In this document: positions 1 through 64,000 of the stretch, one piece after another
Numbering within the stretch: the stretch's first letter is position 1
Layout: each line of letters starts with the position of its first letter
From: Eubacterium sp.
GTDB taxonomy: Bacteria; Bacillota; Clostridia; Lachnospirales; Lachnospiraceae
DNA: 64,000 nt
Reading direction: 5' to 3'
Assembly (NCBI GenBank): GCA_017433825.1
Contig: JAFRGL010000025.1
Location: forward strand, 1 to 64,000
The notes under the pieces: model-generated
Told to the model about the DNA's origin: nothing
The model's input: the letters and a program-made list of their open reading frames with translations, nothing else
Databases searched by the model: none
Translations under genes and position numbers: made by a program

Positions 1-256
<256 letters not shown>

Positions 257-310
257 ATTATCTGATTTAAAAGTGTGTGCGGTTTTCAGGATGCATAATT
301 ATGTATCAGT

Positions 311-381
311 AGGGGATTGGTCAAATGGCATGACAGGAGTCTCCAAAACTCTTAGCGGGAGTTCGATTCTCTCATCCCCTG
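311..381 (+). tRNA. tRNA-Trp (anticodon CCA)
   Basis: A cloverleaf can be drawn by hand. The acceptor strands AGGGGAT and ATCCCCT pair fully, the anticodon stem GGAGT/ACTCT encloses loop CTCCAAA with CCA at positions 34-36, and the T arm contains GTTCGATT. The CCA tail is not encoded. It sits about 55 nt after the 23S rRNA end and is followed at once by a terminator, so it is probably co-transcribed with the rRNA operon. Confidence 0.93.
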
Positions 382-386
382 TAAAG

Positions 387-427
387 CAGTTCGGATAATC
401 CGATAAGGTATCCGGGCTGTTTTTTTG
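387..427 (+). terminator. Rho-independent terminator of the rRNA/tRNA-Trp unit
   Basis: CAGTTCGGATA pairs with TATCCGGGCTG (11 bp with two G-U pairs) around an 11-nt loop, followed by a run of seven T. It closes the rrn-tRNA transcript. Confidence 0.85.
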
Positions 428-474
428 TGTTGTTTTATTCTTTTTTTCTTTCGATATCATTCCGGGTAAATAAA

Positions 475-503
475 TTGAAAATCTCATTTCTATTTGATAT
501 AGT
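475..503 (+). promoter_or_regulatory. Sigma-A type promoter for the CotH-family gene
   Basis: TTGAAA at 475-480 and TATAGT at 498-503 are separated by exactly 17 bp. Transcription would begin near 510, giving a leader of about 85 nt before the start at 598. Confidence 0.55.
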
Positions 504-597
504 AACTGTATTGAGAGATACAAGTCTGATATTTTTTGCTGATATATTCCCAAAAACATGATTGAATAATCTATACATGTATGAAAGGCGGATGAAA

Positions 598-2022
598 ATG
601 AAGAAGATGGTGAAATGCGCCGCATTTTTTACTTCTGGGCTTATTATGCTTCTTACATTTACTGCCTGCGGAGAGAAAAAACAGGAATCTTTTACTTCCA
701 TATCTGTTTCTTCTGAAGAAGATACACAGGGAAGCAAGGTATCCGATGAAACCTATAATAATCTTTTTGACCGCAGTATCGTACATAATATTGATATTGA
801 AATAAGCGAAGAAGACCTGCTGGATCAAAATGAGAATCCTCTGGACAAGACGAAATACAGGGCAGATGTAATTATTGACGGTGAGCGGTTCGAAAACGTT
901 TCATTTGCCACTAAAGGGAGTTCGTCACTGATCATTCCGTACACTAACGGGTCAACCCGGTTTCCGTATAAACTGAACTTCGGAAAATACGAAAAGAAAC
1001 AGTCTTATTACGGGCTGGACAAACTGAATCTTTCCGGCTTTTACTCCGATCCTTCCTGCATGAAGGACTGGCTGGCTTTCCGGATTATGGAGGAGAGCGG
1101 AATCAGCGCACCGCTTACGAGCTATGTATGGCTTACAATTAACGGTGAGGACAGGGGACTGTATCTGGCTTTGGAAGAGATTGGAGATTCCTGGATGGCA
1201 CGCACGGGCCGTCAGACGGGGGAACTGTACAAGCCGGAATCACCGGTTTCAAACATGAATTTCGGCGGTGCAGAAGATGCACATATTATTAAAGAGAAGG
1301 GGCTTCTTGCATATTTTCTGGAACGTATTGAGCGGATGGGAAGTCCGGCAGACACCGGTTCTGCCCTCGTTTATCTGGATGACGATGCGGAAAGTTATCC
1401 TGATATTTTCGATAATGCTGAAACCAAGGTGAATGATGATGACAAAACACGGCTTATTGACAGTCTGAAAATGCTCAGCGACCCTGAAAGATGCAAATCT
1501 GTGCTCGATACGGAGGAAGTCATCCGTTATTTTGCCGCGCATAATTTTGTCCTTTCCTCCGACAGTTACACCGGTCTGCCTGCACATAATTATTATCTTT
1601 GCGAAGAAGATGGAGTCATGTCGATATTTCCATGGGATTATAACAGCGCTTTCGGTGAGAATCTTGGTAAATTGCACCCCGAGCTGACTCGGGAAAACAT
1701 CATAAACTGGCTGGTTGACGAACCCCTGTACGATACAAACCCGCAGGAGCGTCCTTTATGGGCCTGGATTCCTGCAGATGAAGAAAGCCGCAAACAGTAT
1801 CATGCGGTTCTGGATGAACTGCTGAAGAATTATTTTGAATCCGGCCGGTTTGAAGAGGAAATAAACAGAATGTACAGCCTCATCGAACCATATAAGGCGA
1901 AAGATCCCACATCGTTTTCCACGATGGAGGAGACTTTGGCAGATTTTCAGAAATTGAAGGCATTTTGTATGGAAAGGGCTGCCGCTGTCAGAAGCCAGAT
2001 CGGCGAAGACCGGATACAATAA
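598..2022 (+). CDS. CotH kinase family lipoprotein
   Basis: A 474-residue protein of the CotH family, named after spore coat protein H; some members are atypical protein kinases. The N-terminus is a lipoprotein signal (MKKMVKCAAFF..., lipobox TFTAC), so it should be anchored outside the membrane. Family signatures are DKLNLSGFYSDPSCMKDWLAF (roughly residues 135-155), a GLYLALEEIG strand and the acidic FPWDYNSAFGEN segment, which matches the metal-binding part of the CotH fold. ATG 598 is chosen because AAAGGCGG lies 6 nt upstream; the in-frame ATG at 592 is too close to it. It has its own promoter and a terminator at 2075, so it is probably monocistronic. The substrate is unknown. It may act on the cell envelope rather than spores. 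Confidence 0.82.
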   Translation: MKKMVKCAAFFTSGLIMLLTFTACGEKKQESFTSISVSSEEDTQGSKVSDETYNNLFDRSIVHNIDIEISEEDLLDQNENPLDKTKYRADVIIDGERFENVSFATKGSSSLIIPYTNGSTRFPYKLNFGKYEKKQSYYGLDKLNLSGFYSDPSCMKDWLAFRIMEESGISAPLTSYVWLTINGEDRGLYLALEEIGDSWMARTGRQTGELYKPESPVSNMNFGGAEDAHIIKEKGLLAYFLERIERMGSPADTGSALVYLDDDAESYPDIFDNAETKVNDDDKTRLIDSLKMLSDPERCKSVLDTEEVIRYFAAHNFVLSSDSYTGLPAHNYYLCEEDGVMSIFPWDYNSAFGENLGKLHPELTRENIINWLVDEPLYDTNPQERPLWAWIPADEESRKQYHAVLDELLKNYFESGRFEEEINRMYSLIEPYKAKDPTSFSTMEETLADFQKLKAFCMERAAAVRSQIGEDRIQ

Positions 2023-2074
2023 CCAGGAACATCATTATTCCGGCAGCACGAAAAAGCATAATGCCAATAAGAAA

Positions 2075-2112
2075 CAGCACCAACGGTTAACCGCCGGAGG
2101 TGCTGATTTTTA
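2075..2112 (+). terminator. Rho-independent terminator after the CotH gene
   Basis: CAGCACC pairs with GGTGCTG around an inner cGGTTAACCg hairpin and is followed by ATTTTT. Confidence 0.75.
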
Positions 2113-2534
2113 AGTTGTATTCTGCTTCCCTGTATGTTATAAAAGTTTTAACAGAAAGAGAACGCATTTGCGCCTGCGGAAGATCCGGCACAGACTCTTT
2201 AAGGAAATTTAAGCAGTTTGCTTATTCCTGACGTAAGGCTTCACAGGCAGCCGGTCTGTGTACGATCCGGTGAGTTCGGGAATTTCCCGAACTTTAAAGA
2301 TTTCTCTTTCTGTTTTTTATTTGTCCGGAAAAACGGTTACTTCATTATCCTTACTGCCCGTATCAGAGATGATGTTCTGTGCAAAAACCCGCTCCGGTCT
2401 GCGATTTTGACGCAGTAGAATACGTAAAGTATAATAAAGAAAACCGGAATGGCAATGAAGACGAACTGCATCGTCCGGGACGCTTAGATAAGGAAACAGG
2501 TTGATGCACCTTTAAGGTATTATTCCGAAAAACA
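2113..2534. other. Gene-poor stretch with a 21-bp palindrome
   Basis: About 420 bp without a convincing gene. A 66-codon open frame at 2218-2418 has no ribosome binding site and no recognisable product. The only clear structure is AGTTCGGGAA-T-TTCCCGAACT at 2273-2293, a perfect 10-bp palindrome with a one-base centre, which could be an operator site. Nothing else is seen. Confidence 0.5.
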
Positions 2535-2563
2535 TTGGTTTGACTGGGAATCTGTGTTATGAT
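2535..2563 (+). promoter_or_regulatory. Possible promoter of the 2585 flavoprotein gene
   Basis: TTGGTT at 2535-2540 and TATGAT at 2558-2563 are 17 bp apart. The leader would be only about 15 nt, starting just before AAAGGAG, so this is tentative. Confidence 0.3.
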
Positions 2564-2584
2564 ATGGCTGAAAGGAGATATGAA

Positions 2585-3454
2585 ATGTTTGACTGTATTA
2601 TTATCGGGACAGGGCCTGCGGGACTGTCAGCAGCGCTGAACTTAAAAAAATACAACAAGGACTTTGTCTGGTTCGGGACGAAAAGGTTAAGTGACAAGGT
2701 CATTAAAGCGGAGATGATTACCAATTATCCGGGCCTTCCGAATGTTTCCGGGCCTGATCTTTTTAAGGCTTTTGATGCGAGCAGGGAAGCCGCAGGGCTG
2801 GAAATTACGGAAAAGACCGTAACCAATGTCATGAAAAACGGAAACACCTTCATGGTCCTGGCTGATAATGACATTTACGAAGCGAAAAGCCTCATTCTGT
2901 GCATCGGCGTAATGAACGCGAAGCTTCTGGAGGGCGAAGACAGGCTTTTAGGCAGAGGTTTAAGCTATTGTGCCACCTGTGACGGACAGTTTTACAGGGA
3001 TAAAAAGATTGCCGTTATAACGAACGATGCCAAATACGAGCATGAGGTAGAATATCTGGCAGATCTGGCCGCGGAAGTTATCTACCTCCCGACTTTTAAA
3101 GACAGTGTGATTTCCAGGGAAAATGTTACCTTTAACAGCGGTGTCCCGGCTGCGCTTGAAGGAGAATCCAAAGTGGAAAAGCTGGTGCTTAAAAACGGTG
3201 AGGTCCTGGAAGTGGACGGCGTATTTGCCTTAAGAAATGCAATTGTTCCGACAAAGCTGTTCCCACAGCTTGAAGTGGACGGAGGGCATGTGGTTGTGGA
3301 CAGAGGCTGCCGTACCAATCTTGAAGGGTGCTTTGCCGCCGGGGACTGTACGGGCCTTCCGTATCAGTATACCAAAGCCGTGGGTGAAGGAAACGTGGCT
3401 GCCTTGAACTGCATCACCTGGCTGGCTGAACAGAAGCTTAAGGAAAATGTCTGA
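2585..3454 (+). CDS. Thioredoxin reductase-like FAD protein lacking the usual NADPH motif
   Basis: A 289-residue flavoprotein of the TrxB class. The FAD site GTGPAG is at residues 8-13, the redox pair CATC at 129-132 in the usual YCATCDG context, and the C-terminal FAD motif reads AAGDCTG. The NADPH domain is unusual: where TrxB has a GGGxSA turn followed by HRRxxxR, this protein has VITNDAKYEHEVEY and no basic motif. That suggests a different electron donor (ferredoxin or another flavin) or loss of nucleotide use, as known for some ferredoxin-dependent reductases; this is inference. ATG 2585 is preceded by AAAGGAG at 7 nt. The next gene starts 21 nt downstream, so the two are probably co-transcribed. 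Confidence 0.8.
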   Translation: MFDCIIIGTGPAGLSAALNLKKYNKDFVWFGTKRLSDKVIKAEMITNYPGLPNVSGPDLFKAFDASREAAGLEITEKTVTNVMKNGNTFMVLADNDIYEAKSLILCIGVMNAKLLEGEDRLLGRGLSYCATCDGQFYRDKKIAVITNDAKYEHEVEYLADLAAEVIYLPTFKDSVISRENVTFNSGVPAALEGESKVEKLVLKNGEVLEVDGVFALRNAIVPTKLFPQLEVDGGHVVVDRGCRTNLEGCFAAGDCTGLPYQYTKAVGEGNVAALNCITWLAEQKLKENV

Positions 3455-3475
3455 GAAACGTTTGGGGGAAATGAA

Positions 3476-4483
3476 ATGCTTACACCTAAAGAAAACCTCC
3501 TGGAAACCCTGAAGAAAGACGGGAAACCGGATTGCCTGTGCAATTCCTTTACCATGTTCAGGGGGATTCCGAATGACCCCTGCTTCAAACTTATCCGGGG
3601 AAACCGGATACGGGGTACAAATTCCATAGATGCCTGGGGAACGCAGATTCTGTTTCCGGAGGATGCACCAGCGGCTGTACCTCTCGTGACACCTGAAAAT
3701 CAGGTAATAAAGGATATTTCCCACTGGAAAGACTACGTTAAGGTACCGGATCTGCGCGGAAAGTGCTCGGAAGGCTGGGAAGAGGCGAAGGCGGCGAAAG
3801 ATGCGATCGACCAGGACAGGTACCTTACCATGAATGTAATGGGCACCGGTATTTTCGAGCAGTTGCATATGCTGATGACGTTCGAGGATACGCTGGTAAA
3901 CTTCCTGGTAGAAGAGGAGGCAATGCATGAGCTGATAGACGCTGTCTGCGAATACCGACTGACATATATGCAGCTGGTGGTGGAAAACCTGCACCCCGAC
4001 TGCATCGTCTCACATGATGACTGGGGTTCGAAGACCAGTCTGTTCATGAGCCCGGAAGTATGGCGGGAATTCTTCAAGGAGCCTTACAGGAAACTGTATG
4101 ATTACCTGCATTCGGAAAATGTAATCGTTATGCACCACGGTGATTCCTTCATGGAACCCATTGTGGAGGATATGGCGGAAATCGGCGTTGACATCTGGCA
4201 GGGCGTACTGCCGTCCAATAATATAAAGGACATTTCGGAAAAAGTCGGGGACAGAATGCTCCTGATGGGCGGAATTGATTCCGTTATTGACAGGGAGGAT
4301 GCTTCCGAAGAAGAAATCCGAAAGGAAACACGCCGTGCCTGTGAAGAATACGGCCATCTTGCCGGCTTCTGGCCGGGCATGACTTACGGCGGACCCGGAT
4401 GCATTTATCCGGGAGTGGAAGAGACTATCATTGACGAGATTAACCGGTATAATACGGAACGCTTCGGCACTGCCGTTTCATAA
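3476..4483 (+). CDS. Uroporphyrinogen decarboxylase (URO-D) superfamily protein
   Basis: A 335-residue URO-D-fold protein. This superfamily includes true HemE and many corrinoid- or coenzyme-M-type methyltransferases (MtaA-like). Recognisable stretches are HDDWGSKTSLFMSPEVW, VIVMHHGDSF, VDIWQGVLPSNN and LMGGIDS. The HemE N-terminal signature RPVWxMRQAGR is absent, so haem synthesis is unlikely and a methyl-transfer role is inferred. A paralogue lies at 36568 with the same HDDWGSK and VDIWQGV blocks. No corrinoid protein is encoded nearby. It follows the flavoprotein gene by 21 nt and precedes the protease gene by 21 nt. Confidence 0.75.
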   Translation: MLTPKENLLETLKKDGKPDCLCNSFTMFRGIPNDPCFKLIRGNRIRGTNSIDAWGTQILFPEDAPAAVPLVTPENQVIKDISHWKDYVKVPDLRGKCSEGWEEAKAAKDAIDQDRYLTMNVMGTGIFEQLHMLMTFEDTLVNFLVEEEAMHELIDAVCEYRLTYMQLVVENLHPDCIVSHDDWGSKTSLFMSPEVWREFFKEPYRKLYDYLHSENVIVMHHGDSFMEPIVEDMAEIGVDIWQGVLPSNNIKDISEKVGDRMLLMGGIDSVIDREDASEEEIRKETRRACEEYGHLAGFWPGMTYGGPGCIYPGVEETIIDEINRYNTERFGTAVS

Positions 4484-4504
4484 ATACCGGAAAAGGACAT
4501 AAGA

Positions 4505-5164
4505 ATGAACAGCACGCTTTTGATGTATATCGTAAGAGGCTTTATCCTGCTTGTCTGCATGCCCGTACACGAGTGCGCCCATGCCTGGACAGCAAACAGA
4601 CTGGGTGACCCGACAGGAAAAAATGCCGGCAGGATTACTCTGAATCCTGCCAGGCATTTAAGTCTTATCGGTACGATTATGATACTGGCCGTTGGCATGG
4701 GCTATGCAAAGCCGGTACCGGTAAATATCAATAATTTCCCTTATGAGAAAAGAAAGAAATACTTTGCGATCACTGCAGCGGCAGGCCCCATATCCAATAT
4801 GATTATGGCAGCCATCTTTGTATTTGCCGCACAGATGGTGGTTCTGTATGTGGTAAAAACCGGCCATTATTCGGAGACGGTTTCCAATCTGTATCTGATA
4901 CTGGGAAACGCTGCCATGGTGAACATATCCCTGGCGGTTTTCAACATGATTCCGTTCCCGCCGCTGGATGGTTCCAGGCTGTTCACCGCATTCCTGCCGG
5001 ACAACCTGTATTACAAACTCCTGTCCAATGAACGTTACATGATGGGTGCGCTGTTTATCCTTATGTTTATCCTGCACCGGGCAGGCATTTCGCCGGTATC
5101 CTGGATTGCCCAGAAGGTTTTTTACGGGCTTTCTGCACTTATCGGCCTGCCTTTCGGCCTGTAG
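4505..5164 (+). CDS. Site-2-protease-like membrane metallopeptidase (M50 family)
   Basis: A 219-residue integral membrane protein with the zinc motif HECAH at residues 22-26 inside the first membrane segment, followed by the LNPARHLSLIGT segment typical of the short YwhC-like S2P group. A later FNMIPFPPLDGSR segment near residue 150 supplies the third zinc ligand (Asp). Several hydrophobic spans surround these. Such enzymes cleave substrates within the membrane, but the substrate here is unknown. Its stop codon abuts the stop of the convergent alaX gene with no spacer. Confidence 0.85.
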   Translation: MNSTLLMYIVRGFILLVCMPVHECAHAWTANRLGDPTGKNAGRITLNPARHLSLIGTIMILAVGMGYAKPVPVNINNFPYEKRKKYFAITAAAGPISNMIMAAIFVFAAQMVVLYVVKTGHYSETVSNLYLILGNAAMVNISLAVFNMIPFPPLDGSRLFTAFLPDNLYYKLLSNERYMMGALFILMFILHRAGISPVSWIAQKVFYGLSALIGLPFGL

Positions 5165-6331
5165 TCAGCCGGATAAAGAAGAAAAAAACGCACGGATTTC
5201 GCCCTCGGAGGCTGCAACGCTTCCCTGGGCGAATCCGCATTTACCGCCTCCTCTGCCGGAAAGCGACCGGTTTAAATCCTTAATAAAGCCTGAAATGTCC
5301 GTATCAGGGTGAATGACGGCATATTTATAGCTGCTGCCGCTTCCGGCAAATACGCAGGCTCTGCCGCCGCATACGCTGCCTATGGCATCGGCAAGCTTTC
5401 TTACGCCATCCGCCTCCAGTTCTTCGCGTATCAGCAGTATATCGCCTTTCCCGCGGCATTCCTCCGCGGTTTTCATAAAGCCCGCTTCCTCCAGCTTAGC
5501 CAGACGGAATTTTGCATGCATCAGTTCCTCTGCCTGTTTTTTTACCAGGGCAGGGGTATTATTTTCTTTTGCGGAAAGGAAAACGGCTACTTCCTTATTG
5601 TTCTCATAGTTCATGGACAGAAAATCATAGGCACGTTTTCCGCAGTACAGTTCAAACCGGGTGCCGCCTTTATATTTCTTTGCGGAAGTTATCTTAACCA
5701 GGCCGATTTCACCGGAATATGCCACGTGGGTACCGCAGCAGGCACAGATATCCGCGCCGGGAAATTCAGCGATACGTACCGCCCCTTCCAGTTCCTTCTT
5801 GCTGCGGTATGACAATTCATGCAGGGTTTCTTTATCCGGCCAGAAGGAATGAAAGGCGTGATTCTCCCAGATATACCGGTTTGCCTGTTCTTCCAGTGCT
5901 TTTGCCTGTTCATAGGAGATTTCCGCATTGTAGTCGATGGTGACGCTTTCATCACCGAGGTGGAAGCCCACATTATCGCAGGAATATGCACTGCAGATGA
6001 TGCCGCTTATAATATGCTCCCCGGAATGCTGCTGCATGTGGTCGAAACGTCTGGCCCAGTCAATACGGCCGTGTATTATATCGCCGGCAGTTACCGGTTC
6101 AGACAGCGTATGATAAATCAGTTCATCCTTTTCATGTACATCGGTTACCTTGATGACGCGGCCGTCTTCCGTAATGATTTCACCGAAATCACAGGGCTGG
6201 CCGCCTCCTTCCGGGTAAAAGACGGTTTTGTCGAATACAGCAGTAATTTTACCGTTGTTTTCTGAAACAGAGACAACTTCCGCATCAAACTCCGTCATAT
6301 AGGCATTCTGATAATAAAGTTTTTCTGTCAT
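5165..6331 (-). CDS. Alanyl-tRNA editing protein, long AlaX type with DHHA1 domain
   Basis: A 388-residue free-standing editing protein that hydrolyses mischarged Ser- or Gly-tRNA(Ala). The N-terminal part carries FYPEGGGQPCD, and the zinc site is formed by HSGEH near residue 102 and CCGTH near 197, as in the AlaRS editing domain. The C-terminal part ends with the DHHA1-type GGGKCGFAQGS motif, which defines the long AlaX form. It is transcribed opposite to its neighbours. The AUG at 6331 has a GAGGG stretch just upstream on its strand. Confidence 0.88.
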   Translation of the reverse strand: MTEKLYYQNAYMTEFDAEVVSVSENNGKITAVFDKTVFYPEGGGQPCDFGEIITEDGRVIKVTDVHEKDELIYHTLSEPVTAGDIIHGRIDWARRFDHMQQHSGEHIISGIICSAYSCDNVGFHLGDESVTIDYNAEISYEQAKALEEQANRYIWENHAFHSFWPDKETLHELSYRSKKELEGAVRIAEFPGADICACCGTHVAYSGEIGLVKITSAKKYKGGTRFELYCGKRAYDFLSMNYENNKEVAVFLSAKENNTPALVKKQAEELMHAKFRLAKLEEAGFMKTAEECRGKGDILLIREELEADGVRKLADAIGSVCGGRACVFAGSGSSYKYAVIHPDTDISGFIKDLNRSLSGRGGGKCGFAQGSVAASEGEIRAFFSSLSG

Positions 6332-6394
6332 ATGGAAACCCTCGTTTCTCCCGCCGGATGCGGGCTTTGACCACAGTTTACCACAGGTTCCGTC

Positions 6395-6423
6395 TTTTCG
6401 AAAGATTATTAATATGCTATAGT
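6395..6423 (+). promoter_or_regulatory. Weak candidate promoter for the EEP-family gene
   Basis: TTTTCG at 6395-6400 and TATAGT at 6418-6423 are 17 bp apart. The -10 is good and the -35 is poor. It lies in the correct divergent gap between alaX and the EEP gene. Confidence 0.35.
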
Positions 6424-6459
6424 GTTGGAAAGAACATTTTATACGGGGATTTCATTATC

Positions 6460-7545
6460 ATGAAAGTTTTGAAGAAAATCATCAAAGCGGTACTGACGGT
6501 TGTCCTGGTTATTGTGATTATCGTTGCAGCCCTTGTTGTCTTCCTTTCCGTTACGGAATGGAAGCCGAAAGATATGGAGTCTGCCGTACTTTACGGTGAC
6601 ACGGAAAAGGAAGTGCCTGCGGACGGCGAAATCCATATGCTGACCTGGAATATCGGTTATTCCGCCCTGGGAAAAGACGAAGATTTCTTCATGGACGGCG
6701 GCAAAAAAGTAAGGCCGGATTCGGAAGAGGTGGTGCATGTATATCTCGAAGGCATCAAGGATACCCTGGAAACACTGGATACGGATATTGTCTTCTTCCA
6801 GGAGCTGGACTATGATTCCAGACGGTCATTCTATACAGATCAGAGGGAAGAACTGTTTGAGTGCATGGACCGTCTCTACGGCGGAGCGGGCGGTTCATTT
6901 TCCTTAAACTACAGCTGCAGATTTGTGCCTTATCCATTCCCGGTTATCGGAAAGGTAAACAGCGGCCTGATGACAGTATCCAGGTTCGGCGTCGGTGAGG
7001 CTGTACGATACCAGCTGCCGATAAGCTTTAAGTGGCCCGTCCGGATGGCAAACCTGAAACGCGGCCTCCTGGTGAGCCGGGCGAAGGTGGAAGGTACGGA
7101 TAAGGAGCTTGTTTTTGTAAACATGCATCTGGAGGCCTATGCGCCGGCGGAAGCCAAGATTGCCCAGTCCGAAATGCTCAGAAACATTTTGACCGATGAA
7201 TATGAGAAGGGCAACTATGTAATTGCAGGCGGGGACTGGAACATGACTTTCCCCGACATCGATTCGGGATTGTATCCTGTGGTGGACGCAGATTACTTTG
7301 TTGCAGAGGTCCTGGACGTAGATTTCTGTCCGGAAGGGTGGCTTCTGGTGCATGACGAGTCAGTTCCCACTTCAAGACTTCTCAACATGCCGTATGACCC
7401 GGAGAACCCGCAAACACAATATTATGTGATCGACGGCTATATCATATCACCAAATATAGTACCGATAAGCTGTGAAACCCTCGATATGCAGTTTGAGAAT
7501 TCCGATCACAATCCGGTATATTTTACATTTTCTTTACAAAAATGA
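6460..7545 (+). CDS. Membrane-anchored endonuclease/exonuclease/phosphatase (EEP) family hydrolase
   Basis: A 361-residue protein. Residues 1-32 form a positively charged start plus a single hydrophobic span, so the catalytic domain is probably outside the cell. EEP signatures are present in order: LTWNIGY, FFQELD (metal-binding Glu), NMHLEAY, GGDWNM (Asp and Asn) and the final SDHNPVYF (Asp-His pair). The family includes nucleases, sphingomyelinases and inositol phosphatases; the substrate cannot be told from sequence. ATG 6460 is chosen because translation from the further upstream codon at 6358 would add sequence before the membrane anchor with no ribosome site. Confidence 0.82.
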   Translation: MKVLKKIIKAVLTVVLVIVIIVAALVVFLSVTEWKPKDMESAVLYGDTEKEVPADGEIHMLTWNIGYSALGKDEDFFMDGGKKVRPDSEEVVHVYLEGIKDTLETLDTDIVFFQELDYDSRRSFYTDQREELFECMDRLYGGAGGSFSLNYSCRFVPYPFPVIGKVNSGLMTVSRFGVGEAVRYQLPISFKWPVRMANLKRGLLVSRAKVEGTDKELVFVNMHLEAYAPAEAKIAQSEMLRNILTDEYEKGNYVIAGGDWNMTFPDIDSGLYPVVDADYFVAEVLDVDFCPEGWLLVHDESVPTSRLLNMPYDPENPQTQYYVIDGYIISPNIVPISCETLDMQFENSDHNPVYFTFSLQK

Positions 7546-7559
7546 CAGGAGAGTAACAA

Positions 7560-8258
7560 ATGAAAATTTACGGGCTGCAGAAAATGACACTGCTGGATTT
7601 TCCGGGCAAGGTGGCCTGTACGGTTTTTCTGGGCGGATGTAATTTCAGGTGCCCGTTCTGCCATAATGCGGAACTGGCCGACCTGTCTGCTCCGCCGGTA
7701 ATGGAAGAGGAGGAACTTTTTGATTTCCTGAAGAAACGGCAGGGCCTGCTGGAAGGCGTTGCCGTCACCGGCGGGGAACCTCTTTTCTCCGATGAAATCT
7801 TCGGACTCCTTAAAGAAATAAAAGCCCTTGGCTATCCTGTAAAGCTGGATACAGACGGCGGTTATCCTGAACGGCTGAAGAAGATCATTGACGAAAAACT
7901 GGCGGATTACATCGCGATGGATGTCAAGAATTCCGAAGATAAATATGCGCTTACCTGCGGGGTCGGATATGTGGATATGTCCCGGATCCGGGAGAGCATC
8001 AGTCTGATCATGAACAGCGGAATCCAATATGAATTTCGCACCACCGTCACCGAAGAACTGTTTGATGAAGACAGTTTTCACGGTATCGGCCGGCTTGTAA
8101 ACGGTGCTGAGAATTATTTCATACAGCCGTTCAAAGACCGTGATACGGTCAGGTTTGCCGGCTTTTCTGCACCTTCTTCAGAAACGCTGAAAAGCTATCT
8201 TAACATTATGAAACGATATGTTAAAAATATTGAAATAAGAGGTGCTGACGGTTCCTGA
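7560..8258 (+). CDS. nrdG: Anaerobic ribonucleoside-triphosphate reductase activating protein (radical SAM)
   Basis: A 232-residue radical-SAM activase. The 4Fe-4S cluster ligands are Cys27, Cys31 and Cys34 (GGCNFRCPFCHN), followed by the SAM-binding TGGEPLF near residue 63. It would generate the glycyl radical on NrdD, encoded 126 bp downstream. It belongs to the NrdG2-like class with an N-terminal YGLQKMTLLDFPGK segment. The start is 14 nt after the EEP gene with GGAGAG upstream. The downstream nrdD gene has its own NrdR-controlled promoter, so the activase is transcribed separately or by read-through from the EEP gene. Confidence 0.88.
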   Translation: MKIYGLQKMTLLDFPGKVACTVFLGGCNFRCPFCHNAELADLSAPPVMEEEELFDFLKKRQGLLEGVAVTGGEPLFSDEIFGLLKEIKALGYPVKLDTDGGYPERLKKIIDEKLADYIAMDVKNSEDKYALTCGVGYVDMSRIRESISLIMNSGIQYEFRTTVTEELFDEDSFHGIGRLVNGAENYFIQPFKDRDTVRFAGFSAPSSETLKSYLNIMKRYVKNIEIRGADGS

Positions 8259-8305
8259 CACTATATATTGTGTCTTCTGTAAAAATTTCAAACCATATAT
8301 TGACA
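8258..8305 (+). promoter_or_regulatory. Pair of NrdR boxes upstream of nrdD
   Basis: Box 1 at 8258-8273 reads ACACTATATATTGTGT, a full match to the known NrdR consensus ACACWATATATWGTGT. Box 2 at 8290-8305 (AAACCATATATTGACA) matches 11 of 16 positions and is offset by 32 bp, about three helical turns, as is usual for NrdR operators. Box 2 overlaps the -35 element, so bound NrdR would block RNA polymerase. The first box begins on the last base of the nrdG stop codon. Confidence 0.9.
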
Positions 8306-8328
8306 CTCCCCCGGTCTCGTGTTATATT
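8300..8328 (+). promoter_or_regulatory. nrdD promoter
   Basis: A consensus TTGACA at 8300-8305 and TATATT at 8323-8328 are separated by exactly 17 bp. The -35 lies inside the second NrdR box. The leader is about 50 nt long and ends with GGGGGAG before ATG 8385. Confidence 0.85.
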
Positions 8329-8384
8329 GTTGAAGTCGCGAAGATGCGAATGAACATGTAATTTCAAACAGGGGGAGTTTTAAT

Positions 8385-10769
8385 ATGTACCAGGTAGTAA
8401 AGCGTGACGGCAAGGTTGCTGAGTTCGATATTAAAAAAATCAGCGCCGCCATCACAAAAGCGTTTGTAGCGCAGGAAAAACAGTTTCATCCGACCGTTAT
8501 CGACATGCTGGCCTTAAGGGTTACTTCCGATTTTGAACCTAAGATCCACAATGATCTGATAACCGTTGAGGATATCCAGGACAGCGTGGAGAAGGTGCTC
8601 TCCGAAGCCGGTTATGCGGATATTGCCAAGGCCTATATCCTTTACCGCAAGCAGAGAGAGAAAGTCCGTAACGTAAGCTCCGCGCTTTTAAATTATAAAG
8701 ATCTCGTAAATGATTACCTGAAGATCAACGACTGGCGTGTAAAGGAGAATTCCACCGTTACCTATTCCGTGGGCGGCCTGATTCTGTCCAACTCCGGTGC
8801 CATTACCGCCAATTACTGGCTTTCCGAAATTTATGACAATGAAGTGGCGGAAGCGCACAGGAAGTGCGACATCCACCTGCACGACCTTTCCATGCTTACC
8901 GGCTACTGTGCCGGTTGGAGCTTAAAACAGCTTATCCAGGAAGGACTGGGCGGCGTTCCCGGCAAGATTACCTCCTCACCCGCAAGCCACCTTTCCACCC
9001 TCTGCAACCAGATGGTTAACTTCCTCGGCATCATGCAGAACGAATGGGCCGGCGCGCAGGCGTTTTCCTCCTTTGACACTTATCTGGCTCCTTTCGTAAA
9101 GATTGACAACTTAAGCCAGAAGGAAGTCAAGCAGTGCATCCAGTCCTTTGTATACGGCGTAAACACACCGTCCCGCTGGGGTACACAGGCTCCTTTCTCC
9201 AACATCACCCTTGACTGGACCGTACCGAAGGACATGGAGAACCTGAATGCCATCGTTGGCGGCAGGGAAGTGGATTTCACCTACGGCGACTGCAAGAAGG
9301 AAATGGACATGGTGAACAAAGCCTTCATCGAGATTATGATTGAAGGCGATGCCAACGGCCGCGGCTTCCAGTATCCGATCCCCACCTATTCCATCACCAG
9401 GGATTTTGACTGGAGCGAGACGGAGAACAACAAACTGCTCTTCGAAATGACCGCAAAATACGGCACACCGTATTTCTCCAACTATATCAACTCCGATATG
9501 GAGCCCAATGACGTCCGCAGCATGTGCTGCCGTCTGCGTCTGGATCTCCGTGAGCTGCGCAAGAAAGCCGGCGGCTTCTTCGGTTCCGGCGAAAGCACCG
9601 GTTCCATCGGCGTGGTAACCATCAACCTTCCCAGGATTGCCTACCAGGCAGCGGACGAAGCTGATTTCTATGCCCGCCTTGACAGGATGATGAATATTGC
9701 CGCCAGGTCCCTGAAGACCAAACGTACCGTTATCACCAAGCTTCTGGACGAAGGCCTGTATCCCTACACCAAGAGATATCTGGGCACCTTCACCAACCAT
9801 TTCTCCACCATCGGCCTTATCGGCATGAACGAAGTGGGCCTGAACGCGAAGTGGCTGCGTGCTGACCTTACCAGCCCGAAGGTGCAGCAGTTCGCCAAGG
9901 AAGTGCTGAACCATATGAGGGAGAGGCTTTCCGATTATCAGGAGCAGTACGGTGACCTTTACAACCTGGAAGCCACACCGGCCGAGTCCACCACATACCG
10001 GTTCGCGAAGCATGACAAGGAGGAGTTCCCGGATATCATTACCGCCAACATGAACGGAACGCCTTACTATACGAATTCCTCCCACCTGCCGGTGGGCTAC
10101 ACCGAGGATATTTTCTCGGCTATGGATATTCAGGACGAGCTGCAGACCCTTTATACCTCAGGCACCGTATTCCATACATTCCTGGGAGAGAAGCTTCCCA
10201 GCTGGAAGGCTGCGGCGAACCTGGTGCGGAAGATTGCTGAGAATTACCGCCTGCCGTACTACACCATGAGCCCCACCTATTCCATCTGCAAGAATCACGG
10301 CTACCTTATCGGCGAGCAGTATAAATGCCCGCTGTGCGGCGAGAATACCGAAGTCTACAGCCGTATTACCGGATATTACCGTCCGGTGCAGAACTGGAAC
10401 GACGGAAAGGTTCAGGAGTATAAGGACCGCAAACTGTATGACATTGAAAATTCCAGACTGAAACATGTGGGCCCGATTGAGATTTCCGCAGAAGTGCAGA
10501 CCGAAGATTCCGGCCCGGTGGTTACGGATACCGCAAAGGTTTATCTGTTTGTGACCGCCACATGCCCGAACTGCAAGGCTGCAATGATGCAGCTGGACAA
10601 GCACGGCGTTTCCTATGAGAAGATGCTGGCAAATGAGCATGTGGAACTGGTAAACCGCTTCGGTGTAAAGCAGGCACCCTCACTGGTCATTGCCGACGGC
10701 GATATTTTTGAGATTTACAGAGGCGTTTCCGAGATTAAAGGCTATCTCGCCAGTGAAAAAGCAGTCTGA
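8385..10769 (+). CDS. nrdD: Class III anaerobic ribonucleoside-triphosphate reductase with fused C-terminal thioredoxin-like domain
   Basis: A 794-residue glycyl-radical enzyme that makes deoxyribonucleotides without oxygen. Residues 1-90 are an ATP-cone (YQVVKRDGKVAEFDIKKI), the middle is the reductase barrel (ATPAESTTYRFAKHD), and the radical site is Gly663 in RITGYYRPVQNWN. A Cys cluster (CKNHG...CPLCG) just before it should bind zinc. From about residue 710 there is an extra domain of some 80 residues resembling glutaredoxin/thioredoxin, with CPNC at 727-730 and a cis-Pro segment QAPSLVIADG. The fused domain suggests reduction by dithiol rather than formate, as known for NrdD forms of the Thermotoga type. 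Expression is set by the NrdR boxes upstream, and a terminator follows at 10792. Confidence 0.95.
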   Translation: MYQVVKRDGKVAEFDIKKISAAITKAFVAQEKQFHPTVIDMLALRVTSDFEPKIHNDLITVEDIQDSVEKVLSEAGYADIAKAYILYRKQREKVRNVSSALLNYKDLVNDYLKINDWRVKENSTVTYSVGGLILSNSGAITANYWLSEIYDNEVAEAHRKCDIHLHDLSMLTGYCAGWSLKQLIQEGLGGVPGKITSSPASHLSTLCNQMVNFLGIMQNEWAGAQAFSSFDTYLAPFVKIDNLSQKEVKQCIQSFVYGVNTPSRWGTQAPFSNITLDWTVPKDMENLNAIVGGREVDFTYGDCKKEMDMVNKAFIEIMIEGDANGRGFQYPIPTYSITRDFDWSETENNKLLFEMTAKYGTPYFSNYINSDMEPNDVRSMCCRLRLDLRELRKKAGGFFGSGESTGSIGVVTINLPRIAYQAADEADFYARLDRMMNIAARSLKTKRTVITKLLDEGLYPYTKRYLGTFTNHFSTIGLIGMNEVGLNAKWLRADLTSPKVQQFAKEVLNHMRERLSDYQEQYGDLYNLEATPAESTTYRFAKHDKEEFPDIITANMNGTPYYTNSSHLPVGYTEDIFSAMDIQDELQTLYTSGTVFHTFLGEKLPSWKAAANLVRKIAENYRLPYYTMSPTYSICKNHGYLIGEQYKCPLCGENTEVYSRITGYYRPVQNWNDGKVQEYKDRKLYDIENSRLKHVGPIEISAEVQTEDSGPVVTDTAKVYLFVTATCPNCKAAMMQLDKHGVSYEKMLANEHVELVNRFGVKQAPSLVIADGDIFEIYRGVSEIKGYLASEKAV

Positions 10770-10791
10770 ATACAAACGTAATAAGTTCAAA

Positions 10792-10824
10792 CAGGGAGCG
10801 AAACCATTCGCTCCCTGAATTTTA
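10792..10824 (+). terminator. Terminator between nrdD and the second flavoprotein gene
   Basis: CAGGGAGCGAA and TTCGCTCCCTG form a perfect 11-bp stem with a 4-nt loop (ACCA), then AATTTT. The T-run is short, so partial read-through into the next gene, 20 nt later, is plausible. Confidence 0.75.
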
Positions 10825-10843
10825 GGTTACAGGGGATTATGTG

Positions 10844-11782
10844 ATGGAAGATTATGATATTGTTGTGGTCGGGGGCGGCCCTGCCGGCATGACAGCTGCG
10901 CTTTATGCATTAAGGAACGGTAAAACCGTGCTGATTATAGAGAAAAACGGATTCGGCGGACAAATTACCTATTCACCCAGGGTGGAGAATTATCCGGGAA
11001 CCTTGCAGATGAGCGGCAATGAATTTGCCGACCGTTTTATGGACCAGCTGATTGCCCAGGGCGTGGACATGGAGATTGAAACCGTTGTCCGCGTCGAGAA
11101 TGAAGGACGGTTCAAGGCCGTGGTTACGGAAGAAGGCAGCCGGTATCTCTGCCAGGCGGTTATCCTTGCGACGGGCGTTAAACACCGTATGCTGAACCTG
11201 CCCGGTGAGGGGGAACTGGTGGGCAACGGCATTTCCTTCTGTGCGGTATGCGACGGCGATTTTTACAAGGACCAGGTGGTCTGCGTGGCGGGCGGCGGCA
11301 ATTCCGCCCTGCAGGAAGCGATATTCCTTTCCGGAATATGCAGCCAGGTCATTATCCTCCAGGATCTGGAGATGCTGACCGGTGAGAAAAAACTTGCCGA
11401 CATTATTGAAAGCAGGGAAAATATCAAAGTCTTCGTCAACAGAAGGATAACCGGTCTGGTTACGGAAAACGGAGAGCTTAAAGGCGTAACGGCAGCAGAC
11501 CGCATTACAGGGGAGGAACAGACTGTTTACTGCAGCGGGCTTTTTGAAGCAGTTGGTCTTGTTCCGGAAAACGAAGCCTTCAGTGAGATTGCCCGTCTGG
11601 ACAGCTACGGATACTTCGATTCAGATGAAAGCTGCTTTACCATGACCCCCGGTGTATTTACCGCCGGAGACTGCCGTGCCAAGTCCGTCCGCCAGCTTAC
11701 GACGGCATCCGCGGACGGCGCAGTTTCCGCGATTGCGGCATGCAGATACATTGACGAAATGCATGCCGGTGTGGTACAATAA
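10844..11782 (+). CDS. trxB: Thioredoxin reductase-like flavoprotein
   Basis: A 312-residue TrxB-family protein with FAD motif GGGPAG near residue 10, redox pair CAVC at residues 133-136 (FCAVCDGDFY), nucleotide-fold motif GGGNSALQEA and C-terminal TAGDCRAKSVRQL. The HRRxxxR motif that reads the NADPH 2'-phosphate is missing; the equivalent place reads ILQDLEMLTGE. NADH or ferredoxin may therefore be the donor (inference). ATG 10844 has AGGGG 8 nt upstream; the GTG at 10841 is the alternative. Its position after nrdD, whose fused dithiol domain needs re-reduction, makes a functional link likely. Confidence 0.85.
   Translation: MEDYDIVVVGGGPAGMTAALYALRNGKTVLIIEKNGFGGQITYSPRVENYPGTLQMSGNEFADRFMDQLIAQGVDMEIETVVRVENEGRFKAVVTEEGSRYLCQAVILATGVKHRMLNLPGEGELVGNGISFCAVCDGDFYKDQVVCVAGGGNSALQEAIFLSGICSQVIILQDLEMLTGEKKLADIIESRENIKVFVNRRITGLVTENGELKGVTAADRITGEEQTVYCSGLFEAVGLVPENEAFSEIARLDSYGYFDSDESCFTMTPGVFTAGDCRAKSVRQLTTASADGAVSAIAACRYIDEMHAGVVQ
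11751..11780 (+). promoter_or_regulatory. Promoter of the small Cys protein gene
   Basis: TTGACG at 11751-11756 and TACAAT at 11775-11780 are 18 bp apart. The promoter lies inside the last codons of trxB. Confidence 0.6.
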
Positions 11783-11840
11783 TTCATAACCGAAAAGAAC
11801 ACATTTCATTTTTAGCAGGAAATGAAAAGGAGAAAGAAAA

Positions 11841-12035
11841 ATGCTGGTTATGAAATCCATGAAGTGGTGTACAAACTGCAAATACTGGACCGGCGAACGC
11901 GTAAAGGATGAAGCTACGGGCAAGTTTGAAGTAGACAACACCAAGACCGCCCGCTGCGATAATCCTATGGGCTACTATAACGTTCAGTGCAATTTCAACA
12001 CTACCTGCAATCAGTTTACACCTATTGAAGAATAA
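11841..12035 (+). CDS. Small cysteine-containing protein of unknown function
   Basis: A 64-residue protein with Cys at 10, 13, 39, 50 and 56, including a CTNC pair in a Trp/Tyr-rich segment (KWCTNCKYW). Four or five Cys in so short a chain suggest a zinc or Fe-S site. ATG 11841 follows AAAAGGAGAAAG, a strong ribosome site. It has its own promoter in the end of trxB and its own terminator at 12061. An 8-bp inverted repeat (TTTCATTT/AAATGAAA) lies in the leader just before the ribosome site. I do not recognise the family. Confidence 0.7.
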   Translation: MLVMKSMKWCTNCKYWTGERVKDEATGKFEVDNTKTARCDNPMGYYNVQCNFNTTCNQFTPIEE

Positions 12036-12060
12036 CACGACGGCTGCTTATTAAAGCAGT

Positions 12061-12104
12061 AAAAAAACTTCCATACAGGCAGTCTGTCTGCATGGAAGTT
12101 TTTT
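12061..12104 (+). terminator. Rho-independent terminator overlapping the ktrB 5' region
   Basis: AAAACTTCCAT pairs with ATGGAAGTTTT, with an inner GCAG/CTGC stem, and ends in a T6 run. The ATG inside its right arm (12092) is in frame with ktrB but is an unlikely start. Confidence 0.85.
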
Positions 12105-12118
12105 ACAGTTTGCAAACC

Positions 12119-13465
12119 ATGAAAAACAGAAGCTTACTTAACAGATTATCTTACACACATATTGTTGTCATCGGATTCCTGCTGCTGATCGTCATCGGAA
12201 CCGTGCTTTTAAAACTGCCCATCGCGTCCAAAGGCGTGCCTTTAAGCTTTACGGATACTTTTTTTACCGCAACCTCCGCCACCTGCGTAACCGGGCTTGT
12301 CCAGGCTGATACCGCGACGCAGTGGACGCTGTTCGGACAGATTGTTATCCTGGTGCTGATTCAGGTGGGCGGCCTCGGCTTTATGACTATTATTACCCTG
12401 TTTTCCTTTATGCTGGGAAGGCGGATAGGGCTGCATTCCCGCGAACTTCTGATGGAAAGCGTCAATGTCAGCAGCCTGGGCGGCGTAGTGGCATTAATAA
12501 AGAAGGTGATTATCGGTACGGCAGTTGTGGAAGGCGCAGGCGCGGTGGCATTATCCATCCGCTTTGTTCCCATGTTCGGTGCAGCCAAAGGTATTTATTA
12601 CGGGATTTTCCATTCCATTTCCGCTTTCTGCAATGCCGGCTTTGACCTGATGGGTGAAACGGAAGCCTATTCTTCCTTTGTTTATCTGGCACAGGATAAA
12701 ACAATTATGCTGACGCTTACCATCCTGATTGTCGTCAGCGGTATCGGCTTCCTGGTATGGGATGATGTGACAAGGAACGGCCTTCATTTTTCCGCTTACA
12801 CGCTGCATTCCAAAATTGCGATAACCACAACGCTGGTGCTTATTATCGGCGGAACGCTGCTTTTCCTCGTTTCGGAAAACGGCAATACCCTGGCAGGCTT
12901 AAGTCCGGGCAACAAGGTGGTGGTATCCCTGTTTTCGGCTGTTACGCCAAGAACGGCAGGCTTCAACTGTGTCGACACCGCGGCTATGACGCCCGCGTCC
13001 ACCATGATGACGGTAGTCTTCATGATAATCGGCGGAAGCCCGGGATCAACGGCCGGCGGAATCAAAACAACGACCATAGCGGTTATGGCCATTGTGGCCC
13101 TTGCGTCATTCAAAAAATCCCAGGGGTACAATACTTACGGCAGGAGGCTGGAGGAAAGTGTAATCCAGAGAGCTGTTACGGTTGTCGCCGTTTATGCCCT
13201 TTTGTTTGTCTGCGCGGTAACGGTAATCGGCATCGCCGATGCGTTTCTGCCGCTTAAGGATGTTGTCTTTGAAGTGGCAAGTGCCTGCAGTACGGTGGGC
13301 ATGACCACGGGCATCACCCGTTCCCTGTCGGATATCTCGCGATGGGTTGTCATCCTTTGTATGTTCCTGGGAAGGGTGGGCAGTGTAACCTTCTTCATGG
13401 CCCTGACAGCCAAAAAGAATATCGCGAAGGTAACGCTGCCGAAAGAAGATATCAATATCGGTTAA
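12119..13465 (+). CDS. ktrB: KtrB/TrkH-type potassium transporter membrane subunit
   Basis: A 448-residue membrane protein of the TrkH/KtrB family. Four pore-loop repeats with the selectivity-filter Gly are visible: ATCVTGL, AFCNAGFD, TPRTAGFN and CSTVGMTTG. It pairs with the KtrA regulatory subunit encoded 30 nt downstream. The start is uncertain: ATG 12119 (MKNRSLLNRLSY) gives the usual N-terminus but has no good ribosome site, and ATG 12092 lies in a terminator stem. No riboswitch fits in the 80-bp gap upstream, so expression may depend on read-through or an unseen promoter. Confidence 0.9.
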   Translation: MKNRSLLNRLSYTHIVVIGFLLLIVIGTVLLKLPIASKGVPLSFTDTFFTATSATCVTGLVQADTATQWTLFGQIVILVLIQVGGLGFMTIITLFSFMLGRRIGLHSRELLMESVNVSSLGGVVALIKKVIIGTAVVEGAGAVALSIRFVPMFGAAKGIYYGIFHSISAFCNAGFDLMGETEAYSSFVYLAQDKTIMLTLTILIVVSGIGFLVWDDVTRNGLHFSAYTLHSKIAITTTLVLIIGGTLLFLVSENGNTLAGLSPGNKVVVSLFSAVTPRTAGFNCVDTAAMTPASTMMTVVFMIIGGSPGSTAGGIKTTTIAVMAIVALASFKKSQGYNTYGRRLEESVIQRAVTVVAVYALLFVCAVTVIGIADAFLPLKDVVFEVASACSTVGMTTGITRSLSDISRWVVILCMFLGRVGSVTFFMALTAKKNIAKVTLPKEDINIG

Positions 13466-13495
13466 TCCGTTAGTAATACAGGTAAGGAGGTTCCT

Positions 13496-14143
13496 ATGAA
13501 ATCATTTCTTGTAATCGGACTCGGAAGGTTCGGCAGGCATGTATGCAGAAGCCTGATGAGCCAGGGTGCCGAAGTTATGGCTGTTGACAGCGATGAAGAA
13601 AAAGTCGACGCCCTTGCTGACAAAGTAACCAAGGCACAGATAGCCGACTGCTCCAGGGAAGAGGTTTTAAAATCCCTGGGTGTAGGCAACTACGACGCAT
13701 GTCTGGTATGTATGGGTTCTGATTTCCAGAGCAGCCTTGAAACCACATCACTGCTTTCCGAACTCGGTGCCCAGCGTGTTATCAGCAAAGCCGGCTCCCG
13801 TATCCAGGAGAAGTTCCTTTTGAGAAACGGCGCGGATGAAGTCGTCTATCCCGAACGTGAAATGGCAGGAAAGCTTGCCAGAAGGCTGATAAGCGGCCGT
13901 ATTGCCGATTATCTGGAACTGACGGAAGACGTATCCCTGTTTCAGATGGAAGTATCCCCTGCCTGGGCAGGCAGAACCATTGCGGACCTGAATTTCCGCA
14001 AAAAATACAATGCGAATATCGTGGCAGTCAAAAAAGGCGAAAACGTGATTATGCCTATGCCGGATTACCGCTTTGAGAAAAATGATGAAATCATGGTCAT
14101 CTGCAATAAGACGGACATGAACAAGCTTTTGAAAAAAGGATAA
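13496..14143 (+). CDS. ktrA: KtrA/TrkA-type potassium uptake regulatory protein (RCK domains)
   Basis: A 215-residue cytosolic gating subunit. The N-terminal RCK_N Rossmann fold is shown by IGLGRFGRHV (residues 6-15) and the acidic end of beta-2 (AVDSDEEKV). The C-terminal RCK_C half begins near residue 135 (VSLFQMEVSP...ADLNFRKKYN). The length matches KtrA rather than the doubled TrkA. In known systems the ring of subunits binds ATP/ADP and often c-di-AMP at RCK_C. It follows ktrB by 30 nt with GGAGG before the ATG. Confidence 0.92.
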   Translation: MKSFLVIGLGRFGRHVCRSLMSQGAEVMAVDSDEEKVDALADKVTKAQIADCSREEVLKSLGVGNYDACLVCMGSDFQSSLETTSLLSELGAQRVISKAGSRIQEKFLLRNGADEVVYPEREMAGKLARRLISGRIADYLELTEDVSLFQMEVSPAWAGRTIADLNFRKKYNANIVAVKKGENVIMPMPDYRFEKNDEIMVICNKTDMNKLLKKG

Positions 14144-14148
14144 AAGCA

Positions 14149-15888
14149 ATGAAATACGAGAATTTTAAAATCGACCCGACCCACATCCCCTACGGACGAA
14201 GAGATTCCTGGCTGGGCGTTACCCAGCGGGAAGATGCGGACGGCAAAAGAAGCTATATCACCGTACTGCCTGCTGAACCGAAGGGAACAGGCAGGGATGA
14301 CAGGGGCATGTACCTTCTGCCGGTGACCCTGATGAAAAACGGCAGGGAAGTACCCTATGAGATGGAAGTGACACCTGTATGCGCGAAGCTTGTCTGTGAT
14401 TCCGGAACGGTAAGGCTCTGCATATCAGACCCGGAGGTCATCCGACTGGAAGCCGAAGGAGTGGACGTAAGGATTGTGCCTGCGCTGGCGCCCCATGAAA
14501 TAGCGAAAGACCGCGGGGACGGAAGCTGGGAAACCTGTTTCCATCCGGCCAAAATCCTGGCGGTTCCCCTTGCCGGCGAAATGAAAGTCAACGGATACTT
14601 CGATGTAATCGCCAGCCAGATGCATGATTTAAGCTTTGATTTCATCTGCCCGGAAGGCGGGAAGGCGGAAGCGGCCCTGCATTACTATAAATCAACCGGC
14701 AGAAGAAGAGCATCTTATCCTGCTTTTGATGACTGTGTGGCTGACTGCGAAAAGGAATTCGCTGCATATATGGAAACTGTGCCGGAACTCCCTGAAAGAC
14801 TGGCTGATGACCGTATTCTCGCTGCGTACCTGGTCTGGGTGCACATCATGAAGATAGGCGATGACGAATACGTTTATATGAACAAGGGCATTCACAAGGC
14901 GGCTTTTTCCTGGCAGCAGTGCTACCAGGCCATGGCGCAGCGGAACAATCCTCAGCTTGCGTGGCGTTTCCTGAATTCCATGTTCCGTTTCCAGGATGAT
15001 TTCGGTGTGCTGCCGGATTCCGTGGATGACTGTACCATGAATTTCGCCGGCTGCAAGCCGCCGCTTCACGGTGTTGCCCTCCAGTATCTGAAGAAGTACA
15101 CGGATTTCGGCTTTGTTCCCGTTCGGGAATACCGTACCTTCTATGAAGGCCTCTGCCGTCTTGTGGGATGGTGGATGTCCTACAGGGATACGGATGAGGA
15201 TTTCATGCCCCAGTACGATTCTGCCGATGAATCCGGCTGGGACGATGCCAGCATGTTTGCCGAAGGCACGCCGGCGGAAAGCGCAGATCTGTCCGCATAC
15301 CTTGTAATTCTGATGGATATGCTTTCAGAGATGGCCGGACGTCTGGGAAATACATTCGAACAGAAAGAATGGAAGAGCCGTTCTGACCGCATTTTGAAAG
15401 CAATGATTGCGGAACTCTGGGACGGGGAAAAATTCATCACCTTTATTTCCGGAAGCCACAGGAAGGTGGAAAGCAGGAGTCTTGCCTGTTTCCTGCCGCT
15501 GCTTCTGGGAGATCGCCTTCCGGAAGAAATACGCACGAAACTGATTGCCGGCCTGAAAACCGAGGGAAGATGGCTTTCACCCTACGGGCTTGCAGGAGAA
15601 GATATGCAAAGCCCTGCGTGGCTTCCTGTGGGCTGGATGGCAGGACCGGTACTGGCGCCCGCAAACCTGCTGACGTTCCTGGCGCTTACGGAATGCGGCG
15701 AAACGGATTTGGCGGAAGAGATTGCCTTCCGGTATACAAAGGCTCTGCATGATACAGGCTTTGCCATGATAATAAACCCGAAAACAGGGGAAGACGTAAG
15801 CGAAGGACGCTGGAAACAGTCAAAGATTAACCGGATGAGCTGGACCGGGGCTGCATTCCTGATTATGGGCTCATGCCTTAAAAAATAA
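14149..15888 (+). CDS. Six-hairpin (alpha/alpha)6-barrel glycosidase, GH63/MGH1-like
   Basis: A 579-residue predicted cytosolic enzyme (no signal peptide). Residues 1-215 look like a beta-rich N-terminal domain and the rest like an (alpha/alpha)6 barrel. Clan-like segments are FSWQQCYQAMAQ, FLNSMFRFQDDFGVLPD, QYDSADESGWDDASMF (a likely catalytic acid region) and a final SWTGAAFLIM. Related proteins include glucosidases of GH63 and GH37 and mannosylglycerate hydrolase-like enzymes; the substrate cannot be assigned. It starts 5 nt after ktrA, so it is co-transcribed with potassium uptake, which could fit an osmolyte-related sugar (inference). Confidence 0.6.
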   Translation: MKYENFKIDPTHIPYGRRDSWLGVTQREDADGKRSYITVLPAEPKGTGRDDRGMYLLPVTLMKNGREVPYEMEVTPVCAKLVCDSGTVRLCISDPEVIRLEAEGVDVRIVPALAPHEIAKDRGDGSWETCFHPAKILAVPLAGEMKVNGYFDVIASQMHDLSFDFICPEGGKAEAALHYYKSTGRRRASYPAFDDCVADCEKEFAAYMETVPELPERLADDRILAAYLVWVHIMKIGDDEYVYMNKGIHKAAFSWQQCYQAMAQRNNPQLAWRFLNSMFRFQDDFGVLPDSVDDCTMNFAGCKPPLHGVALQYLKKYTDFGFVPVREYRTFYEGLCRLVGWWMSYRDTDEDFMPQYDSADESGWDDASMFAEGTPAESADLSAYLVILMDMLSEMAGRLGNTFEQKEWKSRSDRILKAMIAELWDGEKFITFISGSHRKVESRSLACFLPLLLGDRLPEEIRTKLIAGLKTEGRWLSPYGLAGEDMQSPAWLPVGWMAGPVLAPANLLTFLALTECGETDLAEEIAFRYTKALHDTGFAMIINPKTGEDVSEGRWKQSKINRMSWTGAAFLIMGSCLKK

Positions 15889-15912
15889 GAACCGGGAATA
15901 AGGAGAAGAAAA

Positions 15913-17844
15913 ATGAAAAAGAACAATTATCCCCATCTTTTTGCCCCGCTGGAAGTGAAGGGAAGAATCATCAAGAACAGGGTAATGTCCGCTCCGAACA
16001 TGCTTTTCCATACGGTTGACGGACGGGCCGATGATTTCTATATCGGCTATCTGGAGCATAAGGCAAGAGGCGGTGCCGGTATTGTCAACCTCGGTGAGGT
16101 ATCCGTAGGCGACGGCGGCAACCATACACCTGAAATGATAAAGAACCTGGACAACATGCCGGTATTCGCTGAAATGTCAGCCTGTATCAGGGAACACGGC
16201 GCCATTGCAAGTGCGGAAATTACCCATGGCGGCATGAGGGGAAAACCTCAGTTCAACCGTGAAATCATGCCCATAGGGCCTTCGCCTTTCGTTTCCATGT
16301 ATGACGGTAAGGTATATCCCGGCATGACCATTGAAGATATGGACCGGGTGGTTAAGCAGTATGCGGACACCACGGAATATATGCTCAGCTGCGGATTCGA
16401 CACCGTACTGCTGCATTTCGGCCACAGCTGGCTGCCGGCCCAGTTCCTTTCACCCATTGTCAACCAGAGAACCGATGAGTTCGGCGGCAGTCTGGAAAAC
16501 AGGATGCGTTTTCCCTTAAGGATCCTGAAAACCGTAAGGGAGCGTGTGGGGAAGGACCAGATGATTATGATGCGCATCTCCGGCTCGGAAAGAATGGAAG
16601 GCGGATTTACGGACGCAGACATCACGGAGTTCATCAGCCTTGCCCAGGAATACATTGACCTTGTGGAAGTAAGCTGTGAGAATTTCACCGACAATATGGC
16701 CTCCACATACCGCCCGCTGGGGCTGAATGTGGAATTTGCTGACCATATTAAAAATTCCGGTAAAGTGCATATTCCGGTTTTCTCGGTGGGTTCCATCCTT
16801 CATCCGGAGCAGGCGGAGGAAATTATTGCTTCCGGCAAGGCGGACGGCGTGTCCATGTCCAGAGGTCTTATCGCGGATCCCTATATGCCGGAGAAGGCCT
16901 TCGCCGGCAAAGCCTATGATGTAACGCCCTGCCTGCGGTGCCTGAACTGTACCGACGGCGACAATGCGGACAGGCATATGGTCTGCAGCGTCAACCCGCT
17001 TATCGGGCGGGAAGCGCGTCTGGGCTTCGGCGAAGATATCGGTACGGCGAAGCATAAAAAGAGGGTGCTTGTTATCGGCGGAGGCCCTGCAGGCATGGAG
17101 GCTGCCGTCACTGCAGCCAAAAGAGGCCATGATGTGACCCTTGCGGAGAAATCCGATGCCCTGGGCGGCGCGATTAAGTTTACGGATTATGATTCGCTGA
17201 AGGCAGACCTGCACAGATATAAGGATTTTCTGGTGAAGAAGACGGAGCGTGCCGGCGTGCGGATCCTTCTGAACACCGAGGCAACGCCGGAATTTGTGGA
17301 AAGCTTTGCGCCGGATGATATTATTCTCGCTACGGGCGCGGTTCCGGTTAAGCCTCCGATTCCCGGCATCGAACACGCGTTTCACGCAGCGGAAGCATAT
17401 TATGACCCTGAGAAAGCCGGGAAGGAAACCGTCATTATCGGCGGAGGGCTTATCGGCGTGGAAACTGCCCTCCATCTGATGGCAGAAGGCAAAAACGCGG
17501 TTGTACTGGAACAGGAGGACGACATCATCCGGGATGCCAGGGGACTTTACCGTTTCGGTGTATTAAGGAAAGCCCAGGAGCTGAACCTTACCGTAATTAC
17601 TTCCGCTCATGTCAAAGAGATAACAAAGGATTCCGTTGTTTATGAGAAGGACGGACAGGAGTTCACCCTTCCATGCGATTCAGTGCTGTACGCCGTAGGT
17701 ATGGCCAGCTGCCGAAGCCTTTATCAGAAACTGGCAGGAAACGGCGCGCGGCTTGCGGTGGCGGGCGATGCCAGGAAAGTGGGTAAAATTGCAGGTGCTG
17801 TGCATGACGGATTTTTCGCGGCACTGGATATAGGCAGAATCTGA
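15913..17844 (+). CDS. Old-yellow-enzyme family FMN/4Fe-4S/FAD oxidoreductase (2,4-dienoyl-CoA reductase type)
   Basis: A 643-residue modular reductase. Residues 1-330 form the FMN barrel (FAPLEVKGRIIKNRVMSAP; FLSPIVNQRTDEFGGSLENR). A Cys cluster CX2CX2CX11C (CLRCLNC...C near residues 336-354) should hold a 4Fe-4S centre. The C-terminal half binds FAD and NAD(P) (VIGGGPAGMEAA near residue 383; IIGGGLIGVETA near 513). The family includes 2,4-dienoyl-CoA reductase and the bile-acid enzymes BaiCD/BaiH, which reduce activated C=C bonds. The substrate is unknown. It follows the glycosidase by 24 nt with AAGGAGAAG before the ATG. Confidence 0.85.
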   Translation: MKKNNYPHLFAPLEVKGRIIKNRVMSAPNMLFHTVDGRADDFYIGYLEHKARGGAGIVNLGEVSVGDGGNHTPEMIKNLDNMPVFAEMSACIREHGAIASAEITHGGMRGKPQFNREIMPIGPSPFVSMYDGKVYPGMTIEDMDRVVKQYADTTEYMLSCGFDTVLLHFGHSWLPAQFLSPIVNQRTDEFGGSLENRMRFPLRILKTVRERVGKDQMIMMRISGSERMEGGFTDADITEFISLAQEYIDLVEVSCENFTDNMASTYRPLGLNVEFADHIKNSGKVHIPVFSVGSILHPEQAEEIIASGKADGVSMSRGLIADPYMPEKAFAGKAYDVTPCLRCLNCTDGDNADRHMVCSVNPLIGREARLGFGEDIGTAKHKKRVLVIGGGPAGMEAAVTAAKRGHDVTLAEKSDALGGAIKFTDYDSLKADLHRYKDFLVKKTERAGVRILLNTEATPEFVESFAPDDIILATGAVPVKPPIPGIEHAFHAAEAYYDPEKAGKETVIIGGGLIGVETALHLMAEGKNAVVLEQEDDIIRDARGLYRFGVLRKAQELNLTVITSAHVKEITKDSVVYEKDGQEFTLPCDSVLYAVGMASCRSLYQKLAGNGARLAVAGDARKVGKIAGAVHDGFFAALDIGRI

Positions 17845-17847
17845 ATA

Positions 17848-17876
17848 TTGAAAAAAAGATAAAATGCTGCCATAAA
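17848..17876 (+). promoter_or_regulatory. Possible promoter of the VWA-sigma operon
   Basis: TTGAAA at 17848-17853 and CATAAA at 17871-17876 are 17 bp apart, just before the long inverted repeat. The -10 is weak, and an ECF-type promoter cannot be excluded. Confidence 0.35.
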
Positions 17877-17877
17877 T

Positions 17878-17978
17878 CTTCATTTTTCTTTCGTATCCAT
17901 ATCAGAAGGATAAAAAACATCTTCCGGCGGATTTAAAACCGCCGGAAGCAGGATACGAAAGGAAAAAGAAAAATGAAG
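17878..17978 (+). promoter_or_regulatory. Long inverted repeat covering the ribosome site and start codon of the VWA lipoprotein gene
   Basis: The arm at 17878-17898 is fully complementary to 17951-17960 plus 17968-17978, leaving a 7-nt bulge (GGAAAAA). The right arm contains the AAAGG ribosome site and the ATG at 17973. Between the arms is a perfect 10-bp hairpin, CTTCCGGCGG/CCGCCGGAAG (17921-17930 and 17939-17948). No T-run follows, so it is not a normal terminator. Folding would hide the translation start. Confidence 0.6.
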
Positions 17979-19619
17979 AAGAAAGCAGCATTTCTGCTTG
18001 CAGCAATCATGACTGCAGCGTCACTGGCCGGTTGTGCAGCTGAGAAAGAAAGCACTTCCAGGGTAATCTCTGATTCCGGCAGCGTTATTGCAGAGACCCC
18101 GGGCACCACGGAAAAATCCGGAAATATCTATGTCTTAACGGAAACGGAAGCAGGATATTGCGCGGATGAAGCAGATGTATTCTATATGCCGGAATACTAT
18201 CCTTACGAGGAAATGCCTGAATTAAATACGGAAGAGTATTCAGCCCTCGAAGAAAACGGTTTCAGAAAAGTAACAGTAAGTCCTCTTTCAACTTTTGCTG
18301 CTGACGTGGATACCGCGTCCTACGCAAATGTGAGGAGGATGCTCCGGAACGGATATCTTATCAGTGATATTCCTTCGGGTGCTGTCCGTGCGGAAGAATT
18401 CATCAATTATTTCAGCTACAGCTACAAAGGACCGGAAAAAGGAGAACCCTTCGGCATCAACGTTCAGATTGGCCCCTGTCCGTGGAATGCGGAGCATAAA
18501 CTGGCTGTTATCGGCCTGGCAACGGAAGCCATTGATTTTTCGGAAGCACCTGCTTCCAACCTTGTTTTCCTGATTGATGTTTCCGGATCCATGGATGAAG
18601 AGAACAAGCTCCCCCTTTTAAAGGAAGCCTTCGGCATGCTGGCCGGTGAGCTTACTGAAAAGGACCGGGTATCCATTATCACTTATGCCAACGGCAACGA
18701 TGTCATCCTTGACGGTGTATCAGGTGACAAAACAGACGTTATCCTTGCGGCGCTCGACAGCCTTTCCGCCGACGGCTATACCAACGGGGGAGAGGGCATC
18801 CAGACCGCCTACCGGATTGCGGAAAGCCATTTTATCAAAGGCGGCAATAACCAGGTTATTCTGGCGACTGACGGCGATCTGAACGTGGGAATTACCAATG
18901 AAAGCGACCTGAAGGATCTGATTACTGAAAAGAAAAAGGGCGGCGTATTCCTTTCCGTCCTCGGCTTCGGCATGGGCAATTACAGCGACACCAGGCTTGA
19001 AACCCTGGCAGACTGCGGCAACGGAAATTACTCTTATATTGATACCAGGAACGAAGCCCGCAAGGTCCTCGTAGAGGAAATGGGCGCGAACCTGATGACT
19101 GTGGCAAAAGACGTCAAGCTTCAGGTGGAATTCAATCCTGCCAAAGTGGAAAGCTACCGTCAGGTGGGCTATGAAAACCGTCAGATGGCAGCGGAAGATT
19201 TTGAAAATGACAGCAAAGACGGCGGTGAAATCGGTGCGGGCCATTCCGTGACCGTATTGTATGAACTGGTACCCGCTTCCGGCAGCAGTGAGGGCTCATC
19301 CCTCCGCTACCAGGACCCGGACCTGACTGATACGGCGCGCACCTCCGATGAGTGGTTCTGCATTTCTGTCCGTTACAAAGAGCCGGAGGGCGAAACATCC
19401 CGCCTTCTGACTTACAACATCGGAGAAGATGCCTGTACGGATCGTCCGGACGGGGACTTCGCATTTGCGGCAGCCGTGGCTGAATTTGCCATGGTGCTGT
19501 CAGACAGCGAATACCTGGCGGACGGCAGCCTTGAGCATGTGAGGGATATTGCGGAGGAGCTGAAGCCTTCCGACGATTACAGAAAGGAATTTATCCGCAT
19601 GGTGCTCTGGGCCGAATAA
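17973..19619 (+). CDS. VWA-domain lipoprotein (YfbK-like)
   Basis: A 548-residue protein with a lipoprotein signal (lipobox LAGC near residue 20). The architecture matches the YfbK group: an N-terminal linker domain (TVSPLSTFAADVDTASYANV, FINYFSYSY), a central VWA domain from about residue 190 with an intact MIDAS (DVSGSMD; later TDGDLNVG), and a C-terminal domain after 400. VWA domains bind protein partners through a metal ion. It is the first gene of a likely operon with an ECF sigma factor (21 nt downstream) and an anti-sigma-like membrane protein, so it may feed an envelope signal to them or be their target (inference). Its start codon lies in a long inverted repeat. Confidence 0.85.
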   Translation: MKKKAAFLLAAIMTAASLAGCAAEKESTSRVISDSGSVIAETPGTTEKSGNIYVLTETEAGYCADEADVFYMPEYYPYEEMPELNTEEYSALEENGFRKVTVSPLSTFAADVDTASYANVRRMLRNGYLISDIPSGAVRAEEFINYFSYSYKGPEKGEPFGINVQIGPCPWNAEHKLAVIGLATEAIDFSEAPASNLVFLIDVSGSMDEENKLPLLKEAFGMLAGELTEKDRVSIITYANGNDVILDGVSGDKTDVILAALDSLSADGYTNGGEGIQTAYRIAESHFIKGGNNQVILATDGDLNVGITNESDLKDLITEKKKGGVFLSVLGFGMGNYSDTRLETLADCGNGNYSYIDTRNEARKVLVEEMGANLMTVAKDVKLQVEFNPAKVESYRQVGYENRQMAAEDFENDSKDGGEIGAGHSVTVLYELVPASGSSEGSSLRYQDPDLTDTARTSDEWFCISVRYKEPEGETSRLLTYNIGEDACTDRPDGDFAFAAAVAEFAMVLSDSEYLADGSLEHVRDIAEELKPSDDYRKEFIRMVLWAE

Positions 19620-19640
19620 ACGCATAATCAGGAGACTGGT

Positions 19641-20216
19641 ATGACAGAGGAGCGGTTTGAATACTGTATCCGGCAGATTGTCAAAGGCAGCAGGAACGGT
19701 TTGAAGGAAATCTACGAAGCCTATCTGGCTTACATTTTTTCCATCGTATCCGGCATTGTCAAAAGGAGAGAAGATGCCGAAGATGTAACCAGTGAGTTTT
19801 TCATACGGATATGGAATACGGCAGAACAGTACCGCCCGGGACACGGGCATAAAGCTTATCTCGCTGCTATTGCCAGAAACATGTCCATAGATTTCCTCCG
19901 GAAATCCGGACGGGAGATACCGGCGGATTTTTCTGCGGAAGAAGACTACAGTGAAGACAATACGGATATGGCAGGCCGCGAAGCGGCAAAAGCAGTCCAC
20001 CAGAGCCCCGGTTTTGAAGACGGACTGGTGGAAAGCCTGGATTTGAAAAAGGCGCTTGATACTTTAAATGACAGGGAAAGGGAGGTCGTCAACCTGAAAA
20101 TAATGGGTGATCTGACCTTCCGGGAAATAGCGGAAATACTGAAAACGCCCATCGGAACGGTAACCTGGCGGTACAGGGTTGCGGTGGAGAAAATGAGGAG
20201 GCTGGGATATGAGTAA
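19641..20216 (+). CDS. ECF-type RNA polymerase sigma factor
   Basis: A 191-residue sigma-70 family factor of the ECF group. Region 2 is seen in IYEAYLAYIFSIVSGIVKRREDAEDVTSEFF and the following IWNTAEQY, and region 4 in LNDREREVVNLKIMGDLTFREIAEIL (near residues 145-170), a helix-turn-helix that contacts the -35. The linker of about 40 residues between them is acidic. It overlaps the next gene by 8 nt and follows the VWA lipoprotein gene, the classic layout of a sigma/anti-sigma switch. Confidence 0.9.
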   Translation: MTEERFEYCIRQIVKGSRNGLKEIYEAYLAYIFSIVSGIVKRREDAEDVTSEFFIRIWNTAEQYRPGHGHKAYLAAIARNMSIDFLRKSGREIPADFSAEEDYSEDNTDMAGREAAKAVHQSPGFEDGLVESLDLKKALDTLNDREREVVNLKIMGDLTFREIAEILKTPIGTVTWRYRVAVEKMRRLGYE

Positions 20217-20892
20217 ATCACTGGAAAAAGAATACAGACAGATGATGAATGAAGACCTGCCCGATCTCTGGGACCGCATTTCCGATTCTCTTCCCGAAAA
20301 GAAAACAAAAAGAATAAGCCCTTTTAAGATTGCCGGACCTATTGCCGCAGCTGTCTGCGCAGCCATCATTATCCCTGCTGTCATTTCCTCCGGCAGAGAC
20401 TCCAAAAGTGCCTCGTATGCAACGGATCAGGCAGCCGAAACCGCGTATAACGATAAAAGAACCCAGGAAGCCGCAGCAGAGGCGGAAGGTAATGCTTACA
20501 ATGAAGCTGAGGAAACAGCAGAGGCGGTTGCCGAAGCAGAAGCCGAGGAAGAAGCATATTACATCATGGATGGAACAAGTGTTTCCGGCGGAGAAGGAGA
20601 GGCAGGGGATACTGTCCGGGTCTTCGAAAGCGTTTACCTTTATGACATTGTTCAGGATGAAACTGCTTCCCCCCAGCTTGTTTATACTGCGAAAACAGAC
20701 GCGGATGACATTTATAATTCCTGGACGGAAGGCATCCTCACCGTTGTGGTTAATGAAGAAACAGAAGATCCCGAAGCCGTCATTTCGACATTATCTTCCG
20801 GCTCCGCCACTGCGGACCTTTACGGGGTGACGGTAGAGGACGGCAGTATTTGCTATGTCATTTTGAGACTATCGGGCAATGCAGATGAATGA
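20209..20892 (+). CDS. Membrane protein, probable anti-sigma factor partner
   Basis: A 227-residue protein with a short cytosolic N-terminus (residues 1-42, including DLPDLWDRISDSLPEKK), one membrane span at about 43-62 and an extracytoplasmic part. The outer part begins with an Ala/Glu-rich low-complexity stretch (roughly 85-115) and continues as a compact domain. No zinc-type HxxxCxxC anti-sigma motif is present, so the anti-sigma role is inferred from the 8-nt overlap with the sigma gene and the topology. Confidence 0.6.
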   Translation: MSKSLEKEYRQMMNEDLPDLWDRISDSLPEKKTKRISPFKIAGPIAAAVCAAIIIPAVISSGRDSKSASYATDQAAETAYNDKRTQEAAAEAEGNAYNEAEETAEAVAEAEAEEEAYYIMDGTSVSGGEGEAGDTVRVFESVYLYDIVQDETASPQLVYTAKTDADDIYNSWTEGILTVVVNEETEDPEAVISTLSSGSATADLYGVTVEDGSICYVILRLSGNADE

Positions 20893-22618
20893 CCAGACTC
20901 CACGCATACTTCTCGTTGCGGTAAATGCGAAATACATACATTCCAATCCGGCGGTATACAGCCTTTCGGCTTATGCCGCCTCTTTGGGTTTTGTTGCGGA
21001 AACTGCGGAATTTACGATAAACCAGCCGGAAGATGAAGTTCTGGCTTGCATTTACAGAGCCGCACCGGATATCGTTTGTTTCTCCGTTTATATCTGGAAC
21101 CGGATTTATACGGAAAGACTCATACGGAGCCTGAAAAAAGTGCTTCCCGGGACAGAAATCTGGGCAGGCGGTCCGGAAGTATCTTTCCATTCAGAAGAAG
21201 TACTGAAGGAAATGCCGGAAATAACCGGTATTATGCGCGGGGAAGGCGAGAAAACATTTGCCGGTCTGTGCCGGGTATGGACAAAGACGGGTGAAGGGTA
21301 TGAGAATATTCCGGGGATAACGTACAGATACGGCAGCAGGGAAATCAGAAGCAACCCGGACCAACCGTGCATGAATATGGATGATATTCCTTTTCTATAT
21401 GCAGGGAGGAGTTTTGACAGCAGCAGGATTTATTACTATGAATCTTCCCGAGGATGCCCGTACCGCTGTACCTACTGCCTTTCCTCCGTTGATAAAACGG
21501 TGCGTACAAGAAGCCTGGAAAAAGTGTTTGCAGAGCTTTCCGTTTTTCTTTCGCATAAGGTTTCCCAGGTGAAATTTGTAGACCGTACCTTTAACCTGGA
21601 TGCGGAACGCACGATGGAAATATGGCGTTTTATAAAAGAAAATGACAACGGGATTACCGGCTTCCATTTCGAAATCAGCGGGGAACGGTTGTCAGAAAAG
21701 GAAATCAGTCTTCTTTCTAAGATGAGGCCCGGACAGATAAGGCTGGAAATCGGCATCCAGAGCACGAATCCGGATACGCTGTCTGCCATTGAAAGAAACG
21801 GTGATACGGGAAGACTTTTTGAAAACTGCAGACGGATATTGAAGCCCGGAAATATAAGGCTGCATCTTGACCTTATCGCAGGTCTGCCTCATGAGGATCT
21901 GGACAGCTTCCGGAGGTCCTTTAATGAAGTGTATGCCCTGAAGCCTTCGGAACTGCAGCTGGGTTTCCTGAAGGTGCTGAAAGGCACGCCGATGGAGGAA
22001 AAAACGGAAGAATACGGTCTTGCCTTTAAAGGCCTGCCGCCGTATGAAGTGCTTTCCACGTCAGTGCTGTCTTATGGGGATATCCTCCTGCTGAAGGATG
22101 TGGAGGAGATGACGGAGGTGTATTATAACTCCGGACAGTTTATACACAGCCTTAAGATGCTTGAGAAATGTTTTCCGGACGGATTTGCAATGTATGAAGC
22201 CCTTGCCGCTTTCTGCCGCACAAAAAAACTGACCGGAATATCCCACAGCCGGATACGCCGGTACGAAATTCTTCTGGACTTTTATGCGGAGACTGTACAG
22301 GAAGGCGACAGAGAGAAATTTGCGAAGGCGCTTCTCCTGGATTTATACGCCAGGGAAAACCTGAAAAACCGTCCGGGTTTTGCCCCGGAATACGGAATTT
22401 CAAAGGAAGAAGAACGGGCATTTTACGAAAGGGAAGCGGAGGAACACCGTTTTCTGCCGGATTATACCGAAAACGCGCAGACCCTGAAACGTCTCACACA
22501 TCTCGAATCAGTACCCGGCGGAATCGTACTTTTTGACTACAGAAACAGGAATCCGGTTACCGGAAATGCCCGTGAGATTTATTTGGAGAAAACACTTGCA
22601 CTTTACAAATACCGATGA
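20885..22618 (+). CDS. B12-binding-domain radical SAM protein (DUF4080-like)
   Basis: A 577-residue protein. Residues 1-140 form a cobalamin-binding Rossmann-like domain ([19 protein letters not shown]...AGGPEVSFH). The radical-SAM cluster ligands are in [13 protein letters not shown] (near residue 190), followed by a TIM-barrel part and a C-terminal DUF4080-like region. Such proteins are common in clostridia and often methylate inert carbons; the substrate is unknown. The gene overlaps the membrane protein gene. I prefer ATG 20885 over 20879; neither has a strong ribosome site, so translational coupling is likely. The rpsB promoter lies in its last codons. Confidence 0.8.
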
Positions 22619-22624
22619 TATAAT
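22596..22624 (+). promoter_or_regulatory. rpsB-tsf promoter
   Basis: TTGCAC at 22596-22601 and a consensus TATAAT at 22619-22624 are separated by 17 bp. The -35 lies in the last codons of the upstream radical-SAM gene. Confidence 0.85.
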
Positions 22625-22644
22625 AATCGTCGCGCAAAAATTCA

Positions 22645-22706
22645 CATACGCTTACCCTTGCGGGCCGGTGCCGCTTAAATCAGCGGTCCCTGCAAAAAGG
22701 CGTATG
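22645..22706 (+). promoter_or_regulatory. Structured rpsB leader, candidate S2 autoregulatory element
   Basis: Three nested stems can be paired: CATACGC/GCGTATG (22645-22651 with 22700-22706), TTGCGGG with CCCtGCAA (22658-22664 with 22088-type right strand at 22688-22695), and GCCGCT/AGCGGT (22670-22675 with 22682-22687). It lies between the promoter and the ribosome site. Autoregulatory leaders on rpsB are known in other bacteria; S2 binding here is inferred. Confidence 0.65.
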
Positions 22707-22736
22707 GAAGAAAAAACCAAAAGGAGAAAACAAAAA

Positions 22737-23477
22737 ATGAGCGTAATTTCAATGAAGCAGCTGCTTGAAGCAGGCGTGCACTTCGGTCATCAGACCAGAA
22801 GATGGAACCCCAAGATGGCTCCGTACATTTACACTGAGCGGAACGGTATCTACATTATCGATCTGCAGAAGACTGTCGGCATGATTGACGATGCCTATAA
22901 GGCAGTATCCGACGTAGCGGCCGCAGGCGGCACCGTTCTTTTCGTAGGCACAAAGAAGCAGGCACAGGATGCCATCGCCAACGAAGCCACCCGCTGCGGT
23001 ATGTTCTATGTAAATGAGAGATGGCTCGGCGGCATGCTGACCAACTTCAAGACCATCCAGACCCGTATCAGAAGGATGAAACAGATCGAGACAATGGCCG
23101 AAGACGGTACCTTTGACGTGCTTCCCAAGAAGGAAGTTATCGCCCTGAAGAAAGAGCTTGAAAAGCTGCAGAGAAACCTGGGCGGCATCAAGGAAATGAA
23201 GAAGGTTCCGGACATGATTTACGTAGTAGACCCGAAGAAGGAACGTATCTGTGTTCAGGAAGCCCATGCACTCGGTATTCCGCTGGTAGGTATCTGCGAT
23301 ACCAACTGTGATCCCGAAGAACTTGACTATGTCATTCCCGGCAACGACGACGCAATCCGTGCCGTAAAGCTGATTTCCGGCAAGATCGCTGAAGCTGTTA
23401 TCGAAGCCAAGCAGGGTGAAATCCTGGAAGAGGCTGAGGAAGCAGAAGAAGCCGAAGAAGAAACTGCAGAAGAATAA
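22737..23477 (+). CDS. rpsB: 30S ribosomal protein S2
   Basis: A 246-residue S2 protein. The family signatures are [19 protein letters not shown] at the N-terminus and [13 protein letters not shown] near residue 185. The ATG at 22737 is chosen because it gives the standard N-terminus and follows AAAAGGAG; the longer frame upstream covers the leader. The last 25 residues form a Glu/Ala tail. tsf follows after 27 nt in the conserved rpsB-tsf order. Confidence 0.97.
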
Positions 23478-23504
23478 TCAGACAAAGGATCGGAGGAAAA
23501 TAAA

Positions 23505-24443
23505 ATGGCTGTTACAGCTGCAATGGTAAAAGAATTAAGAGAAGCAACCGGCGCCGGCATGATGGACTGCAAGAAAGCCCTGACCGAGACCGATGGCAAT
23601 ATGGATAAGGCTGTGGAATGGTTAAGGGAAAAAGGCCTTGCCACTGCCCAGAAGAAAGCCAGCAGAATCGCTGCCGAAGGCATCGTTATGCTGAAGGTTA
23701 CAGATGACGCGAAGAAGGCAGTTGCGGTTGAAGTTAACTCCGAAACAGACTTCGTTGCGAAGAACGACAAGTTCCAGGCTTATGTTGCGCAGGTTTGCGA
23801 ACAGGCTATGGATTCCGACACTTACGATCTTGATGCCTTCATGGCCCAGCCGTGGAAATTCGAAGAAGGCAAGTCTGTAGCCGATGCCCTGGCTGCCCAG
23901 GTTGCTTACATCGGCGAAAACATGAAGATCCGTCGTCTGACAGGTGTCTGTGAAGAAAACGGTTTTGTTGCTTCCTACACCCATATGGGCGGCAAGATCG
24001 GCGTTCTCGTTGATATCGTGACTGACGTTGTAAATGACGAAATCCGTGAGATGGGCAAAAACCTGGCTATGCAGGTTGCCGCGTTAAAGCCCCTCTACAC
24101 CACCAGGGATGAGATTTCCGAAGAATACATCAACCATGAGAAGGAAATCCTTCTTGCCCAGATTATGAACGATCCCAAGGAATCCCAGAAGCCCCAGAAG
24201 GTTATCGACGGCATGATCAACGGCCGTGTTTCCAAAGAGCTGAAGGAAATCTGCCTTATGGATCAGGTTTATGTTAAAGCGGAAGACGGCAAGCAGGCTG
24301 TTTCCAATTATGTTGCTTCCGTGGCCAAGGCCAATAATGCGAAAGTTACCGTAAAAGGATTCGTACGCTGGGAGACCGGTGAAGGTCTGGAGAAGAGACA
24401 GGACGATTTCGCCGCTGAAGTTGCAAAGCAGATGGGTATGTAA
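23505..24443 (+). CDS. tsf: Translation elongation factor Ts
   Basis: A 312-residue EF-Ts, the nucleotide exchange factor of EF-Tu. The N-terminal UBA-like part carries LREATGAGMMDCKKAL, followed by SETDFVAKND, the signature that contacts EF-Tu. The length is somewhat more than the usual 290-300 of Firmicutes. It is co-transcribed with rpsB. GGAGG lies before the ATG. Confidence 0.97.
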   Translation: MAVTAAMVKELREATGAGMMDCKKALTETDGNMDKAVEWLREKGLATAQKKASRIAAEGIVMLKVTDDAKKAVAVEVNSETDFVAKNDKFQAYVAQVCEQAMDSDTYDLDAFMAQPWKFEEGKSVADALAAQVAYIGENMKIRRLTGVCEENGFVASYTHMGGKIGVLVDIVTDVVNDEIREMGKNLAMQVAALKPLYTTRDEISEEYINHEKEILLAQIMNDPKESQKPQKVIDGMINGRVSKELKEICLMDQVYVKAEDGKQAVSNYVASVAKANNAKVTVKGFVRWETGEGLEKRQDDFAAEVAKQMGM

Positions 24444-24467
24444 TTCCTTCATAAGGAGGGTAAACAC

Positions 24468-24761
24468 TTGAAGGCTTTGAAAAAACTTTTTATCTGCCTG
24501 TTCCTGGCGCTTACCGTTACGGCAACCGCTTCTGCATGTATTCCCAACCCGGGAGCGAAGCAGGAGACCACGTCAACGGCAAGCACTTCCGGTGAAGCCC
24601 CCTCGGAAGAACATGAGGAAACACCGGCAGAAAGAGCTGCAAGAGTAAGAAAAAACATGCTGTCGCCTGAGAATATCAAATGGATTATCATTATTATTAT
24701 CGTCAGCTTTGTATTTTCCGTATTCGAGCAGAGAATCAGAAATAACAAAAGAAGGTTTTAA
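24468..24761 (+). CDS. Small lipoprotein-like protein with C-terminal membrane span
   Basis: A 97-residue protein that starts with TTG, supported by AAGGAGGG seven bases upstream. The N-terminus is a signal sequence ending in ASAC, followed by a Thr/Ser/Glu-rich linker and a C-terminal span (WIIIIIIVSFVFSVF at about 71-85) with a basic end (RIRNNKRRF). The double membrane attachment is odd for so short a protein. It lies 24 nt after tsf and before a bidirectional terminator. The function is unknown. Confidence 0.65.
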   Translation: MKALKKLFICLFLALTVTATASACIPNPGAKQETTSTASTSGEAPSEEHEETPAERAARVRKNMLSPENIKWIIIIIIVSFVFSVFEQRIRNNKRRF

Positions 24762-24770
24762 ACCAGTAAT

Positions 24771-24803
24771 AAAAGGCTGTTGCACAGGGCAACAGCCTTT
24801 TTT
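24771..24803. terminator. Bidirectional terminator between the tsf operon and argG
   Basis: AAAAGGCTGTTGC and GCAACAGCCTTTTTT form a perfect stem with A- and T-runs on both sides, serving the tsf operon (+) and argG (-). Confidence 0.9.
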
Positions 24804-24814
24804 ACTGAAAACGG

Positions 24815-26038
24815 TTATTTTTTGTTTTCCGCTTCGGCCAGTTTCATCGCACGTACCTTTAAGGAAAGGCCGAACAGGTTGATGAAACCTGAAGCATCCC
24901 GGTGGTCATAAAGCTCTCCGGTTTTGAAGGAAGCAAGGGATTCATTGTAAAGGGAATACGGTGAGGTAGTTCCTGCCTTGATGATATTTCCCTTGTAGAG
25001 TTTTAGCTTAACTTCGCCGGTCACATATTCCTGGGAAACCTTCACGAAAGCCTGGATAGCTTCGCGCAGCGGCGTAAACCATTTGCCTTCATATACAATC
25101 TGGGCGAACTGGCTGCCGATTTTTTTCTTTGTCTCCATCATGTCACGATCCAGAATCAGCTCTTCCAGCTGTTCGTGGGCTGCCATCAGGATGGTGCCGC
25201 CGGGAGTTTCGTAAATACCTCTGGATTTCATACCGACTACACGGTTTTCCACGATATCCACGATGCCTACACCATGTTTGCCGCCAAGAGTATTCAGCTC
25301 GGTGATGATGTCTGCAACCTTCATTTCCTTGCCGTTTAAGGTTTTGGGCACGCCTTTTTCAAATGTAAGCGTAATATATTCCGGTTCGTCCGGCGCATTT
25401 TCAGGCGTCACGGAAAGCATCAGCATATGGTTGTAATTCGGCTCCATGGAGGGATCTTCCAGTTCAAGTCCTTCATGGCGGATGTGCCAGAGATTACGGT
25501 CACGGCTGTAGCTGGAGCTGGCGGAGAAGGGAAGCGTAATGCCATGGGCTGCCACGTAGGCCATCTCATCCTCACGGGAGGTCATTTTCCATACCTCAGG
25601 CATACGCCAGGGGGCTATGATTTTAATATCGGGGGCCAGCGCGTGGATGCCCAGTTCGAAACGAATCTGGTCATTTCCCTTGCCGGTTGCACCGTGGCAG
25701 ATGGCTACTGCATTTTCTTTCCTTGCCACATCCACGAGGGTTTTCGCAATAAGGGGACGTGCCATGGAAGTGCCCAGCAGGTATTTGTGTTCATATACCG
25801 CTCCGGCCTGCACACAGGGTATGATGAAATCATCGCAGAATTCATCGATAACATCCATAATATATAATTTGGAAGCGCCGGAAAGCTTCGCTCTTTCCTC
25901 CAGGCCGTCCAGTTCGTCGCCCTGGCCGCAGTTGATGCAGCAGCAGATGACTTCATAATCAAAATTCTCTTTCAGCCAGGGAATGATGGCTGTGGTGTCA
26001 AGACCGCCTGAATAGGCAAGAACAACTTTTTCGCTCAT
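24815..26038 (-). CDS. argG: Argininosuccinate synthase
   Basis: A 407-residue enzyme that joins citrulline and aspartate using ATP in arginine synthesis. The N-type ATP pyrophosphatase P-loop is AYSGGLDTT at residues 8-16. Further signatures are GATGKGNDQIRFEL (near 120) and YSRDRNLWHIRHEG (near 180), which bind citrulline and aspartate. It is divergent from argC, with the two promoters arranged as mirror images in the 172-bp gap. argH and argF are not in the window. Confidence 0.97.
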   Translation of the reverse strand: MSEKVVLAYSGGLDTTAIIPWLKENFDYEVICCCINCGQGDELDGLEERAKLSGASKLYIMDVIDEFCDDFIIPCVQAGAVYEHKYLLGTSMARPLIAKTLVDVARKENAVAICHGATGKGNDQIRFELGIHALAPDIKIIAPWRMPEVWKMTSREDEMAYVAAHGITLPFSASSSYSRDRNLWHIRHEGLELEDPSMEPNYNHMLMLSVTPENAPDEPEYITLTFEKGVPKTLNGKEMKVADIITELNTLGGKHGVGIVDIVENRVVGMKSRGIYETPGGTILMAAHEQLEELILDRDMMETKKKIGSQFAQIVYEGKWFTPLREAIQAFVKVSQEYVTGEVKLKLYKGNIIKAGTTSPYSLYNESLASFKTGELYDHRDASGFINLFGLSLKVRAMKLAEAENKK

Positions 26039-26083
26039 AATAATATTCCTTTCTGATACGGCATTTCCGGCCGTTCTTGTACC

Positions 26084-26112
26084 TTTATACTACATAAACG
26101 ACTAATATGCAA
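26084..26112 (-). promoter_or_regulatory. argG promoter (minus strand)
   Basis: On the minus strand TTGCAT (26112-26107) and TATAAA (26089-26084) are 17 bp apart. The -35 lies in the left arm of the inverted repeat at 26106-26146. Confidence 0.75.
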
Positions 26113-26146
26113 GTAAAATTTAAAAAAATAAAAAAATACTTGCATA
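26106..26146. promoter_or_regulatory. Inverted repeat joining the divergent argG and argC -35 elements
   Basis: TATGCAAGTA (26106-26115) and TACTTGCATA (26137-26146) are perfect 10-bp inverted repeats around a 21-nt A/T spacer. Each arm contains one TTGCAT -35 element, and the identity extends beyond the -35. It could be a shared operator. A TGAAT...AATTA segment at 26155-26170 faintly resembles an ArgR box. Confidence 0.6.
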
Positions 26147-26168
26147 ACCATTAATGAATATGTATAAT
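26140..26168 (+). promoter_or_regulatory. argC promoter (plus strand)
   Basis: TTGCAT at 26140-26145 and TATAAT at 26163-26168 are 17 bp apart. The leader is about 36 nt and includes CAGGAG before ATG 26211. Confidence 0.8.
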
Positions 26169-26210
26169 TATGCGAAACAGCAAGCAAATCCATACAGGAG
26201 ATAATTAATT

Positions 26211-27251
26211 ATGATTAAAGCAGGTATTATCGGCGCGACAGGCTATGCCGGCGCGGAACTGGCGAAACTTTTAAAAGCGCATCCGCAGGTTGATTTGTTA
26301 TGGCTCGGTTCCAGAAGCTATAAAGGGCAGCCTTATTCATCCGTATATATGAATATGAGAAAGATTGCCGACGAAGACTGCAGAAGTGAAGACATGAATG
26401 AACTGGCAAAAGAGGCTGATGTAATATTTACCGCCACGCCCCAGGGCTTCTGTGCTTCCAATATAAATAAGGAAATCCTCGAAAGCGCGAAGGTCATCGA
26501 TTTAAGCGCGGATTTTCGGTTCAAAGATGTAAACGTCTACGAAAAATGGTATGGCAGAACCCATGAGGCGCCGGAATATCTGGAGGAAGCGGTTTACGGC
26601 CTGTGTGAAATCAACCGTGACAAGATTAAAAACGCCAGGCTGATTGCCAACCCAGGCTGCTATACAACCTGCTCGATTCTGTCTCTTTACCCGCTGGTTA
26701 AAGACGGCCTTATTGACCCGGCTACTATTATCATCGACGCGAAATCCGGTACATCCGGCGCGGGTAGAAGTGCGAAAACGGACAACCTGTTCTGCGAAGT
26801 GAATGAGAATATAAAAGCATATTCCCCGGTTGTCCACAGGCATACACCTGAAATAGAAGAGCAGCTTTCCTATGCAGCCGGCTGTGCAGTGATGCTGAAC
26901 TTCACCCCGCATCTGGTGCCGATGAACAGGGGTATCCTCGTGACGGCCTATGCTTCACTTGTTTCCGGTGTGACGGACGCTGATATTGAAGCCTGTTACC
27001 GGAAGTATTATGAAGACGAATACTTTATCCGCCTTCTCGCCCCCGGACAGTGCGCGCAGACAAGATGGGTGGAAGGAAGCAATTATACCGACATCGGATT
27101 CATCACTGATCCCAGGACCGGCAGAATCATTGTAATGTCGGCGCTGGACAACCTGGTTAAAGGCGCCGCCGGTTCTGCAGTTCAGAATATGAACATCCTC
27201 TTCGGATTACCGGAAACCTGCGGACTGGAAACCTTCCCGGCGTTTCCTTAA
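26211..27251 (+). CDS. argC: N-acetyl-gamma-glutamyl-phosphate reductase
   Basis: A 346-residue NADPH-dependent enzyme of the third step of arginine synthesis. The dinucleotide motif GATGYAGAELAKLL is at residues 7-20, and the catalytic Cys lies in ANPGCYTT near residue 149. First gene of argC-argJ-argB-argD. CAGGAG lies upstream of the ATG, and the promoter is described separately. Confidence 0.96.
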   Translation: MIKAGIIGATGYAGAELAKLLKAHPQVDLLWLGSRSYKGQPYSSVYMNMRKIADEDCRSEDMNELAKEADVIFTATPQGFCASNINKEILESAKVIDLSADFRFKDVNVYEKWYGRTHEAPEYLEEAVYGLCEINRDKIKNARLIANPGCYTTCSILSLYPLVKDGLIDPATIIIDAKSGTSGAGRSAKTDNLFCEVNENIKAYSPVVHRHTPEIEEQLSYAAGCAVMLNFTPHLVPMNRGILVTAYASLVSGVTDADIEACYRKYYEDEYFIRLLAPGQCAQTRWVEGSNYTDIGFITDPRTGRIIVMSALDNLVKGAAGSAVQNMNILFGLPETCGLETFPAFP

Positions 27252-27309
27252 AGGTATTTTCTCAGCTTCGTTACATAGCATACAATTCATCAGACAGGAG
27301 ATATGAATA

Positions 27310-28533
27310 ATGAAAAAAACTGACGGCGGCGTGACGCTGCCTTCCGGATTTACTGCTTCGGCTTTTGCGGCAGGTATAAAAAAAGCGGGCCGCAACGATA
27401 TGGCTTTGCTGTATTCGAAAACACCCTGCCATGCGGCGGGTACTTTTACTTCCAATCTGGTAAAGGCCGCACCTGTAATCTGGGACAGGGATCTGATTCA
27501 AGAAGGAAACGACATTAATGCGGTTGTTGTGAATTCCGGCGTGGCAAATGCCTGCACCGGGCAGGAGGGCTGTGGCTACTGTAAGGATACGGCAGAAGCA
27601 GCGGCCGGGCTTCTGGGTGTTTCCTACAAAAACGTACTTGTGGCCTCTACCGGCGTTATCGGACGCCAGCTGCCCATGGACAAGATTACGGAAGGCGTCA
27701 AAAGTCTGGTCCCGCTTCTGGCCGACGGACGCCAGGCGGCAAATGACGCGGCCTGCGCCATTATGACGACGGACACCGTATCAAAGGAAACGGCATATAC
27801 ATTCACGCTTGACGGAAAAGAATGCGCGATTGCAGGCATGAGCAAAGGCTCAGGCATGATTAACCCGAAGATGTGCACCATGCTGGCCTTTATTACCACA
27901 GACGCCGCAATAAGCAGGGAAATGCTGCAGACAGCCCTTTCCGAAGTGGTGGAAGATACCTTCAATATGATTTCCGTGGACGGCGATACTTCCACAAACG
28001 ATACCTGTGTGGTGCTGGCCAATGGTCTGGCAGGCAATACCGAGATTACAGAGAAGAATGAGGATTACGATACTTTTAAGGAAGTCCTGTTTGCCGTATC
28101 GAAGGATCTGGCCATGATGATGGCCGCAGATGGCGAAGGCGCCAGCTGCCTGTTTGAAGTAACAGTAAAAGGCGCAGAGAACGTTAAACAGGCCAAAAAC
28201 CTGGCCATGTCGGTTATCAGTTCAAACCTTACCAAAGCGGCTATTTTCGGCCATGACGCCAACTGGGGCAGGATAATCTGCGCCATGGGCTATTCCGGTG
28301 AAATATTCGACCCGGATAAAGTGGACCTTACCTTTATCAGTGAGGCAGGCAGCCTGCAGATTCTGGAAAACGGTCTGGATACCGGCTACAGTGAGGAACT
28401 TGCCACAAAGATCCTGTCCGAAAAGAAGATAACGGCTTTAATCGACCTGAAGCAGGGCGGCTGCGAGGCCACGGCCTGGGGCTGCGATTTGACTTTCAAA
28501 TATGTATCCATCAACGCGGATTACCGTTCATGA
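27310..28533 (+). CDS. argJ: Bifunctional glutamate N-acetyltransferase/ornithine acetyltransferase
   Basis: A 407-residue Ntn-type enzyme that recycles the acetyl group from acetylornithine to glutamate; it may also use acetyl-CoA. It self-cleaves before a Thr nucleophile, here Thr190 in [11 protein letters not shown]. The residue before it is Cys, where most ArgJ proteins have Ala. GMSKGSGMI and [12 protein letters not shown] are further family blocks. It follows argC by 58 nt with AGGAG before the ATG. Confidence 0.95.
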
Positions 28534-28546
28534 AAAGGGGAAAAGC

Positions 28547-29422
28547 ATGGTCAGTCAGAAGATACTGGACAAGGCGGAAGTGCTGATTGAAGCCCTGCCT
28601 TACATTCAGAAATTCAACAGGAAAATCATTGTGGTCAAATACGGCGGCAGCGCGATGACCGATGATAAGCTGAAGAGAAATGTCATTGAAGACGTGGTTC
28701 TCTTAAAGCTGGTAGGTTTTAAGCCGGTCATCGTACACGGCGGAGGAAAGGAGATAAGCGCCTGGCTTTCCAGAATCGGAAAAACCTCTGAATTCAAAAA
28801 AGGCCTGCGGGTTACCGATGAGGAAACCATGGAGGTGGCTGAAATGGTTCTGAACAAGGTGAACAAGGAACTGGTATCCCTGATTCAGAGCCTCGGTGTA
28901 AAGGCCGTAGGGGTTTCGGGCAAGGATGCGGGTCTGATAAATGTTACGAGGAAAACTGCGGATGGCGAAGACATCGGCTTTGTAGGCGATGTGCAGAATG
29001 TAAACCCGAAGCTTCTGTATGATCTTCTGGAAAAAGACTTCCTGCCGGTTGTCTGTCCGGTAGGCGGAGACGATGATTATCATTCCTATAATGTAAATGC
29101 GGACGAAGCGGCCTCCGCCATTGCGGAAGCGCTGCATGCCGAAAAGCTTGCATTCCTGACGGATATCGAAGGCGTATATTATGACAAGGACGACCCGGAC
29201 TCTCTGATTTCCGTACTGCCTATCTCCGGTGCTGAGAAAATGATAGCCGACGGCCATGCGGGCGGCGGCATGATTCCGAAACTGCAGAACTGCGTGGATG
29301 CCATCCGGGGCAATGTAAACCGGGTGCATATTCTGGACGGCCGGATCCCCCACTGCCTGCTGCTGGAGATTTTTACCAACGAAGGCATCGGTACGGCCAT
29401 TGTAAAAGACGAGGAGGCATGA
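28547..29422 (+). CDS. argB: Acetylglutamate kinase
   Basis: A 291-residue amino-acid kinase that phosphorylates N-acetylglutamate. The ATP site KYGGSAM is near residue 32, VHGGGKEI near 65, and the substrate segment [14 protein letters not shown] near 183. ATG 28547 is chosen: AAAAGGGG lies 6 nt upstream, while the longer frame would overlap argJ. Kinases of this type are often feedback inhibited by arginine; the N-terminal extension (about 24 residues before the fold) fits the arginine-sensitive group. Confidence 0.95.
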
Positions 29423-29423
29423 T

Positions 29424-30617
29424 ATGGAAACAAATACCATGATTCAGAAAACGGAAGATTACGTCCTGCATACATATAACCGGTATCAGATTGTCTTCGA
29501 AAAGGGCGAAGGCGTTTATCTGTATGACAGCGAAGGTAAGAAATACCTGGATTTTGCGGCAGGTATCGGCGTGAATTCATTAGGCTACGGCAATCCGAAA
29601 TACAAACAAGCCTTGAAAGACCAGATTGACAGCCTGACACATATCTCCAACCTGTTTTATAATGAACCCTTAAGCTGCGCTGCGGAAAAGCTGGTAAAGG
29701 CCACGGGCCTGTCAAAAGCCTTTTTCACCAACAGCGGTACGGAAGCTATCGAAGGCGCCCTGAAGGCTGCCAAGAAGTATGCCTATACGAAAGGCCGTCC
29801 GGAAGCCAATACGATTATCGCCATGGAGCATTCTTTCCACGGACGTTCGGTAGGCGCCCTGTCCGTTACAGGCAATGAGCCTTACAGGAAGCCCTTTATT
29901 CCCCTTATGCCCGGTGCGAAGTTTGCGGAATTCAATAATTTCGAATCCGTAAAGGCGCTGGCAGATGAAAACACCTGCGCCATTATCCTGGAAACCCTGC
30001 AGGGAGAAGGCGGCATCTATCCTGCGGACGAGGCCTTTATAAAAGACGTAAGGGCGCTCTGCGATGAAAAAGATATCGTGCTAATCATTGATGAAGTTCA
30101 GTGCGGAATGGGCCGTACCGGCTGGTTTTTTGCCTACCAGAAATATGGCATAAAGCCGGATATTGTTACCTGCGCAAAAGCCCTGGGCTGCGGTGTGCCG
30201 GTAGGCGCATTTGTCTTAAATGAAAAGATGGCGTCTTCCACGCTTGTGGCCGGCGACCATGGCAGTACCTACGGCGGAAATCCCCTGGTCTGCCGGGCAG
30301 TAAGTACCGTATTCGATCTTTATGAAGAAGAGAATGTTATTGAAAACGTGAAGACCCTGACCCCTGTTCTGGAGGCTGCCCTTGACAGCCTTGTGGATAA
30401 ATATGATATCGTAAAAGGCAGGAGGGGCATGGGATTTATGCAGGGCCTTATCATAGATCCTTCGGTTAAGGTAAATGATATTATCCTGAAGGCGCTGGAG
30501 GAAGGTCTCATCGTTATCAGCGCTGAAGGCAATGTCCTTCGCTTCCTTCCGCCGCTGATTATTTCGAAAGAAAATATTGAAGAAATGTTAATAAAACTTT
30601 CGAAAGCTCTTGCATAA
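29424..30617 (+). CDS. argD: Acetylornithine aminotransferase
   Basis: A 397-residue class-III PLP enzyme. Markers are NSGTEAIEGALK (near residue 100), the PLP-facing IIDEVQCGMGRTG (near 220) and the Schiff-base Lys in TCAKALGCGVP (near 250). It starts one base after the argB stop, so the two are translationally coupled. The comEA promoter lies in its last codons. Confidence 0.95.
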   Translation: METNTMIQKTEDYVLHTYNRYQIVFEKGEGVYLYDSEGKKYLDFAAGIGVNSLGYGNPKYKQALKDQIDSLTHISNLFYNEPLSCAAEKLVKATGLSKAFFTNSGTEAIEGALKAAKKYAYTKGRPEANTIIAMEHSFHGRSVGALSVTGNEPYRKPFIPLMPGAKFAEFNNFESVKALADENTCAIILETLQGEGGIYPADEAFIKDVRALCDEKDIVLIIDEVQCGMGRTGWFFAYQKYGIKPDIVTCAKALGCGVPVGAFVLNEKMASSTLVAGDHGSTYGGNPLVCRAVSTVFDLYEEENVIENVKTLTPVLEAALDSLVDKYDIVKGRRGMGFMQGLIIDPSVKVNDIILKALEEGLIVISAEGNVLRFLPPLIISKENIEEMLIKLSKALA

Positions 30618-30638
30618 AAAAGTACTTTTCGTTACAAT
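30610..30638 (+). promoter_or_regulatory. comEA promoter
   Basis: TTGCAT at 30610-30615 and TACAAT at 30633-30638 are 17 bp apart, overlapping the end of argD. Confidence 0.75.
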
Positions 30639-30661
30639 AGAAACCGGTGAGTGGGTCAAGG

Positions 30662-30683
30662 CTCCTTTTGTATTCAAAAGGAG
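30662..30683 (+). promoter_or_regulatory. Hairpin sequestering the comEA ribosome binding site
   Basis: CTCCTTTTG and CAAAAGGAG are a perfect 9-bp stem with a TATT loop. The right arm contains the AAAGGAGG ribosome site of comEA (ATG at 30692). If formed, it blocks translation until opened. Confidence 0.7.
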
Positions 30684-30691
30684 GGATTCAC

Positions 30692-31225
30692 ATGAAAAAT
30701 ATTACTATTATGTTAATCATTTGTGCAGCCCTTTTGTCGGGCTGCACAAATGATGCTTCCGCCGTATATTCCATCGAAGAGAAGTCCGGATACGGAACGG
30801 TAACAGATAGTGATAACGGGCAGTCCGAAGAACTGTATTACGTCTATGTCTGCGGTGCGGTGAGGAATCCCGGTGTATACGCGCTGCCGCCCGGAAGCCG
30901 TGTGTGCGACGCGCTGGACGCGGCCGGAGGGATGGATACGGGAGCAGATGAAACAAGCCTCAACCAGGCTTCCCTCGTCAAAGACGGCATGCAGGTACGG
31001 GTTTATTACATGCAGGACCTAGTATCCGGCGGGGGCAAGGTAAACATCAACCTGGCGGACCGGGATACACTGATGACGCTTCCGGGCATCGGACAGGCAA
31101 AGGCAGACGCAATTATTGCCTATCGGGAAGAGAACGGGGCGTTCAGGGAGCCGGAAGACCTCCTGCAGGTGGACGGGATTGCCGAAAAGCTGTTTTCACG
31201 GATTTCTGATTTAATAGAAGTTTAA
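30692..31225 (+). CDS. comEA: ComEA-like DNA-binding lipoprotein (SLBB plus helix-hairpin-helix)
   Basis: A 177-residue late competence protein that binds incoming DNA outside the membrane. It has a lipoprotein-type start (lipobox LLSGC at about residues 13-17) instead of the simple anchor of Bacillus ComEA. The SLBB domain is seen in VYVCGAVRNPGVYALPPGSR (from about 49), and the C-terminal double HhH in VNINLADRDTLMTLPGIGQAKA. ATG 30692 is chosen for the signal sequence and GGAGG; it replaces a longer frame from 30647. comEC lies 2.2 kb downstream beyond a two-component system. Two hairpins affect its 5' end. Confidence 0.88.
   Translation: MKNITIMLIICAALLSGCTNDASAVYSIEEKSGYGTVTDSDNGQSEELYYVYVCGAVRNPGVYALPPGSRVCDALDAAGGMDTGADETSLNQASLVKDGMQVRVYYMQDLVSGGGKVNINLADRDTLMTLPGIGQAKADAIIAYREENGAFREPEDLLQVDGIAEKLFSRISDLIEV
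30716..30754 (+). repeat. Perfect 16-bp inverted repeat inside the comEA signal-peptide codons
   Basis: ATCATTTGTGCAGCCC (30716-30731) and GGGCTGCACAAATGAT (30739-30754) are exact inverted copies around the 7-nt loop TTTTGTC. No T-run follows. Such a stem directly after the start codon should slow ribosomes or be a processing site. Confidence 0.85.
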
Positions 31226-31240
31226 TGTAAGGAGATTTAT

Positions 31241-31930
31241 ATGGCAGGCAGAATTCTTGTTGTGGACGACGAAAAGCATATCGTGAAAGGTATCCGTTTC
31301 TCCCTGGAACAGGACGACATGGAAGTGGACTGTGCATATGACGGGGAAGAAGGACTTGCCAAAGCGAAGGAGAATGAATATGACGTTATTCTTCTCGATT
31401 TAATGCTTCCGAAACTTGACGGGTTCTCAGTCTGCCAGCAGATCCGGGAATTTTCCGATGTGCCGATTATTATGCTTACCGCAAAAGGAGAGGACATGGA
31501 CAAGATCCTCGGCCTCGAATACGGCGCAGATGACTATGTAACCAAACCCTTCAACATTCTCGAAGTCAAGGCCAGAATCAAGGCGATTATCCGCCGTTCA
31601 TCCAGACCGAGGCAGGCCAAAAAGGCTGAGTCCCAGGTGACTACCGGAAACCTTACGCTTGATTCCGAGAGCCGCAGGGTTTTCATATCCGGTAAAGAAA
31701 TCAATCTCACAGCCAGGGAATTCGATGTCCTTGAGCTGCTTGCCTTCCATCCCAACAAGGTTTATTCCAGAGAACAGCTCCTTAAGCTCGTGTGGGGCAA
31801 CGATTACCCCGGCGACGAGCGTACTGTGGATGTGCACATCAGACGTCTGCGGGAAAAGATCGAAACCAGGCCTTCCGAGCCTGAATACGTTCATACTAAG
31901 TGGGGAGTTGGTTATTATTTCCAGGCCTGA
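31241..31930 (+). CDS. OmpR/PhoB-family response regulator
   Basis: A 229-residue regulator. The receiver domain has acidic residues Asp9-Asp10, phosphoacceptor Asp53 (LLDLMLP) and Lys in YVTKPF near residue 104. The C-terminal winged helix (from about 135) includes LTAREFDVLELLAFHPNKVYSREQLL and DVHIRRLREKIE. It follows comEA by 15 nt and overlaps the sensor kinase frame, so the pair is one unit. The overall pattern is close to the WalR/PhoP group; the signal is unknown. Confidence 0.92.
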   Translation: MAGRILVVDDEKHIVKGIRFSLEQDDMEVDCAYDGEEGLAKAKENEYDVILLDLMLPKLDGFSVCQQIREFSDVPIIMLTAKGEDMDKILGLEYGADDYVTKPFNILEVKARIKAIIRRSSRPRQAKKAESQVTTGNLTLDSESRRVFISGKEINLTAREFDVLELLAFHPNKVYSREQLLKLVWGNDYPGDERTVDVHIRRLREKIETRPSEPEYVHTKWGVGYYFQA

Positions 31931-33356
31931 TAAAACTGTAAAATACACATTTTTCAAAACGCTTCGTTTCCGGCTGATGGTGATAATGGTGCTCATGGGC
32001 ATCATTCCCACCATCATTATTTCCTGCGTGCTCGTTTCCAGCTATGAAAAACGGGCGGTCATGAACCGGAGTGAAGCCATCGCGTCCTGCGGCAGGATCA
32101 TCGGTACAAAAATAGCCGAATCCGGCTATCTGAAAGGAGAGTCTGACGAAAGCTTTGACACGGAAATACACGCCGTGACTGATATTTACGGCGGAAGGGT
32201 CCGTATCCTCAATGATGCCCGCTGCGTCGTTAAAGACACCTACAACATTGAAACCGGACAGATTCTTTTTACCGAAGAGGTGGAAGACTGCTTCAAAGGT
32301 ATCGAAGACAAAGTTTATACACGAAGTGAAAGCAGGGTAAGCATTTATCTGCCCGTTTTCGGGCCGGGAACAAAGGAAGTTACCGGCTGTGTTCTTGTGT
32401 CCTGTTCCACCCTTGATATTCAGCAGAGCCGGGCCATCCTTGCCAGACAGTCGGCGATTATCACAGCACTGTTTGCCGTGGTTATCCTGATTGTCGGTTT
32501 TATGCTGTCCGGTATCCTTGTACAGCCCTTCAAAAAGCTGACCAACGCCATTAATTCCGTATCGCCAGGCTTTTCCGAAGAGCCTGTTTATGCACCGGAA
32601 TATGTGGAATCCGATCAGATTGCGGTTGCTTTCAATCATATGGTTTCACAGGTAAAAACCATGGATGATTCCCGGGAAGAGTTCGTCTCAAATGTATCTC
32701 ACGAACTGAAAACCCCCCTTGCTTCCATGAAGGTGCTGGCAGATTCCCTGAACAGCAATCCGGATGCCACTCTGGAAATGTACAAGGAATTCATGGTTGA
32801 TATCTCCGAGGAAATAGACCGGGAGAACATCATCATCGGCGACCTGATGGAATTAATCAAAACTGACGGTGACAGCAACGACCTGAAGATCGAAAGCTGC
32901 GATATCAGGGCCCTGCTGGAGCTTGTGGTGAAAAGACTGCAGCCCATCGCCGATGAGGCAGGCATTACCCTTTACCTTGAATGCTTCCGCCCGGTAACAG
33001 CTGAAGTGGATTCCACGAAATTCATCCTCATAATTTCCAATCTGGTGGAAAATGCCATCAAATACGGAAGGGCGGAGGACGGCTGGGTCCGCATATCCTT
33101 AAATGCAGATAAGAGCTTCTTCTATATTTCCGTCGCTGACAACGGCATCGGCATGTCCGAAGATGTGAAAGCACATATCTTTGAACGGTTCTACAGAGGC
33201 GACAAGAGCCATTCAAAGGATATTAAAGGCACCGGCCTGGGCCTTGCTCTTGCAAGAGCCGGCATCAGTGCCCATAAAGGCGCGGTATCGGTGGAAAGCA
33301 AGCCGGAAGAAGGAACCACCTTCTCCGTACGGTTCCCCCTGGTATACGTTGCCTGA
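31908..33356 (+). CDS. Membrane sensor histidine kinase
   Basis: A kinase of about 482 residues. Two membrane spans flank an extracellular sensor domain of about 150 residues; a HAMP region follows (VQPFKKLTNAI), then the dimerisation helix with the phosphoacceptor His (NVSHELKTPLASMK), and the ATPase domain with N-box (NLVENAIKYG), G1 (VADNGIGM) and G2 (GTGLGLA). The start is uncertain. TTG 31908, preceded by GGGGAG, overlaps the regulator gene by 23 nt. ATG 31977 has no ribosome site and would cut into the first membrane span. Confidence 0.88.
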   Translation: MVIISRPDKTVKYTFFKTLRFRLMVIMVLMGIIPTIIISCVLVSSYEKRAVMNRSEAIASCGRIIGTKIAESGYLKGESDESFDTEIHAVTDIYGGRVRILNDARCVVKDTYNIETGQILFTEEVEDCFKGIEDKVYTRSESRVSIYLPVFGPGTKEVTGCVLVSCSTLDIQQSRAILARQSAIITALFAVVILIVGFMLSGILVQPFKKLTNAINSVSPGFSEEPVYAPEYVESDQIAVAFNHMVSQVKTMDDSREEFVSNVSHELKTPLASMKVLADSLNSNPDATLEMYKEFMVDISEEIDRENIIIGDLMELIKTDGDSNDLKIESCDIRALLELVVKRLQPIADEAGITLYLECFRPVTAEVDSTKFILIISNLVENAIKYGRAEDGWVRISLNADKSFFYISVADNGIGMSEDVKAHIFERFYRGDKSHSKDIKGTGLGLALARAGISAHKGAVSVESKPEEGTTFSVRFPLVYVA

Positions 33357-33413
33357 CGATTCTTTCCCTTTTCATTTTACGATTCCTTTTTTTCTTAACC
33401 GAAAGGCTTTTTC

Positions 33414-35651
33414 ATGAGGCACAGACCCCTGTGCCTTGTTTTTCTTGTCCTGATTTTCCTTATTATTCTTTTTAAAATAATGGAAATACCTTTTCCGGGA
33501 ACGCCTGTTTTCCCGGAGACGATCTGCAGGAAACTGCAGGGCGAAGGCATGCGGATGACGGCGGAAGGGACGATCAGGAAGAAAAAACAGGGCACCGATT
33601 CTCTTCAAATCTTTCTGGATGACGTAAGACTGACGGGTGGTTATACGTCTTTCCTACACGGACAGCTTCTTGTCTACTGTTCCGGAGATTATGAAACAAT
33701 TCCCTGCGGGGCGCGGATTTCCTGCACGGGAAAGGTTTTTTCCTTTCAGGAGGAGGTGAATCCCGGTACATTTAATGCAGCGGCCTATTATCATTCCTTC
33801 GGCTGCTTCCTGTATATGGATGCAGACCGCGTGGAAATGACAGCGGAACCGGATTCTGGGTTTTTCGAAAACCTGTACAGGCTGAAGCAGAAGATGAAGG
33901 CTGTCCTCTATTCCGTAACCGACGCTGAAACGGCGGGGGTACTGGCCGGCCAGCTCCTGTCGGAAAAAAGCGGGGACACGGAAGAAATCAGGGAGAACTT
34001 TTCCGCTCTTTCCCTTTCCCATATCCTTACCGGTTACGGATTCCATATCATGCTTTCCGGGCGGCTTCTGTATGCTCTGGCCCTGCGGCTTAAGCTCGGC
34101 CGTTACGGTGCGTTTATCTTTTCGGCAGTTCTTTTATGGCTGTATTACCTGTTCCTGGGGGATACACCTGCGGTATTCCGCGCGTGCGTCATGTTCACCT
34201 GCATTGCGGCTGCCAGAACGTTCATCCGTTCCTATGATGCTGCCGGCGCCATGTCCCTGGCAGGCATTATTATCCTCCTGAAGAATCCGGAATGTCTGTT
34301 TTACCAGGGCTTTCTGTATTCCTTTTCTGCAGCCTTCGGCATGGCCGTCATTCATCCGGTGCTGCTGAAGATGCACGGCATGCTTAAAAGCGGCCGCAGG
34401 CACACGGGCAGGAGAAGACTTCAGGAATCATTCCTTTCCAGGCTGTTTCTCTGGTCAGCGGTCAATATGGCCGTGCTGCCCGTTTCCCTTTATTTTTCTT
34501 TTGATTTTCCTGTGACAGGCTTTCTCGCGAATCTGCTTTTCATTTCACTTGCCGGTCCTTCCTTTCTTCTTTCGTCCCTCGGGCTGGCGGCAGGATTCTT
34601 TTCATTTTCCTTATCAGGTGCTTTCCTTTTCCTTCCCGTTTTGCTGATCAGGCTGGAAAACTTTCTGGGAAACACGGCGAAATCGATTTCCTGGACTGTA
34701 ATAAATACAGGCAGGCCTTCTTTTCCGGCCATTCTTTTATATACGTCCGGCGTGTGTTTTGTACTTTTGCTGTGGAATTCGGACAGAATAAGACGCGTCA
34801 GGAAGAAACTGAAATACGGACTGCTTTTGCTGGCGGTTTCCGTCTTTTTCCTCACATTCCGTCTGCCGGAACCCTTTTACATTGCAATGCTTGACGTGGG
34901 GCAGGGAGCATGTACGGTTATTAATATTCCGGATGCCGGTGTGTATATCTTTGATGCCGGAAGCAGTTCGGTCCCGGATGCGGGAAGGCGGAGGATCGTA
35001 TCTTATCTGAAATGCATGGCCGTACATGAAGTAGATGCGATCCTGGCAAGCCATGCGGATATTGACCATATAAACGGCATCGCCGATATTCTGGAAAGCG
35101 GCATATCCGTGAATAATCTTTGTGTCCCCGGGATTATTGCAGGAGACAGCCGGATACGGATGCTGACAAATCTGGCTGAACAGAAAGGTACAGCTGTGAA
35201 ATACCTGTCAGCGGGAGACCGTATTTCCGGAGAAGATTTTACCTTTGAAATACTGAATCCCTCCCGGGAAACCGGCAGCCGTACCGACAATGAAAATTCT
35301 ATGGTGGTTTCTCTGGATTACAGGGGATTTACTGCGCTTCTGACTGCGGATATGGAAAACCGTTCGGAGCGTGAGATAATTGAGTCCGGCAGAAGCTGGT
35401 TTTTCCTTGAAGTACCGCACCACGGTTCAAGGAACTCCACATCGGAAGAGTTCCTTGCTTCCGTGAAGCCGGCAGTGGCGTTCATTTCAGCGGGACGGAA
35501 CAGTATATACGGCCATCCGGACCGTGAAACGCTGGAAAGGCTGGATGAGGAGGGCGTAAAGTGGTTTGTTACGAACAGGAGCGGCATGCTGGAGATAATC
35601 GTGCGGGATTCCGGAAAAATTCTGATAAAAACTGCATTGAAAACGGAATAA
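33414..35651 (+). CDS. comEC: ComEC/Rec2-family DNA uptake channel
   Basis: A 745-residue membrane protein of the ComEC family, the channel for single-stranded DNA in transformation. The order is an N-terminal span, a DUF4131-type OB-like domain (residues 50-150), a multi-pass competence domain (GYGFHIMLSGRLLYA and later spans) and a C-terminal metallo-beta-lactamase-like domain (MLDVGQGACTVI, HADIDHINGIADIL, EVPHHGSRNS). The HxDxDH motif is intact. A weak GAAAGG precedes the ATG. It lies 57 nt after the kinase. comEB is absent between comEA and comEC. Confidence 0.9.
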   Translation: MRHRPLCLVFLVLIFLIILFKIMEIPFPGTPVFPETICRKLQGEGMRMTAEGTIRKKKQGTDSLQIFLDDVRLTGGYTSFLHGQLLVYCSGDYETIPCGARISCTGKVFSFQEEVNPGTFNAAAYYHSFGCFLYMDADRVEMTAEPDSGFFENLYRLKQKMKAVLYSVTDAETAGVLAGQLLSEKSGDTEEIRENFSALSLSHILTGYGFHIMLSGRLLYALALRLKLGRYGAFIFSAVLLWLYYLFLGDTPAVFRACVMFTCIAAARTFIRSYDAAGAMSLAGIIILLKNPECLFYQGFLYSFSAAFGMAVIHPVLLKMHGMLKSGRRHTGRRRLQESFLSRLFLWSAVNMAVLPVSLYFSFDFPVTGFLANLLFISLAGPSFLLSSLGLAAGFFSFSLSGAFLFLPVLLIRLENFLGNTAKSISWTVINTGRPSFPAILLYTSGVCFVLLLWNSDRIRRVRKKLKYGLLLLAVSVFFLTFRLPEPFYIAMLDVGQGACTVINIPDAGVYIFDAGSSSVPDAGRRRIVSYLKCMAVHEVDAILASHADIDHINGIADILESGISVNNLCVPGIIAGDSRIRMLTNLAEQKGTAVKYLSAGDRISGEDFTFEILNPSRETGSRTDNENSMVVSLDYRGFTALLTADMENRSEREIIESGRSWFFLEVPHHGSRNSTSEEFLASVKPAVAFISAGRNSIYGHPDRETLERLDEEGVKWFVTNRSGMLEIIVRDSGKILIKTALKTE

Positions 35652-35731
35652 AACAAGTGCAGGAGCAGATAGTTTATGGTAAACTGTGTATAAAAGAACC
35701 AAAGAAGCAAATGCAGCAGTAAGGAGAAGAA

Positions 35732-36526
35732 ATGATACTTAAGTTCGAAAAGCTTTTAAACACAAGGGATTTGGGAGGTATGATAACCAGCGATGGCCGG
35801 ACCATCAAACAGGGAATGCTGATTCGGAGCGGACAGCTCTGGTGGGCTTCCGAAGCAGACCGCGAAAAACTGGGACCTATGCTGGGCCTCATCTTTGATT
35901 TCCGTACTTCAAGGGAGAAGGAGGAAAAACCGGATCCGGAGTTTGCCAATGTGGAATACATCCATATGTCCATCATGGATGAAAGCAGGGCAGGTATTTC
36001 CCGGGACAAGGAAAGCGATGAAGAAGCCGTGAAATCCATGGCGGGAGATGCCGCGGATACCAGCCCGGATGCTTCGGTTCAGAGAATGGCCGGTCTGTAC
36101 GGCGAGTTCATTACCAATCCCTTTATGCAGGAAAGATACCGCATCTTCTTAAGGAGGGTGCTGGAGCAGGAAAAAGGCGCTGTGCTCTGGCATTGTTCCG
36201 CAGGCAAGGACAGGGCAGGTTTCGGTGCGGTGCTGCTGGAGCATATCCTCGGTGTCCCTAAAGAGGATCAGAAGGCAGATTATCTTGCCACAGACCGGTA
36301 TCTGAGGCCTGAGGTGGAAATGCTTCTGGAAATGCTGACCAAAGACAATCCGAACCCCAATGCGAAAGCAAACCTTCTGCCCATGCTTTCAGCAAGGCCC
36401 GAGTATTTCGACAGGCTGTATTCTGAAGCGGAAAAAATGTGCGGCAGCTTTGACAAATATGTGGAGGAAGTGCTGGGAATAGACGAAGAGACAAGGCAGA
36501 AATTCAAAGACAAATATCTGGAATAA
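35732..36526 (+). CDS. Tyrosine-protein phosphatase family protein (Y_phosphatase3 type)
   Basis: A 264-residue protein-tyrosine phosphatase-like enzyme. The N-terminal segment NTRDLGGMITSDGR and the P-loop HCSAGKDRAG (catalytic Cys, invariant Arg; near residue 153) match the bacterial PTP group related to LipA of Listeria and MptpB, which act on phosphotyrosine or phosphoinositides. A general acid Asp probably lies in FDFRTSREK. No secretion signal is seen. AAGGAGAAG lies before the ATG. The next gene follows after 41 nt. Confidence 0.85.
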   Translation: MILKFEKLLNTRDLGGMITSDGRTIKQGMLIRSGQLWWASEADREKLGPMLGLIFDFRTSREKEEKPDPEFANVEYIHMSIMDESRAGISRDKESDEEAVKSMAGDAADTSPDASVQRMAGLYGEFITNPFMQERYRIFLRRVLEQEKGAVLWHCSAGKDRAGFGAVLLEHILGVPKEDQKADYLATDRYLRPEVEMLLEMLTKDNPNPNAKANLLPMLSARPEYFDRLYSEAEKMCGSFDKYVEEVLGIDEETRQKFKDKYLE

Positions 36527-36567
36527 GAATATCATTTTTAAATCATACATAGCAGGGAGAAAAGAAA

Positions 36568-37560
36568 ATGATGACGCCAAGAGAAAATGCCATGGCAATT
36601 TACAACCATGAGCAGCCGGATTATTATGACGACCTGATGAACGCGCTGGTGCTGCTACCCGATCCGATACTGATGTCCGGGCACTGCCCCCAGGACGGGC
36701 TTCCCCACAAGGATATCTGGGGCGTGGAATATATGTGGAAACCCGGTGCGCCTGGACCGCACCCGCATATTACGGACGACAACAAAGCCATCAGTGACAT
36801 TGAAAAATGGGAAGAACAGCTTCATGTGCCTTCACTGGAAGGCCTGGACTGGGGGCCGGCAAAGGATGTGGAGTCGAAGGTGGACCGGAAAGAGAAAATG
36901 GTCTGCATCATGTTCGGCGGGGGCCTTTTCGAACGTTCCCATTTCATGATGGGCATGGAAGACGCCTTTATCAACTATCTGACTTATCCGGATGAAATGA
37001 AAGCATTCTTACGTGTTATCGCGGACTGGAAGATTGCATACATCCGGCAGATGGCCAGGGAAGTGCATCCGGATATTATTTTCTATCATGATGACTGGGG
37101 TTCAAAACAGAATGTGTTCCTGCCGCCGCCGGTATGGCGTGATATCATCAAACCGCTGCAGCAGGAGATTTCAGACGTTATTCATGAATGCGGCATGATT
37201 TATATGCACCATGCGGACTGCATCTGCCAGCCTCTTGTGGAGGATATGGTGGAAATCGGCGTTGATATCTGGCAGGGCGTAATTGCGCAGAACGATATTG
37301 TGGCCATTCAGGAAATAACCAAAGGAAAACTTGCCATGGTCGGCGGCATTGACGGCCCGAAGATTGACGTTGCGGACATTACGGAAGAGGAAATCCGCGC
37401 CGAAGTCAGACGTGCCATCGATACCTACTGCCCGCGGGGACGTTTCTACCCCGGAATTCCCAACGGCATCTGCTTCCGCGAGTGGAACAATTCCATTTTC
37501 ATGGACGAACTGAAAAAGTACGGACGTCAGTATGCGCTGGAGCATCCCATCATAAAATAA
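36568..37560 (+). CDS. Uroporphyrinogen decarboxylase (URO-D) superfamily protein, second paralogue
   Basis: A 330-residue paralogue of the protein at 3476. Shared blocks are YHDDWGSKQNVFL, MHHADC, DMVEIGVDIWQGV and VGGIDG. As there, the HemE start signature is missing, so methyl transfer with an unknown donor or acceptor is inferred. The two copies sit in different operons with different neighbours, so they probably have different substrates. GGGAG precedes ATG 36568; an ATG at 36571 is also possible. Confidence 0.75.
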   Translation: MMTPRENAMAIYNHEQPDYYDDLMNALVLLPDPILMSGHCPQDGLPHKDIWGVEYMWKPGAPGPHPHITDDNKAISDIEKWEEQLHVPSLEGLDWGPAKDVESKVDRKEKMVCIMFGGGLFERSHFMMGMEDAFINYLTYPDEMKAFLRVIADWKIAYIRQMAREVHPDIIFYHDDWGSKQNVFLPPPVWRDIIKPLQQEISDVIHECGMIYMHHADCICQPLVEDMVEIGVDIWQGVIAQNDIVAIQEITKGKLAMVGGIDGPKIDVADITEEEIRAEVRRAIDTYCPRGRFYPGIPNGICFREWNNSIFMDELKKYGRQYALEHPIIK

Positions 37561-37592
37561 ACGGTAAACCGGAAAGGAGGATAAAGCCGGAA

Positions 37593-38567
37593 ATGAAACG
37601 TATTGCTTCTGACATTAAAGAAAGAACTTTCAGCCGGATTTATCTCCTTTTCGGGGAAGAGGCTTATCTGAAGGGCCTTTATCTGAAAAACCTCCTGGCC
37701 GCACTGGACTGCGGTGAAGACAGCATGAATTATACCCGGCTTTCAGGCAGGAATATCCGGGAATCCGATATTATTGACGCCTGCGAAACGCTGCCTTTTT
37801 TTGCGGAAAGAAGGGTAGTGCTGGCTGAAGATACCGGTTTTTTTACGGAAAAGACGGAAAAGCTTGCAGATTATCTGAAAAATATCCCGGACTACTGTGT
37901 GCTGATTTTCTCGGAAAGGGAGGCAGACAAAAGGGGTAAGCTTTACAAGGCCTGTGCAAAATATGACAGGGCCGTGGAATTCGCGAAAGCAGATGAAAAC
38001 AGCATCCGGAATTTCATTCTGTCCAGGCTGAAGAAAGAAGGAAAAGCCATCCGCAAATCCACGATGGAAACCCTGATGGATTACTGTACGGATGATCTTG
38101 CCGCCGTAAAGTCCGAGCTGGACAAACTGCTTTCCTATACGGCGGACAGGCAGGAGATTACTCCGGATGACATTGCGGCTGTATGTACGGTCAATATTAC
38201 AGGAAGAATATTTGAGATGGTGGAGGCCGTTGCGGCAAAAAACCGGGAAAAAGCACTGTCTGAATATTATTCCCTTCTGGCCTTGAAGGAACCGCCCATG
38301 AGGATACTGTACATGCTCGGCCGGGAATTCAACCAGCTGCGCATGGTAAAAGAATTGGCCGCGGAAGGCCTGGGCAGGGACGCGATTGCCGCCAGACTTT
38401 CCATTCATCCTTTTGCAGTCAAAAAAGCCATCCCCCTGGCAGGAAGGTATCCTTCCGAAACGCTGCTTTCGGCGGCGGAGGATTTTGCAGCAATGGAAGA
38501 AAGCGTGAAAACCGGCAGAATTGCCGACCGGTTAAGCGTGGAACTGATGATAGTCAAATACACCTGA
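37593..38567 (+). CDS. holA: DNA polymerase III delta subunit
   Basis: A 324-residue clamp-loader subunit. The N-terminal part (FSRIYLLFGEEAYLKGLYL) and the central AAA-like fold (CVLIFSEREADKRGKLYKA, DLAAVKSELDKLLSYT) match HolA. The C-terminal collar includes MLGREFNQLRMVKEL. ATG 37593 is chosen for the AAAGGAGG 12 nt upstream and the standard N-terminus. The rpsT gene follows, a common clostridial order near comEC. Confidence 0.9.
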   Translation: MKRIASDIKERTFSRIYLLFGEEAYLKGLYLKNLLAALDCGEDSMNYTRLSGRNIRESDIIDACETLPFFAERRVVLAEDTGFFTEKTEKLADYLKNIPDYCVLIFSEREADKRGKLYKACAKYDRAVEFAKADENSIRNFILSRLKKEGKAIRKSTMETLMDYCTDDLAAVKSELDKLLSYTADRQEITPDDIAAVCTVNITGRIFEMVEAVAAKNREKALSEYYSLLALKEPPMRILYMLGREFNQLRMVKELAAEGLGRDAIAARLSIHPFAVKKAIPLAGRYPSETLLSAAEDFAAMEESVKTGRIADRLSVELMIVKYT

Positions 38568-38607
38568 TATTGTTTGTTAAAATAAACGGCTGAAGCAAAA
38601 CTTTTGC

Positions 38608-38636
38608 TTGACAAAAAAACTGCGGGCATATATTAT
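38608..38636 (+). promoter_or_regulatory. rpsT promoter
   Basis: A consensus TTGACA at 38608-38613 and TATTAT at 38631-38636 are 17 bp apart. Confidence 0.85.
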
Positions 38637-38644
38637 AAATCAGT

Positions 38645-38681
38645 GCGATTTAAACGGTGCCCGTGTCTTCCGTTTAAACGC
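38645..38681 (+). promoter_or_regulatory. Hairpin in the rpsT leader, candidate S20 control element
   Basis: GCG-a-TTTAAACGG (38645-38657) pairs with CCGTTTAAACGC (38670-38681), 12 bp with one bulged A, between the promoter and the ribosome site. Autogenous control of S20 is known in E. coli; here it is inferred. Confidence 0.55.
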
Positions 38682-38713
38682 AGCATGACTAATACTAAAA
38701 GGAGGTGTACAGT

Positions 38714-38977
38714 TTGGCTAACATCAAATCAGCGAAGAAGAGAATTCTGGTTACTGAAACCAAGGCTGCCAGAAACAAATCCATCAAATCCGCAGTCAAG
38801 ACTTCTATCAAGAAGGTAGAAGCTGCCGTTGCCGCGCAGGATAAGGAAGCCGCTTCTGCAGCACTGAACAGTGCTGTTTCCACGATTGAGAAAGCTGCTA
38901 CCAAGGGCGTTTATCACAAGAATAACGCATCCAGAAAAGTTTCCCGCTTAAGCAAAGCTGTCAACTCTATGGAATAA
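38714..38977 (+). CDS. rpsT: 30S ribosomal protein S20
   Basis: An 87-residue S20. TTG at 38714 is chosen as start because it gives the standard N-terminus (M)ANIKSAKKRI and has AAAAGGAGG 8 nt upstream; GTG 38705 would add three residues and sit on the ribosome site. The chain is Lys/Ala-rich and ends NNASRKVSRLSKAVNSME as expected. It is transcribed alone between its promoter and the terminator at 39005. Confidence 0.95.
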   Translation: MANIKSAKKRILVTETKAARNKSIKSAVKTSIKKVEAAVAAQDKEAASAALNSAVSTIEKAATKGVYHKNNASRKVSRLSKAVNSME

Positions 38978-39004
38978 TTCTTTTAGATTATATAATGTAC
39001 ACGA

Positions 39005-39041
39005 ATCCCCGGTTAACCCTCTTAAGCCGGGGATGTTTTTT
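39005..39041 (+). terminator. rpsT terminator
   Basis: ATCCCCGG pairs with CCGGGGAT around a 14-nt loop and is followed by GTTTTTT. Confidence 0.85.
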
Positions 39042-39060
39042 CATCCGGAGAATCCAGGCC

Positions 39061-39681
39061 ATGATTGTGCTCCAGTTTAATGAAAAAGACAGAATCCCTT
39101 ATTTCCTGAAAGACAGACCGGAAATCACAGACTGCACCGGCATTCCGGGAACTACGGGCTACTGCAGCCCGGAAGCGGAAGAAGCGCTTAAGGTGAAACT
39201 GGCGCATATCCCGGAAAGCGGGATTCATTATATCGGCAATGGCAATTATCATTATGCTTCCCTTTTCTTCCTGGAGAAGATAAAAGAACCCTTTGACCTT
39301 ATTGTTTTCGACCATCATACGGATATGCAGGAATCTGCTTTCGGGCCGGTTCTGTCTTGCGGCAGCTGGGTTTTATTTGCCCTGGAACGTCTTGAAATGC
39401 TGGAGAATGTCCGGGTGTTCGGACCGCCTGCGGAAGCTGTGGAAAGCCTGGGGGCGTATGATAAGGAACGGATTGCCTTTTTTACGGAAAACAGTGCAGA
39501 CAGGTTCCTTTCCGGCACAGCGAAGAAGCCGGTATATTTGTCTGTGGACCTGGACATCCTGGCGGAAAAGGAGTATAAAACGGTCTGGGACCAGGGCGGC
39601 CTTTCCCTGAAAAAGCTTTCCGAAATGGTCTCGGCAATTAACAGCAGCTGCCGTGTTCTTGGCATGGATTACTGCGGGTGA
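39061..39681 (+). CDS. Short arginase-fold (ureohydrolase-like) protein
   Basis: A 206-residue protein with the metal-binding pattern of the arginase/agmatinase/deacetylase fold: FDHHTDMQ (near residue 83) and SVDLDILAEKEY (near 160). Ureohydrolases are normally about 300 residues; this chain ends at GMDYCG, where family members continue for another helix and strand. It may be a genuine short form or a C-terminally truncated gene. ATG 39061 has CCGGAG 10 nt upstream. The MBOAT promoter lies in its last codons. Confidence 0.7.
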   Translation: MIVLQFNEKDRIPYFLKDRPEITDCTGIPGTTGYCSPEAEEALKVKLAHIPESGIHYIGNGNYHYASLFFLEKIKEPFDLIVFDHHTDMQESAFGPVLSCGSWVLFALERLEMLENVRVFGPPAEAVESLGAYDKERIAFFTENSADRFLSGTAKKPVYLSVDLDILAEKEYKTVWDQGGLSLKKLSEMVSAINSSCRVLGMDYCG

Positions 39682-39687
39682 TATACT
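39659..39687 (+). promoter_or_regulatory. Promoter of the MBOAT-galM-AlgX-like unit
   Basis: TTGGCA at 39659-39664 and TATACT at 39682-39687 are 17 bp apart. A small GTCTGC/GCAGAC hairpin follows in the leader. Confidence 0.6.
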
Positions 39688-39741
39688 GATATATAAAATA
39701 ACACCGTCTGCTTCAGGCAGACTGCGAGTACGGAGAAAGAC

Positions 39742-41214
39742 ATGCTTTTTTCCTCCATGATTTTTCTGTGGGTTTTCCTTCCGGCAGTGCTGGTGGGTTA
39801 CGGCCTGATTTCCCTGTTTGGGAAGAACAGAAAAGACCTGATAAAAATTAAAAATGTATTTCTTCTGGCCGCAAGCCTTGTCTTTTATGCCTGGGGCGGT
39901 ATTTATTATCTCCTGATAATGGCTTCCAGCATCATTGTCAATTATCTGGGAGGGCTTTTCATCGGGAAGCGTGCCCATTCAAAGTGCGAGAAGAAAAAGG
40001 CCCTGATCATCGTCGTCGTCATTAACCTGGCGGTGCTTTTCATTTTCAAGTATTTCAATATGATGGTCATCGTTCTGGAAAATATCGCAGCGCCGAATGC
40101 AGGCGGTTCCATTCTTGGCATGCAGGGCACCGGAGCCTTCGGACTTGCCGAAATCGTACTGCCCATCGGTATTTCTTTCTTTACTTTCCAGGCAATGTCC
40201 TACGTAATTGACGTTTACCGCGGTGATGTGCCCATTCAGGAGAATTTCCTTTATTTCGCTTTGTATGTTTCATTTTTCCCGCAGCTGATAGCCGGCCCCA
40301 TCGTCCGCTATCATGAGGTGGCTGACCAGATAGAAGGCCGTAAGGAAAAGCTCGCAATGCGGGCCATGGGCATAAAGCGGTTCTGCTACGGCCTTGGCAA
40401 AAAGGTGCTTCTGGCCAATACCTTTGCCGCTGCTGCAGACAAAATCTGGTCGCTCGGAACCGGAAATATCGCCGGTGCGGTGGCCTGGCTGGGTATGATA
40501 TGCTATACACTGCAGATTTATTATGATTTTTCCGGCTATTCGGATATGGCCATCGGCCTTGGCCGCATGTTCGGTTTTAAATTTGCAGAAAACTTCAATT
40601 ACCCCTATATCGCGGATTCTGTCCGGGAATTCTGGAGACGCTGGCATATATCCCTGTCAACCTGGTTTAAGGAATATGTTTATATACCGCTGGGAGGAAA
40701 CCGAAAGGGCGGCGGAAGGACGCTGCTGAACCTTTTCATCGTCTTCCTTCTTACCGGCATCTGGCACGATGCGAACTTTACGTTTATCGCCTGGGGGCTT
40801 TTCTACGGCATCCTGCTGGTGGCAGAACGGCTTTTCCTCGGGAAAATACTTGAGAAAAACCCGCATAAAATCATCAATCATATTTATACGGTATTCATTG
40901 TTATGATAGCTTGGGTGCTGTTCCGGTCAGACAATATTTACCAGGCAGGATCAATTATCAAAGGACTGTTTCAGCCCGGCGCGGGAAACACATCGGTAAT
41001 CACTTTCCTTTCCATGAAGCTGATTCTGTGCATCATCATCGGAATTTTCCTTTGCGGTCCGGTGCAGATGAAATTCGGCCAGTGGTACAGGAAGAATAAA
41101 AAAACCCGATGGGTTATGAATGCGGACTTAATTATCCAGGTGGGGCTGTTCTTCCTGTCAGTGTTAAGCCTCGTGGGAGGAACTTATAACCCGTTTATTT
41201 ACTTCCAGTTTTAG
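39742..41214 (+). CDS. MBOAT family O-acyltransferase (AlgI/DltB-like)
   Basis: A 490-residue multi-pass membrane enzyme that transfers acyl groups, usually acetyl, to envelope polysaccharides. Family blocks are LPIGISFFTFQAMSYVIDVYRG (from about 138), IAGPIVRY, DFSGYSDMAIGLGRMFGF and the catalytic His in LTGIWHDANFTFIAWG (near 340). It is likely the partner of the AlgX/AlgJ-like protein two genes downstream. GGAG lies before the ATG. Confidence 0.9.
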   Translation: MLFSSMIFLWVFLPAVLVGYGLISLFGKNRKDLIKIKNVFLLAASLVFYAWGGIYYLLIMASSIIVNYLGGLFIGKRAHSKCEKKKALIIVVVINLAVLFIFKYFNMMVIVLENIAAPNAGGSILGMQGTGAFGLAEIVLPIGISFFTFQAMSYVIDVYRGDVPIQENFLYFALYVSFFPQLIAGPIVRYHEVADQIEGRKEKLAMRAMGIKRFCYGLGKKVLLANTFAAAADKIWSLGTGNIAGAVAWLGMICYTLQIYYDFSGYSDMAIGLGRMFGFKFAENFNYPYIADSVREFWRRWHISLSTWFKEYVYIPLGGNRKGGGRTLLNLFIVFLLTGIWHDANFTFIAWGLFYGILLVAERLFLGKILEKNPHKIINHIYTVFIVMIAWVLFRSDNIYQAGSIIKGLFQPGAGNTSVITFLSMKLILCIIIGIFLCGPVQMKFGQWYRKNKKTRWVMNADLIIQVGLFFLSVLSLVGGTYNPFIYFQF

Positions 41215-41234
41215 TGATTAAAGGAGGAGAAACC

Positions 41235-42254
41235 ATGAACACAACAGTTAAAGATTTTGGTAAAACCAAATCCGGAGAACAGGCTGAACTGTATGTTATT
41301 GAAGACGGCTGCGGACTTTCTGCAGCACTTACCGATTACGGTGCCACAGTCGTTTCCCTTTGCTTTACGGATAAAGACGGCCTCACAAGGGACCTTGTAC
41401 GCGGGTATGACGACGTCTCGGGCTTTGAAGAAAGCGGCAGCTTCTTCGGCGCCTGTGTAGGCCGCTGTGCAAACAGGATAAAGGGCGCTGAGTTTTCCAT
41501 TGGGGATAAGACCTATAAACTGGTAAAAAATGACGGTGAAAACAATCTTCATTCCGGACCGGATTACTATAATAAAAGATTCTGGGAAACCGTGGAAGCC
41601 GGAAAAGATTTTGTTACCTTCAGGCTTGTGAGTCCTGACCTTGACCAGGGGTTCCCCGGAAATATGGAAGCCAGAGTAACCTACTGCACCGTAAATAACC
41701 GCTTTGAAATTTCCTATGAAGCGGTTTCCGATAAAGATACAGTCATTAACTTCACAAATCACAGCTTTTTTAATCTGAACGGACATGACGCGGGAACCAT
41801 ATTCAGCCATGTCGTTACACTTAAAGCAAATGAATATACCGAAAGCACGCCGGATTTGATTCCCACCGGAAAGCTGCTGCCCGTGGAAGGAACCTGTTTC
41901 GATTTCACAAAAGGAAGAAGACTTGGTGATGCACTGGAAAACGGCACCATCGGCCTGTATGACAATAATTTCTGCCTCACAACCGGTGAAGACGGCCTGG
42001 CGGGAAGCGTTTTCGCGCCTGAAAGCGGAATATGCATGCAGATTTATACCGATCTTCCCGGAATGCAGATTTACACACCGCCCATGAACCAGGGAAAAGG
42101 CAAGGGCGCCGCAGATTATGTGCCTTACGGCGCGGTATGCTTCGAAAGCCAGTATTATCCGGACGCTGTGCACCAGCCGGATTTTGCAGGCCCTGTATTC
42201 AAGGCAGGAGAGGTGTATTCCACCACAACGGTTTATTCATTTTCCAATAAATAA
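41235..42254 (+). CDS. galM: Aldose 1-epimerase (galactose mutarotase)
   Basis: A 339-residue mutarotase that interconverts alpha and beta aldoses. Signatures are GACVGRCANRIKGAEF (near residue 76), NNLHSGP with the first His, and FTNHSFFNLNG (near 175) with the catalytic His. The catalytic Glu is expected in CFESQYYPDAVHQP near the C-terminus. ATG 41235 has AAAGGAGGAG upstream; the longer frame from 41214 overlaps the MBOAT stop. Its place between two polysaccharide acetylation genes is unusual. Confidence 0.92.
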   Translation: MNTTVKDFGKTKSGEQAELYVIEDGCGLSAALTDYGATVVSLCFTDKDGLTRDLVRGYDDVSGFEESGSFFGACVGRCANRIKGAEFSIGDKTYKLVKNDGENNLHSGPDYYNKRFWETVEAGKDFVTFRLVSPDLDQGFPGNMEARVTYCTVNNRFEISYEAVSDKDTVINFTNHSFFNLNGHDAGTIFSHVVTLKANEYTESTPDLIPTGKLLPVEGTCFDFTKGRRLGDALENGTIGLYDNNFCLTTGEDGLAGSVFAPESGICMQIYTDLPGMQIYTPPMNQGKGKGAADYVPYGAVCFESQYYPDAVHQPDFAGPVFKAGEVYSTTTVYSFSNK

Positions 42255-42297
42255 CGAAATACGGCCGTCTTAAGTGGCCGGAACGGAGATTCCGTCG

Positions 42298-43737
42298 ATG
42301 AAAAAGAAGCAGGCTCGTTTCCGAATATTCATTTTTTATATTCTGATACTTGCACCCGCAGTTGTCTGGGGGCTTCTTTCATTGTGCGGTCTTTCGGAAA
42401 AGCTGGATGTGAATACGGGTGAAAAACGGAATAAATACGAAATCGCTGATGATACGACGCTGGCAAATCTGACTCAGGAAGCCGAGCTGTATTACAATGA
42501 CCGTGTGCCTTTCCGGTCTGTCATCCTGAAAATGAACAGCACGCTGAACTGGGCAATTGAACTGCCGTATAAAAACGGCATTGAGCCCGGGCTGATAGCC
42601 CTGGCGAATGCGGGAAAAAAGGATAAATCAGCCAATCCGGAAGAAACAAAAACTGCCGGAACAGAAGAAAAATCCGGAGATGAATACGCGGATAACGTGC
42701 CGGAATCCATGGAAAATTCCGCAGCTGAAGCGGTTTCCGAAACGATATCAGAACCGGAAACGGCTTCTGAAGAAATTCAGCAGCCCGAACAGACATCAGG
42801 AAGCTCTGCCGCCGAAAACGAACCGGAAAGCCTCTGGGACGCGGCCGGACCGTATTATGAAGAGCCTTCCGACGCGGGATACTATCCTTATATCGAACTG
42901 GCGCCCGAGGTCATCCAGGGCCGGGACGGCTGGATATTCACCTCTGAAACCCTGGCGGATTACATCGGTTCCAACATGCAGCCGGAAAGCGAGCTCGCGG
43001 ATTTTACGGCCAAACTCGACACACTGACCGCTGTTTGTGCCGGACGCAATATACAGGTGTATTACATGGCTGTACCGAACAAAGCCACTGTTTATCCGGA
43101 GTATATGCCCACACTGGACAAAACGGATTACTGCGCGCTGCAGCAGCTGGAGGATTATATCCACGCAAATTCGTCTTCGGTGTTTGAATATATTGAGGAT
43201 GAAATGCTGGCGGCAAAACGGTACGGGCAGCTGTATTTCAAAACGGATACCCACTGGAACGGTACAGGCGCCATGGCCGGGCTTTCCACCCTGCACAGGA
43301 TTCTGGGCCTTGAAGAGCTGGATCTCAGGACGCTGGTGCCGGAACAGGGTGCGCCGGTCGACTGCGACCTGGTATGGTATACCGGACTTCCGGCAGGAAG
43401 CTTTGAGACGGAGTACAACGTGGAGTATTCCTACAAATCCGATATTCCCGTCAATATGATCCGGGGACAGACAGATACGGTGGATGAATTTGTTTCCGGC
43501 GCGCCGGACGGCAGGACGCTGGTATATATCGGCGACTCCTACCGGCATAATATCATGCCGTATCTTATAAAGGATTTCGCTCATGTGTATTTCATAAATG
43601 AGAAAATTCTTACTTCCGAACATCTGGATATCCTGAACAGCGCGGATATACTGTTTATAGAAGGCGTGGAGAGAAATTTCTTCCTGAATTTCGAAGCGCA
43701 GAAGGTGTTAAGTGACCTGCTCGCCATCATGGGATAG
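42298..43737 (+). CDS. AlgX/AlgJ-like (DHHW) polysaccharide acetylation protein
   Basis: A 479-residue protein with an N-terminal membrane anchor (residues 8-30), a region with YYNDRVPFRSVILKMN typical of the DHHW/AlgX group, a Glu/Pro/Ser-rich linker (about 105-185) and an SGNH-like catalytic domain. Key motifs are FKTDTHWNGTGA (Asp-His pair, near residue 320) and YIGDSYRHNI (Ser nucleophile, near 405). Such proteins take acetyl groups delivered by the MBOAT partner and place them on exported polysaccharide. ATG 42298 follows ACGGAG; the ribosome site sits in a weak 5-bp hairpin. Confidence 0.82.
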   Translation: MKKKQARFRIFIFYILILAPAVVWGLLSLCGLSEKLDVNTGEKRNKYEIADDTTLANLTQEAELYYNDRVPFRSVILKMNSTLNWAIELPYKNGIEPGLIALANAGKKDKSANPEETKTAGTEEKSGDEYADNVPESMENSAAEAVSETISEPETASEEIQQPEQTSGSSAAENEPESLWDAAGPYYEEPSDAGYYPYIELAPEVIQGRDGWIFTSETLADYIGSNMQPESELADFTAKLDTLTAVCAGRNIQVYYMAVPNKATVYPEYMPTLDKTDYCALQQLEDYIHANSSSVFEYIEDEMLAAKRYGQLYFKTDTHWNGTGAMAGLSTLHRILGLEELDLRTLVPEQGAPVDCDLVWYTGLPAGSFETEYNVEYSYKSDIPVNMIRGQTDTVDEFVSGAPDGRTLVYIGDSYRHNIMPYLIKDFAHVYFINEKILTSEHLDILNSADILFIEGVERNFFLNFEAQKVLSDLLAIMG

Positions 43738-43784
43738 AAGACTGGAGGCAGTCATATGATACAGAACAGACGGACTGCGTTCGG

Positions 43785-43813
43785 TTGACGGACGTGGTCC
43801 GTTTTGCTATAAT
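43785..43813 (+). promoter_or_regulatory. Promoter of the Gly-linker lipoprotein gene
   Basis: TTGACG at 43785-43790 and a consensus TATAAT at 43808-43813 are 17 bp apart. Confidence 0.85.
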
Positions 43814-43856
43814 ACACATATCTTTTGCGATGTTTAAACACGAAAGGAGCAGATAT

Positions 43857-44405
43857 ATGAAAAAAATAGCGGCACTTATGCTTTGCGGTATTATGACCCT
43901 GTCACTGGCGGCCTGCGGCGGAGGCGGCGGCACAGGCGGTAACGGCGGAGGCGGCAATTCCGGCGCGAAGGTATCCGGCGAAATCATCGATACCGGCGTA
44001 TTCTCAGCCCTCCTTCCCGACGGCTGGTACAATTATCCGGTCACTGACATGTGGAGTGAAAACGACGAGCTGGATCCGGATGCCCTTCGTTTCTGCAAAA
44101 ACATGAAGAACGAAGAGGAGCTTTTCTATACAGCGTATCTGCAGATTAACCGGTATGACGCGGATGCCTATATCCTGGATATGAGGGATATGTACGATGA
44201 TGTGATAGATGTGGATTTTACAATTGACGGTGTGCAGTGGACCGGATTTACCGGCATGTACGGCGATTACGAGAATTTCATTATCCAGGCGGCTAAAGAA
44301 GGCGTTATCTTTTATGTCTCGGGCGTAATGAACGGCGAGAGGAGCAGTTTCACTCTGGACGATCCGGAAGTGCAGGCCATTCTCGGAAGCTGTACACTGG
44401 ATTGA
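43857..44405 (+). CDS. Lipoprotein with poly-Gly linker, unknown function
   Basis: A 182-residue lipoprotein (lipobox LAAC near residue 20). A linker of about 20 residues made almost only of Gly, Asn, Thr and Ser follows the acylated Cys and tethers a compact domain of some 140 residues (LLPDGWYNYPVTDMW...). The domain resembles small extracellular sensor or binding modules, but I do not recognise a family. It is transcribed alone from its own promoter; AAAGGAG precedes ATG 43857. Confidence 0.75.
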   Translation: MKKIAALMLCGIMTLSLAACGGGGGTGGNGGGGNSGAKVSGEIIDTGVFSALLPDGWYNYPVTDMWSENDELDPDALRFCKNMKNEEELFYTAYLQINRYDADAYILDMRDMYDDVIDVDFTIDGVQWTGFTGMYGDYENFIIQAAKEGVIFYVSGVMNGERSSFTLDDPEVQAILGSCTLD

Positions 44406-44447
44406 TTCTGACTGATTAATCTGAGATAAGTGTTACATTCAGAACTG

Positions 44448-44475
44448 AAAAAAGGCTGCGCATGCAGCCTTTTTT
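44448..44475 (+). terminator. Terminator of the lipoprotein gene (near-symmetric)
   Basis: AAAAAAGGCTGC, GCAT loop and GCAGCCTTTTTT form a perfect stem with A- and T-runs, so it can act in both directions. Confidence 0.9.
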
Positions 44476-44480
44476 ATTGC

Positions 44481-44513
44481 AAAAAACCCCCGGGAGGAAA
44501 TCTCCCGGGGGTT
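44481..44513 (-). terminator. Terminator of tRNA-Ala (minus strand)
   Basis: CCCCCGGGAG/CTCCCGGGGG forms a perfect 10-bp stem with a 5-nt loop. On the minus strand it is followed by TTTTTT. Confidence 0.9.
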
Positions 44514-44515
44514 TG

Positions 44516-44588
44516 TGGAGCATATGGGATTCGAACCCACGACCTCTTGAATGCCATTCAAACGCGCTCCCAGCTGCGCTAATGCCCC
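44516..44588 (-). tRNA. tRNA-Ala (anticodon GGC)
   Basis: On the minus strand the acceptor GGGGCAT pairs with ATGCTCC, the D arm is GCGCAGCTGGGAGCGC, the anticodon stem TTTGA/TCAAG encloses ATGGCAT with GGC at 34-36, and the T arm is GTGGGTTCGAATCCCAT. Discriminator A; CCA is not encoded. Length 73 nt. Confidence 0.94.
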
Positions 44589-44664
44589 AAACAAATGGTA
44601 TACTAACATATATAACTGGAATTGTAAAGCTTTTTTTTGAGATGGATTTGCGCGTTTGCGTGAG

Positions 44665-45429
44665 CTATATCCTTCGTATTCCTTCCCAGCCCAGCATAAG
44701 TACCGTATCCGGGATAATGCTGATAATACGGTGAATGGTACAGAAAATGCCTGGCGTACAGACCGGGAAGCCGACCTTTGATGCCCAGAGGGAAACCGCC
44801 GCCACACTCCGTTTTCCGGAAGCAAAAGGGAAATGCCTGACGGCAGAGCTTTCCGTTTCTTTTGCCACCGGGATAAATTCGGTGTCTTTAATCCAGTACG
44901 GGCATACAGCAGTCACACGGATGCCGGTACCGAGAAGCTCAGCACCCAGGCCCCTGGAATACCGCAGCAGAAAAGCCTTGCTGGCCGCATAGACTGACAG
45001 GCCCTGTAAGGGCTGAAAAGCGGCTGTAGAGCAGATTTGCATGATGCGCGAACCTTTTCTCATATAGGGGAGTACAAGCTGTGTAACGGCTACAGCGGCC
45101 TCACAGTTAAGCCGTATCATGGCAAGCTCGTTCTGTGGGCCGATTTCGTCATATCTTCCGATTTTTCCCATGCCTGCAGCATTGATTAAAAGGCCTACAA
45201 CCGGCTTTATCCTTGCCAGGATGGAAGCCAGTTTCTCCCTCATTGCTGCATCTGTGAGGTCCATTGCCAGAACCCGTACTTTTGTCCTGGTTTCCTGCGC
45301 GATGTTTTCAAGCCTGTCTTTTCTGCGGGCAATGATCCACAATTCGCTGAATCTGTATTTTTCATCTATCTGTTTTATGTATTCGGCGCCGAGTCCGGAA
45401 GACGCGCCGGTAATGATGGCAATCCTCAT
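44665..45429 (-). CDS. Short-chain dehydrogenase/reductase family protein
   Basis: A 254-residue classical SDR. The cofactor motif TGASSGLG is at residues 7-14, NAAG near 87, and the catalytic Ser and YAASK (Tyr-x3-Lys) near 133-151. An acidic or basic residue after beta-2 (IARRKDRLE) suggests NADP(H). The substrate is unknown. Its promoter is divergent from that of the M28 peptidase gene. Confidence 0.9.
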   Translation of the reverse strand: MRIAIITGASSGLGAEYIKQIDEKYRFSELWIIARRKDRLENIAQETRTKVRVLAMDLTDAAMREKLASILARIKPVVGLLINAAGMGKIGRYDEIGPQNELAMIRLNCEAAVAVTQLVLPYMRKGSRIMQICSTAAFQPLQGLSVYAASKAFLLRYSRGLGAELLGTGIRVTAVCPYWIKDTEFIPVAKETESSAVRHFPFASGKRSVAAVSLWASKVGFPVCTPGIFCTIHRIISIIPDTVLMLGWEGIRRI

Positions 45430-45459
45430 CTGAAAGACCTCCGTCTGTACTGTACTGAA

Positions 45460-45489
45460 ATTGTATATTTAAATGCCCGGTATTGTCAA
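45460..45489 (-). promoter_or_regulatory. Promoter of the SDR gene (minus strand)
   Basis: On the minus strand TTGACA (45489-45484) and TACAAT (45465-45460) are 18 bp apart. Confidence 0.65.
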
Positions 45490-45508
45490 ATGCATTTGCA
45501 TAACGGGA

Positions 45509-45537
45509 TTGTACATTCCTCTGGATTCCTGTATAAT
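45509..45537 (+). promoter_or_regulatory. Promoter of the M28 peptidase gene
   Basis: TTGTAC at 45509-45514 and TATAAT at 45532-45537 are 17 bp apart. Confidence 0.75.
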
Positions 45538-45623
45538 CATGGCGGCATCAAATAAAAGACGCAGAGGACGGAAGATGCGGCGCGAATGCTGCTGTTTTAT
45601 GTTCTTTGCAATAAGGAGACTTC

Positions 45624-46856
45624 ATGGATTTAAAAGCATTGAAAAAGATTTTTGACGACAATGATTTCGTGCATACCAGCGGAACGCCTGAAGAACTGAA
45701 AGTGGCGGAGTATCTGAAAAAAACCTGTGAAAACATGGGCGTTGCGGCTGAAATTGAATCTTTCCCGGTACCGATGGCTGAAATGCTGGAAGCACATGTT
45801 TTCGCCGACGGCAGGGAGATTCCCTGCAAAGGATTCTACGGCTGCGGAAGCGGGGAAACGGAAGCCGAGCTTTACTATATGCCCGGAACGGACAAGGTGT
45901 CCATTGCCGGCGCGAAGGATAAAATCGTCCTTCTTGACAACCAGGGCGTAACCCCTTTTGTCTATCAGGATTTGATGAAGGCAGGCGCTGCCGGCATCCT
46001 TTTCCAGTACGGAAACGTGCATTATGATAATGACGATATCGACCAGAGGGATCTGCGGAAAAAGGTTGTGGGGGATGAGCGCAGGGTACTGTGTGCGATG
46101 CTGCATACAAGGGATGCGGCTGAACTGGTGAAAAACGGAACAAAGCGGATAAAAATGATCATTTCCCAGAATGAATACGAAGGCGAGTCGCACAATGTTG
46201 CTGCCTTCATTCCCGGAAGAAGAGACGAATATATTACGCTTTCAGCCCATTACGATACGACCTCCCTGTCCCACGGCGCATACGACAATCTTACCGGCTG
46301 CGCCGGCCTTCTGGGTGTAATGGACAGCCTGAAGGACAGGAAGCTGAACTACGGACTTAAATTCGTTTTCTGCGGCAGCGAGGAAAGAGGCCTTCTCGGT
46401 TCTGAAAGCTATGTCAGGGACCATGAAGAGGAAATGAATAATACGGTTTTGAATATCAATCTGGATATGATAGGATCAATTCTGGGGAAATTCTTTGCCT
46501 GTGTTACGGCAGAAGACAGGCTGGCGCATTATATTTCTTATATGGGCGCTGAAGTGGGATTTCCCATCGGCACACGTACAGGCGTTTATTCCAGCGATTC
46601 CACAAATTTCGCGGATAAAGGCGTTCCCGCCGTGACATTTGCCAGACTGGCATCCGGCAATGCGGCTCCGATTCACTGCAGATACGACCTGCAGGAAGTG
46701 CTTTCCATGGAACAGCTTTCGAAGGATATCGGCTTTATCGCGGAATTTACCAGGCGGATGGCAGATGCGGCTGTATGCCCGGTTTCAAGGGAAATGCCGG
46801 AAAAAATCAAAAAAGAGCTGGATGAGTATCTTTACAGGAAAAGGAAGGAAGAGTAA
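45624..46856 (+). CDS. M28 family zinc aminopeptidase
   Basis: A 410-residue predicted intracellular peptidase (no signal). Residues 80-160 look like an inserted PA-type domain. The zinc site follows the M28 order: SAHYDT (His, Asp), GAYDNLTGCAG (bridging Asp), CGSEERGLLGS (Glu-Glu), LNINLDMIG (Asp) and a late IHCRYD (His). This pattern belongs to co-catalytic two-zinc aminopeptidases. AAGGAGAC precedes the ATG. It has its own promoter and a bidirectional terminator. Confidence 0.88.
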   Translation: MDLKALKKIFDDNDFVHTSGTPEELKVAEYLKKTCENMGVAAEIESFPVPMAEMLEAHVFADGREIPCKGFYGCGSGETEAELYYMPGTDKVSIAGAKDKIVLLDNQGVTPFVYQDLMKAGAAGILFQYGNVHYDNDDIDQRDLRKKVVGDERRVLCAMLHTRDAAELVKNGTKRIKMIISQNEYEGESHNVAAFIPGRRDEYITLSAHYDTTSLSHGAYDNLTGCAGLLGVMDSLKDRKLNYGLKFVFCGSEERGLLGSESYVRDHEEEMNNTVLNINLDMIGSILGKFFACVTAEDRLAHYISYMGAEVGFPIGTRTGVYSSDSTNFADKGVPAVTFARLASGNAAPIHCRYDLQEVLSMEQLSKDIGFIAEFTRRMADAAVCPVSREMPEKIKKELDEYLYRKRKEE

Positions 46857-46890
46857 GGAAGATAAACAGACTGTTTTTACTATACGGAAA

Positions 46891-46932
46891 GAAAACTGCC
46901 GCACTAAGTTAATTAGTGCGGCAGCTTCTTTT
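46891..46932. terminator. Bidirectional terminator between the M28 and P-type ATPase genes
   Basis: CTGCCGCACTAA (46896-46907) and TTAGTGCGGCAG (46913-46924) form a perfect 12-bp stem with a 5-nt loop, GAAAA on the left and CTTCTTTT on the right. Confidence 0.85.
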
Positions 46933-46940
46933 CATGTATG

Positions 46941-49715
46941 CTATTCTTTTTTATTTGATTCTTCAGGTGTTTCGGCGTTCACTTCTTCTTCAGAAATTTT
47001 CGGAAGCTGTCCGGTGGTCATGTCGGGCATGTCCAGCGTGATATTGCCGGTCAGCTGTATGCTGCCGGTTTTATTCAGTCTGCCGGTCTGCGTCAGGTCA
47101 CCGGTCTGTGTAATTTTCCCTGTCTGGTGTATCGGCCGGGTGTTCGCAAATCTGCCGGTCTGGGAAAGCCGGTCAGTATTCCTCCTGGAATTCTTCGGAG
47201 GAGGTGCATTCCGGTTATGGTTGGCAACCAGTGTCGGGTCAACATATTTGATTTCCTCCATATGAGGACTGCGTCCGGTTTCCCCTCTGGCACGGGCGGC
47301 TTTCCTGTGGGCCATCTTTGACGGCAGGTTGGCAATGAAGTATATCAGCTGCGACAGGTAGCGCAGAACAGGTTCGGTAATAATCGAGAAAATCACGAAC
47401 AGCAGTATGCAGCGGATGGACATTCCATATATTGCAAAAAGATCCTGCAGGAACATCAGACAGAACAGGAAGCCTGCGATACAGAAGGCGAAAATCCCGC
47501 TCTTTATCTTGCTCATAGGCCTCATTACCCGGAAGAGGATCATAAAGCCCACGATGGCAAGCAGGATGGTGGAAGCTGTGGAAATATCCGTTGTGCCCAC
47601 ATTGAAGGCTTCACCGTAAACCAGCAGTGCGCCGACAATAATCGCATTGGTAAGACCTGCCGGCAGTGCGCGCAGCAGGATGTTCGGAAGGAACTTGCCC
47701 TTGATGAGGTTATTGTTCGGAATCTGGGACAGCAGGAAGCCGGGCAGACCGATGGTGAACATGCTGATAAGGGAAATCTGCGAAGGCTCCAGCGGATAGG
47801 TCATAGCAAATACAATGGAGAAAAGGGAAAGCAGCAGGGAGAAAATATTCTTCACCAGGAAAAGGCTTCCCGAACGTTCCAGGTTGTTGACCACGCGGCG
47901 GCCTTCCATTACTACGTCCGGCATTCTTGAAAAATCGGATTCCAGAAGAACCAGCTGGGAAACGGAAGCTGCAGCCTCACTGCCGGAGGCCATGGCAACC
48001 GAACAGTCCGCATCCTTCAGTGCAAGAACGTCATTGACACCGTCGCCTGTCATGGCTACGGTGTGGCCGTCGGATTTCAGGGCTTTTACAAAGAGGCGCT
48101 TCTGATCCGGGGTAACACGGCCGAAGACGGTATACTGCCGGATGGCTTCCGCCAGCATCTCGTAATTTGTCAGGGTGGAAGCATCCACATATCGGCTGGC
48201 ATTTTCTATGCCGGCTTCCCTGGCAACTTTGGATACGGTGATGGGGTTATCACCGGAAATTACGATAATCCGTACGCCCTGCTCCGAGAAGAAATGGAAG
48301 GTGGGAACCGCGTTTTCACGGATGGGGTTGGACATGGTAACGAGGCAGAGCGGGGTAACCTTTCCGGTCAGCGCGCCGCCGTCAGGAATATTGTCCGCCT
48401 GTACGAAGACGAGCACACGGTAGCCTTCTGCGGAATACTTTTCAATTTCTTCTTTGCAGCTGTCGTACTGTTCCCTTAAGACGAATTCCGGCGCGCCGAG
48501 GACGTAAGGAACGCCTGAGAACACCGCGCTGGAATACTTGTGAGCGGAGGAAAAACCGGTGGTGCGGTCCGCCCTTACCCTTGCTTTCTGTGTGAACCTT
48601 TTCTGCAGGGCGGCCATGGTAATGTTGTCCTTCGACATGGCACCGGCAAAATTGCCCAGCAGCTTTTCCAGTTCTTCCACGCCGCTGCCATGGAAACCGT
48701 ACAGGGGAATGACTTCATTAACCGACATGTCAGGTTCGGTGATGGTGCCGGTTTTATCCACACAAAGGACGTCAACCCTGGCCAGGGTTTCGATACATTT
48801 CATATCGTGGACCAGAACCTGTTTGAAAGCCAGCCGGATGACACCCACGGCCATGGTTACGGTGGACAGAAGGTACAGGCCTTCGGGAATCATGCCGATG
48901 ATGGCGGCCACCGTGGACTTGATGCTGTTGGTCAGGGTCGAACCCAGGGTTACATACTGCTGATAGAAGAGCAGGATGCCGATGGGGATGATAATAATGC
49001 CGACCAGCTTGATCAATTTGTTCAGGGAGCGGATCATTTCAGACTGCTCGCCTTCCTTGCTGGCCTTTGCCTGGATAGTCAGCTTGGAAATGTAGGAATC
49101 TGCTCCGACCTTGTCCAGCCGGGCCCGGCATACGCCGGAGACCACAAAGCTTCCGGACATCAGCAGATCGCCCGGCACTTTGGTGATGTCGTCCGATTCA
49201 CCGGTAAGAAGGGATTCGTTGGCGGTAATCTCCCCGTCCACGACAATGGCGTCCGCCGGAATCTGACAGCCTGCTTCCAGGATGATGATGTCGTCGATTA
49301 CCAGTTTTTCCGAAGCAATTTCCCGGATCTTGCCGCTGCGGACAACCTTCACCTTGGGGGCGTTCATAATGGTCATTTTCTCCAGGGTTTTCTTGGCATT
49401 CAGCTCCTGGATAATACCGATGAGGACGTTTGATATAATGAATACGAGAAACGTCAGATCACGGAAAGAACCGACCATGATAAGAAGCAGGGCCAGAATC
49501 AGGAAGATCAGGTTGAAATACGTAAAGAGGTTGCTCTTTATAATTTCGGAAGTGGTCTTCTGGTTTGATTTTACGGCGACGTTCTCCCAGCCGCAGTCCC
49601 GGTAGGTTTTCACCTGTTCATTGGTAAGACCGATATCGGGATTGACAGCTGTGCGGTGGATAGGTTTTCTTTTACGTTCACTGTTCTTTTTATTTGAAGT
49701 AGAAGTCTTTTTCAT
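46941..49715 (-). CDS. Cation-translocating P-type ATPase (CtpE-like) with TG-repeat tail
   Basis: A 924-residue ion pump. The actuator motif is LLTGESDD, the phosphorylation site DKTGTIT with Asp320, and the hinge TGDGVNDVLALKDADCSVAM. The fourth membrane helix carries IPEGLYLL, as in Ca2+-type and CtpE-type pumps, so calcium or a similar divalent ion is the best guess. The C-terminal tail of about 70 cytosolic residues contains six xTG repeats (QTGR, QTGK, QTGD, QTGR, KTGS, LTGN), which is unusual. ATG 49715 is chosen because CGGAG lies 8 nt upstream; an upstream Met at 49760 adds 15 residues without support. Confidence 0.9.
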   Translation of the reverse strand: MKKTSTSNKKNSERKRKPIHRTAVNPDIGLTNEQVKTYRDCGWENVAVKSNQKTTSEIIKSNLFTYFNLIFLILALLLIMVGSFRDLTFLVFIISNVLIGIIQELNAKKTLEKMTIMNAPKVKVVRSGKIREIASEKLVIDDIIILEAGCQIPADAIVVDGEITANESLLTGESDDITKVPGDLLMSGSFVVSGVCRARLDKVGADSYISKLTIQAKASKEGEQSEMIRSLNKLIKLVGIIIIPIGILLFYQQYVTLGSTLTNSIKSTVAAIIGMIPEGLYLLSTVTMAVGVIRLAFKQVLVHDMKCIETLARVDVLCVDKTGTITEPDMSVNEVIPLYGFHGSGVEELEKLLGNFAGAMSKDNITMAALQKRFTQKARVRADRTTGFSSAHKYSSAVFSGVPYVLGAPEFVLREQYDSCKEEIEKYSAEGYRVLVFVQADNIPDGGALTGKVTPLCLVTMSNPIRENAVPTFHFFSEQGVRIIVISGDNPITVSKVAREAGIENASRYVDASTLTNYEMLAEAIRQYTVFGRVTPDQKRLFVKALKSDGHTVAMTGDGVNDVLALKDADCSVAMASGSEAAASVSQLVLLESDFSRMPDVVMEGRRVVNNLERSGSLFLVKNIFSLLLSLFSIVFAMTYPLEPSQISLISMFTIGLPGFLLSQIPNNNLIKGKFLPNILLRALPAGLTNAIIVGALLVYGEAFNVGTTDISTASTILLAIVGFMILFRVMRPMSKIKSGIFAFCIAGFLFCLMFLQDLFAIYGMSIRCILLFVIFSIITEPVLRYLSQLIYFIANLPSKMAHRKAARARGETGRSPHMEEIKYVDPTLVANHNRNAPPPKNSRRNTDRLSQTGRFANTRPIHQTGKITQTGDLTQTGRLNKTGSIQLTGNITLDMPDMTTGQLPKISEEEVNAETPEESNKKE

Positions 49716-49788
49716 GCAAAAACTCCGTTGGATGTTTCGTGTGCCGTAACTGTCATACATAACAGGTGCCGTATTGTTTTAATAATTT

Positions 49789-49817
49789 ATTATATCACAC
49801 AGTCTGTTATTTAACAA
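49789..49817 (-). promoter_or_regulatory. Promoter of the P-type ATPase gene (minus strand)
   Basis: On the minus strand TTGTTA (49817-49812) and TATAAT (49794-49789) are 17 bp apart. The -35 is inside the last codons of the RqcH gene. Confidence 0.75.
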
Positions 49818-51549
49818 GATTAATCCCGCTGATATCGGTATCCGCCATCAGTGAATAGTTTGAATAATACACCACAAAGCCGGGAATATTGCCTTTCGGC
49901 TTTTTTATGTTTTTTTTCAGTGTATAATCCACTTCTGCTTTCGCGGAGGACCGCAGATCGGAATAATATGTAGCCAGGCTTCCGGCTTCCTCAAAGGTAC
50001 GGTCGGGTACTTCCCGGCCTTTTGTCTGAATAATCACATGGGAGCCGTGTGCGCCTTTGACATGGAACCACCAGTCATCGGAAGCCGCAAGCTTAAAAGT
50101 CAGTTCTTCATTCTGGTAGTTGTTTTTGCCCACATAAATCGTAAAGCCGTCAGACGACAGATATTTAAGCGGAGCGGACTTTTTCCGCCCTTTATTATCC
50201 TTCCTGTCAGATGCTTTCTTCATATAGCCGAATGCGGCCAGTTCGTCGCGGATATCCTTCAGATCCGCTTCATCAGCGGCGGAATCCAGCGAAATCCGGA
50301 TACTGGAAAGATGGTCCAGCTTCTGTTTTGATTCCTCTATCTGTTCCGCAGCAGAAACGGCAGTCCGTTTCAGTTTATTGTATCTTTCAAAATATCTTTG
50401 GGCATTGTCGGAAATGCTTTTTGTCCTGTCCAGAGGGATGCGCACAGTCTCCCCCGTATAATAATTCTCCGTTTCCAGTGTATCGGTGCCTGCAGTGACG
50501 GAATACTGAGCAACCATCAGGAGTTCACCGTAGAGACGGTACTGGTCCATTTTCTGCGTATCCGCCATCTGTGCCTCCAGCAGTGAAAGCTTTTTTGCGT
50601 TTTTTTCAATGGCGGAGGATACGGTTTTCCTTAAATCAGCCGTACGCTGCCGTACACGGGAATCGTTTTCCTTTGTCAGGTAATAATCGGAAATCATTTC
50701 GGAAACGCCGGGGTATTCCTTCATCTTCGAATGAGCGTTTATCCTGCTTTCCAGAACGAAGAATTCCTTCGGGCGGCCGTTTTCATAGAGTATATTGTAT
50801 CTGAACTGTCCGGTACGGGCCTCCCGCATCAGCAGTTCAAATTTATCGGCAAGCAGAAGACGCTCGGAAACGTCAAGATCCCCGAAGGATTTGCGGCTGT
50901 CAAGGCCTGCCCTGTATAGAAGTTCCTCCGACATGGAAGAGGAAAAGCCCGTAAAGGAAGCAGAGACCGCTTTTGAAAGCGGCAGGTTCTTCCCGGAAAG
51001 CGCTTCAATGAAATCATCGCCGCCGCACTGCAGAGGATCCTTTTTCTGAGCTGTATCCGGAATGAAATACGTTCTTCCGGGGAGGACTTCCCTGACCGAG
51101 CTCATGTGGAAGGAAACCCGGCGTATGGCATCCAGAATTACGTCATTATCATCCGTAAAAATCAGGTTGCTGTATTTGCCCATCAGTTCCAGAATCAGTT
51201 TTTTGGTACAGAGATCCCCCAGTTCATTGCGGTGTTCAATTACGAAAACAAGTATTCGATCAAAAGAAGGCTGCAGGATTCCTGTAATCCTGCCGCTGCC
51301 GATATGCTTGCGCAGAAGCATGCAGAAAGCGGGAGCCGTCATGGGGGACTGTTTGGATTTGTCTGTCAGATAGCAAAGCGGAAGGGCGGGATTGGCAGAC
51401 AGAAGAAGACGGTACTGTGTACCGCCGCTTTTTACGGTCAGATGGATTTCATCCTTCTCCGGCTGGGTGATTTTTACAATCAGCCCGCCGGTCAGTGTCC
51501 GTGATAATTCTTCTTTCAGTGCGTGAACTGCAAATCCGTCAAATGCCAT
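49807..51549 (-). CDS. rqcH: RqcH/NFACT family ribosome quality control protein
   Basis: A 580-residue homologue of bacterial RqcH (Rqc2/NEMF), which adds Ala tails to nascent chains on stalled 50S subunits; older databases call it fibronectin-binding protein. The NFACT-N domain begins MAFDGFAVHALKEEL, coiled coils occupy about residues 290-430 (RQRTADLRKTVSSAIEKNAKKLSLLEAQ), and NFACT-R is seen in YVGKNNYQNEELTFK and WWFHVKGAHGSHVII. All expected parts are intact. The gene is divergent from yicC. Confidence 0.93.
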   Translation of the reverse strand: MAFDGFAVHALKEELSRTLTGGLIVKITQPEKDEIHLTVKSGGTQYRLLLSANPALPLCYLTDKSKQSPMTAPAFCMLLRKHIGSGRITGILQPSFDRILVFVIEHRNELGDLCTKKLILELMGKYSNLIFTDDNDVILDAIRRVSFHMSSVREVLPGRTYFIPDTAQKKDPLQCGGDDFIEALSGKNLPLSKAVSASFTGFSSSMSEELLYRAGLDSRKSFGDLDVSERLLLADKFELLMREARTGQFRYNILYENGRPKEFFVLESRINAHSKMKEYPGVSEMISDYYLTKENDSRVRQRTADLRKTVSSAIEKNAKKLSLLEAQMADTQKMDQYRLYGELLMVAQYSVTAGTDTLETENYYTGETVRIPLDRTKSISDNAQRYFERYNKLKRTAVSAAEQIEESKQKLDHLSSIRISLDSAADEADLKDIRDELAAFGYMKKASDRKDNKGRKKSAPLKYLSSDGFTIYVGKNNYQNEELTFKLAASDDWWFHVKGAHGSHVIIQTKGREVPDRTFEEAGSLATYYSDLRSSAKAEVDYTLKKNIKKPKGNIPGFVVYYSNYSLMADTDISGINLVK

Positions 51550-51577
51550 GGAAAACTCCCTGTATTTTTATTTTGAT

Positions 51578-51606
51578 ATCATAACGCACCTTGCCGGAAA
51601 TTACAA
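51578..51606 (-). promoter_or_regulatory. rqcH promoter (minus strand)
   Basis: On the minus strand TTGTAA (51606-51601) and TATGAT (51583-51578) are 17 bp apart. Confidence 0.65.
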
Positions 51607-51634
51607 GAACCGGGCATTTGGAACAGCGCCTGCC

Positions 51635-51663
51635 TTGCAAATTTATATTTAAAGTGTTAATAT
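51635..51663 (+). promoter_or_regulatory. Candidate promoter of the yicC-gmk-rpoZ-rimO-pgsA operon
   Basis: TTGCAA at 51635-51640 and TAATAT at 51658-51663 are 17 bp apart. TATAAA at 51661 is an alternative -10 with a 20-bp spacer. Confidence 0.45.
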
Positions 51664-51693
51664 AAATTGATTTAGTATGGAAAGGTGTAAGTT

Positions 51694-52572
51694 ATGATAT
51701 ACAGTATGACCGGATTCGGCCGGTATGAGCATGAAGAAGACGGACGGAAGGTCTCCGTGGAGATAAAATCCGTCAATCACAGATATCTGGACCTGAACAT
51801 CCGGATGCCAAGACGGTTTAACCGTTTTGAAGCGGATTTGCGTAAGCTTCTGGGCAGTTACATGTCCAGGGGCAAGGTGGACGTTTCTATTTCCTTTGAG
51901 GATATGTCCGAAAGCGCTGCTTCACTTGCATACAATCAGGAACTGGCTGCAGCCTACCTGAAATACTGCCGTCAGATGGCAGAGGACCTCGGACTTGAAA
52001 ACGACGTCAGGGTATCCACCCTGATGCGTATGCCGGAAGTGTTTACAATGGAAACACCGGAAACGGATGAGGAAGCGCTTTACAATGCGCTGGCCGCAGC
52101 CGTGGAGAAAGCAGCCGAAGCTTTTCAGCTTTCCAGACAGAAAGAAGGCGAGGCGCTTAAAGAGGATTTGCTGGCGAAGCTTTCCGGTATGGCTGAAAAC
52201 GTGCGGATGGTGGAAGAGCGTTATCCGGCCATTATAAAAGAATACGAAGACAGGCTGAGGCAGAAGCTGGCCGATACCCTGGCGGATACCAGGATTGACG
52301 AGAGCGTGCTGGCCACCGAGCTGGTGGTTTTCTCAGACAGGCTTTGCACAGATGAGGAAACCGTCCGGCTGGCAAACCATATCGATACGATGGCAAAGGA
52401 ACTGAAAAAAGGAGGCGCCGTTGGCCGGAAGCTGGATTTCGTTGCACAGGAAATGAACCGGGAAGCAAATACCATCCTTTCCAAATCCAACGATCTGCGT
52501 ACCTCCGAGATCGGAATCAGCCTTAAAACGGAAATCGAAAAAATACGCGAACAGATACAGAATTTAGAATAG
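51694..52572 (+). CDS. yicC: YicC/YloC family endoribonuclease
   Basis: A 292-residue protein with the YicC N-terminus MTGFGRYEHEEDGRKVSVEIKSVNHR and the C-terminal DUF1732 block (GRKLDFVAQEMNREANTILSKS). Family members are Mn2+-dependent endoribonucleases involved in RNA turnover. First gene of a five-gene operon with gmk, rpoZ, rimO and pgsA, an order frequent in clostridia. GGAAAGG precedes the ATG. Confidence 0.93.
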   Translation: MIYSMTGFGRYEHEEDGRKVSVEIKSVNHRYLDLNIRMPRRFNRFEADLRKLLGSYMSRGKVDVSISFEDMSESAASLAYNQELAAAYLKYCRQMAEDLGLENDVRVSTLMRMPEVFTMETPETDEEALYNALAAAVEKAAEAFQLSRQKEGEALKEDLLAKLSGMAENVRMVEERYPAIIKEYEDRLRQKLADTLADTRIDESVLATELVVFSDRLCTDEETVRLANHIDTMAKELKKGGAVGRKLDFVAQEMNREANTILSKSNDLRTSEIGISLKTEIEKIREQIQNLE

Positions 52573-52588
52573 GTTAAAGGAGTGGCAT

Positions 52589-53209
52589 ATGAAAAGAGGC
52601 ATGCTGACAATTGTATCCGGCTTCTCCGGTGCCGGCAAAAGCTCCGTTACCAAGGGCTTGGTTGCGGATTATCCCGGCTACTGGCTTTCCGTATCCTGCA
52701 CCACCAGAGACCCGAGGGAAGGCGAACAGGAAGGACGGGAATACTATTTCAAGACAAAACCGGACTTTGAAAAACTGATAGGGGAAGACAGCTTTCTGGA
52801 ATTTGCCGAATATACCGGCAATTACTACGGAACGCCAAAGCAGTACGTGGAGGAGCATCTGGCCCGGGGCATCAACGTGATACTGGAAATCGAAGTACAG
52901 GGTGCAATGAAGGTCAAAGCGAAGATTCCGGAAGCGGTCCTCGTATTTGTTGTCGCTCCGTCCATGGAAACGCTTATCAGACGTCTGAGGGACAGAAAGA
53001 CAGAGACAGAAGAGAAGATTCAGTCCCGCATCAGACAGATGAAAACCGAATTCACCTATATTCCGAAATATGATTACCTGCTGGTCAATGACGACCTGGA
53101 TGATGCCGTACGCAGGCTGGATGAAATTATACGCACCAATGCCAGCCGTGTTGCGGAAAACGGCGAAATGCTGAAAGATATTGAAAACTATTTAGGAGGC
53201 TTATCATGA
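52589..53209 (+). CDS. gmk: Guanylate kinase
   Basis: A 206-residue GMP kinase. The P-loop GFSGAGKSSVTKGL is at residues 10-23, and the GMP-binding segment SCTTRDPREGEQEGREYYF follows. It converts GMP to GDP. AAAGGAG precedes the ATG; its stop overlaps the rpoZ start (ATGA). Confidence 0.96.
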   Translation: MKRGMLTIVSGFSGAGKSSVTKGLVADYPGYWLSVSCTTRDPREGEQEGREYYFKTKPDFEKLIGEDSFLEFAEYTGNYYGTPKQYVEEHLARGINVILEIEVQGAMKVKAKIPEAVLVFVVAPSMETLIRRLRDRKTETEEKIQSRIRQMKTEFTYIPKYDYLLVNDDLDDAVRRLDEIIRTNASRVAENGEMLKDIENYLGGLS

Positions 53210-53532
53210 TACATCCGTCTTATCTTGAACTGATGAACACCATTAATGAGGAGGAAGGCGAAAACTACGAAAAAGTGGAAAGCCGCTATTCCATTGTTAT
53301 CGCCGCGGCAAAAAGGGCCAGGCAGCTTACGGACGGCGCGCCGGCAAGGATGCCTGTTACAGTCAATAAAGTGCTGTCAACCGCCGTTTCAGAACTCTAC
53401 AACGGCAAGGTCCATCTGATTAAGCCGGAAAGCGATATGGTTTCCGAAGAAGAAACGGCGGAGACGGCTGAAACGGAAGAATCAACTGAGGCCTTAGAAG
53501 AAACCGCTGAAGATATTGCCGAAGAAGCGTAA
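53206..53532 (+). CDS. rpoZ: DNA-directed RNA polymerase omega subunit
   Basis: A 108-residue omega. The conserved core is YSIVIAAAKRARQL (residues 28-41) and the following VNKVLSTAVSEL, which wraps the beta' C-terminus. The last 35 residues are a highly acidic Glu/Thr/Ala tail not present in the basic family fold. Starts within the gmk stop codon, so translation is coupled. Confidence 0.93.
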   Translation: MIHPSYLELMNTINEEEGENYEKVESRYSIVIAAAKRARQLTDGAPARMPVTVNKVLSTAVSELYNGKVHLIKPESDMVSEEETAETAETEESTEALEETAEDIAEEA

Positions 53533-53549
53533 AGGTGCTTGTAGATTCC

Positions 53550-54890
53550 ATGCGCAAACTGCTTTTTATTTCCCTGGGCTGCGATAAAAACCTGGTGGAT
53601 TCCGAGCACATGCTGGCTTCCCTTTCAGGAGGCGGCTACGAAATCTGCGACGATGAACATGAAGCGGACGTGATTGTCATCAATACCTGCTGCTTTATCC
53701 AGGATGCCTGCCAGGAGAGTATTGACAATATCCTTGCCATGGCAGAACTGAAGAAGGAGGGCACCTTAAAGGCGCTTATCGTGACCGGCTGCCTCGGAGA
53801 ACGGTATTCCGACCAGATCCGCACGGAAGTGCCGGAGGTTGACGCGGTTCTGGGCACCAACAGCTATGACAGCCTGCCTGATGTGATTGAACAGGTTTAT
53901 GCCGGTGAGAATCCGGTCGTTAAAAAGCCCCTCACCGGGATACCGGACCATTCAAAGGGAAGGATTGTCACCACCGGGGGACATTATGAATATCTGAAAA
54001 TCGCCGAAGGCTGTGACAAACGCTGCACATACTGCATCATCCCCTATATACGGGGAAGCTACCGTTCGGTCCCGATGGAAGAGCTTGTGCGTGAAGCGGA
54101 AGAACTGGCGGAAGCCGGCGTGAAGGAGCTGAACCTGGTGGCCCAGGAAACCACCGTATACGGTACGGACCTGTACGGCGGAAAAAGCCTGCACATACTG
54201 CTGCGGAAGCTTTCCGCAATCCCTGCCCTTCGAAGAATCCGGATACTGTACTGTTATCCGGAGGAGATTTATCCGGAACTCGTGGAAGTTATTAAAAACG
54301 AACCGAAAATCTGCCATTATCTGGATCTGCCCATCCAGCACTGCAATGATGAAATCCTTAAGAAAATGGGCAGAAGGACCTCGAAAAAAGATCTGGAAGA
54401 CATTATTTCCATGTTAAGGAGAGAGATTCCGGATATCTGTCTGAGGACTACACTCATTACCGGTTTCCCCGGCGAAACGGAAGAGCAGCATGAAGAACTG
54501 CTTTCCTTTGTGAAAAAATGCCGATTCGAAAGGCTCGGCGTATTTCCCTATTCACAGGAGGACGGTACCCCGGCGGCAAAATTTGACGGCCAGGTGGATG
54601 AGGAAGTCAAACAGAGAAGACTTTCCGAACTGATGGAAGCGCAGCAGAGGATTACGGAGGACGCCGGGAAAGCCTGTGTGGGAAGTATACTGGAAGTCTT
54701 TGTGGAAGGCTATATTCCCGAGGATGATACCTACGTAGGAAGGACATACCGGGATGCACCTGACGTGGACGGATATATTTTCATTTCCTCTGACCATACG
54801 CTGCAAAGCGGCGATATGATAAACTGCCGGGTTACCGGTTCATTCGAATACGATTTGACAGGAGAAGCATTGGATGAATTTACCGAATAA
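53550..54890 (+). CDS. rimO: Ribosomal protein S12 methylthiotransferase
   Basis: A 446-residue radical-SAM enzyme that methylthiolates Asp of S12. The N-terminal UPF0004 domain has the first cluster Cys residues (SLGCDKNLVDSE, INTCCFI, VTGCLGERY), the radical-SAM motif is CDKRCTYCIIP (near residue 155), and a C-terminal TRAM domain follows. SLGCDKNxVDSE distinguishes it from MiaB. ATG 53550 is chosen over GTG 53535 because the latter sits on the AAAGGTG ribosome site. Confidence 0.95.
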   Translation: MRKLLFISLGCDKNLVDSEHMLASLSGGGYEICDDEHEADVIVINTCCFIQDACQESIDNILAMAELKKEGTLKALIVTGCLGERYSDQIRTEVPEVDAVLGTNSYDSLPDVIEQVYAGENPVVKKPLTGIPDHSKGRIVTTGGHYEYLKIAEGCDKRCTYCIIPYIRGSYRSVPMEELVREAEELAEAGVKELNLVAQETTVYGTDLYGGKSLHILLRKLSAIPALRRIRILYCYPEEIYPELVEVIKNEPKICHYLDLPIQHCNDEILKKMGRRTSKKDLEDIISMLRREIPDICLRTTLITGFPGETEEQHEELLSFVKKCRFERLGVFPYSQEDGTPAAKFDGQVDEEVKQRRLSELMEAQQRITEDAGKACVGSILEVFVEGYIPEDDTYVGRTYRDAPDVDGYIFISSDHTLQSGDMINCRVTGSFEYDLTGEALDEFTE

Positions 54891-55416
54891 GCTGACCATA
54901 TTCCGGGTGATCCTGGTTCCCTTCTTTGTAATACTGATGAAGCTGGTACCGTTGAACTGGGCTTTCCGCTATGTTGCTCTCATAGTGTTTATCGTTGCCA
55001 GCCTGACGGATATGCTGGACGGCAAGATTGCCAGAAAGTATAATCTTGTGACGGACTTCGGCAAGTTTATGGATCCGCTGGCGGATAAGCTGCTTGTCTG
55101 TTCCGCCATGATCTGCCTGATTTCCACCGGGCAGCTGGCCGACTGGATGGTTATTATCGTTGTCGGCAGGGAGTTCGTCATCAGCGGTTTCCGGCTGATA
55201 GCCGCCAACAACAACGTGGTTATCGCAGCGAGCATGTGGGGAAAGTCCAAAACCGTGGTGCAGATGGCCATGATAATCGTGCTTCTGCTGAACATACCTC
55301 TTATGTTTTTCTACATTCTGGGGCAGATTCTTATCTATGCGGCTGTCATCCTGACGGTTGTATCCCTGATTGATTATCTGGCGAAAAATAAAAACGTGCT
55401 TTCCAGCCAGAAATAA
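54874..55416 (+). CDS. pgsA: CDP-diacylglycerol-glycerol-3-phosphate 3-phosphatidyltransferase
   Basis: A 180-residue membrane enzyme that makes phosphatidylglycerol phosphate. The CDP-alcohol phosphotransferase signature D-x2-DG-x2-AR-x8-G-x3-D-x3-D is complete (DMLDGKIARKY...FGKFMDPLAD, from about residue 49). It starts with MNLPNKLTIFRV and overlaps rimO by 17 nt. Last gene of the operon, before the terminator at 55435. Confidence 0.95.
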   Translation: MNLPNKLTIFRVILVPFFVILMKLVPLNWAFRYVALIVFIVASLTDMLDGKIARKYNLVTDFGKFMDPLADKLLVCSAMICLISTGQLADWMVIIVVGREFVISGFRLIAANNNVVIAASMWGKSKTVVQMAMIIVLLLNIPLMFFYILGQILIYAAVILTVVSLIDYLAKNKNVLSSQK

Positions 55417-55434
55417 CCGATGGATTGCTGAAAA

Positions 55435-55459
55435 AAAAGGGCCGGCCTTCGGCCCTTTT
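55435..55459 (+). terminator. Terminator after pgsA
   Basis: AAAAGGGCCG pairs with CGGCCCTTTT around a 5-nt loop. The T-run is only four, and no promoter is seen before the next gene 25 nt later, so read-through is likely. Confidence 0.7.
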
Positions 55460-55484
55460 CCCAAATTACAGGAGGATATCTCTT

Positions 55485-56300
55485 ATGCAGGAACTGTTTT
55501 CCGGAAGTTCGGGATATGTGGCTTCCGATGAACTGATGATGGCGGTGAATATCGCCATAACGCTGGAAAAGCCGCTTCTCATTAAAGGTGAGCCCGGAAC
55601 GGGCAAAACCATGCTGGCAGCAGCCATTGCCGAAGCACTTGGCAAAAAGCTTATCGTCTGGAATATCAAATCCACCACGAAAGCATCAGACGGCCTTTAT
55701 GTTTACGATGTGGTGCAAAGGCTGTATGACAGCCAGTTCGGCAACGCCGGCGTGGACAACATCAGACAGTATATCAAGCTGGGAAAACTGGGAGAGGCTT
55801 TTACTTCCGAAGACCAGGTGGTGCTTCTTATCGACGAAATTGACAAAGCTGATCTGGAATTTCCGAATGACCTGCTCTGGGAGCTGGATCAGATGGAGTT
55901 CTTTATTCCCGAAACAAATGAAACGGTAAAAAGCATACACCGGCCAATCGTCATTATCACATCAAACGCGGAAAAAGAACTACCGGACGCTTTCCTTCGC
56001 AGATGCATCTTCCACTATATCGAATTTCCTGACAGGGAACAGATGAAGAGAATCATCGGCGTGCATTTCGACCATATCGAGGATGATTTATGCGAGGTGG
56101 CGCTGAAGGCCTTTTATGAAATCCGCGGCCTGAAGGATATTGAGAAAAAGCCCAGCACCTCCGAACTTGTGGACTGGCTGCGGGCGCTCATATCCGGCGG
56201 CGTGGACAGGGACACCATTGTCGCAAAAGTTCCGTATGCCGGCGTTCTTCTGAAAAAAGACAAAGATCTTCTTACCCTGAAAAAAAGCCTGAAAGGATAA
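55485..56300 (+). CDS. MoxR-family AAA+ ATPase
   Basis: A 271-residue AAA+ protein with Walker A GEPGTGKTM (residues 34-42), Walker B LLIDEIDKAD (near 115) and a sensor segment ITSNAEKELPDAFLRRC. MoxR ATPases usually work with a VWA protein as chaperones that mature or insert metal cofactors into enzymes. The VWA partner is encoded 3 nt downstream, and two radical-SAM genes follow. ATG 55485 has CAGGAGG upstream; the longer frame would start in the terminator. Confidence 0.9.
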   Translation: MQELFSGSSGYVASDELMMAVNIAITLEKPLLIKGEPGTGKTMLAAAIAEALGKKLIVWNIKSTTKASDGLYVYDVVQRLYDSQFGNAGVDNIRQYIKLGKLGEAFTSEDQVVLLIDEIDKADLEFPNDLLWELDQMEFFIPETNETVKSIHRPIVIITSNAEKELPDAFLRRCIFHYIEFPDREQMKRIIGVHFDHIEDDLCEVALKAFYEIRGLKDIEKKPSTSELVDWLRALISGGVDRDTIVAKVPYAGVLLKKDKDLLTLKKSLKG

Positions 56301-56303
56301 TGC

Positions 56304-57506
56304 ATGTTCCTTGAATTCTTTTATTTTCTGCGTTCGCGGAAGATAGACGTTTCCTTAAATGAATGGATAACCCTGTTATCGGCCTTAAGATGCGGGCTGC
56401 ACAAAAACAGCCTGCTGGGGTTTTATTACCTCTGCAGGATGATTGTCTGCAGATCCGAAACCGAGTTTGACCGGTTCGATCAGGCGTTTACCTCATTTTT
56501 CGGCGGCGTGGAAAAAGAACTGGAGATATCCGACGAGCTTCTGGAATGGCTGGAAAAGCCGGAGGAGCATATCCCGGACAAGGACCTTCTGGAGCTTATG
56601 ATGGAGGCCGGCAAGGAAATGCCGGAGGATATGGTACTGGATATGTTCCGGGAAAAACTGGAAGAGCAGGATGAACAGCATAACGGGGGCCGGATCTGGG
56701 TCGGCACCCAGGGCAAATCTGCCTTCGGAAATTCCGGCTACTGTCCCAGCGGCTTAAGAGTCGGCGGCGAAGGAAAGCATAACATGGCGTTTACCGTGGC
56801 GTCAGAAAGGCATTTCAAGGATTTCCGTACGGACCAGGTCCTGGACGTCCGGCAGTTCCAGATGGCGTTCAGGAGACTCAGGCAGTTTGCAAGCCAGCTG
56901 GAAAACAATGAGCTGGAATTCGATGTGGACGGCACCATCCATCATACGGCCGACAAAGGGGGTATCCTGGACGTTACTTACAAACCGCCCAGGAAGAACC
57001 GAATCAAGGTATTGCTGTTAATGGATTCCGGCGGGTCGATGGACGCCCATGTATATTTAAGCAACCAGCTTTTCCAGGCTGCCACCAAATCCAATCATTT
57101 TAAAGAACTGCATATTTATTATTTCCACAATATTATTTACGACAAGGTTTATAAGGACCCCACGGTGAATTCCCTTTCGGCCGTGGACGTGGACTGGATT
57201 TACAAAAATTACGGAAAGGAATACAAGCTCATCATGATGGGAGACGCCATGATGTCGCCCCACGAAATGTTCGAACCCAGAAGACAGTGGCAGACCAACG
57301 AAGTACTGCCCACCGGTCTGGAGTGCCTGAGGGATTTCCTTTCACATTATCCTTACGCTGTCTGGCTGAACCCCCTGGGCTTAAGCCGGGAAGAAGGCGG
57401 TCTGTTTAACCGTTCCAGAATACAGACCCAGAGAGAACTGCCCATGTATCCCCTGACCGTGGACGGCCTGACGGATGCCATGAAATCCCTTCTGGTCAGG
57501 AAATAA
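56304..57506 (+). CDS. CoxE-like VWA-domain protein, partner of the MoxR ATPase
   Basis: A 400-residue protein. The N-terminal half is helical and charged (FFYFLRSRKIDVSLNEWITL; EKPEEHIPDKDLLELMMEAG). The C-terminal VWA domain starts near residue 235 with a MIDAS of type MDSGGSMD, followed by HIYYFHNIIYDKVY and IMMGDAMMSP. CoxE-type proteins assist metal-cluster maturation, as in CO dehydrogenase. It is followed 38 nt later by the radical-SAM genes without a terminator, so all five genes may form one transcript. Confidence 0.85.
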   Translation: MFLEFFYFLRSRKIDVSLNEWITLLSALRCGLHKNSLLGFYYLCRMIVCRSETEFDRFDQAFTSFFGGVEKELEISDELLEWLEKPEEHIPDKDLLELMMEAGKEMPEDMVLDMFREKLEEQDEQHNGGRIWVGTQGKSAFGNSGYCPSGLRVGGEGKHNMAFTVASERHFKDFRTDQVLDVRQFQMAFRRLRQFASQLENNELEFDVDGTIHHTADKGGILDVTYKPPRKNRIKVLLLMDSGGSMDAHVYLSNQLFQAATKSNHFKELHIYYFHNIIYDKVYKDPTVNSLSAVDVDWIYKNYGKEYKLIMMGDAMMSPHEMFEPRRQWQTNEVLPTGLECLRDFLSHYPYAVWLNPLGLSREEGGLFNRSRIQTQRELPMYPLTVDGLTDAMKSLLVRK

Positions 57507-57544
57507 AAAACTGCTGCAGAAGCTTTACACAGGAGAAACGACAT

Positions 57545-58522
57545 ATGGCAAATATTATGCTGACGGAAAGATGCAACCTGAAATGTCCGTATTGTTTTGC
57601 CGATGAATTTGTCAATAAAGAAAATACGAATATTTCTTTGGAGAATTTTTCGAAGGCATTAATGTTTGCAATGTCCGGAAAACATTTTTCGGGAAGAATC
57701 GGCCTTATCGGGGGAGAGCCGACCCTGCATCCGCAGTTCCGGGAAATACTGCAGATTCTGCAGGAAGAAGAGCGGGTCACCAATGCTGTCATTTTCACGA
57801 ACGGAATCCGGATGGATGAAACCTTTGATATTACAAAAGAAGACAAATACACCGTACTGATTAATCTGAATTCACCGGATGATATCGGAAATGACAGCTT
57901 TGAAAAAATACAGGAAAATACGGACATATTTGTTAACAGTCTGAATAAAAGGCGTTTCCTAACGGTCGGACTGAATCTGTACAAACCGGACATGGACTGT
58001 TCTTTTTATAAAGAATTCCTGCGCAGGTTCGACGTGCATACGGCAAGGCTGTCGATAACAGTTCCCAATCATTCCCTGTCATCGGGATTTGAACGGTTTT
58101 ACGAAATGAAGAAGCTGGCCTACGACTTGTATGTCGATTTGCTGTATGACGGCAGGGAAGTGATATTTGACTGCAATATGCCTCCGTACTGTGTCTGGAC
58201 GGAGGAAGAGATGAAAAAGATTTCGCTGATCCAGTCAGGGCAGTTTGCCGGCAGAAGAGGGTTTACGCTGGGATGTTCGGAATGCAGTCCGGTTATCGAT
58301 ATCCTGCCTGACCTGACGGCTGTCCGCTGTTTCGGTATGTCTGACAGTACGAAGGTGAAGCTTTCGGATTTCAGAACGGTGGATCAGCTGTATAAATACT
58401 ATTTGAAAACGGCAGACAGCCGCATGGTGAAAATACCAAGTCTTACGAAATGCGGGTCCTGCACATATTTCAGGAAAAAACAATGTTACGGGGGATGCCT
58501 GGCCTCTAAAAAAGCGCAGTGA
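57545..58522 (+). CDS. Radical SAM protein with C-terminal Cys cluster (first of a pair)
   Basis: A 325-residue radical-SAM protein. The cluster ligands are Cys10, Cys14 and Cys17 (ERCNLKCPYCFAD), and the SAM motif LIGGEPTLHP is near residue 58. The C-terminal part has Cys in CSECSPVIDILPDLTAVRC and in KCGSCTYFRKKQCYGGC, a SPASM/twitch-like arrangement for one or two extra Fe-S clusters, which is typical of peptide-modifying enzymes. CAGGAG lies before the ATG. Seven bases separate it from the next radical-SAM gene. The substrate is unknown; the downstream repeat protein is the obvious candidate. Confidence 0.85.
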   Translation: MANIMLTERCNLKCPYCFADEFVNKENTNISLENFSKALMFAMSGKHFSGRIGLIGGEPTLHPQFREILQILQEEERVTNAVIFTNGIRMDETFDITKEDKYTVLINLNSPDDIGNDSFEKIQENTDIFVNSLNKRRFLTVGLNLYKPDMDCSFYKEFLRRFDVHTARLSITVPNHSLSSGFERFYEMKKLAYDLYVDLLYDGREVIFDCNMPPYCVWTEEEMKKISLIQSGQFAGRRGFTLGCSECSPVIDILPDLTAVRCFGMSDSTKVKLSDFRTVDQLYKYYLKTADSRMVKIPSLTKCGSCTYFRKKQCYGGCLASKKAQ

Positions 58523-58529
58523 GGGCTGA

Positions 58530-59654
58530 ATGAACAACAAACAGATTACCGTAATCGTAAAACCGACTTCCGCCTGCAACTTAAGATGCAGGTACTGTTA
58601 TCATGCTGAAACAAATTATGAAAACGGTATCCTTCCCCTTGAGAAACTGGAGCAGTTTATCCGGCTACTTCTTGAAGAATACAATTCCGTTGTCTTTATC
58701 TGGCATGGCGGTGAGCCTCTTTTGTGCGGACCGGAGTATTTTAAAGCAGCAGTGGAACTGCAGAACCGGTACAGAAAGGATGGGCAGCGAATCGTCAATG
58801 CCGTCCAGACCAATGGCATTCTTCTGGATGACGAGTTCCTGTCATTTTTCCGTGAAAACCGTTTCACCGTCAGTATTTCTTTTGACGGGCCGGGAGGATG
58901 CAATGCACTTCGCGGTGAAACCGAAAAAACAGTGGATGCGTTTATGAAAGCCATCGATGCCGGTGTGAAGCCTGCTTCATTGTCTGTCATACACAGTCTG
59001 AACATGGATAAACAGATTGAAATGTACCGTTTTTTCAAACAGTACGGACTGAACATGAAATTCAATCCGGTGTTCGGCCCTTCTTCCGAAAACGGCAAGC
59101 CGGACTATATACCTGACACAAAACGGTATATTGCTTCCCTGAAGGAGCTTTTTGAATACTGGCTTTACGATAAAACGGCCGTACATCTGGATACCATTGA
59201 CCAGTACCTTTCCATGTATTTCAGGGGGCGGGGAAGAGACTGCTGCTACGGTTCCTGCCTGTATAACTGGCTTGGAATTGACGGGAAAGGCGACCTTTAT
59301 CCATGCGGGCGGTATTACGGCCCGGAATTCCTTCTCGGGAACATCATGGATTATACGAATATCCGTCAGGTTTTTCTGCATAAAAACTATACAGAACTGA
59401 TGAAAAAAAGTATACTTAGAAGGAACCGGTGTCAGAACAGCTGCAAATACTTTTCCGTATGCCACGGTGGCTGCAACAACAGCTGTATACTGGACGGGGA
59501 TCTCGAAAAGCCCAGTGCTTTCCAGTGTATGGTATTGAAGGAAATGCTGCCGTATGTGAAAAAGACGATGGACAGTTATCTGAAAAAAACAAAACAGGAT
59601 CAGCTGAATCCGGTGATTGCCGGTTATCTGAAGACAGGGAGAAAAACAACATGA
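58530..59654 (+). CDS. Radical SAM/SPASM peptide maturase-like protein (second of a pair)
   Basis: A 374-residue enzyme of the anSME/peptide maturase class. The SAM cluster ligands are Cys16, Cys20 and Cys23 (SACNLRCRYCYHAE), WHGGEPLL binds SAM (near residue 60), and a full SPASM domain is present: CLYNWLGIDGKGDLYPC, then CQNSCKYFSVCHGGC and FQC. Relatives oxidise Cys/Ser of sulfatases or form thioether and C-C crosslinks in RiPPs. Its stop overlaps the start of the repeat membrane protein (ATGA), so the two are translated together, which supports an enzyme-substrate pair. Confidence 0.88.
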   Translation: MNNKQITVIVKPTSACNLRCRYCYHAETNYENGILPLEKLEQFIRLLLEEYNSVVFIWHGGEPLLCGPEYFKAAVELQNRYRKDGQRIVNAVQTNGILLDDEFLSFFRENRFTVSISFDGPGGCNALRGETEKTVDAFMKAIDAGVKPASLSVIHSLNMDKQIEMYRFFKQYGLNMKFNPVFGPSSENGKPDYIPDTKRYIASLKELFEYWLYDKTAVHLDTIDQYLSMYFRGRGRDCCYGSCLYNWLGIDGKGDLYPCGRYYGPEFLLGNIMDYTNIRQVFLHKNYTELMKKSILRRNRCQNSCKYFSVCHGGCNNSCILDGDLEKPSAFQCMVLKEMLPYVKKTMDSYLKKTKQDQLNPVIAGYLKTGRKTT

Positions 59655-60481
59655 AAAAGGAAACCGGATTCTTTCGAACCATAACCAGAAAAGAACTTGA
59701 TGCATTCCGTGAGCAGGAGCTGGCTCTGGTATATGCCGGCCAGGAGAATGGAAATTCCGGGGGCTTTTATGCGTACGGGGATTACATGTATTCGGATTAT
59801 ATGTACTCGGATTATACGTACTCAGATTATATGTATTCCGACTATATGTATTCCGAAAGCGGTACCGGTACGGATACCAGTCCCGGCGGACGTCATTATG
59901 AAGACAGCAACAGCTATTACGGGGATTACTACAGCGATTATTACAGCGACAGTTCCTACAGCGACAGTACATCTGACCTTTATCACAGTTCCGGCGGTTC
60001 GCACAGGGGCGGAGGTAACAGAAACGCATATGTGCCTAAAAAGGCTGTGCGGCCGATATATGTAATGTTCCTGTGGGTTGTCCCTGTTCTGGCGCTGCAC
60101 TGGTTCCTGCCCATGTTCCTGCAGAGCCGCGGCTTTAACTACATGGATATGGGGTCGGAAATGTATACGTTTTTCCTTTACCGCCATTTTCTTATAAACG
60201 GCGCTGCAGTTCTGGCCGTTTTCTGGATTACCTGTCTGCGAAGCGCCTTTTTGTACGGCAGCAAAGCAGGAGAAGCTGTCGGAACGGCCTTGCTGAAGCT
60301 TATTATTCCGGCAATTATTTACGTGGTTCTTCTGCTTTTCCTCGGAAAGACACTGGACAGCGGAAACCGGTATTACGCGCTGTTTGCCGTACAGAACCTG
60401 ATATTGATTGTCATTCTGTTCTTTATGATACTGTTTGACAACAGCAGGGCAAGGGCACTGAAAAAAAGCATGAATAAATAA
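59651..60481 (+). CDS. Membrane protein with tandem DYMYS repeats, candidate radical-SAM substrate
   Basis: A 276-residue protein of a type I do not recognise. Residues 1-35 form a charged, partly helical leader (ITRKELDAFREQELALVYAG). Residues 44-68 are five pentads DYMYS, DYMYS, DYTYS, DYMYS, DYMYS; residues 85-115 continue with YYGDYYSDYYSDSSYSDS and a Gly/Ser/His segment. From about residue 135 four membrane spans follow. ATG 59651 lies in the stop of the radical-SAM/SPASM gene, with GGGAG 8 nt upstream. The leader plus repeated core next to two maturases resembles a RiPP precursor, but the C-terminal membrane domain is atypical. Function is inferred only from context. Confidence 0.75.
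   Translation: MKKETGFFRTITRKELDAFREQELALVYAGQENGNSGGFYAYGDYMYSDYMYSDYTYSDYMYSDYMYSESGTGTDTSPGGRHYEDSNSYYGDYYSDYYSDSSYSDSTSDLYHSSGGSHRGGGNRNAYVPKKAVRPIYVMFLWVVPVLALHWFLPMFLQSRGFNYMDMGSEMYTFFLYRHFLINGAAVLAVFWITCLRSAFLYGSKAGEAVGTALLKLIIPAIIYVVLLLFLGKTLDSGNRYYALFAVQNLILIVILFFMILFDNSRARALKKSMNK
59780..59854 (+). repeat. Five 15-bp tandem repeats encoding DYMYS/DYTYS
   Basis: The units begin at 59780, 59795, 59810, 59825 and 59840. They differ at several third codon positions (for example GATTACATGTATTCG and GATTATATGTACTCG) while the protein repeat is constant except for one Thr. This pattern shows that the amino-acid repeat, not the DNA repeat, is conserved. Confidence 0.9.
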
Positions 60482-60508
60482 AAGAACATAAATAAAAGGA
60501 GAAGAATG

Positions 60509-61816
60509 ATGCAGGAAAAATTTGAAAAGCTGTTTCACGAGTTTGAAATTGAGCACCCGACAGAGGACTGGCTGAACCCGGAGCAGATATATTTCCGGGG
60601 GTCTAAAGATATTCCGGGGGCCAATATGCACTGCGGATTCCAGGTAATTACCAAGCCTGTGGAACTGCTTACTGAACCGCATTTTCACACCTATGACGAA
60701 CACATCGTCATTCTTGGTGCGGATTTCCCGGATGTATTTAAATGCTTCGATGCGGAAGTGCATTTCTACATGGGTAAAACACTGGATACCATGGAGAAAA
60801 TCGTTATTACCGAACCGACTATTCTCCGCGTCCCGAAGAATTACTGGCACGGGCCTTTGAAAATCGTGCGCACCGGCAAGCCGGTATATTTCCAGGCTGT
60901 ACTGTTCAGCGGCGAAGCGGATTACATCAAGCTTACTGAAAATCCTCACGGAAAGAGACGGTACATCTTCGAGCCTGAAACAGAGGACAGCACAAGGAAG
61001 CTTCTGGACAAACCCGAAACGAAGAATGTCCCCTGGAAGGTCATCAACGAAGACGGTGTGGAGAGATATACCGAAGACGGTGCCTATGACGACACCAAGG
61101 CCCCGGATTCAAAGACCTGCGTTATCCGTCCCGGATACACTATGATTTCCTACTCTGATGCAGCCACGCTTCTTTGCGAAAAGCCCGTGCTTACGGAAGA
61201 AATGTACAAAAATGTACTGGCTGTTCCCAGGGAAGAAACCCAGTGGGGACCCTGGTGTCCGTCACCCCAGGCATATTTCCGCGGCGATATCTACATGGAG
61301 AATTCTTTCTACAACGTAGGCTTCCAGGTCTTTACCGCAGCCAATGATATGGAAGAACCGCATTTCCACCAGGCCGTGGATGAGTATATTTTCTTCCTTT
61401 CCGCAGACCCGAAGCATCCTGAAGAGTTCGATGCGGAGATAGAATTCCTTATCGGCGATGACCCGGACCATATGGAATCCAGAATGATAACGAAGCCCAC
61501 CGTTGTCTGCCTGCCTCCCAATGTATGGCACTGCCCGATCCGCTTCAGGAAAATGAACAAGCCGCTTATTTTCCAGGCCTGCTTCCTGGACGGCACCTGG
61601 GGTACCATAGTCAGGAAAGAAGGCAATCCGGAAACTGCTTCAAAGTACTTTAACCGCACGTATACGTATGATTATATGGGTGACAATGTGCGTTTCTGCA
61701 AGTTTGACAAGAATAAACGATGCAATATCTGCGGCGCCTGCTTCCCGAAGATGGATGAAATCGATTTCGATAAGCTTGACGAGGAGCGTAAGGCCAAGGA
61801 AGCAGCGGCAAAATAG
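60509..61816 (+). CDS. Duplicated cupin-like protein with C-terminal Cys motif
   Basis: A 435-residue protein made of two related halves. Half one has LTEPHFHTYDEHIVILG, and half two EEPHFHQAVDEYIFFLS, each a cupin-type metal site (His-x-His...Glu), followed in each by VPKNYWHGPL or LPPNVWHCPI, which supplies a third His. Both halves also share a YFRG start. The C-terminus has CNICGAC, possibly a metal site. The role is unknown. ATG 60509 is preferred to 60506 for spacing from AAGGAG. It lies 27 nt after the repeat membrane protein and may be in the same transcript. Confidence 0.75.
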   Translation: MQEKFEKLFHEFEIEHPTEDWLNPEQIYFRGSKDIPGANMHCGFQVITKPVELLTEPHFHTYDEHIVILGADFPDVFKCFDAEVHFYMGKTLDTMEKIVITEPTILRVPKNYWHGPLKIVRTGKPVYFQAVLFSGEADYIKLTENPHGKRRYIFEPETEDSTRKLLDKPETKNVPWKVINEDGVERYTEDGAYDDTKAPDSKTCVIRPGYTMISYSDAATLLCEKPVLTEEMYKNVLAVPREETQWGPWCPSPQAYFRGDIYMENSFYNVGFQVFTAANDMEEPHFHQAVDEYIFFLSADPKHPEEFDAEIEFLIGDDPDHMESRMITKPTVVCLPPNVWHCPIRFRKMNKPLIFQACFLDGTWGTIVRKEGNPETASKYFNRTYTYDYMGDNVRFCKFDKNKRCNICGACFPKMDEIDFDKLDEERKAKEAAAK

Positions 61817-61842
61817 AGCATAATTTATACAGCATTAAGTAC

Positions 61843-62078
61843 CAGTTCCGACAGAAAAGGAAAGCCGGTATTGGAGTAAAGCCCATGAAAAATACAGCTG
61901 TCAGAACCGGCTGATGAGGGGCAAAAAGTTGCTTCGGAGCAATTCTTTTTGAGGCCTGCTGAGGCGAGTTGTCATCAGAGAACTCGTCGAATCAGGCCGG
62001 TACCCGAAATCAGACGGTTTTGCAGCTGTAAATTTTTCAGGCTGAAACGACCTACCGGCTGTTTTTCTGTCGGAACTG
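61843..62078. other. 236-bp structured inverted element (MITE or non-coding RNA candidate)
   Basis: The ends pair perfectly over 16 bp: 61843-61858 with 62063-62078. Inside follow AGCCGGTA/TACCGGCT (61863-61870 with 62053-62060), TGAAAAATACAGCTG with CAGCTGTAaaTTTTTCA (61886-61900 with 62023-62039) and AACCG/CGGTT. The tip carries two hairpins: CAAAAAG..TTGCT/AGCAA..CTTTTTG (61922-61951) and GGCCTG/CAGGCC with inner CGAGTT/AACTCG (61953-61998). It fills the gap between two convergent genes and holds no open frame of note. Confidence 0.7.
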
Positions 62079-62081
62079 ATT

Positions 62082-63050
62082 TTAATTGTTTGTTAATTCT
62101 GAGTGTTTAAACGATGTCAGCCCGGTATCGGAGAAGCGCTCTTTCCATCTGCCGACCGGGCAGTAAATCAGGCATTTCTCGCAGAAACTTCTCGGATAAT
62201 GCTCCATGCCGCCGCCTGCTATCGGCTTCTTTTCGAAGGCCGCCTCCAGTTCCTCATCTGTGGGATGATTGGAAGATACCAGATCCGGCACAGGGGCACG
62301 GCCCTTAAATTCACTTCGCAGTGCCAGGGATGCTACCGTACAGGCATTGGCGTCTATGTCCGAAACCGTCTGTTTCTTTCCCTTTACCCTTATTTCCATT
62401 GCGCATCCTGCACAAGGCTCCGGAATAGCGCCGGTCGGGCACACCTTTGCGCAGATACCGCATTCTTCCGGATTGCACAGAACAGGTCCGTCATAAGGGG
62501 CGTCAGGCGTAAGTTCCAGCGTGGTAATCACCGCTGTAAGCATCTGTCTGGGACCGTATTCCGGGGTGAGGAAACGTCTGCTCCAGCCGAATTCACCTAA
62601 GCCCGCGGCCAGTGCCGCCTTGCCGATATCCAGGGGCATGCCCTGACCGTATGGGTCGGCAAAGAATTTGCCCGGCGCGTGTTTCCAGCGCATGCTCTGC
62701 ATCACGTTGAACGGGCAGGGGACGGAAACCGCATGGAAGGTGTCTTCCAGATAAGCGGTGATTTTAAAAGCATCGTTGAAAAGCAGGATATTCGGTGCCA
62801 GTTCGTCACAGTAGGCCTGATAGGAGCTCTGCGCGCTGAAATTGCCGTCTTCCTTCGCACGGAACATGCCGGATACCGCGCCGTCCGCAAAGCTTCGTCC
62901 GAAAACGATAATGCTTTTCGCACCGGGCATAAGATCGGAAGGACGGTGCCCTTCCGGTTCGTCAGAGAGTGCATCTGCGGATGCGAAACCCACAAGGTCA
63001 AGATCATAATTTGTTTTCAGGAATGATTTCAGTTCTTCCGTATTTATCAC
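62082..63050 (-). CDS. 4Fe-4S double-cluster protein, epoxyqueuosine-reductase-like
   Basis: A 322-residue iron-sulfur protein related to the QueG/reductive dehalogenase-like group. A ferredoxin-type motif CGICAKVCPTGAIPEPC (near residue 200) and a later CEKCLIYCPVG (near 290) should hold two 4Fe-4S clusters. GLGEFGWSRRFLTPEYGPRQ is the family's core block. True QueG is longer and binds cobalamin; that role is not certain here. A paralogue lies upstream in the same operon. Its stop is 4 bp from the structured element. Confidence 0.7.
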   Translation of the reverse strand: MINTEELKSFLKTNYDLDLVGFASADALSDEPEGHRPSDLMPGAKSIIVFGRSFADGAVSGMFRAKEDGNFSAQSSYQAYCDELAPNILLFNDAFKITAYLEDTFHAVSVPCPFNVMQSMRWKHAPGKFFADPYGQGMPLDIGKAALAAGLGEFGWSRRFLTPEYGPRQMLTAVITTLELTPDAPYDGPVLCNPEECGICAKVCPTGAIPEPCAGCAMEIRVKGKKQTVSDIDANACTVASLALRSEFKGRAPVPDLVSSNHPTDEELEAAFEKKPIAGGGMEHYPRSFCEKCLIYCPVGRWKERFSDTGLTSFKHSELTNN

Positions 63051-63068
63051 AGCGCATCCATCCTCCCT

Positions 63069-63404
63069 TCAAAGCAGGCCGTTCCGGCGGTCAACCCGCA
63101 GGATCATAAACCCCAGGGTTTCGGAAGACAGTACATTTCCTTCATCGTCCGTTTCCACTTCTTCCACACGTCCCCAACGTTCTTCATCCGTCCAGTCAGT
63201 CTGGTATTTCTCCGGCCCGACTTCCTTAATCCAGGCGCCGTTATCCAGTCCGAAGTACCGTCCGCTGCCGCTGGTTACGGCTCCGGAGTGAAATTCCCGG
63301 CTTTCACCGCCGGTCCTTGTATTGATGACCTTGTAAATATGCTCTCCTTTGTATTCTCTTTTAACTTCCGGATGGAAGCCTGCATGAATAATAATCTGCT
63401 TCAT
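63069..63404 (-). CDS. Small protein of unknown function between two Fe-S paralogues
   Basis: A 111-residue acidic soluble protein (residues such as HAGFHPEVKREYKGEHIYKV at the start and RWGRVEEVETDDEGNVLS later). No signal, membrane span or Cys motif is seen. Its start overlaps the stop of the upstream Fe-S gene (ATGA), and the next Fe-S gene begins 18 nt after its end, so all three are co-transcribed. I do not recognise the family. Confidence 0.65.
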   Translation of the reverse strand: MKQIIIHAGFHPEVKREYKGEHIYKVINTRTGGESREFHSGAVTSGSGRYFGLDNGAWIKEVGPEKYQTDWTDEERWGRVEEVETDDEGNVLSSETLGFMILRVDRRNGLL

Positions 63405-64000
63405 TTTCCAGTCTCCTTTACGTCAAAAGAAGAAAATCCGGTGTCGTAAAACCGTTCTTTCCAGTTCCCTAAGGGGCAGTAAAGCCTGCATAAATCACAG
63501 TAATAGTCCGGATAATGGGAGAATGACCAGGATGCTATCGGCTTTTCGGCATAGGCTTTTTTCAGCTCTTCATCTGTCGGGTGGTCGGTCAGTATCTGAT
63601 CCGGGACCTTGTATTTTCCCGCGAATTCCTGCCGGAAGGCCATGGACGCCACCGCGCAGGCATTTGAATTAACACAGGAGACGTTGTAAACCTTGTCGCA
63701 GATCATGAATTCCTCGGTTTTGCCGCCTGCTTCGGGAATGGCTTTTGTCGGACATAAGCGTATACAGATTCCGCATTTTTCCGGATTGCACAGTTTTGGA
63801 CCGTCGTACGGACTGTCATAATCCAGCTCCAGGGTGGTCAGCACCAGCCCGATTCCCTGCCTGGGTCCGTTTTCCTCCGTCACAAAGGCATTATTCCAGG
63901 CAATTTCCCCAAGGCCAGCGGCAACGGCTGCCCGGACGGGATCCAGGATAGCAGTATTGGCTTTCGCTCCAGTAAAGGTGGGAAGAGGAATATTGACGGG
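63401..64000 (-). CDS. 4Fe-4S double-cluster protein, epoxyqueuosine-reductase-like (partial, 5' end beyond window)
   Basis: The frame is open to the window edge, so the N-terminus is missing. The visible 199 residues align with the downstream paralogue: AAVAAGLGEIAWNNAFVTE, LTTLELDYDSPYDGP, CGICIRLCPTKAIP and CDLCRLYCPLGNWKERFYDTG. It has the same two cluster motifs. The gene is first of the minus-strand trio visible here. Confidence 0.7.
   Translation of the reverse strand, partial: PVNIPLPTFTGAKANTAILDPVRAAVAAGLGEIAWNNAFVTEENGPRQGIGLVLTTLELDYDSPYDGPKLCNPEKCGICIRLCPTKAIPEAGGKTEEFMICDKVYNVSCVNSNACAVASMAFRQEFAGKYKVPDQILTDHPTDEELKKAYAEKPIASWSFSHYPDYYCDLCRLYCPLGNWKERFYDTGFSSFDVKETGK

Follow-up and report, generated by a model that had tools for sequence, protein, structure and literature searches.

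A radical SAM gene pair and a Tyr/Ser/Asp-repeat membrane protein form a candidate protein-modification module beside a MoxR-VWA pair in a rumen Eubacterium sp.

The window, the whole stretch of 64,000 nucleotides that was analysed, comes from Eubacterium sp. (assembly GCA_017433825.1, contig JAFRGL010000025.1), a rumen bacterium. Its positions 55485..60481 carry a MoxR-VWA pair, two radical SAM (rSAM) genes and a repeat membrane protein, and the question raised by this locus is whether these five genes form one system and on what they act. The initial annotation had read them as a single chaperoned peptide-modification system with a membrane-tethered product. The coordinates confirmed five genes on the + strand with gaps of 3, 38 and 7 nt and a 4-nt ATGA overlap, and a terminator scan placed none of its terminator-like sites (4, shuffle mean 7.8) in the intergenic gaps, in agreement with the reported absence of an internal terminator. 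In the pgsA/MoxR interval, a GC-rich hairpin flanked by runs of A and T (about 55432-55459; read by eye and not in the scan list) is a probable terminator at the upstream edge of the block, setting it apart from pgsA.

The first gene encodes a MoxR-type AAA+ ATPase (55485..56300, +; Pfam AAA), followed by its partner, a CoxE-like VWA protein (56304..57506, +), which scored 21.0 bits with VWA_CoxE, below the Pfam cut-off of 26.4 bits (homologues 27.8 and 25.4). Pfam Radical_SAM matched both rSAM1 (57545..58522, +), a member of a small family with a C-terminal Cys cluster, and rSAM2 (58530..59654, +), of the radical SAM/SPASM type, so the two radical SAM proteins of the initial annotation were upheld. 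The fifth gene encodes REP, a 276-aa repeat membrane protein and the proposed substrate (59651..60481, +). The gene order was conserved in the sister species G001, with near-identical spacing in G000 and G001. The dN/dS of these five genes and a sixth, CUP, against G001 was 0.035-0.155, indicating purifying selection; the rSAM1 value was taken from 296 codons 3' of a frame interruption near codon 30 of the G001 gene.

REP proved to be the membrane protein with a repeated Tyr/Ser/Asp core that had been described: five head-to-tail D-Y-(M/T)-Y-S units were counted at residues 44-68 (59780..59854, +), next to a second Tyr/Ser/Asp patch, and hydropathy gave about four hydrophobic segments in residues 131-270 (60041..60460, +). 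The Tyr/Ser/Asp-rich stretch, with bounds set by eye at residues 38-122 (59762..60016, +), held 10 aromatic-X-Asp triads, of which 7 read Tyr-Ser-Asp, against 3.8 expected from shuffles (p 0.0004); in a narrower, automatically chosen stretch the excess was weaker (4 triads, z 2.6). The expected linkage of the repeat protein to the rSAM pair held in part: homologues proper were found only in two genomes of this genus, the pair of G450 had no recognised repeat protein, and elsewhere repeat proteins unrelated to REP occupy its place beside rSAM genes. More distant REP homologues were rejected as candidates; 52 of 397 family genomes matched at E up to 0.1, the best besides G000 (3.2e-4) being a permease-like gene by inspection, and the two REP-match stretches inspected, L088 and L089, contained no rSAM1 or rSAM2 homologue.

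The rSAM1 family, including proteins of G373, G127, G450, G978 and phages, grouped apart from other rSAM proteins. In the tree, 18 family rows and a distant Thiodictyon row were split from 9 other rSAM rows with support 100/99, several branches being long and the inner order largely unresolved. A Tyr-rich ORF (at least 12 Tyr in 50 residues) was found within 3 kb at 6 of the 14 viral rSAM1 loci versus 1 of 65 control rSAM loci, and within 4.5 kb at 7 of 14 versus 2 of 65. The Tyr-rich gene lay directly upstream of rSAM1 in L091/L092, L100/L104, L101 and L102, while G373 had an 83-aa peptide, 33% Tyr, 3.7 kb upstream within the rSAM1 cluster. Since L100/L104, L101 and L102 are mutually 64-74% identical, clustering at 60% left a Tyr-rich partner in 2 of 8 viral lineages; with the cellular lineages and L411-L413 included, a recognised partner was present in 5 of 14. 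None was recognised at G127, G450, L093, L094 (contig edge), L097, L098/L099, L103/L105, L182 and L411-L413. Two Tyr-rich ORFs were left out of the partner count, one 3.3 kb from L422 (an rSAM1 relative, 25% identical) and one at 3 to 4.5 kb in L103. For L093, genetic codes 15 and 6 were dropped, and TGA read as Trp opens the rSAM1 match. A tblastn search of annotated phages with rSAM1, the L091 rSAM1 and the L092 repeat gave 0 matches, BLAST masking simple repeats, and PHROGs returned generic rSAM families only, with nothing for REP or the four phage Tyr-rich proteins submitted.

Once the triad idea had arisen, rSAM1 was used as query against 214 genomes of the phylum, which led to G978 and G1002. 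Each of the four loci there combined rSAM1 with an enzyme resembling rSAM2 (28-29% identity, E 2e-39 to 4e-42) and with a repeat protein of the aromatic-X-Asn/Asp kind (+2 spacing z 5.8-6.9); with a maximum of 9 Tyr in 50 residues, these repeat proteins fell under the Tyr-rich threshold. The repeat proteins tested beside rSAM2-type enzymes showed a triad excess at offset +2 but none at +1 or +3, with z-scores, inflated by the repeats in such shuffles, of 4.1 for REP, 10.4 for L091, 13.1 for Cumys, 13.2 for L260 and 8.2-13.4 for L381-L392. The rSAM1-only partners (L100, L101, L102 and G373) showed no +2 enrichment (z -1.5 to 0.3). Other enriched offsets were +5 in L091 and G978/G1002, +1 in L102 and +3 in L101. 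The repeat proteins that accompany rSAM2-type enzymes carry aromatic-X-Asp/Asn triads, and rSAM1-only partners are Tyr-rich and triad-free. A triad protein accompanied 3 of the 8 lineages with both enzymes (the window, L091/L092 and G978/G1002); those without one were G450 and L093, where the rSAM2 match was strong, and L182, L411-L413 and L103/L105, where it was weaker. The viral scan with rSAM2 gave a triad-rich ORF at only 4 of 80 loci, nine further loci with Tyr-rich ORFs on the opposite strand only being left uncounted, and the closest viral relative (L251, 35%) had neither a triad-rich nor a Tyr-rich ORF.

The rSAM module of the Thermus phages Cumys and phiMa lies in the tail region and, like the window, pairs an enzyme similar to rSAM2 (25-26%) with a neighbouring aromatic-X-Asp repeat protein. 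Its repeats have His in place of Tyr, and it differs further in an annotated DUF483 gene product and the absence of rSAM1. At 12 of 12 new Cumys-type loci (7 clusters at 70% identity) a His/Tyr-X-Asp repeat protein was present within 3.2 kb, directly upstream of the rSAM gene in 9 and 1.2-3.2 kb off in 3, versus 0 of 18 weak matches of the same scan with a triad repeat protein. The middle residue of the phage repeats is variable (Ser, Gly, Thr, Ala, Gln, Val and others) and Asp is far commoner than Asn at position 3; since positions 1 and 3 define the triad, some of their constancy follows from the definition.

These neighbourhoods bear on the possibility that the low-complexity repeats are merely passive and that both enzymes have another target, be it a small molecule, a nucleic acid (RNA or DNA) or some other protein. 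DNA modification was proposed for the module by the Thermus phage authors, the repeat being unmentioned in the available portions of their paper (PMC11437467), and no partner was recognised in 9 of the 14 lineages of the rSAM1 family. We consider this reading unlikely, given the ratios of 6/14 versus 1/65, 4/4 in G978/G1002 and 12/12 versus 0/18 for the Cumys type, and the direct adjacency of the partner gene in most cases. An rSAM system acting on the Tyr/Ser/Asp repeats, the central claim of the initial annotation, offers the best account, since in other genomes and phages homologues of rSAM1, and of the rSAM2 type, occur near Tyr-rich proteins or aromatic-X-Asp/Asn repeat proteins.

The results obtained directly are gene order, family membership at the sequence level, recurrent neighbourhoods and motif spacing. 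They suggest that rSAM1, rSAM2 and REP make up a modification module separate from MoxR-VWA, in which REP is likely to be the substrate. The SPASM-type rSAM2 would act repeatedly along the Tyr-Ser-Asp triads, and positions 1 and 3 are its somewhat probable site of action. Its most likely product, put forward tentatively by analogy, would be a three-residue cyclophane in which the ring of Tyr is bonded to Cbeta of the Asp at i+2, as for YxdB, for which a review gives C3(Tyr)-Cbeta(Asp) links (PMC11002830). A second change, of unspecified nature, may be made by rSAM1 on the Tyr-rich stretch, a role to which we give slightly less than even odds. Cross-linking would stiffen the repeat domain, which the C-terminal half of REP would anchor at the membrane; the hydrophobic segments of REP support the membrane tethering suggested earlier. 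We place the explanation as a whole, a separate rSAM1-rSAM2-REP module with a cyclophane from rSAM2 and a second change from rSAM1, at a probability of about 0.5.

The relatives of rSAM2 point to another chemistry, in which the enzyme works as a serine-type maturase and oxidises the central Ser of each Tyr-Ser-Asp triad, giving formylglycine or a product beyond it, with Tyr and Asp serving for recognition only. Its closest solved structure is the anaerobic sulfatase maturase (anSME) 4k36 (E 8e-41), its closest NCBIfam model is again an anaerobic sulfatase maturase (203.4 bits, cut-off 349.45), and Ser occupies the middle of 7 of the 10 REP triads. The alignment with anSME runs through the SPASM region, although the Pfam SPASM model did not match rSAM2, and alignment A4 (5 rows) shows eight invariant Cys beyond the three core Cys. 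However, the residue after the SPASM Cys is Gly260 in rSAM2 instead of Asp277 of 4k36, which we take to be the general base, and the phage repeats, with their variable middle residue and preference for Asp at position 3, also argue against Ser as the target. Oxidation of Ser is accordingly rated improbable. Sulfatase maturation itself was rejected, rSAM2 falling short of the model cut-off and lacking Asp277; profile searches of the six block genes recognised no sulfatase.

The cyclophane reading was compared with known systems. Triceptide enzymes (XncB, OscB, YxdB, YhhB, HaaB) share with rSAM2 the SPASM type and, in the substrate, an aromatic-X-X3 motif of i to i+2 spacing. Unlike them, rSAM2 lies far below the cut-offs of the cyclophane models that could be tried, which include none for YxdB: 115.7/310 bits for GrrM/OscB, 101.8/445 for YhhB, 106.3/425 for AmcB, 56.3/450 for XyeB and 62.4/370 for FxsB. 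REP is moreover a 276-aa tandem-repeat membrane protein rather than a short leader-core peptide, and a second rSAM is present here. The His-Xaa-Ser system, in which the repeat protein HxsA occurs with HxsB and HxsC, likewise combines a protein of tripeptide repeats with two rSAM enzymes. It differs in that rSAM2 scored 57.0 of the 370 bits required for HxsB and rSAM1 36.1 of 267.9 for HxsC, in the motif (Tyr-Ser-Asp, not His-X-Ser) and in the membrane-bound nature of REP. The His-Xaa-Ser motif, HxsB and HxsC are named in PMC9062424, which also describes TvgA/TvgB, where a SPASM rSAM repeats one change along a TVGG repeat peptide. The same is proposed for rSAM2, whereas TvgA/TvgB has a Val target, a peptide precursor and a single rSAM. 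Among the matches listed in open-licence PMC on radical SAM enzymes together with Tyr-rich proteins, heptosyltransferase, phages (those of Thermus included), tail fibers or DUF483, the available text held no description of such a system, and the MadB/MadC literature gave nothing relevant.

Whether MoxR and VWA belong to the same system was judged by distribution. In one five- or six-gene system they would chaperone the rSAM enzymes or modified REP, as suggested by the conserved order and spacing in G000 and G001, the gaps without a terminator-like site and the presence of both modules in one genome, G373. In G373, however, they lie on different contigs, and G127 and G450 have rSAM1 without VWA. 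VWA was present in 76 of 397 family genomes (E up to 1e-30) versus 3 of 397 for rSAM1 (E up to 1e-14), MoxR adjoined VWA in 24 of 26 VWA stretches from other genomes, and an rSAM1 or rSAM2 homologue occurred in none of these 26 or of 5 longer ones. Conversely, no MoxR or VWA match was found in the rSAM1 loci L086, L087, L095 and L367-L370 or in the phage stretches inspected. The two blocks also differ in divergence and composition: bootstrapped dS against G001 was 0.35-0.73 for rSAM1, rSAM2 and REP and 0.73-1.46 for pgsA, MoxR, VWA and CUP, and GC was lower in the rSAM trio than in the rest of the block. Because of this distribution, MoxR-VWA was rejected from the modification system, and an integrated system is held quite unlikely. 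The unrelated distributions that the initial annotation had itself named as evidence against its proposal are what was found, and its chaperone part was not supported. Its five-gene arrangement recurred in G001, but elsewhere MoxR-VWA occurs without rSAM genes, and as far as seen the pair stands next to an rSAM trio only in this genus. The block thus looks like two modules, with MoxR-VWA an independent, stand-alone neighbour of rSAM1-rSAM2-REP. CoxD/CoxE and RavA/ViaA are known pairs of this arrangement, an AAA+ MoxR gene and then a VWA gene; the Lachnospiraceae pair differs in that inspection of five loci, with neighbours partly scanned, recognised no metalloenzyme alongside.

Hydroxylation or glycosylation of Tyr as the main outcome, with the rSAMs preparing the site, draws on accessory genes. 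Some U32 proteins are oxygen-independent hydroxylases; Peptidase_U32 was above cut-off in G373 and all four G978/G1002 loci and just below it in L094, and glycosyltransferases were found at rSAM1 loci (GT8 in L100, L101 and L102, two GT9 in G373). The window block contains neither U32 nor a glycosyltransferase by Pfam, and this outcome appears very unlikely. Anti-phage defence was rejected, the PADLOC matches being generic AAA and viperin-core only.

The occurrence of similar enzyme-plus-repeat sets in unrelated bacteria and phage tail regions suggests a little-described chemical modification of structural proteins. A broader generalisation, which we regard as doubtful, is that in phage tails, and in cellular proteins of the membrane or surface, extended aromatic-X-Asp/Asn repeat domains are stapled by rSAM enzymes through many i to i+2 links; rSAM1 would be a further enzyme, specific for Tyr, and the window operon a membrane-anchored cellular form. 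If true, rSAM peptide chemistry, known mainly from short natural-product precursors, would extend to large structural and phage tail-region proteins, the products being a covalently reinforced structural protein class and not a peptide natural product. It would also give a new reading for the unexplained Thermus phage rSAM module and have relevance to phage adhesion, anaerobic surface biology and the search for multi-staple enzymes. The substrate rule could then be tested: aromatic-X-Asp/Asn triads would mark the partners of rSAM2-type enzymes, and Tyr-richness without triads those of rSAM1 alone.

The sixth gene of the block, CUP (60506..61816, +), labelled double-cupin-like by inspection, begins 24 nt after REP and keeps this position in G001. 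It had 0 matches in Pfam, NCBIfam and PDB, and a search of 8 other genomes gave partial matches only, in 2. The divergence of CUP resembles that of MoxR-VWA, unlike that of the rSAM trio.

The block comprised six genes on the forward strand, coding for MoxR (55485-56300), VWA (56304-57506), the radical SAM proteins rSAM1 (57545-58522) and rSAM2 (58530-59654), the 276-aa Tyr/Ser/Asp repeat membrane protein REP (59651-60481), and CUP (60506-61816). The first five genes, with gaps of 3, 38 and 7 nt and an ATGA overlap, were confirmed on the window sequence as the initial annotation had described them. CUP started 24 nt after REP and had 436 aa with two cupin-like halves (by inspection); it gave no family match in the family-model and structure searches, and its position after REP was also retained in the sister species (G001). 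Comparison of the window with G001 gave dN/dS of 0.035-0.155 across all six genes, indicating purifying selection. The rSAM1 frame was broken near codon 30 in G001 (L049, 8515-9493), with the remainder conserved, and the break is either an assembly error or a real loss. Hydropathy showed about four hydrophobic segments in REP. Basic residues immediately precede the first of these and also occur at the C-terminus, which weakly suggests a cytoplasmic repeat domain.

The same five genes had been read as one chaperoned peptide-modification system with a membrane-tethered product, and the results pointed to two modules instead. VWA was present in 76 of 397 genomes of the family Lachnospiraceae, to which the window's genome is assigned, while rSAM1 at E up to 1e-14 was present in 3 (the window's own G000, G127, and G373); REP was found only in G000, besides weak partial matches, in this sample, which did not contain G001. 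In a set of 61, made up of the window's genome and 60 relatives, 2 genomes had REP and 7 had VWA. The five with VWA but not REP placed the MoxR-VWA pair in differing gene surroundings, and those stretches showed no homologue of rSAM1 or rSAM2. MoxR adjoined VWA in 24 of 26 further VWA stretches, which extended about 1.5 kb past the VWA gene, and 0 of the 26 contained a radical SAM gene. G373 carried VWA and rSAM1 on separate contigs, and VWA was absent from G127 and G450, both rSAM1 genomes. The dS values (5-95% of 100 bootstraps) were 0.35-0.73 for rSAM1, rSAM2, and REP and 0.73-1.46 for pgsA (the upstream neighbour), MoxR, VWA, and CUP, the two ranges just touching, and the GC content was 0.445-0.471 for the trio versus 0.485-0.505 for the other four genes. 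The pgsA gene was detected in 4 of 6 same-genus genomes, and in three (G003, G004, and G006; G001 is the fourth) it was followed by genes other than the block. From this distribution, dS, GC, and pgsA context, rSAM1-rSAM2-REP looks like a separate cassette, one that became attached to the MoxR-VWA neighbourhood or that moves without it, and MoxR-VWA here is an ordinary pair.

REP residues 38-122 contained 10 aromatic-X-Asp triads versus 3.8 expected, and the Tyr-rich partner in phage contig L091 contained 39 versus 12.1 expected, with Tyr-Ser-Asp mixed with His/Trp-X-Asn. The triad idea was noted before the phylum search (214 genomes) that yielded G978 and G1002. These two genomes carried two loci each (L367-L370), and rSAM1, an rSAM2-like enzyme, a U32-family protein, and a repeat protein of 243-261 aa with Tyr/Trp-X-Asn/Asp repeats (maximum 9 Tyr in 50 residues) were present in 4/4 loci, which represent one lineage. 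L367 and L369 came after type II secretion/Tad-like genes, the T2SSE and T2SSF matches being from a scan of L367 alone. The peak spacing from aromatic residue to Asp/Asn was +2 in every tested repeat protein paired with an rSAM2-type enzyme, and no +2 enrichment was found in the rSAM1-only partners of L100, L101, L102, and G373. Other raised offsets were +5 (L091 and G978/G1002), +1 (L102), and +3 (L101). A triad protein was present in 3 of the 8 lineages carrying both enzymes.

The nearest rSAM1 relatives were in G373, G127, and G450 (39-41% identity), followed by G978, G1002, and phage contigs (29-35%). The tree split 18 rSAM1-family rows, together with a distant protein from a Thiodictyon plasmid, from nine other radical SAM rows with support of 100/99; its branches were long, and only a minority of the inner forks were resolved. 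This plasmid protein (pTs417, L096; 24% identity) had neighbours annotated as a PqqD-family chaperone, an amidohydrolase, YcaO, and TfuA. The cluster of the Lachnospiraceae genome G373 (L086, 4776-17635) contained an 83-aa peptide with 33% Tyr, two GT9 glycosyltransferases, a U32-family protein, an AMP-binding enzyme, a carrier protein, weak GNAT matches, and PfkB/cytidylyltransferase, epimerase, and SIS genes compatible with what we label ADP-heptose synthesis. A Tyr-rich protein gene was directly upstream of rSAM1 in phage contigs L091/L092, L100/L104, L101, and L102, in several cases after structural-looking genes (by inspection). With at least 12 Tyr in 50 residues as the rule, a Tyr-rich ORF was found within 3 kb of rSAM1 at 6/14 viral rSAM1-family loci versus 1/65 controls, and within 4.5 kb at 7/14 versus 2/65, the controls being weaker-similarity returns of the same scan. 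Because L100/L104, L101, and L102 share 64-74% identity among themselves, the count becomes 2/8 viral lineages at 60% identity, which supports the association less than the locus count does; lineages were grouped by identity for the rows in the identity alignment and by hand for recoded contigs. No recognised partner was found in 9 of 14 rSAM1-family lineages (G127, G450, L093, L094 at a contig edge, L097, L098/L099, L103/L105, L182, and L411-L413). In phage contig L093 the rSAM1 frame opened with TGA as Trp, and in phage contigs L097, L103, and L105 with TAG as Gln. GT8 glycosyltransferases were downstream of rSAM1 in L100, L101, and L102, and L100 additionally had a weakly UPF0489-like gene below cut-off. 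In G450 (L095, 8901-19251), rSAM1 and rSAM2 homologues were clustered with further radical SAM-like genes and M16 peptidases, of which Pfam confirmed one and inspection suggested two, and no precursor was recognised in the cluster.

The rSAM2-based scan showed a triad-rich ORF at 4/80 loci (L091 and L092 again, L260, and L279) versus 0/65 controls, and none at L251, the closest viral rSAM2 relative (35%). The window rSAM2 shared only about 24-29% identity with the repeat-associated phage enzymes, so the association of SPASM enzyme and triads is a pattern over a wide family rather than strict orthology. A tblastn search with the rSAM2 query pointed to the Thermus phages phiMa and Cumys, the latter with a 343-aa protein upstream of the radical SAM gene, dense in His-Ser/Thr/Gly/Ala-Asp. 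The phage authors describe a radical SAM module that includes two proteins without a known function, and they suggest DNA modification (PMC11437467). A phage scan with three Cumys-type queries returned 32 loci. Of these, 14 were strong, and two of the strong ones were seeds: L260, which has the repeat, and L330, which lacks it. An aromatic-X-Asp protein was present in 12/12 new strong loci (7 clusters at 70% identity), its gene lying directly upstream of the radical SAM gene in 9, at 1.2 kb in L391, and at 3.2 kb in L385/L386; 0/18 weak matches of the scan, read with the standard code only, had a triad-rich ORF. The middle triad residue varied widely, the constancy of positions 1 and 3 being partly by definition. 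The His/Tyr-X-Asp repeat protein and radical SAM enzyme formed a tail-region module in L380-L392, L246 (Cumys), and L260; Cumys also had an annotated DUF483 protein, and L260 was marginal to that family. No description of this module as a repeat-modifying system was found in the accessible portion of the open-licence PMC literature. The Cumys enzyme (L246, 5001-6251) had a C-terminal tail with its own His-Gly-Asp triads, one of them invariant across three aligned Cumys-type proteins (alignment A6). A phage protein with Cys-His-Ser-Asn/Asp repeats (L279, 9573-10076) adjoined four radical SAM genes.

The closest resemblance of rSAM2 was to the anaerobic sulfatase maturases (4k36, E 8e-41), and the protein also matched several cyclophane-forming maturase models well below cut-off. 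Asp277, a catalytic residue of 4k36, aligned with Gly260, so rSAM2 lacks this residue. YxdB links Tyr C3 to the Asp beta-carbon in a three-residue cyclophane, according to a review (PMC11002830), and the Tyr-Ser-Asp of REP has the same geometry. On the maturase resemblance without Asp277 and this geometry, Tyr-to-Asp stapling is favoured: by analogy, rSAM2 would introduce repeated staples along the REP triads, rSAM1 would make a second change on Tyr, and the hydrophobic segments would hold the modified REP in the membrane. The nearest concepts were triceptides, the His-Xaa-Ser system, and TvgA/TvgB (PMC9062424), and the window system fell outside them on cut-offs and substrate type.

Right after the block, a 16-nt sequence (61843-61858) was repeated exactly in inverted orientation some 200 nt farther downstream (62063-62078), and the pair might represent a small element, either mobile or regulatory. 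On the reverse strand, 62082-63883 encoded two adjacent Fe-S proteins, epoxyqueuosine-reductase-like by inspection, with a small gene between them; the part scanned (62082-63050) gave Fer4 matches below cut-off.
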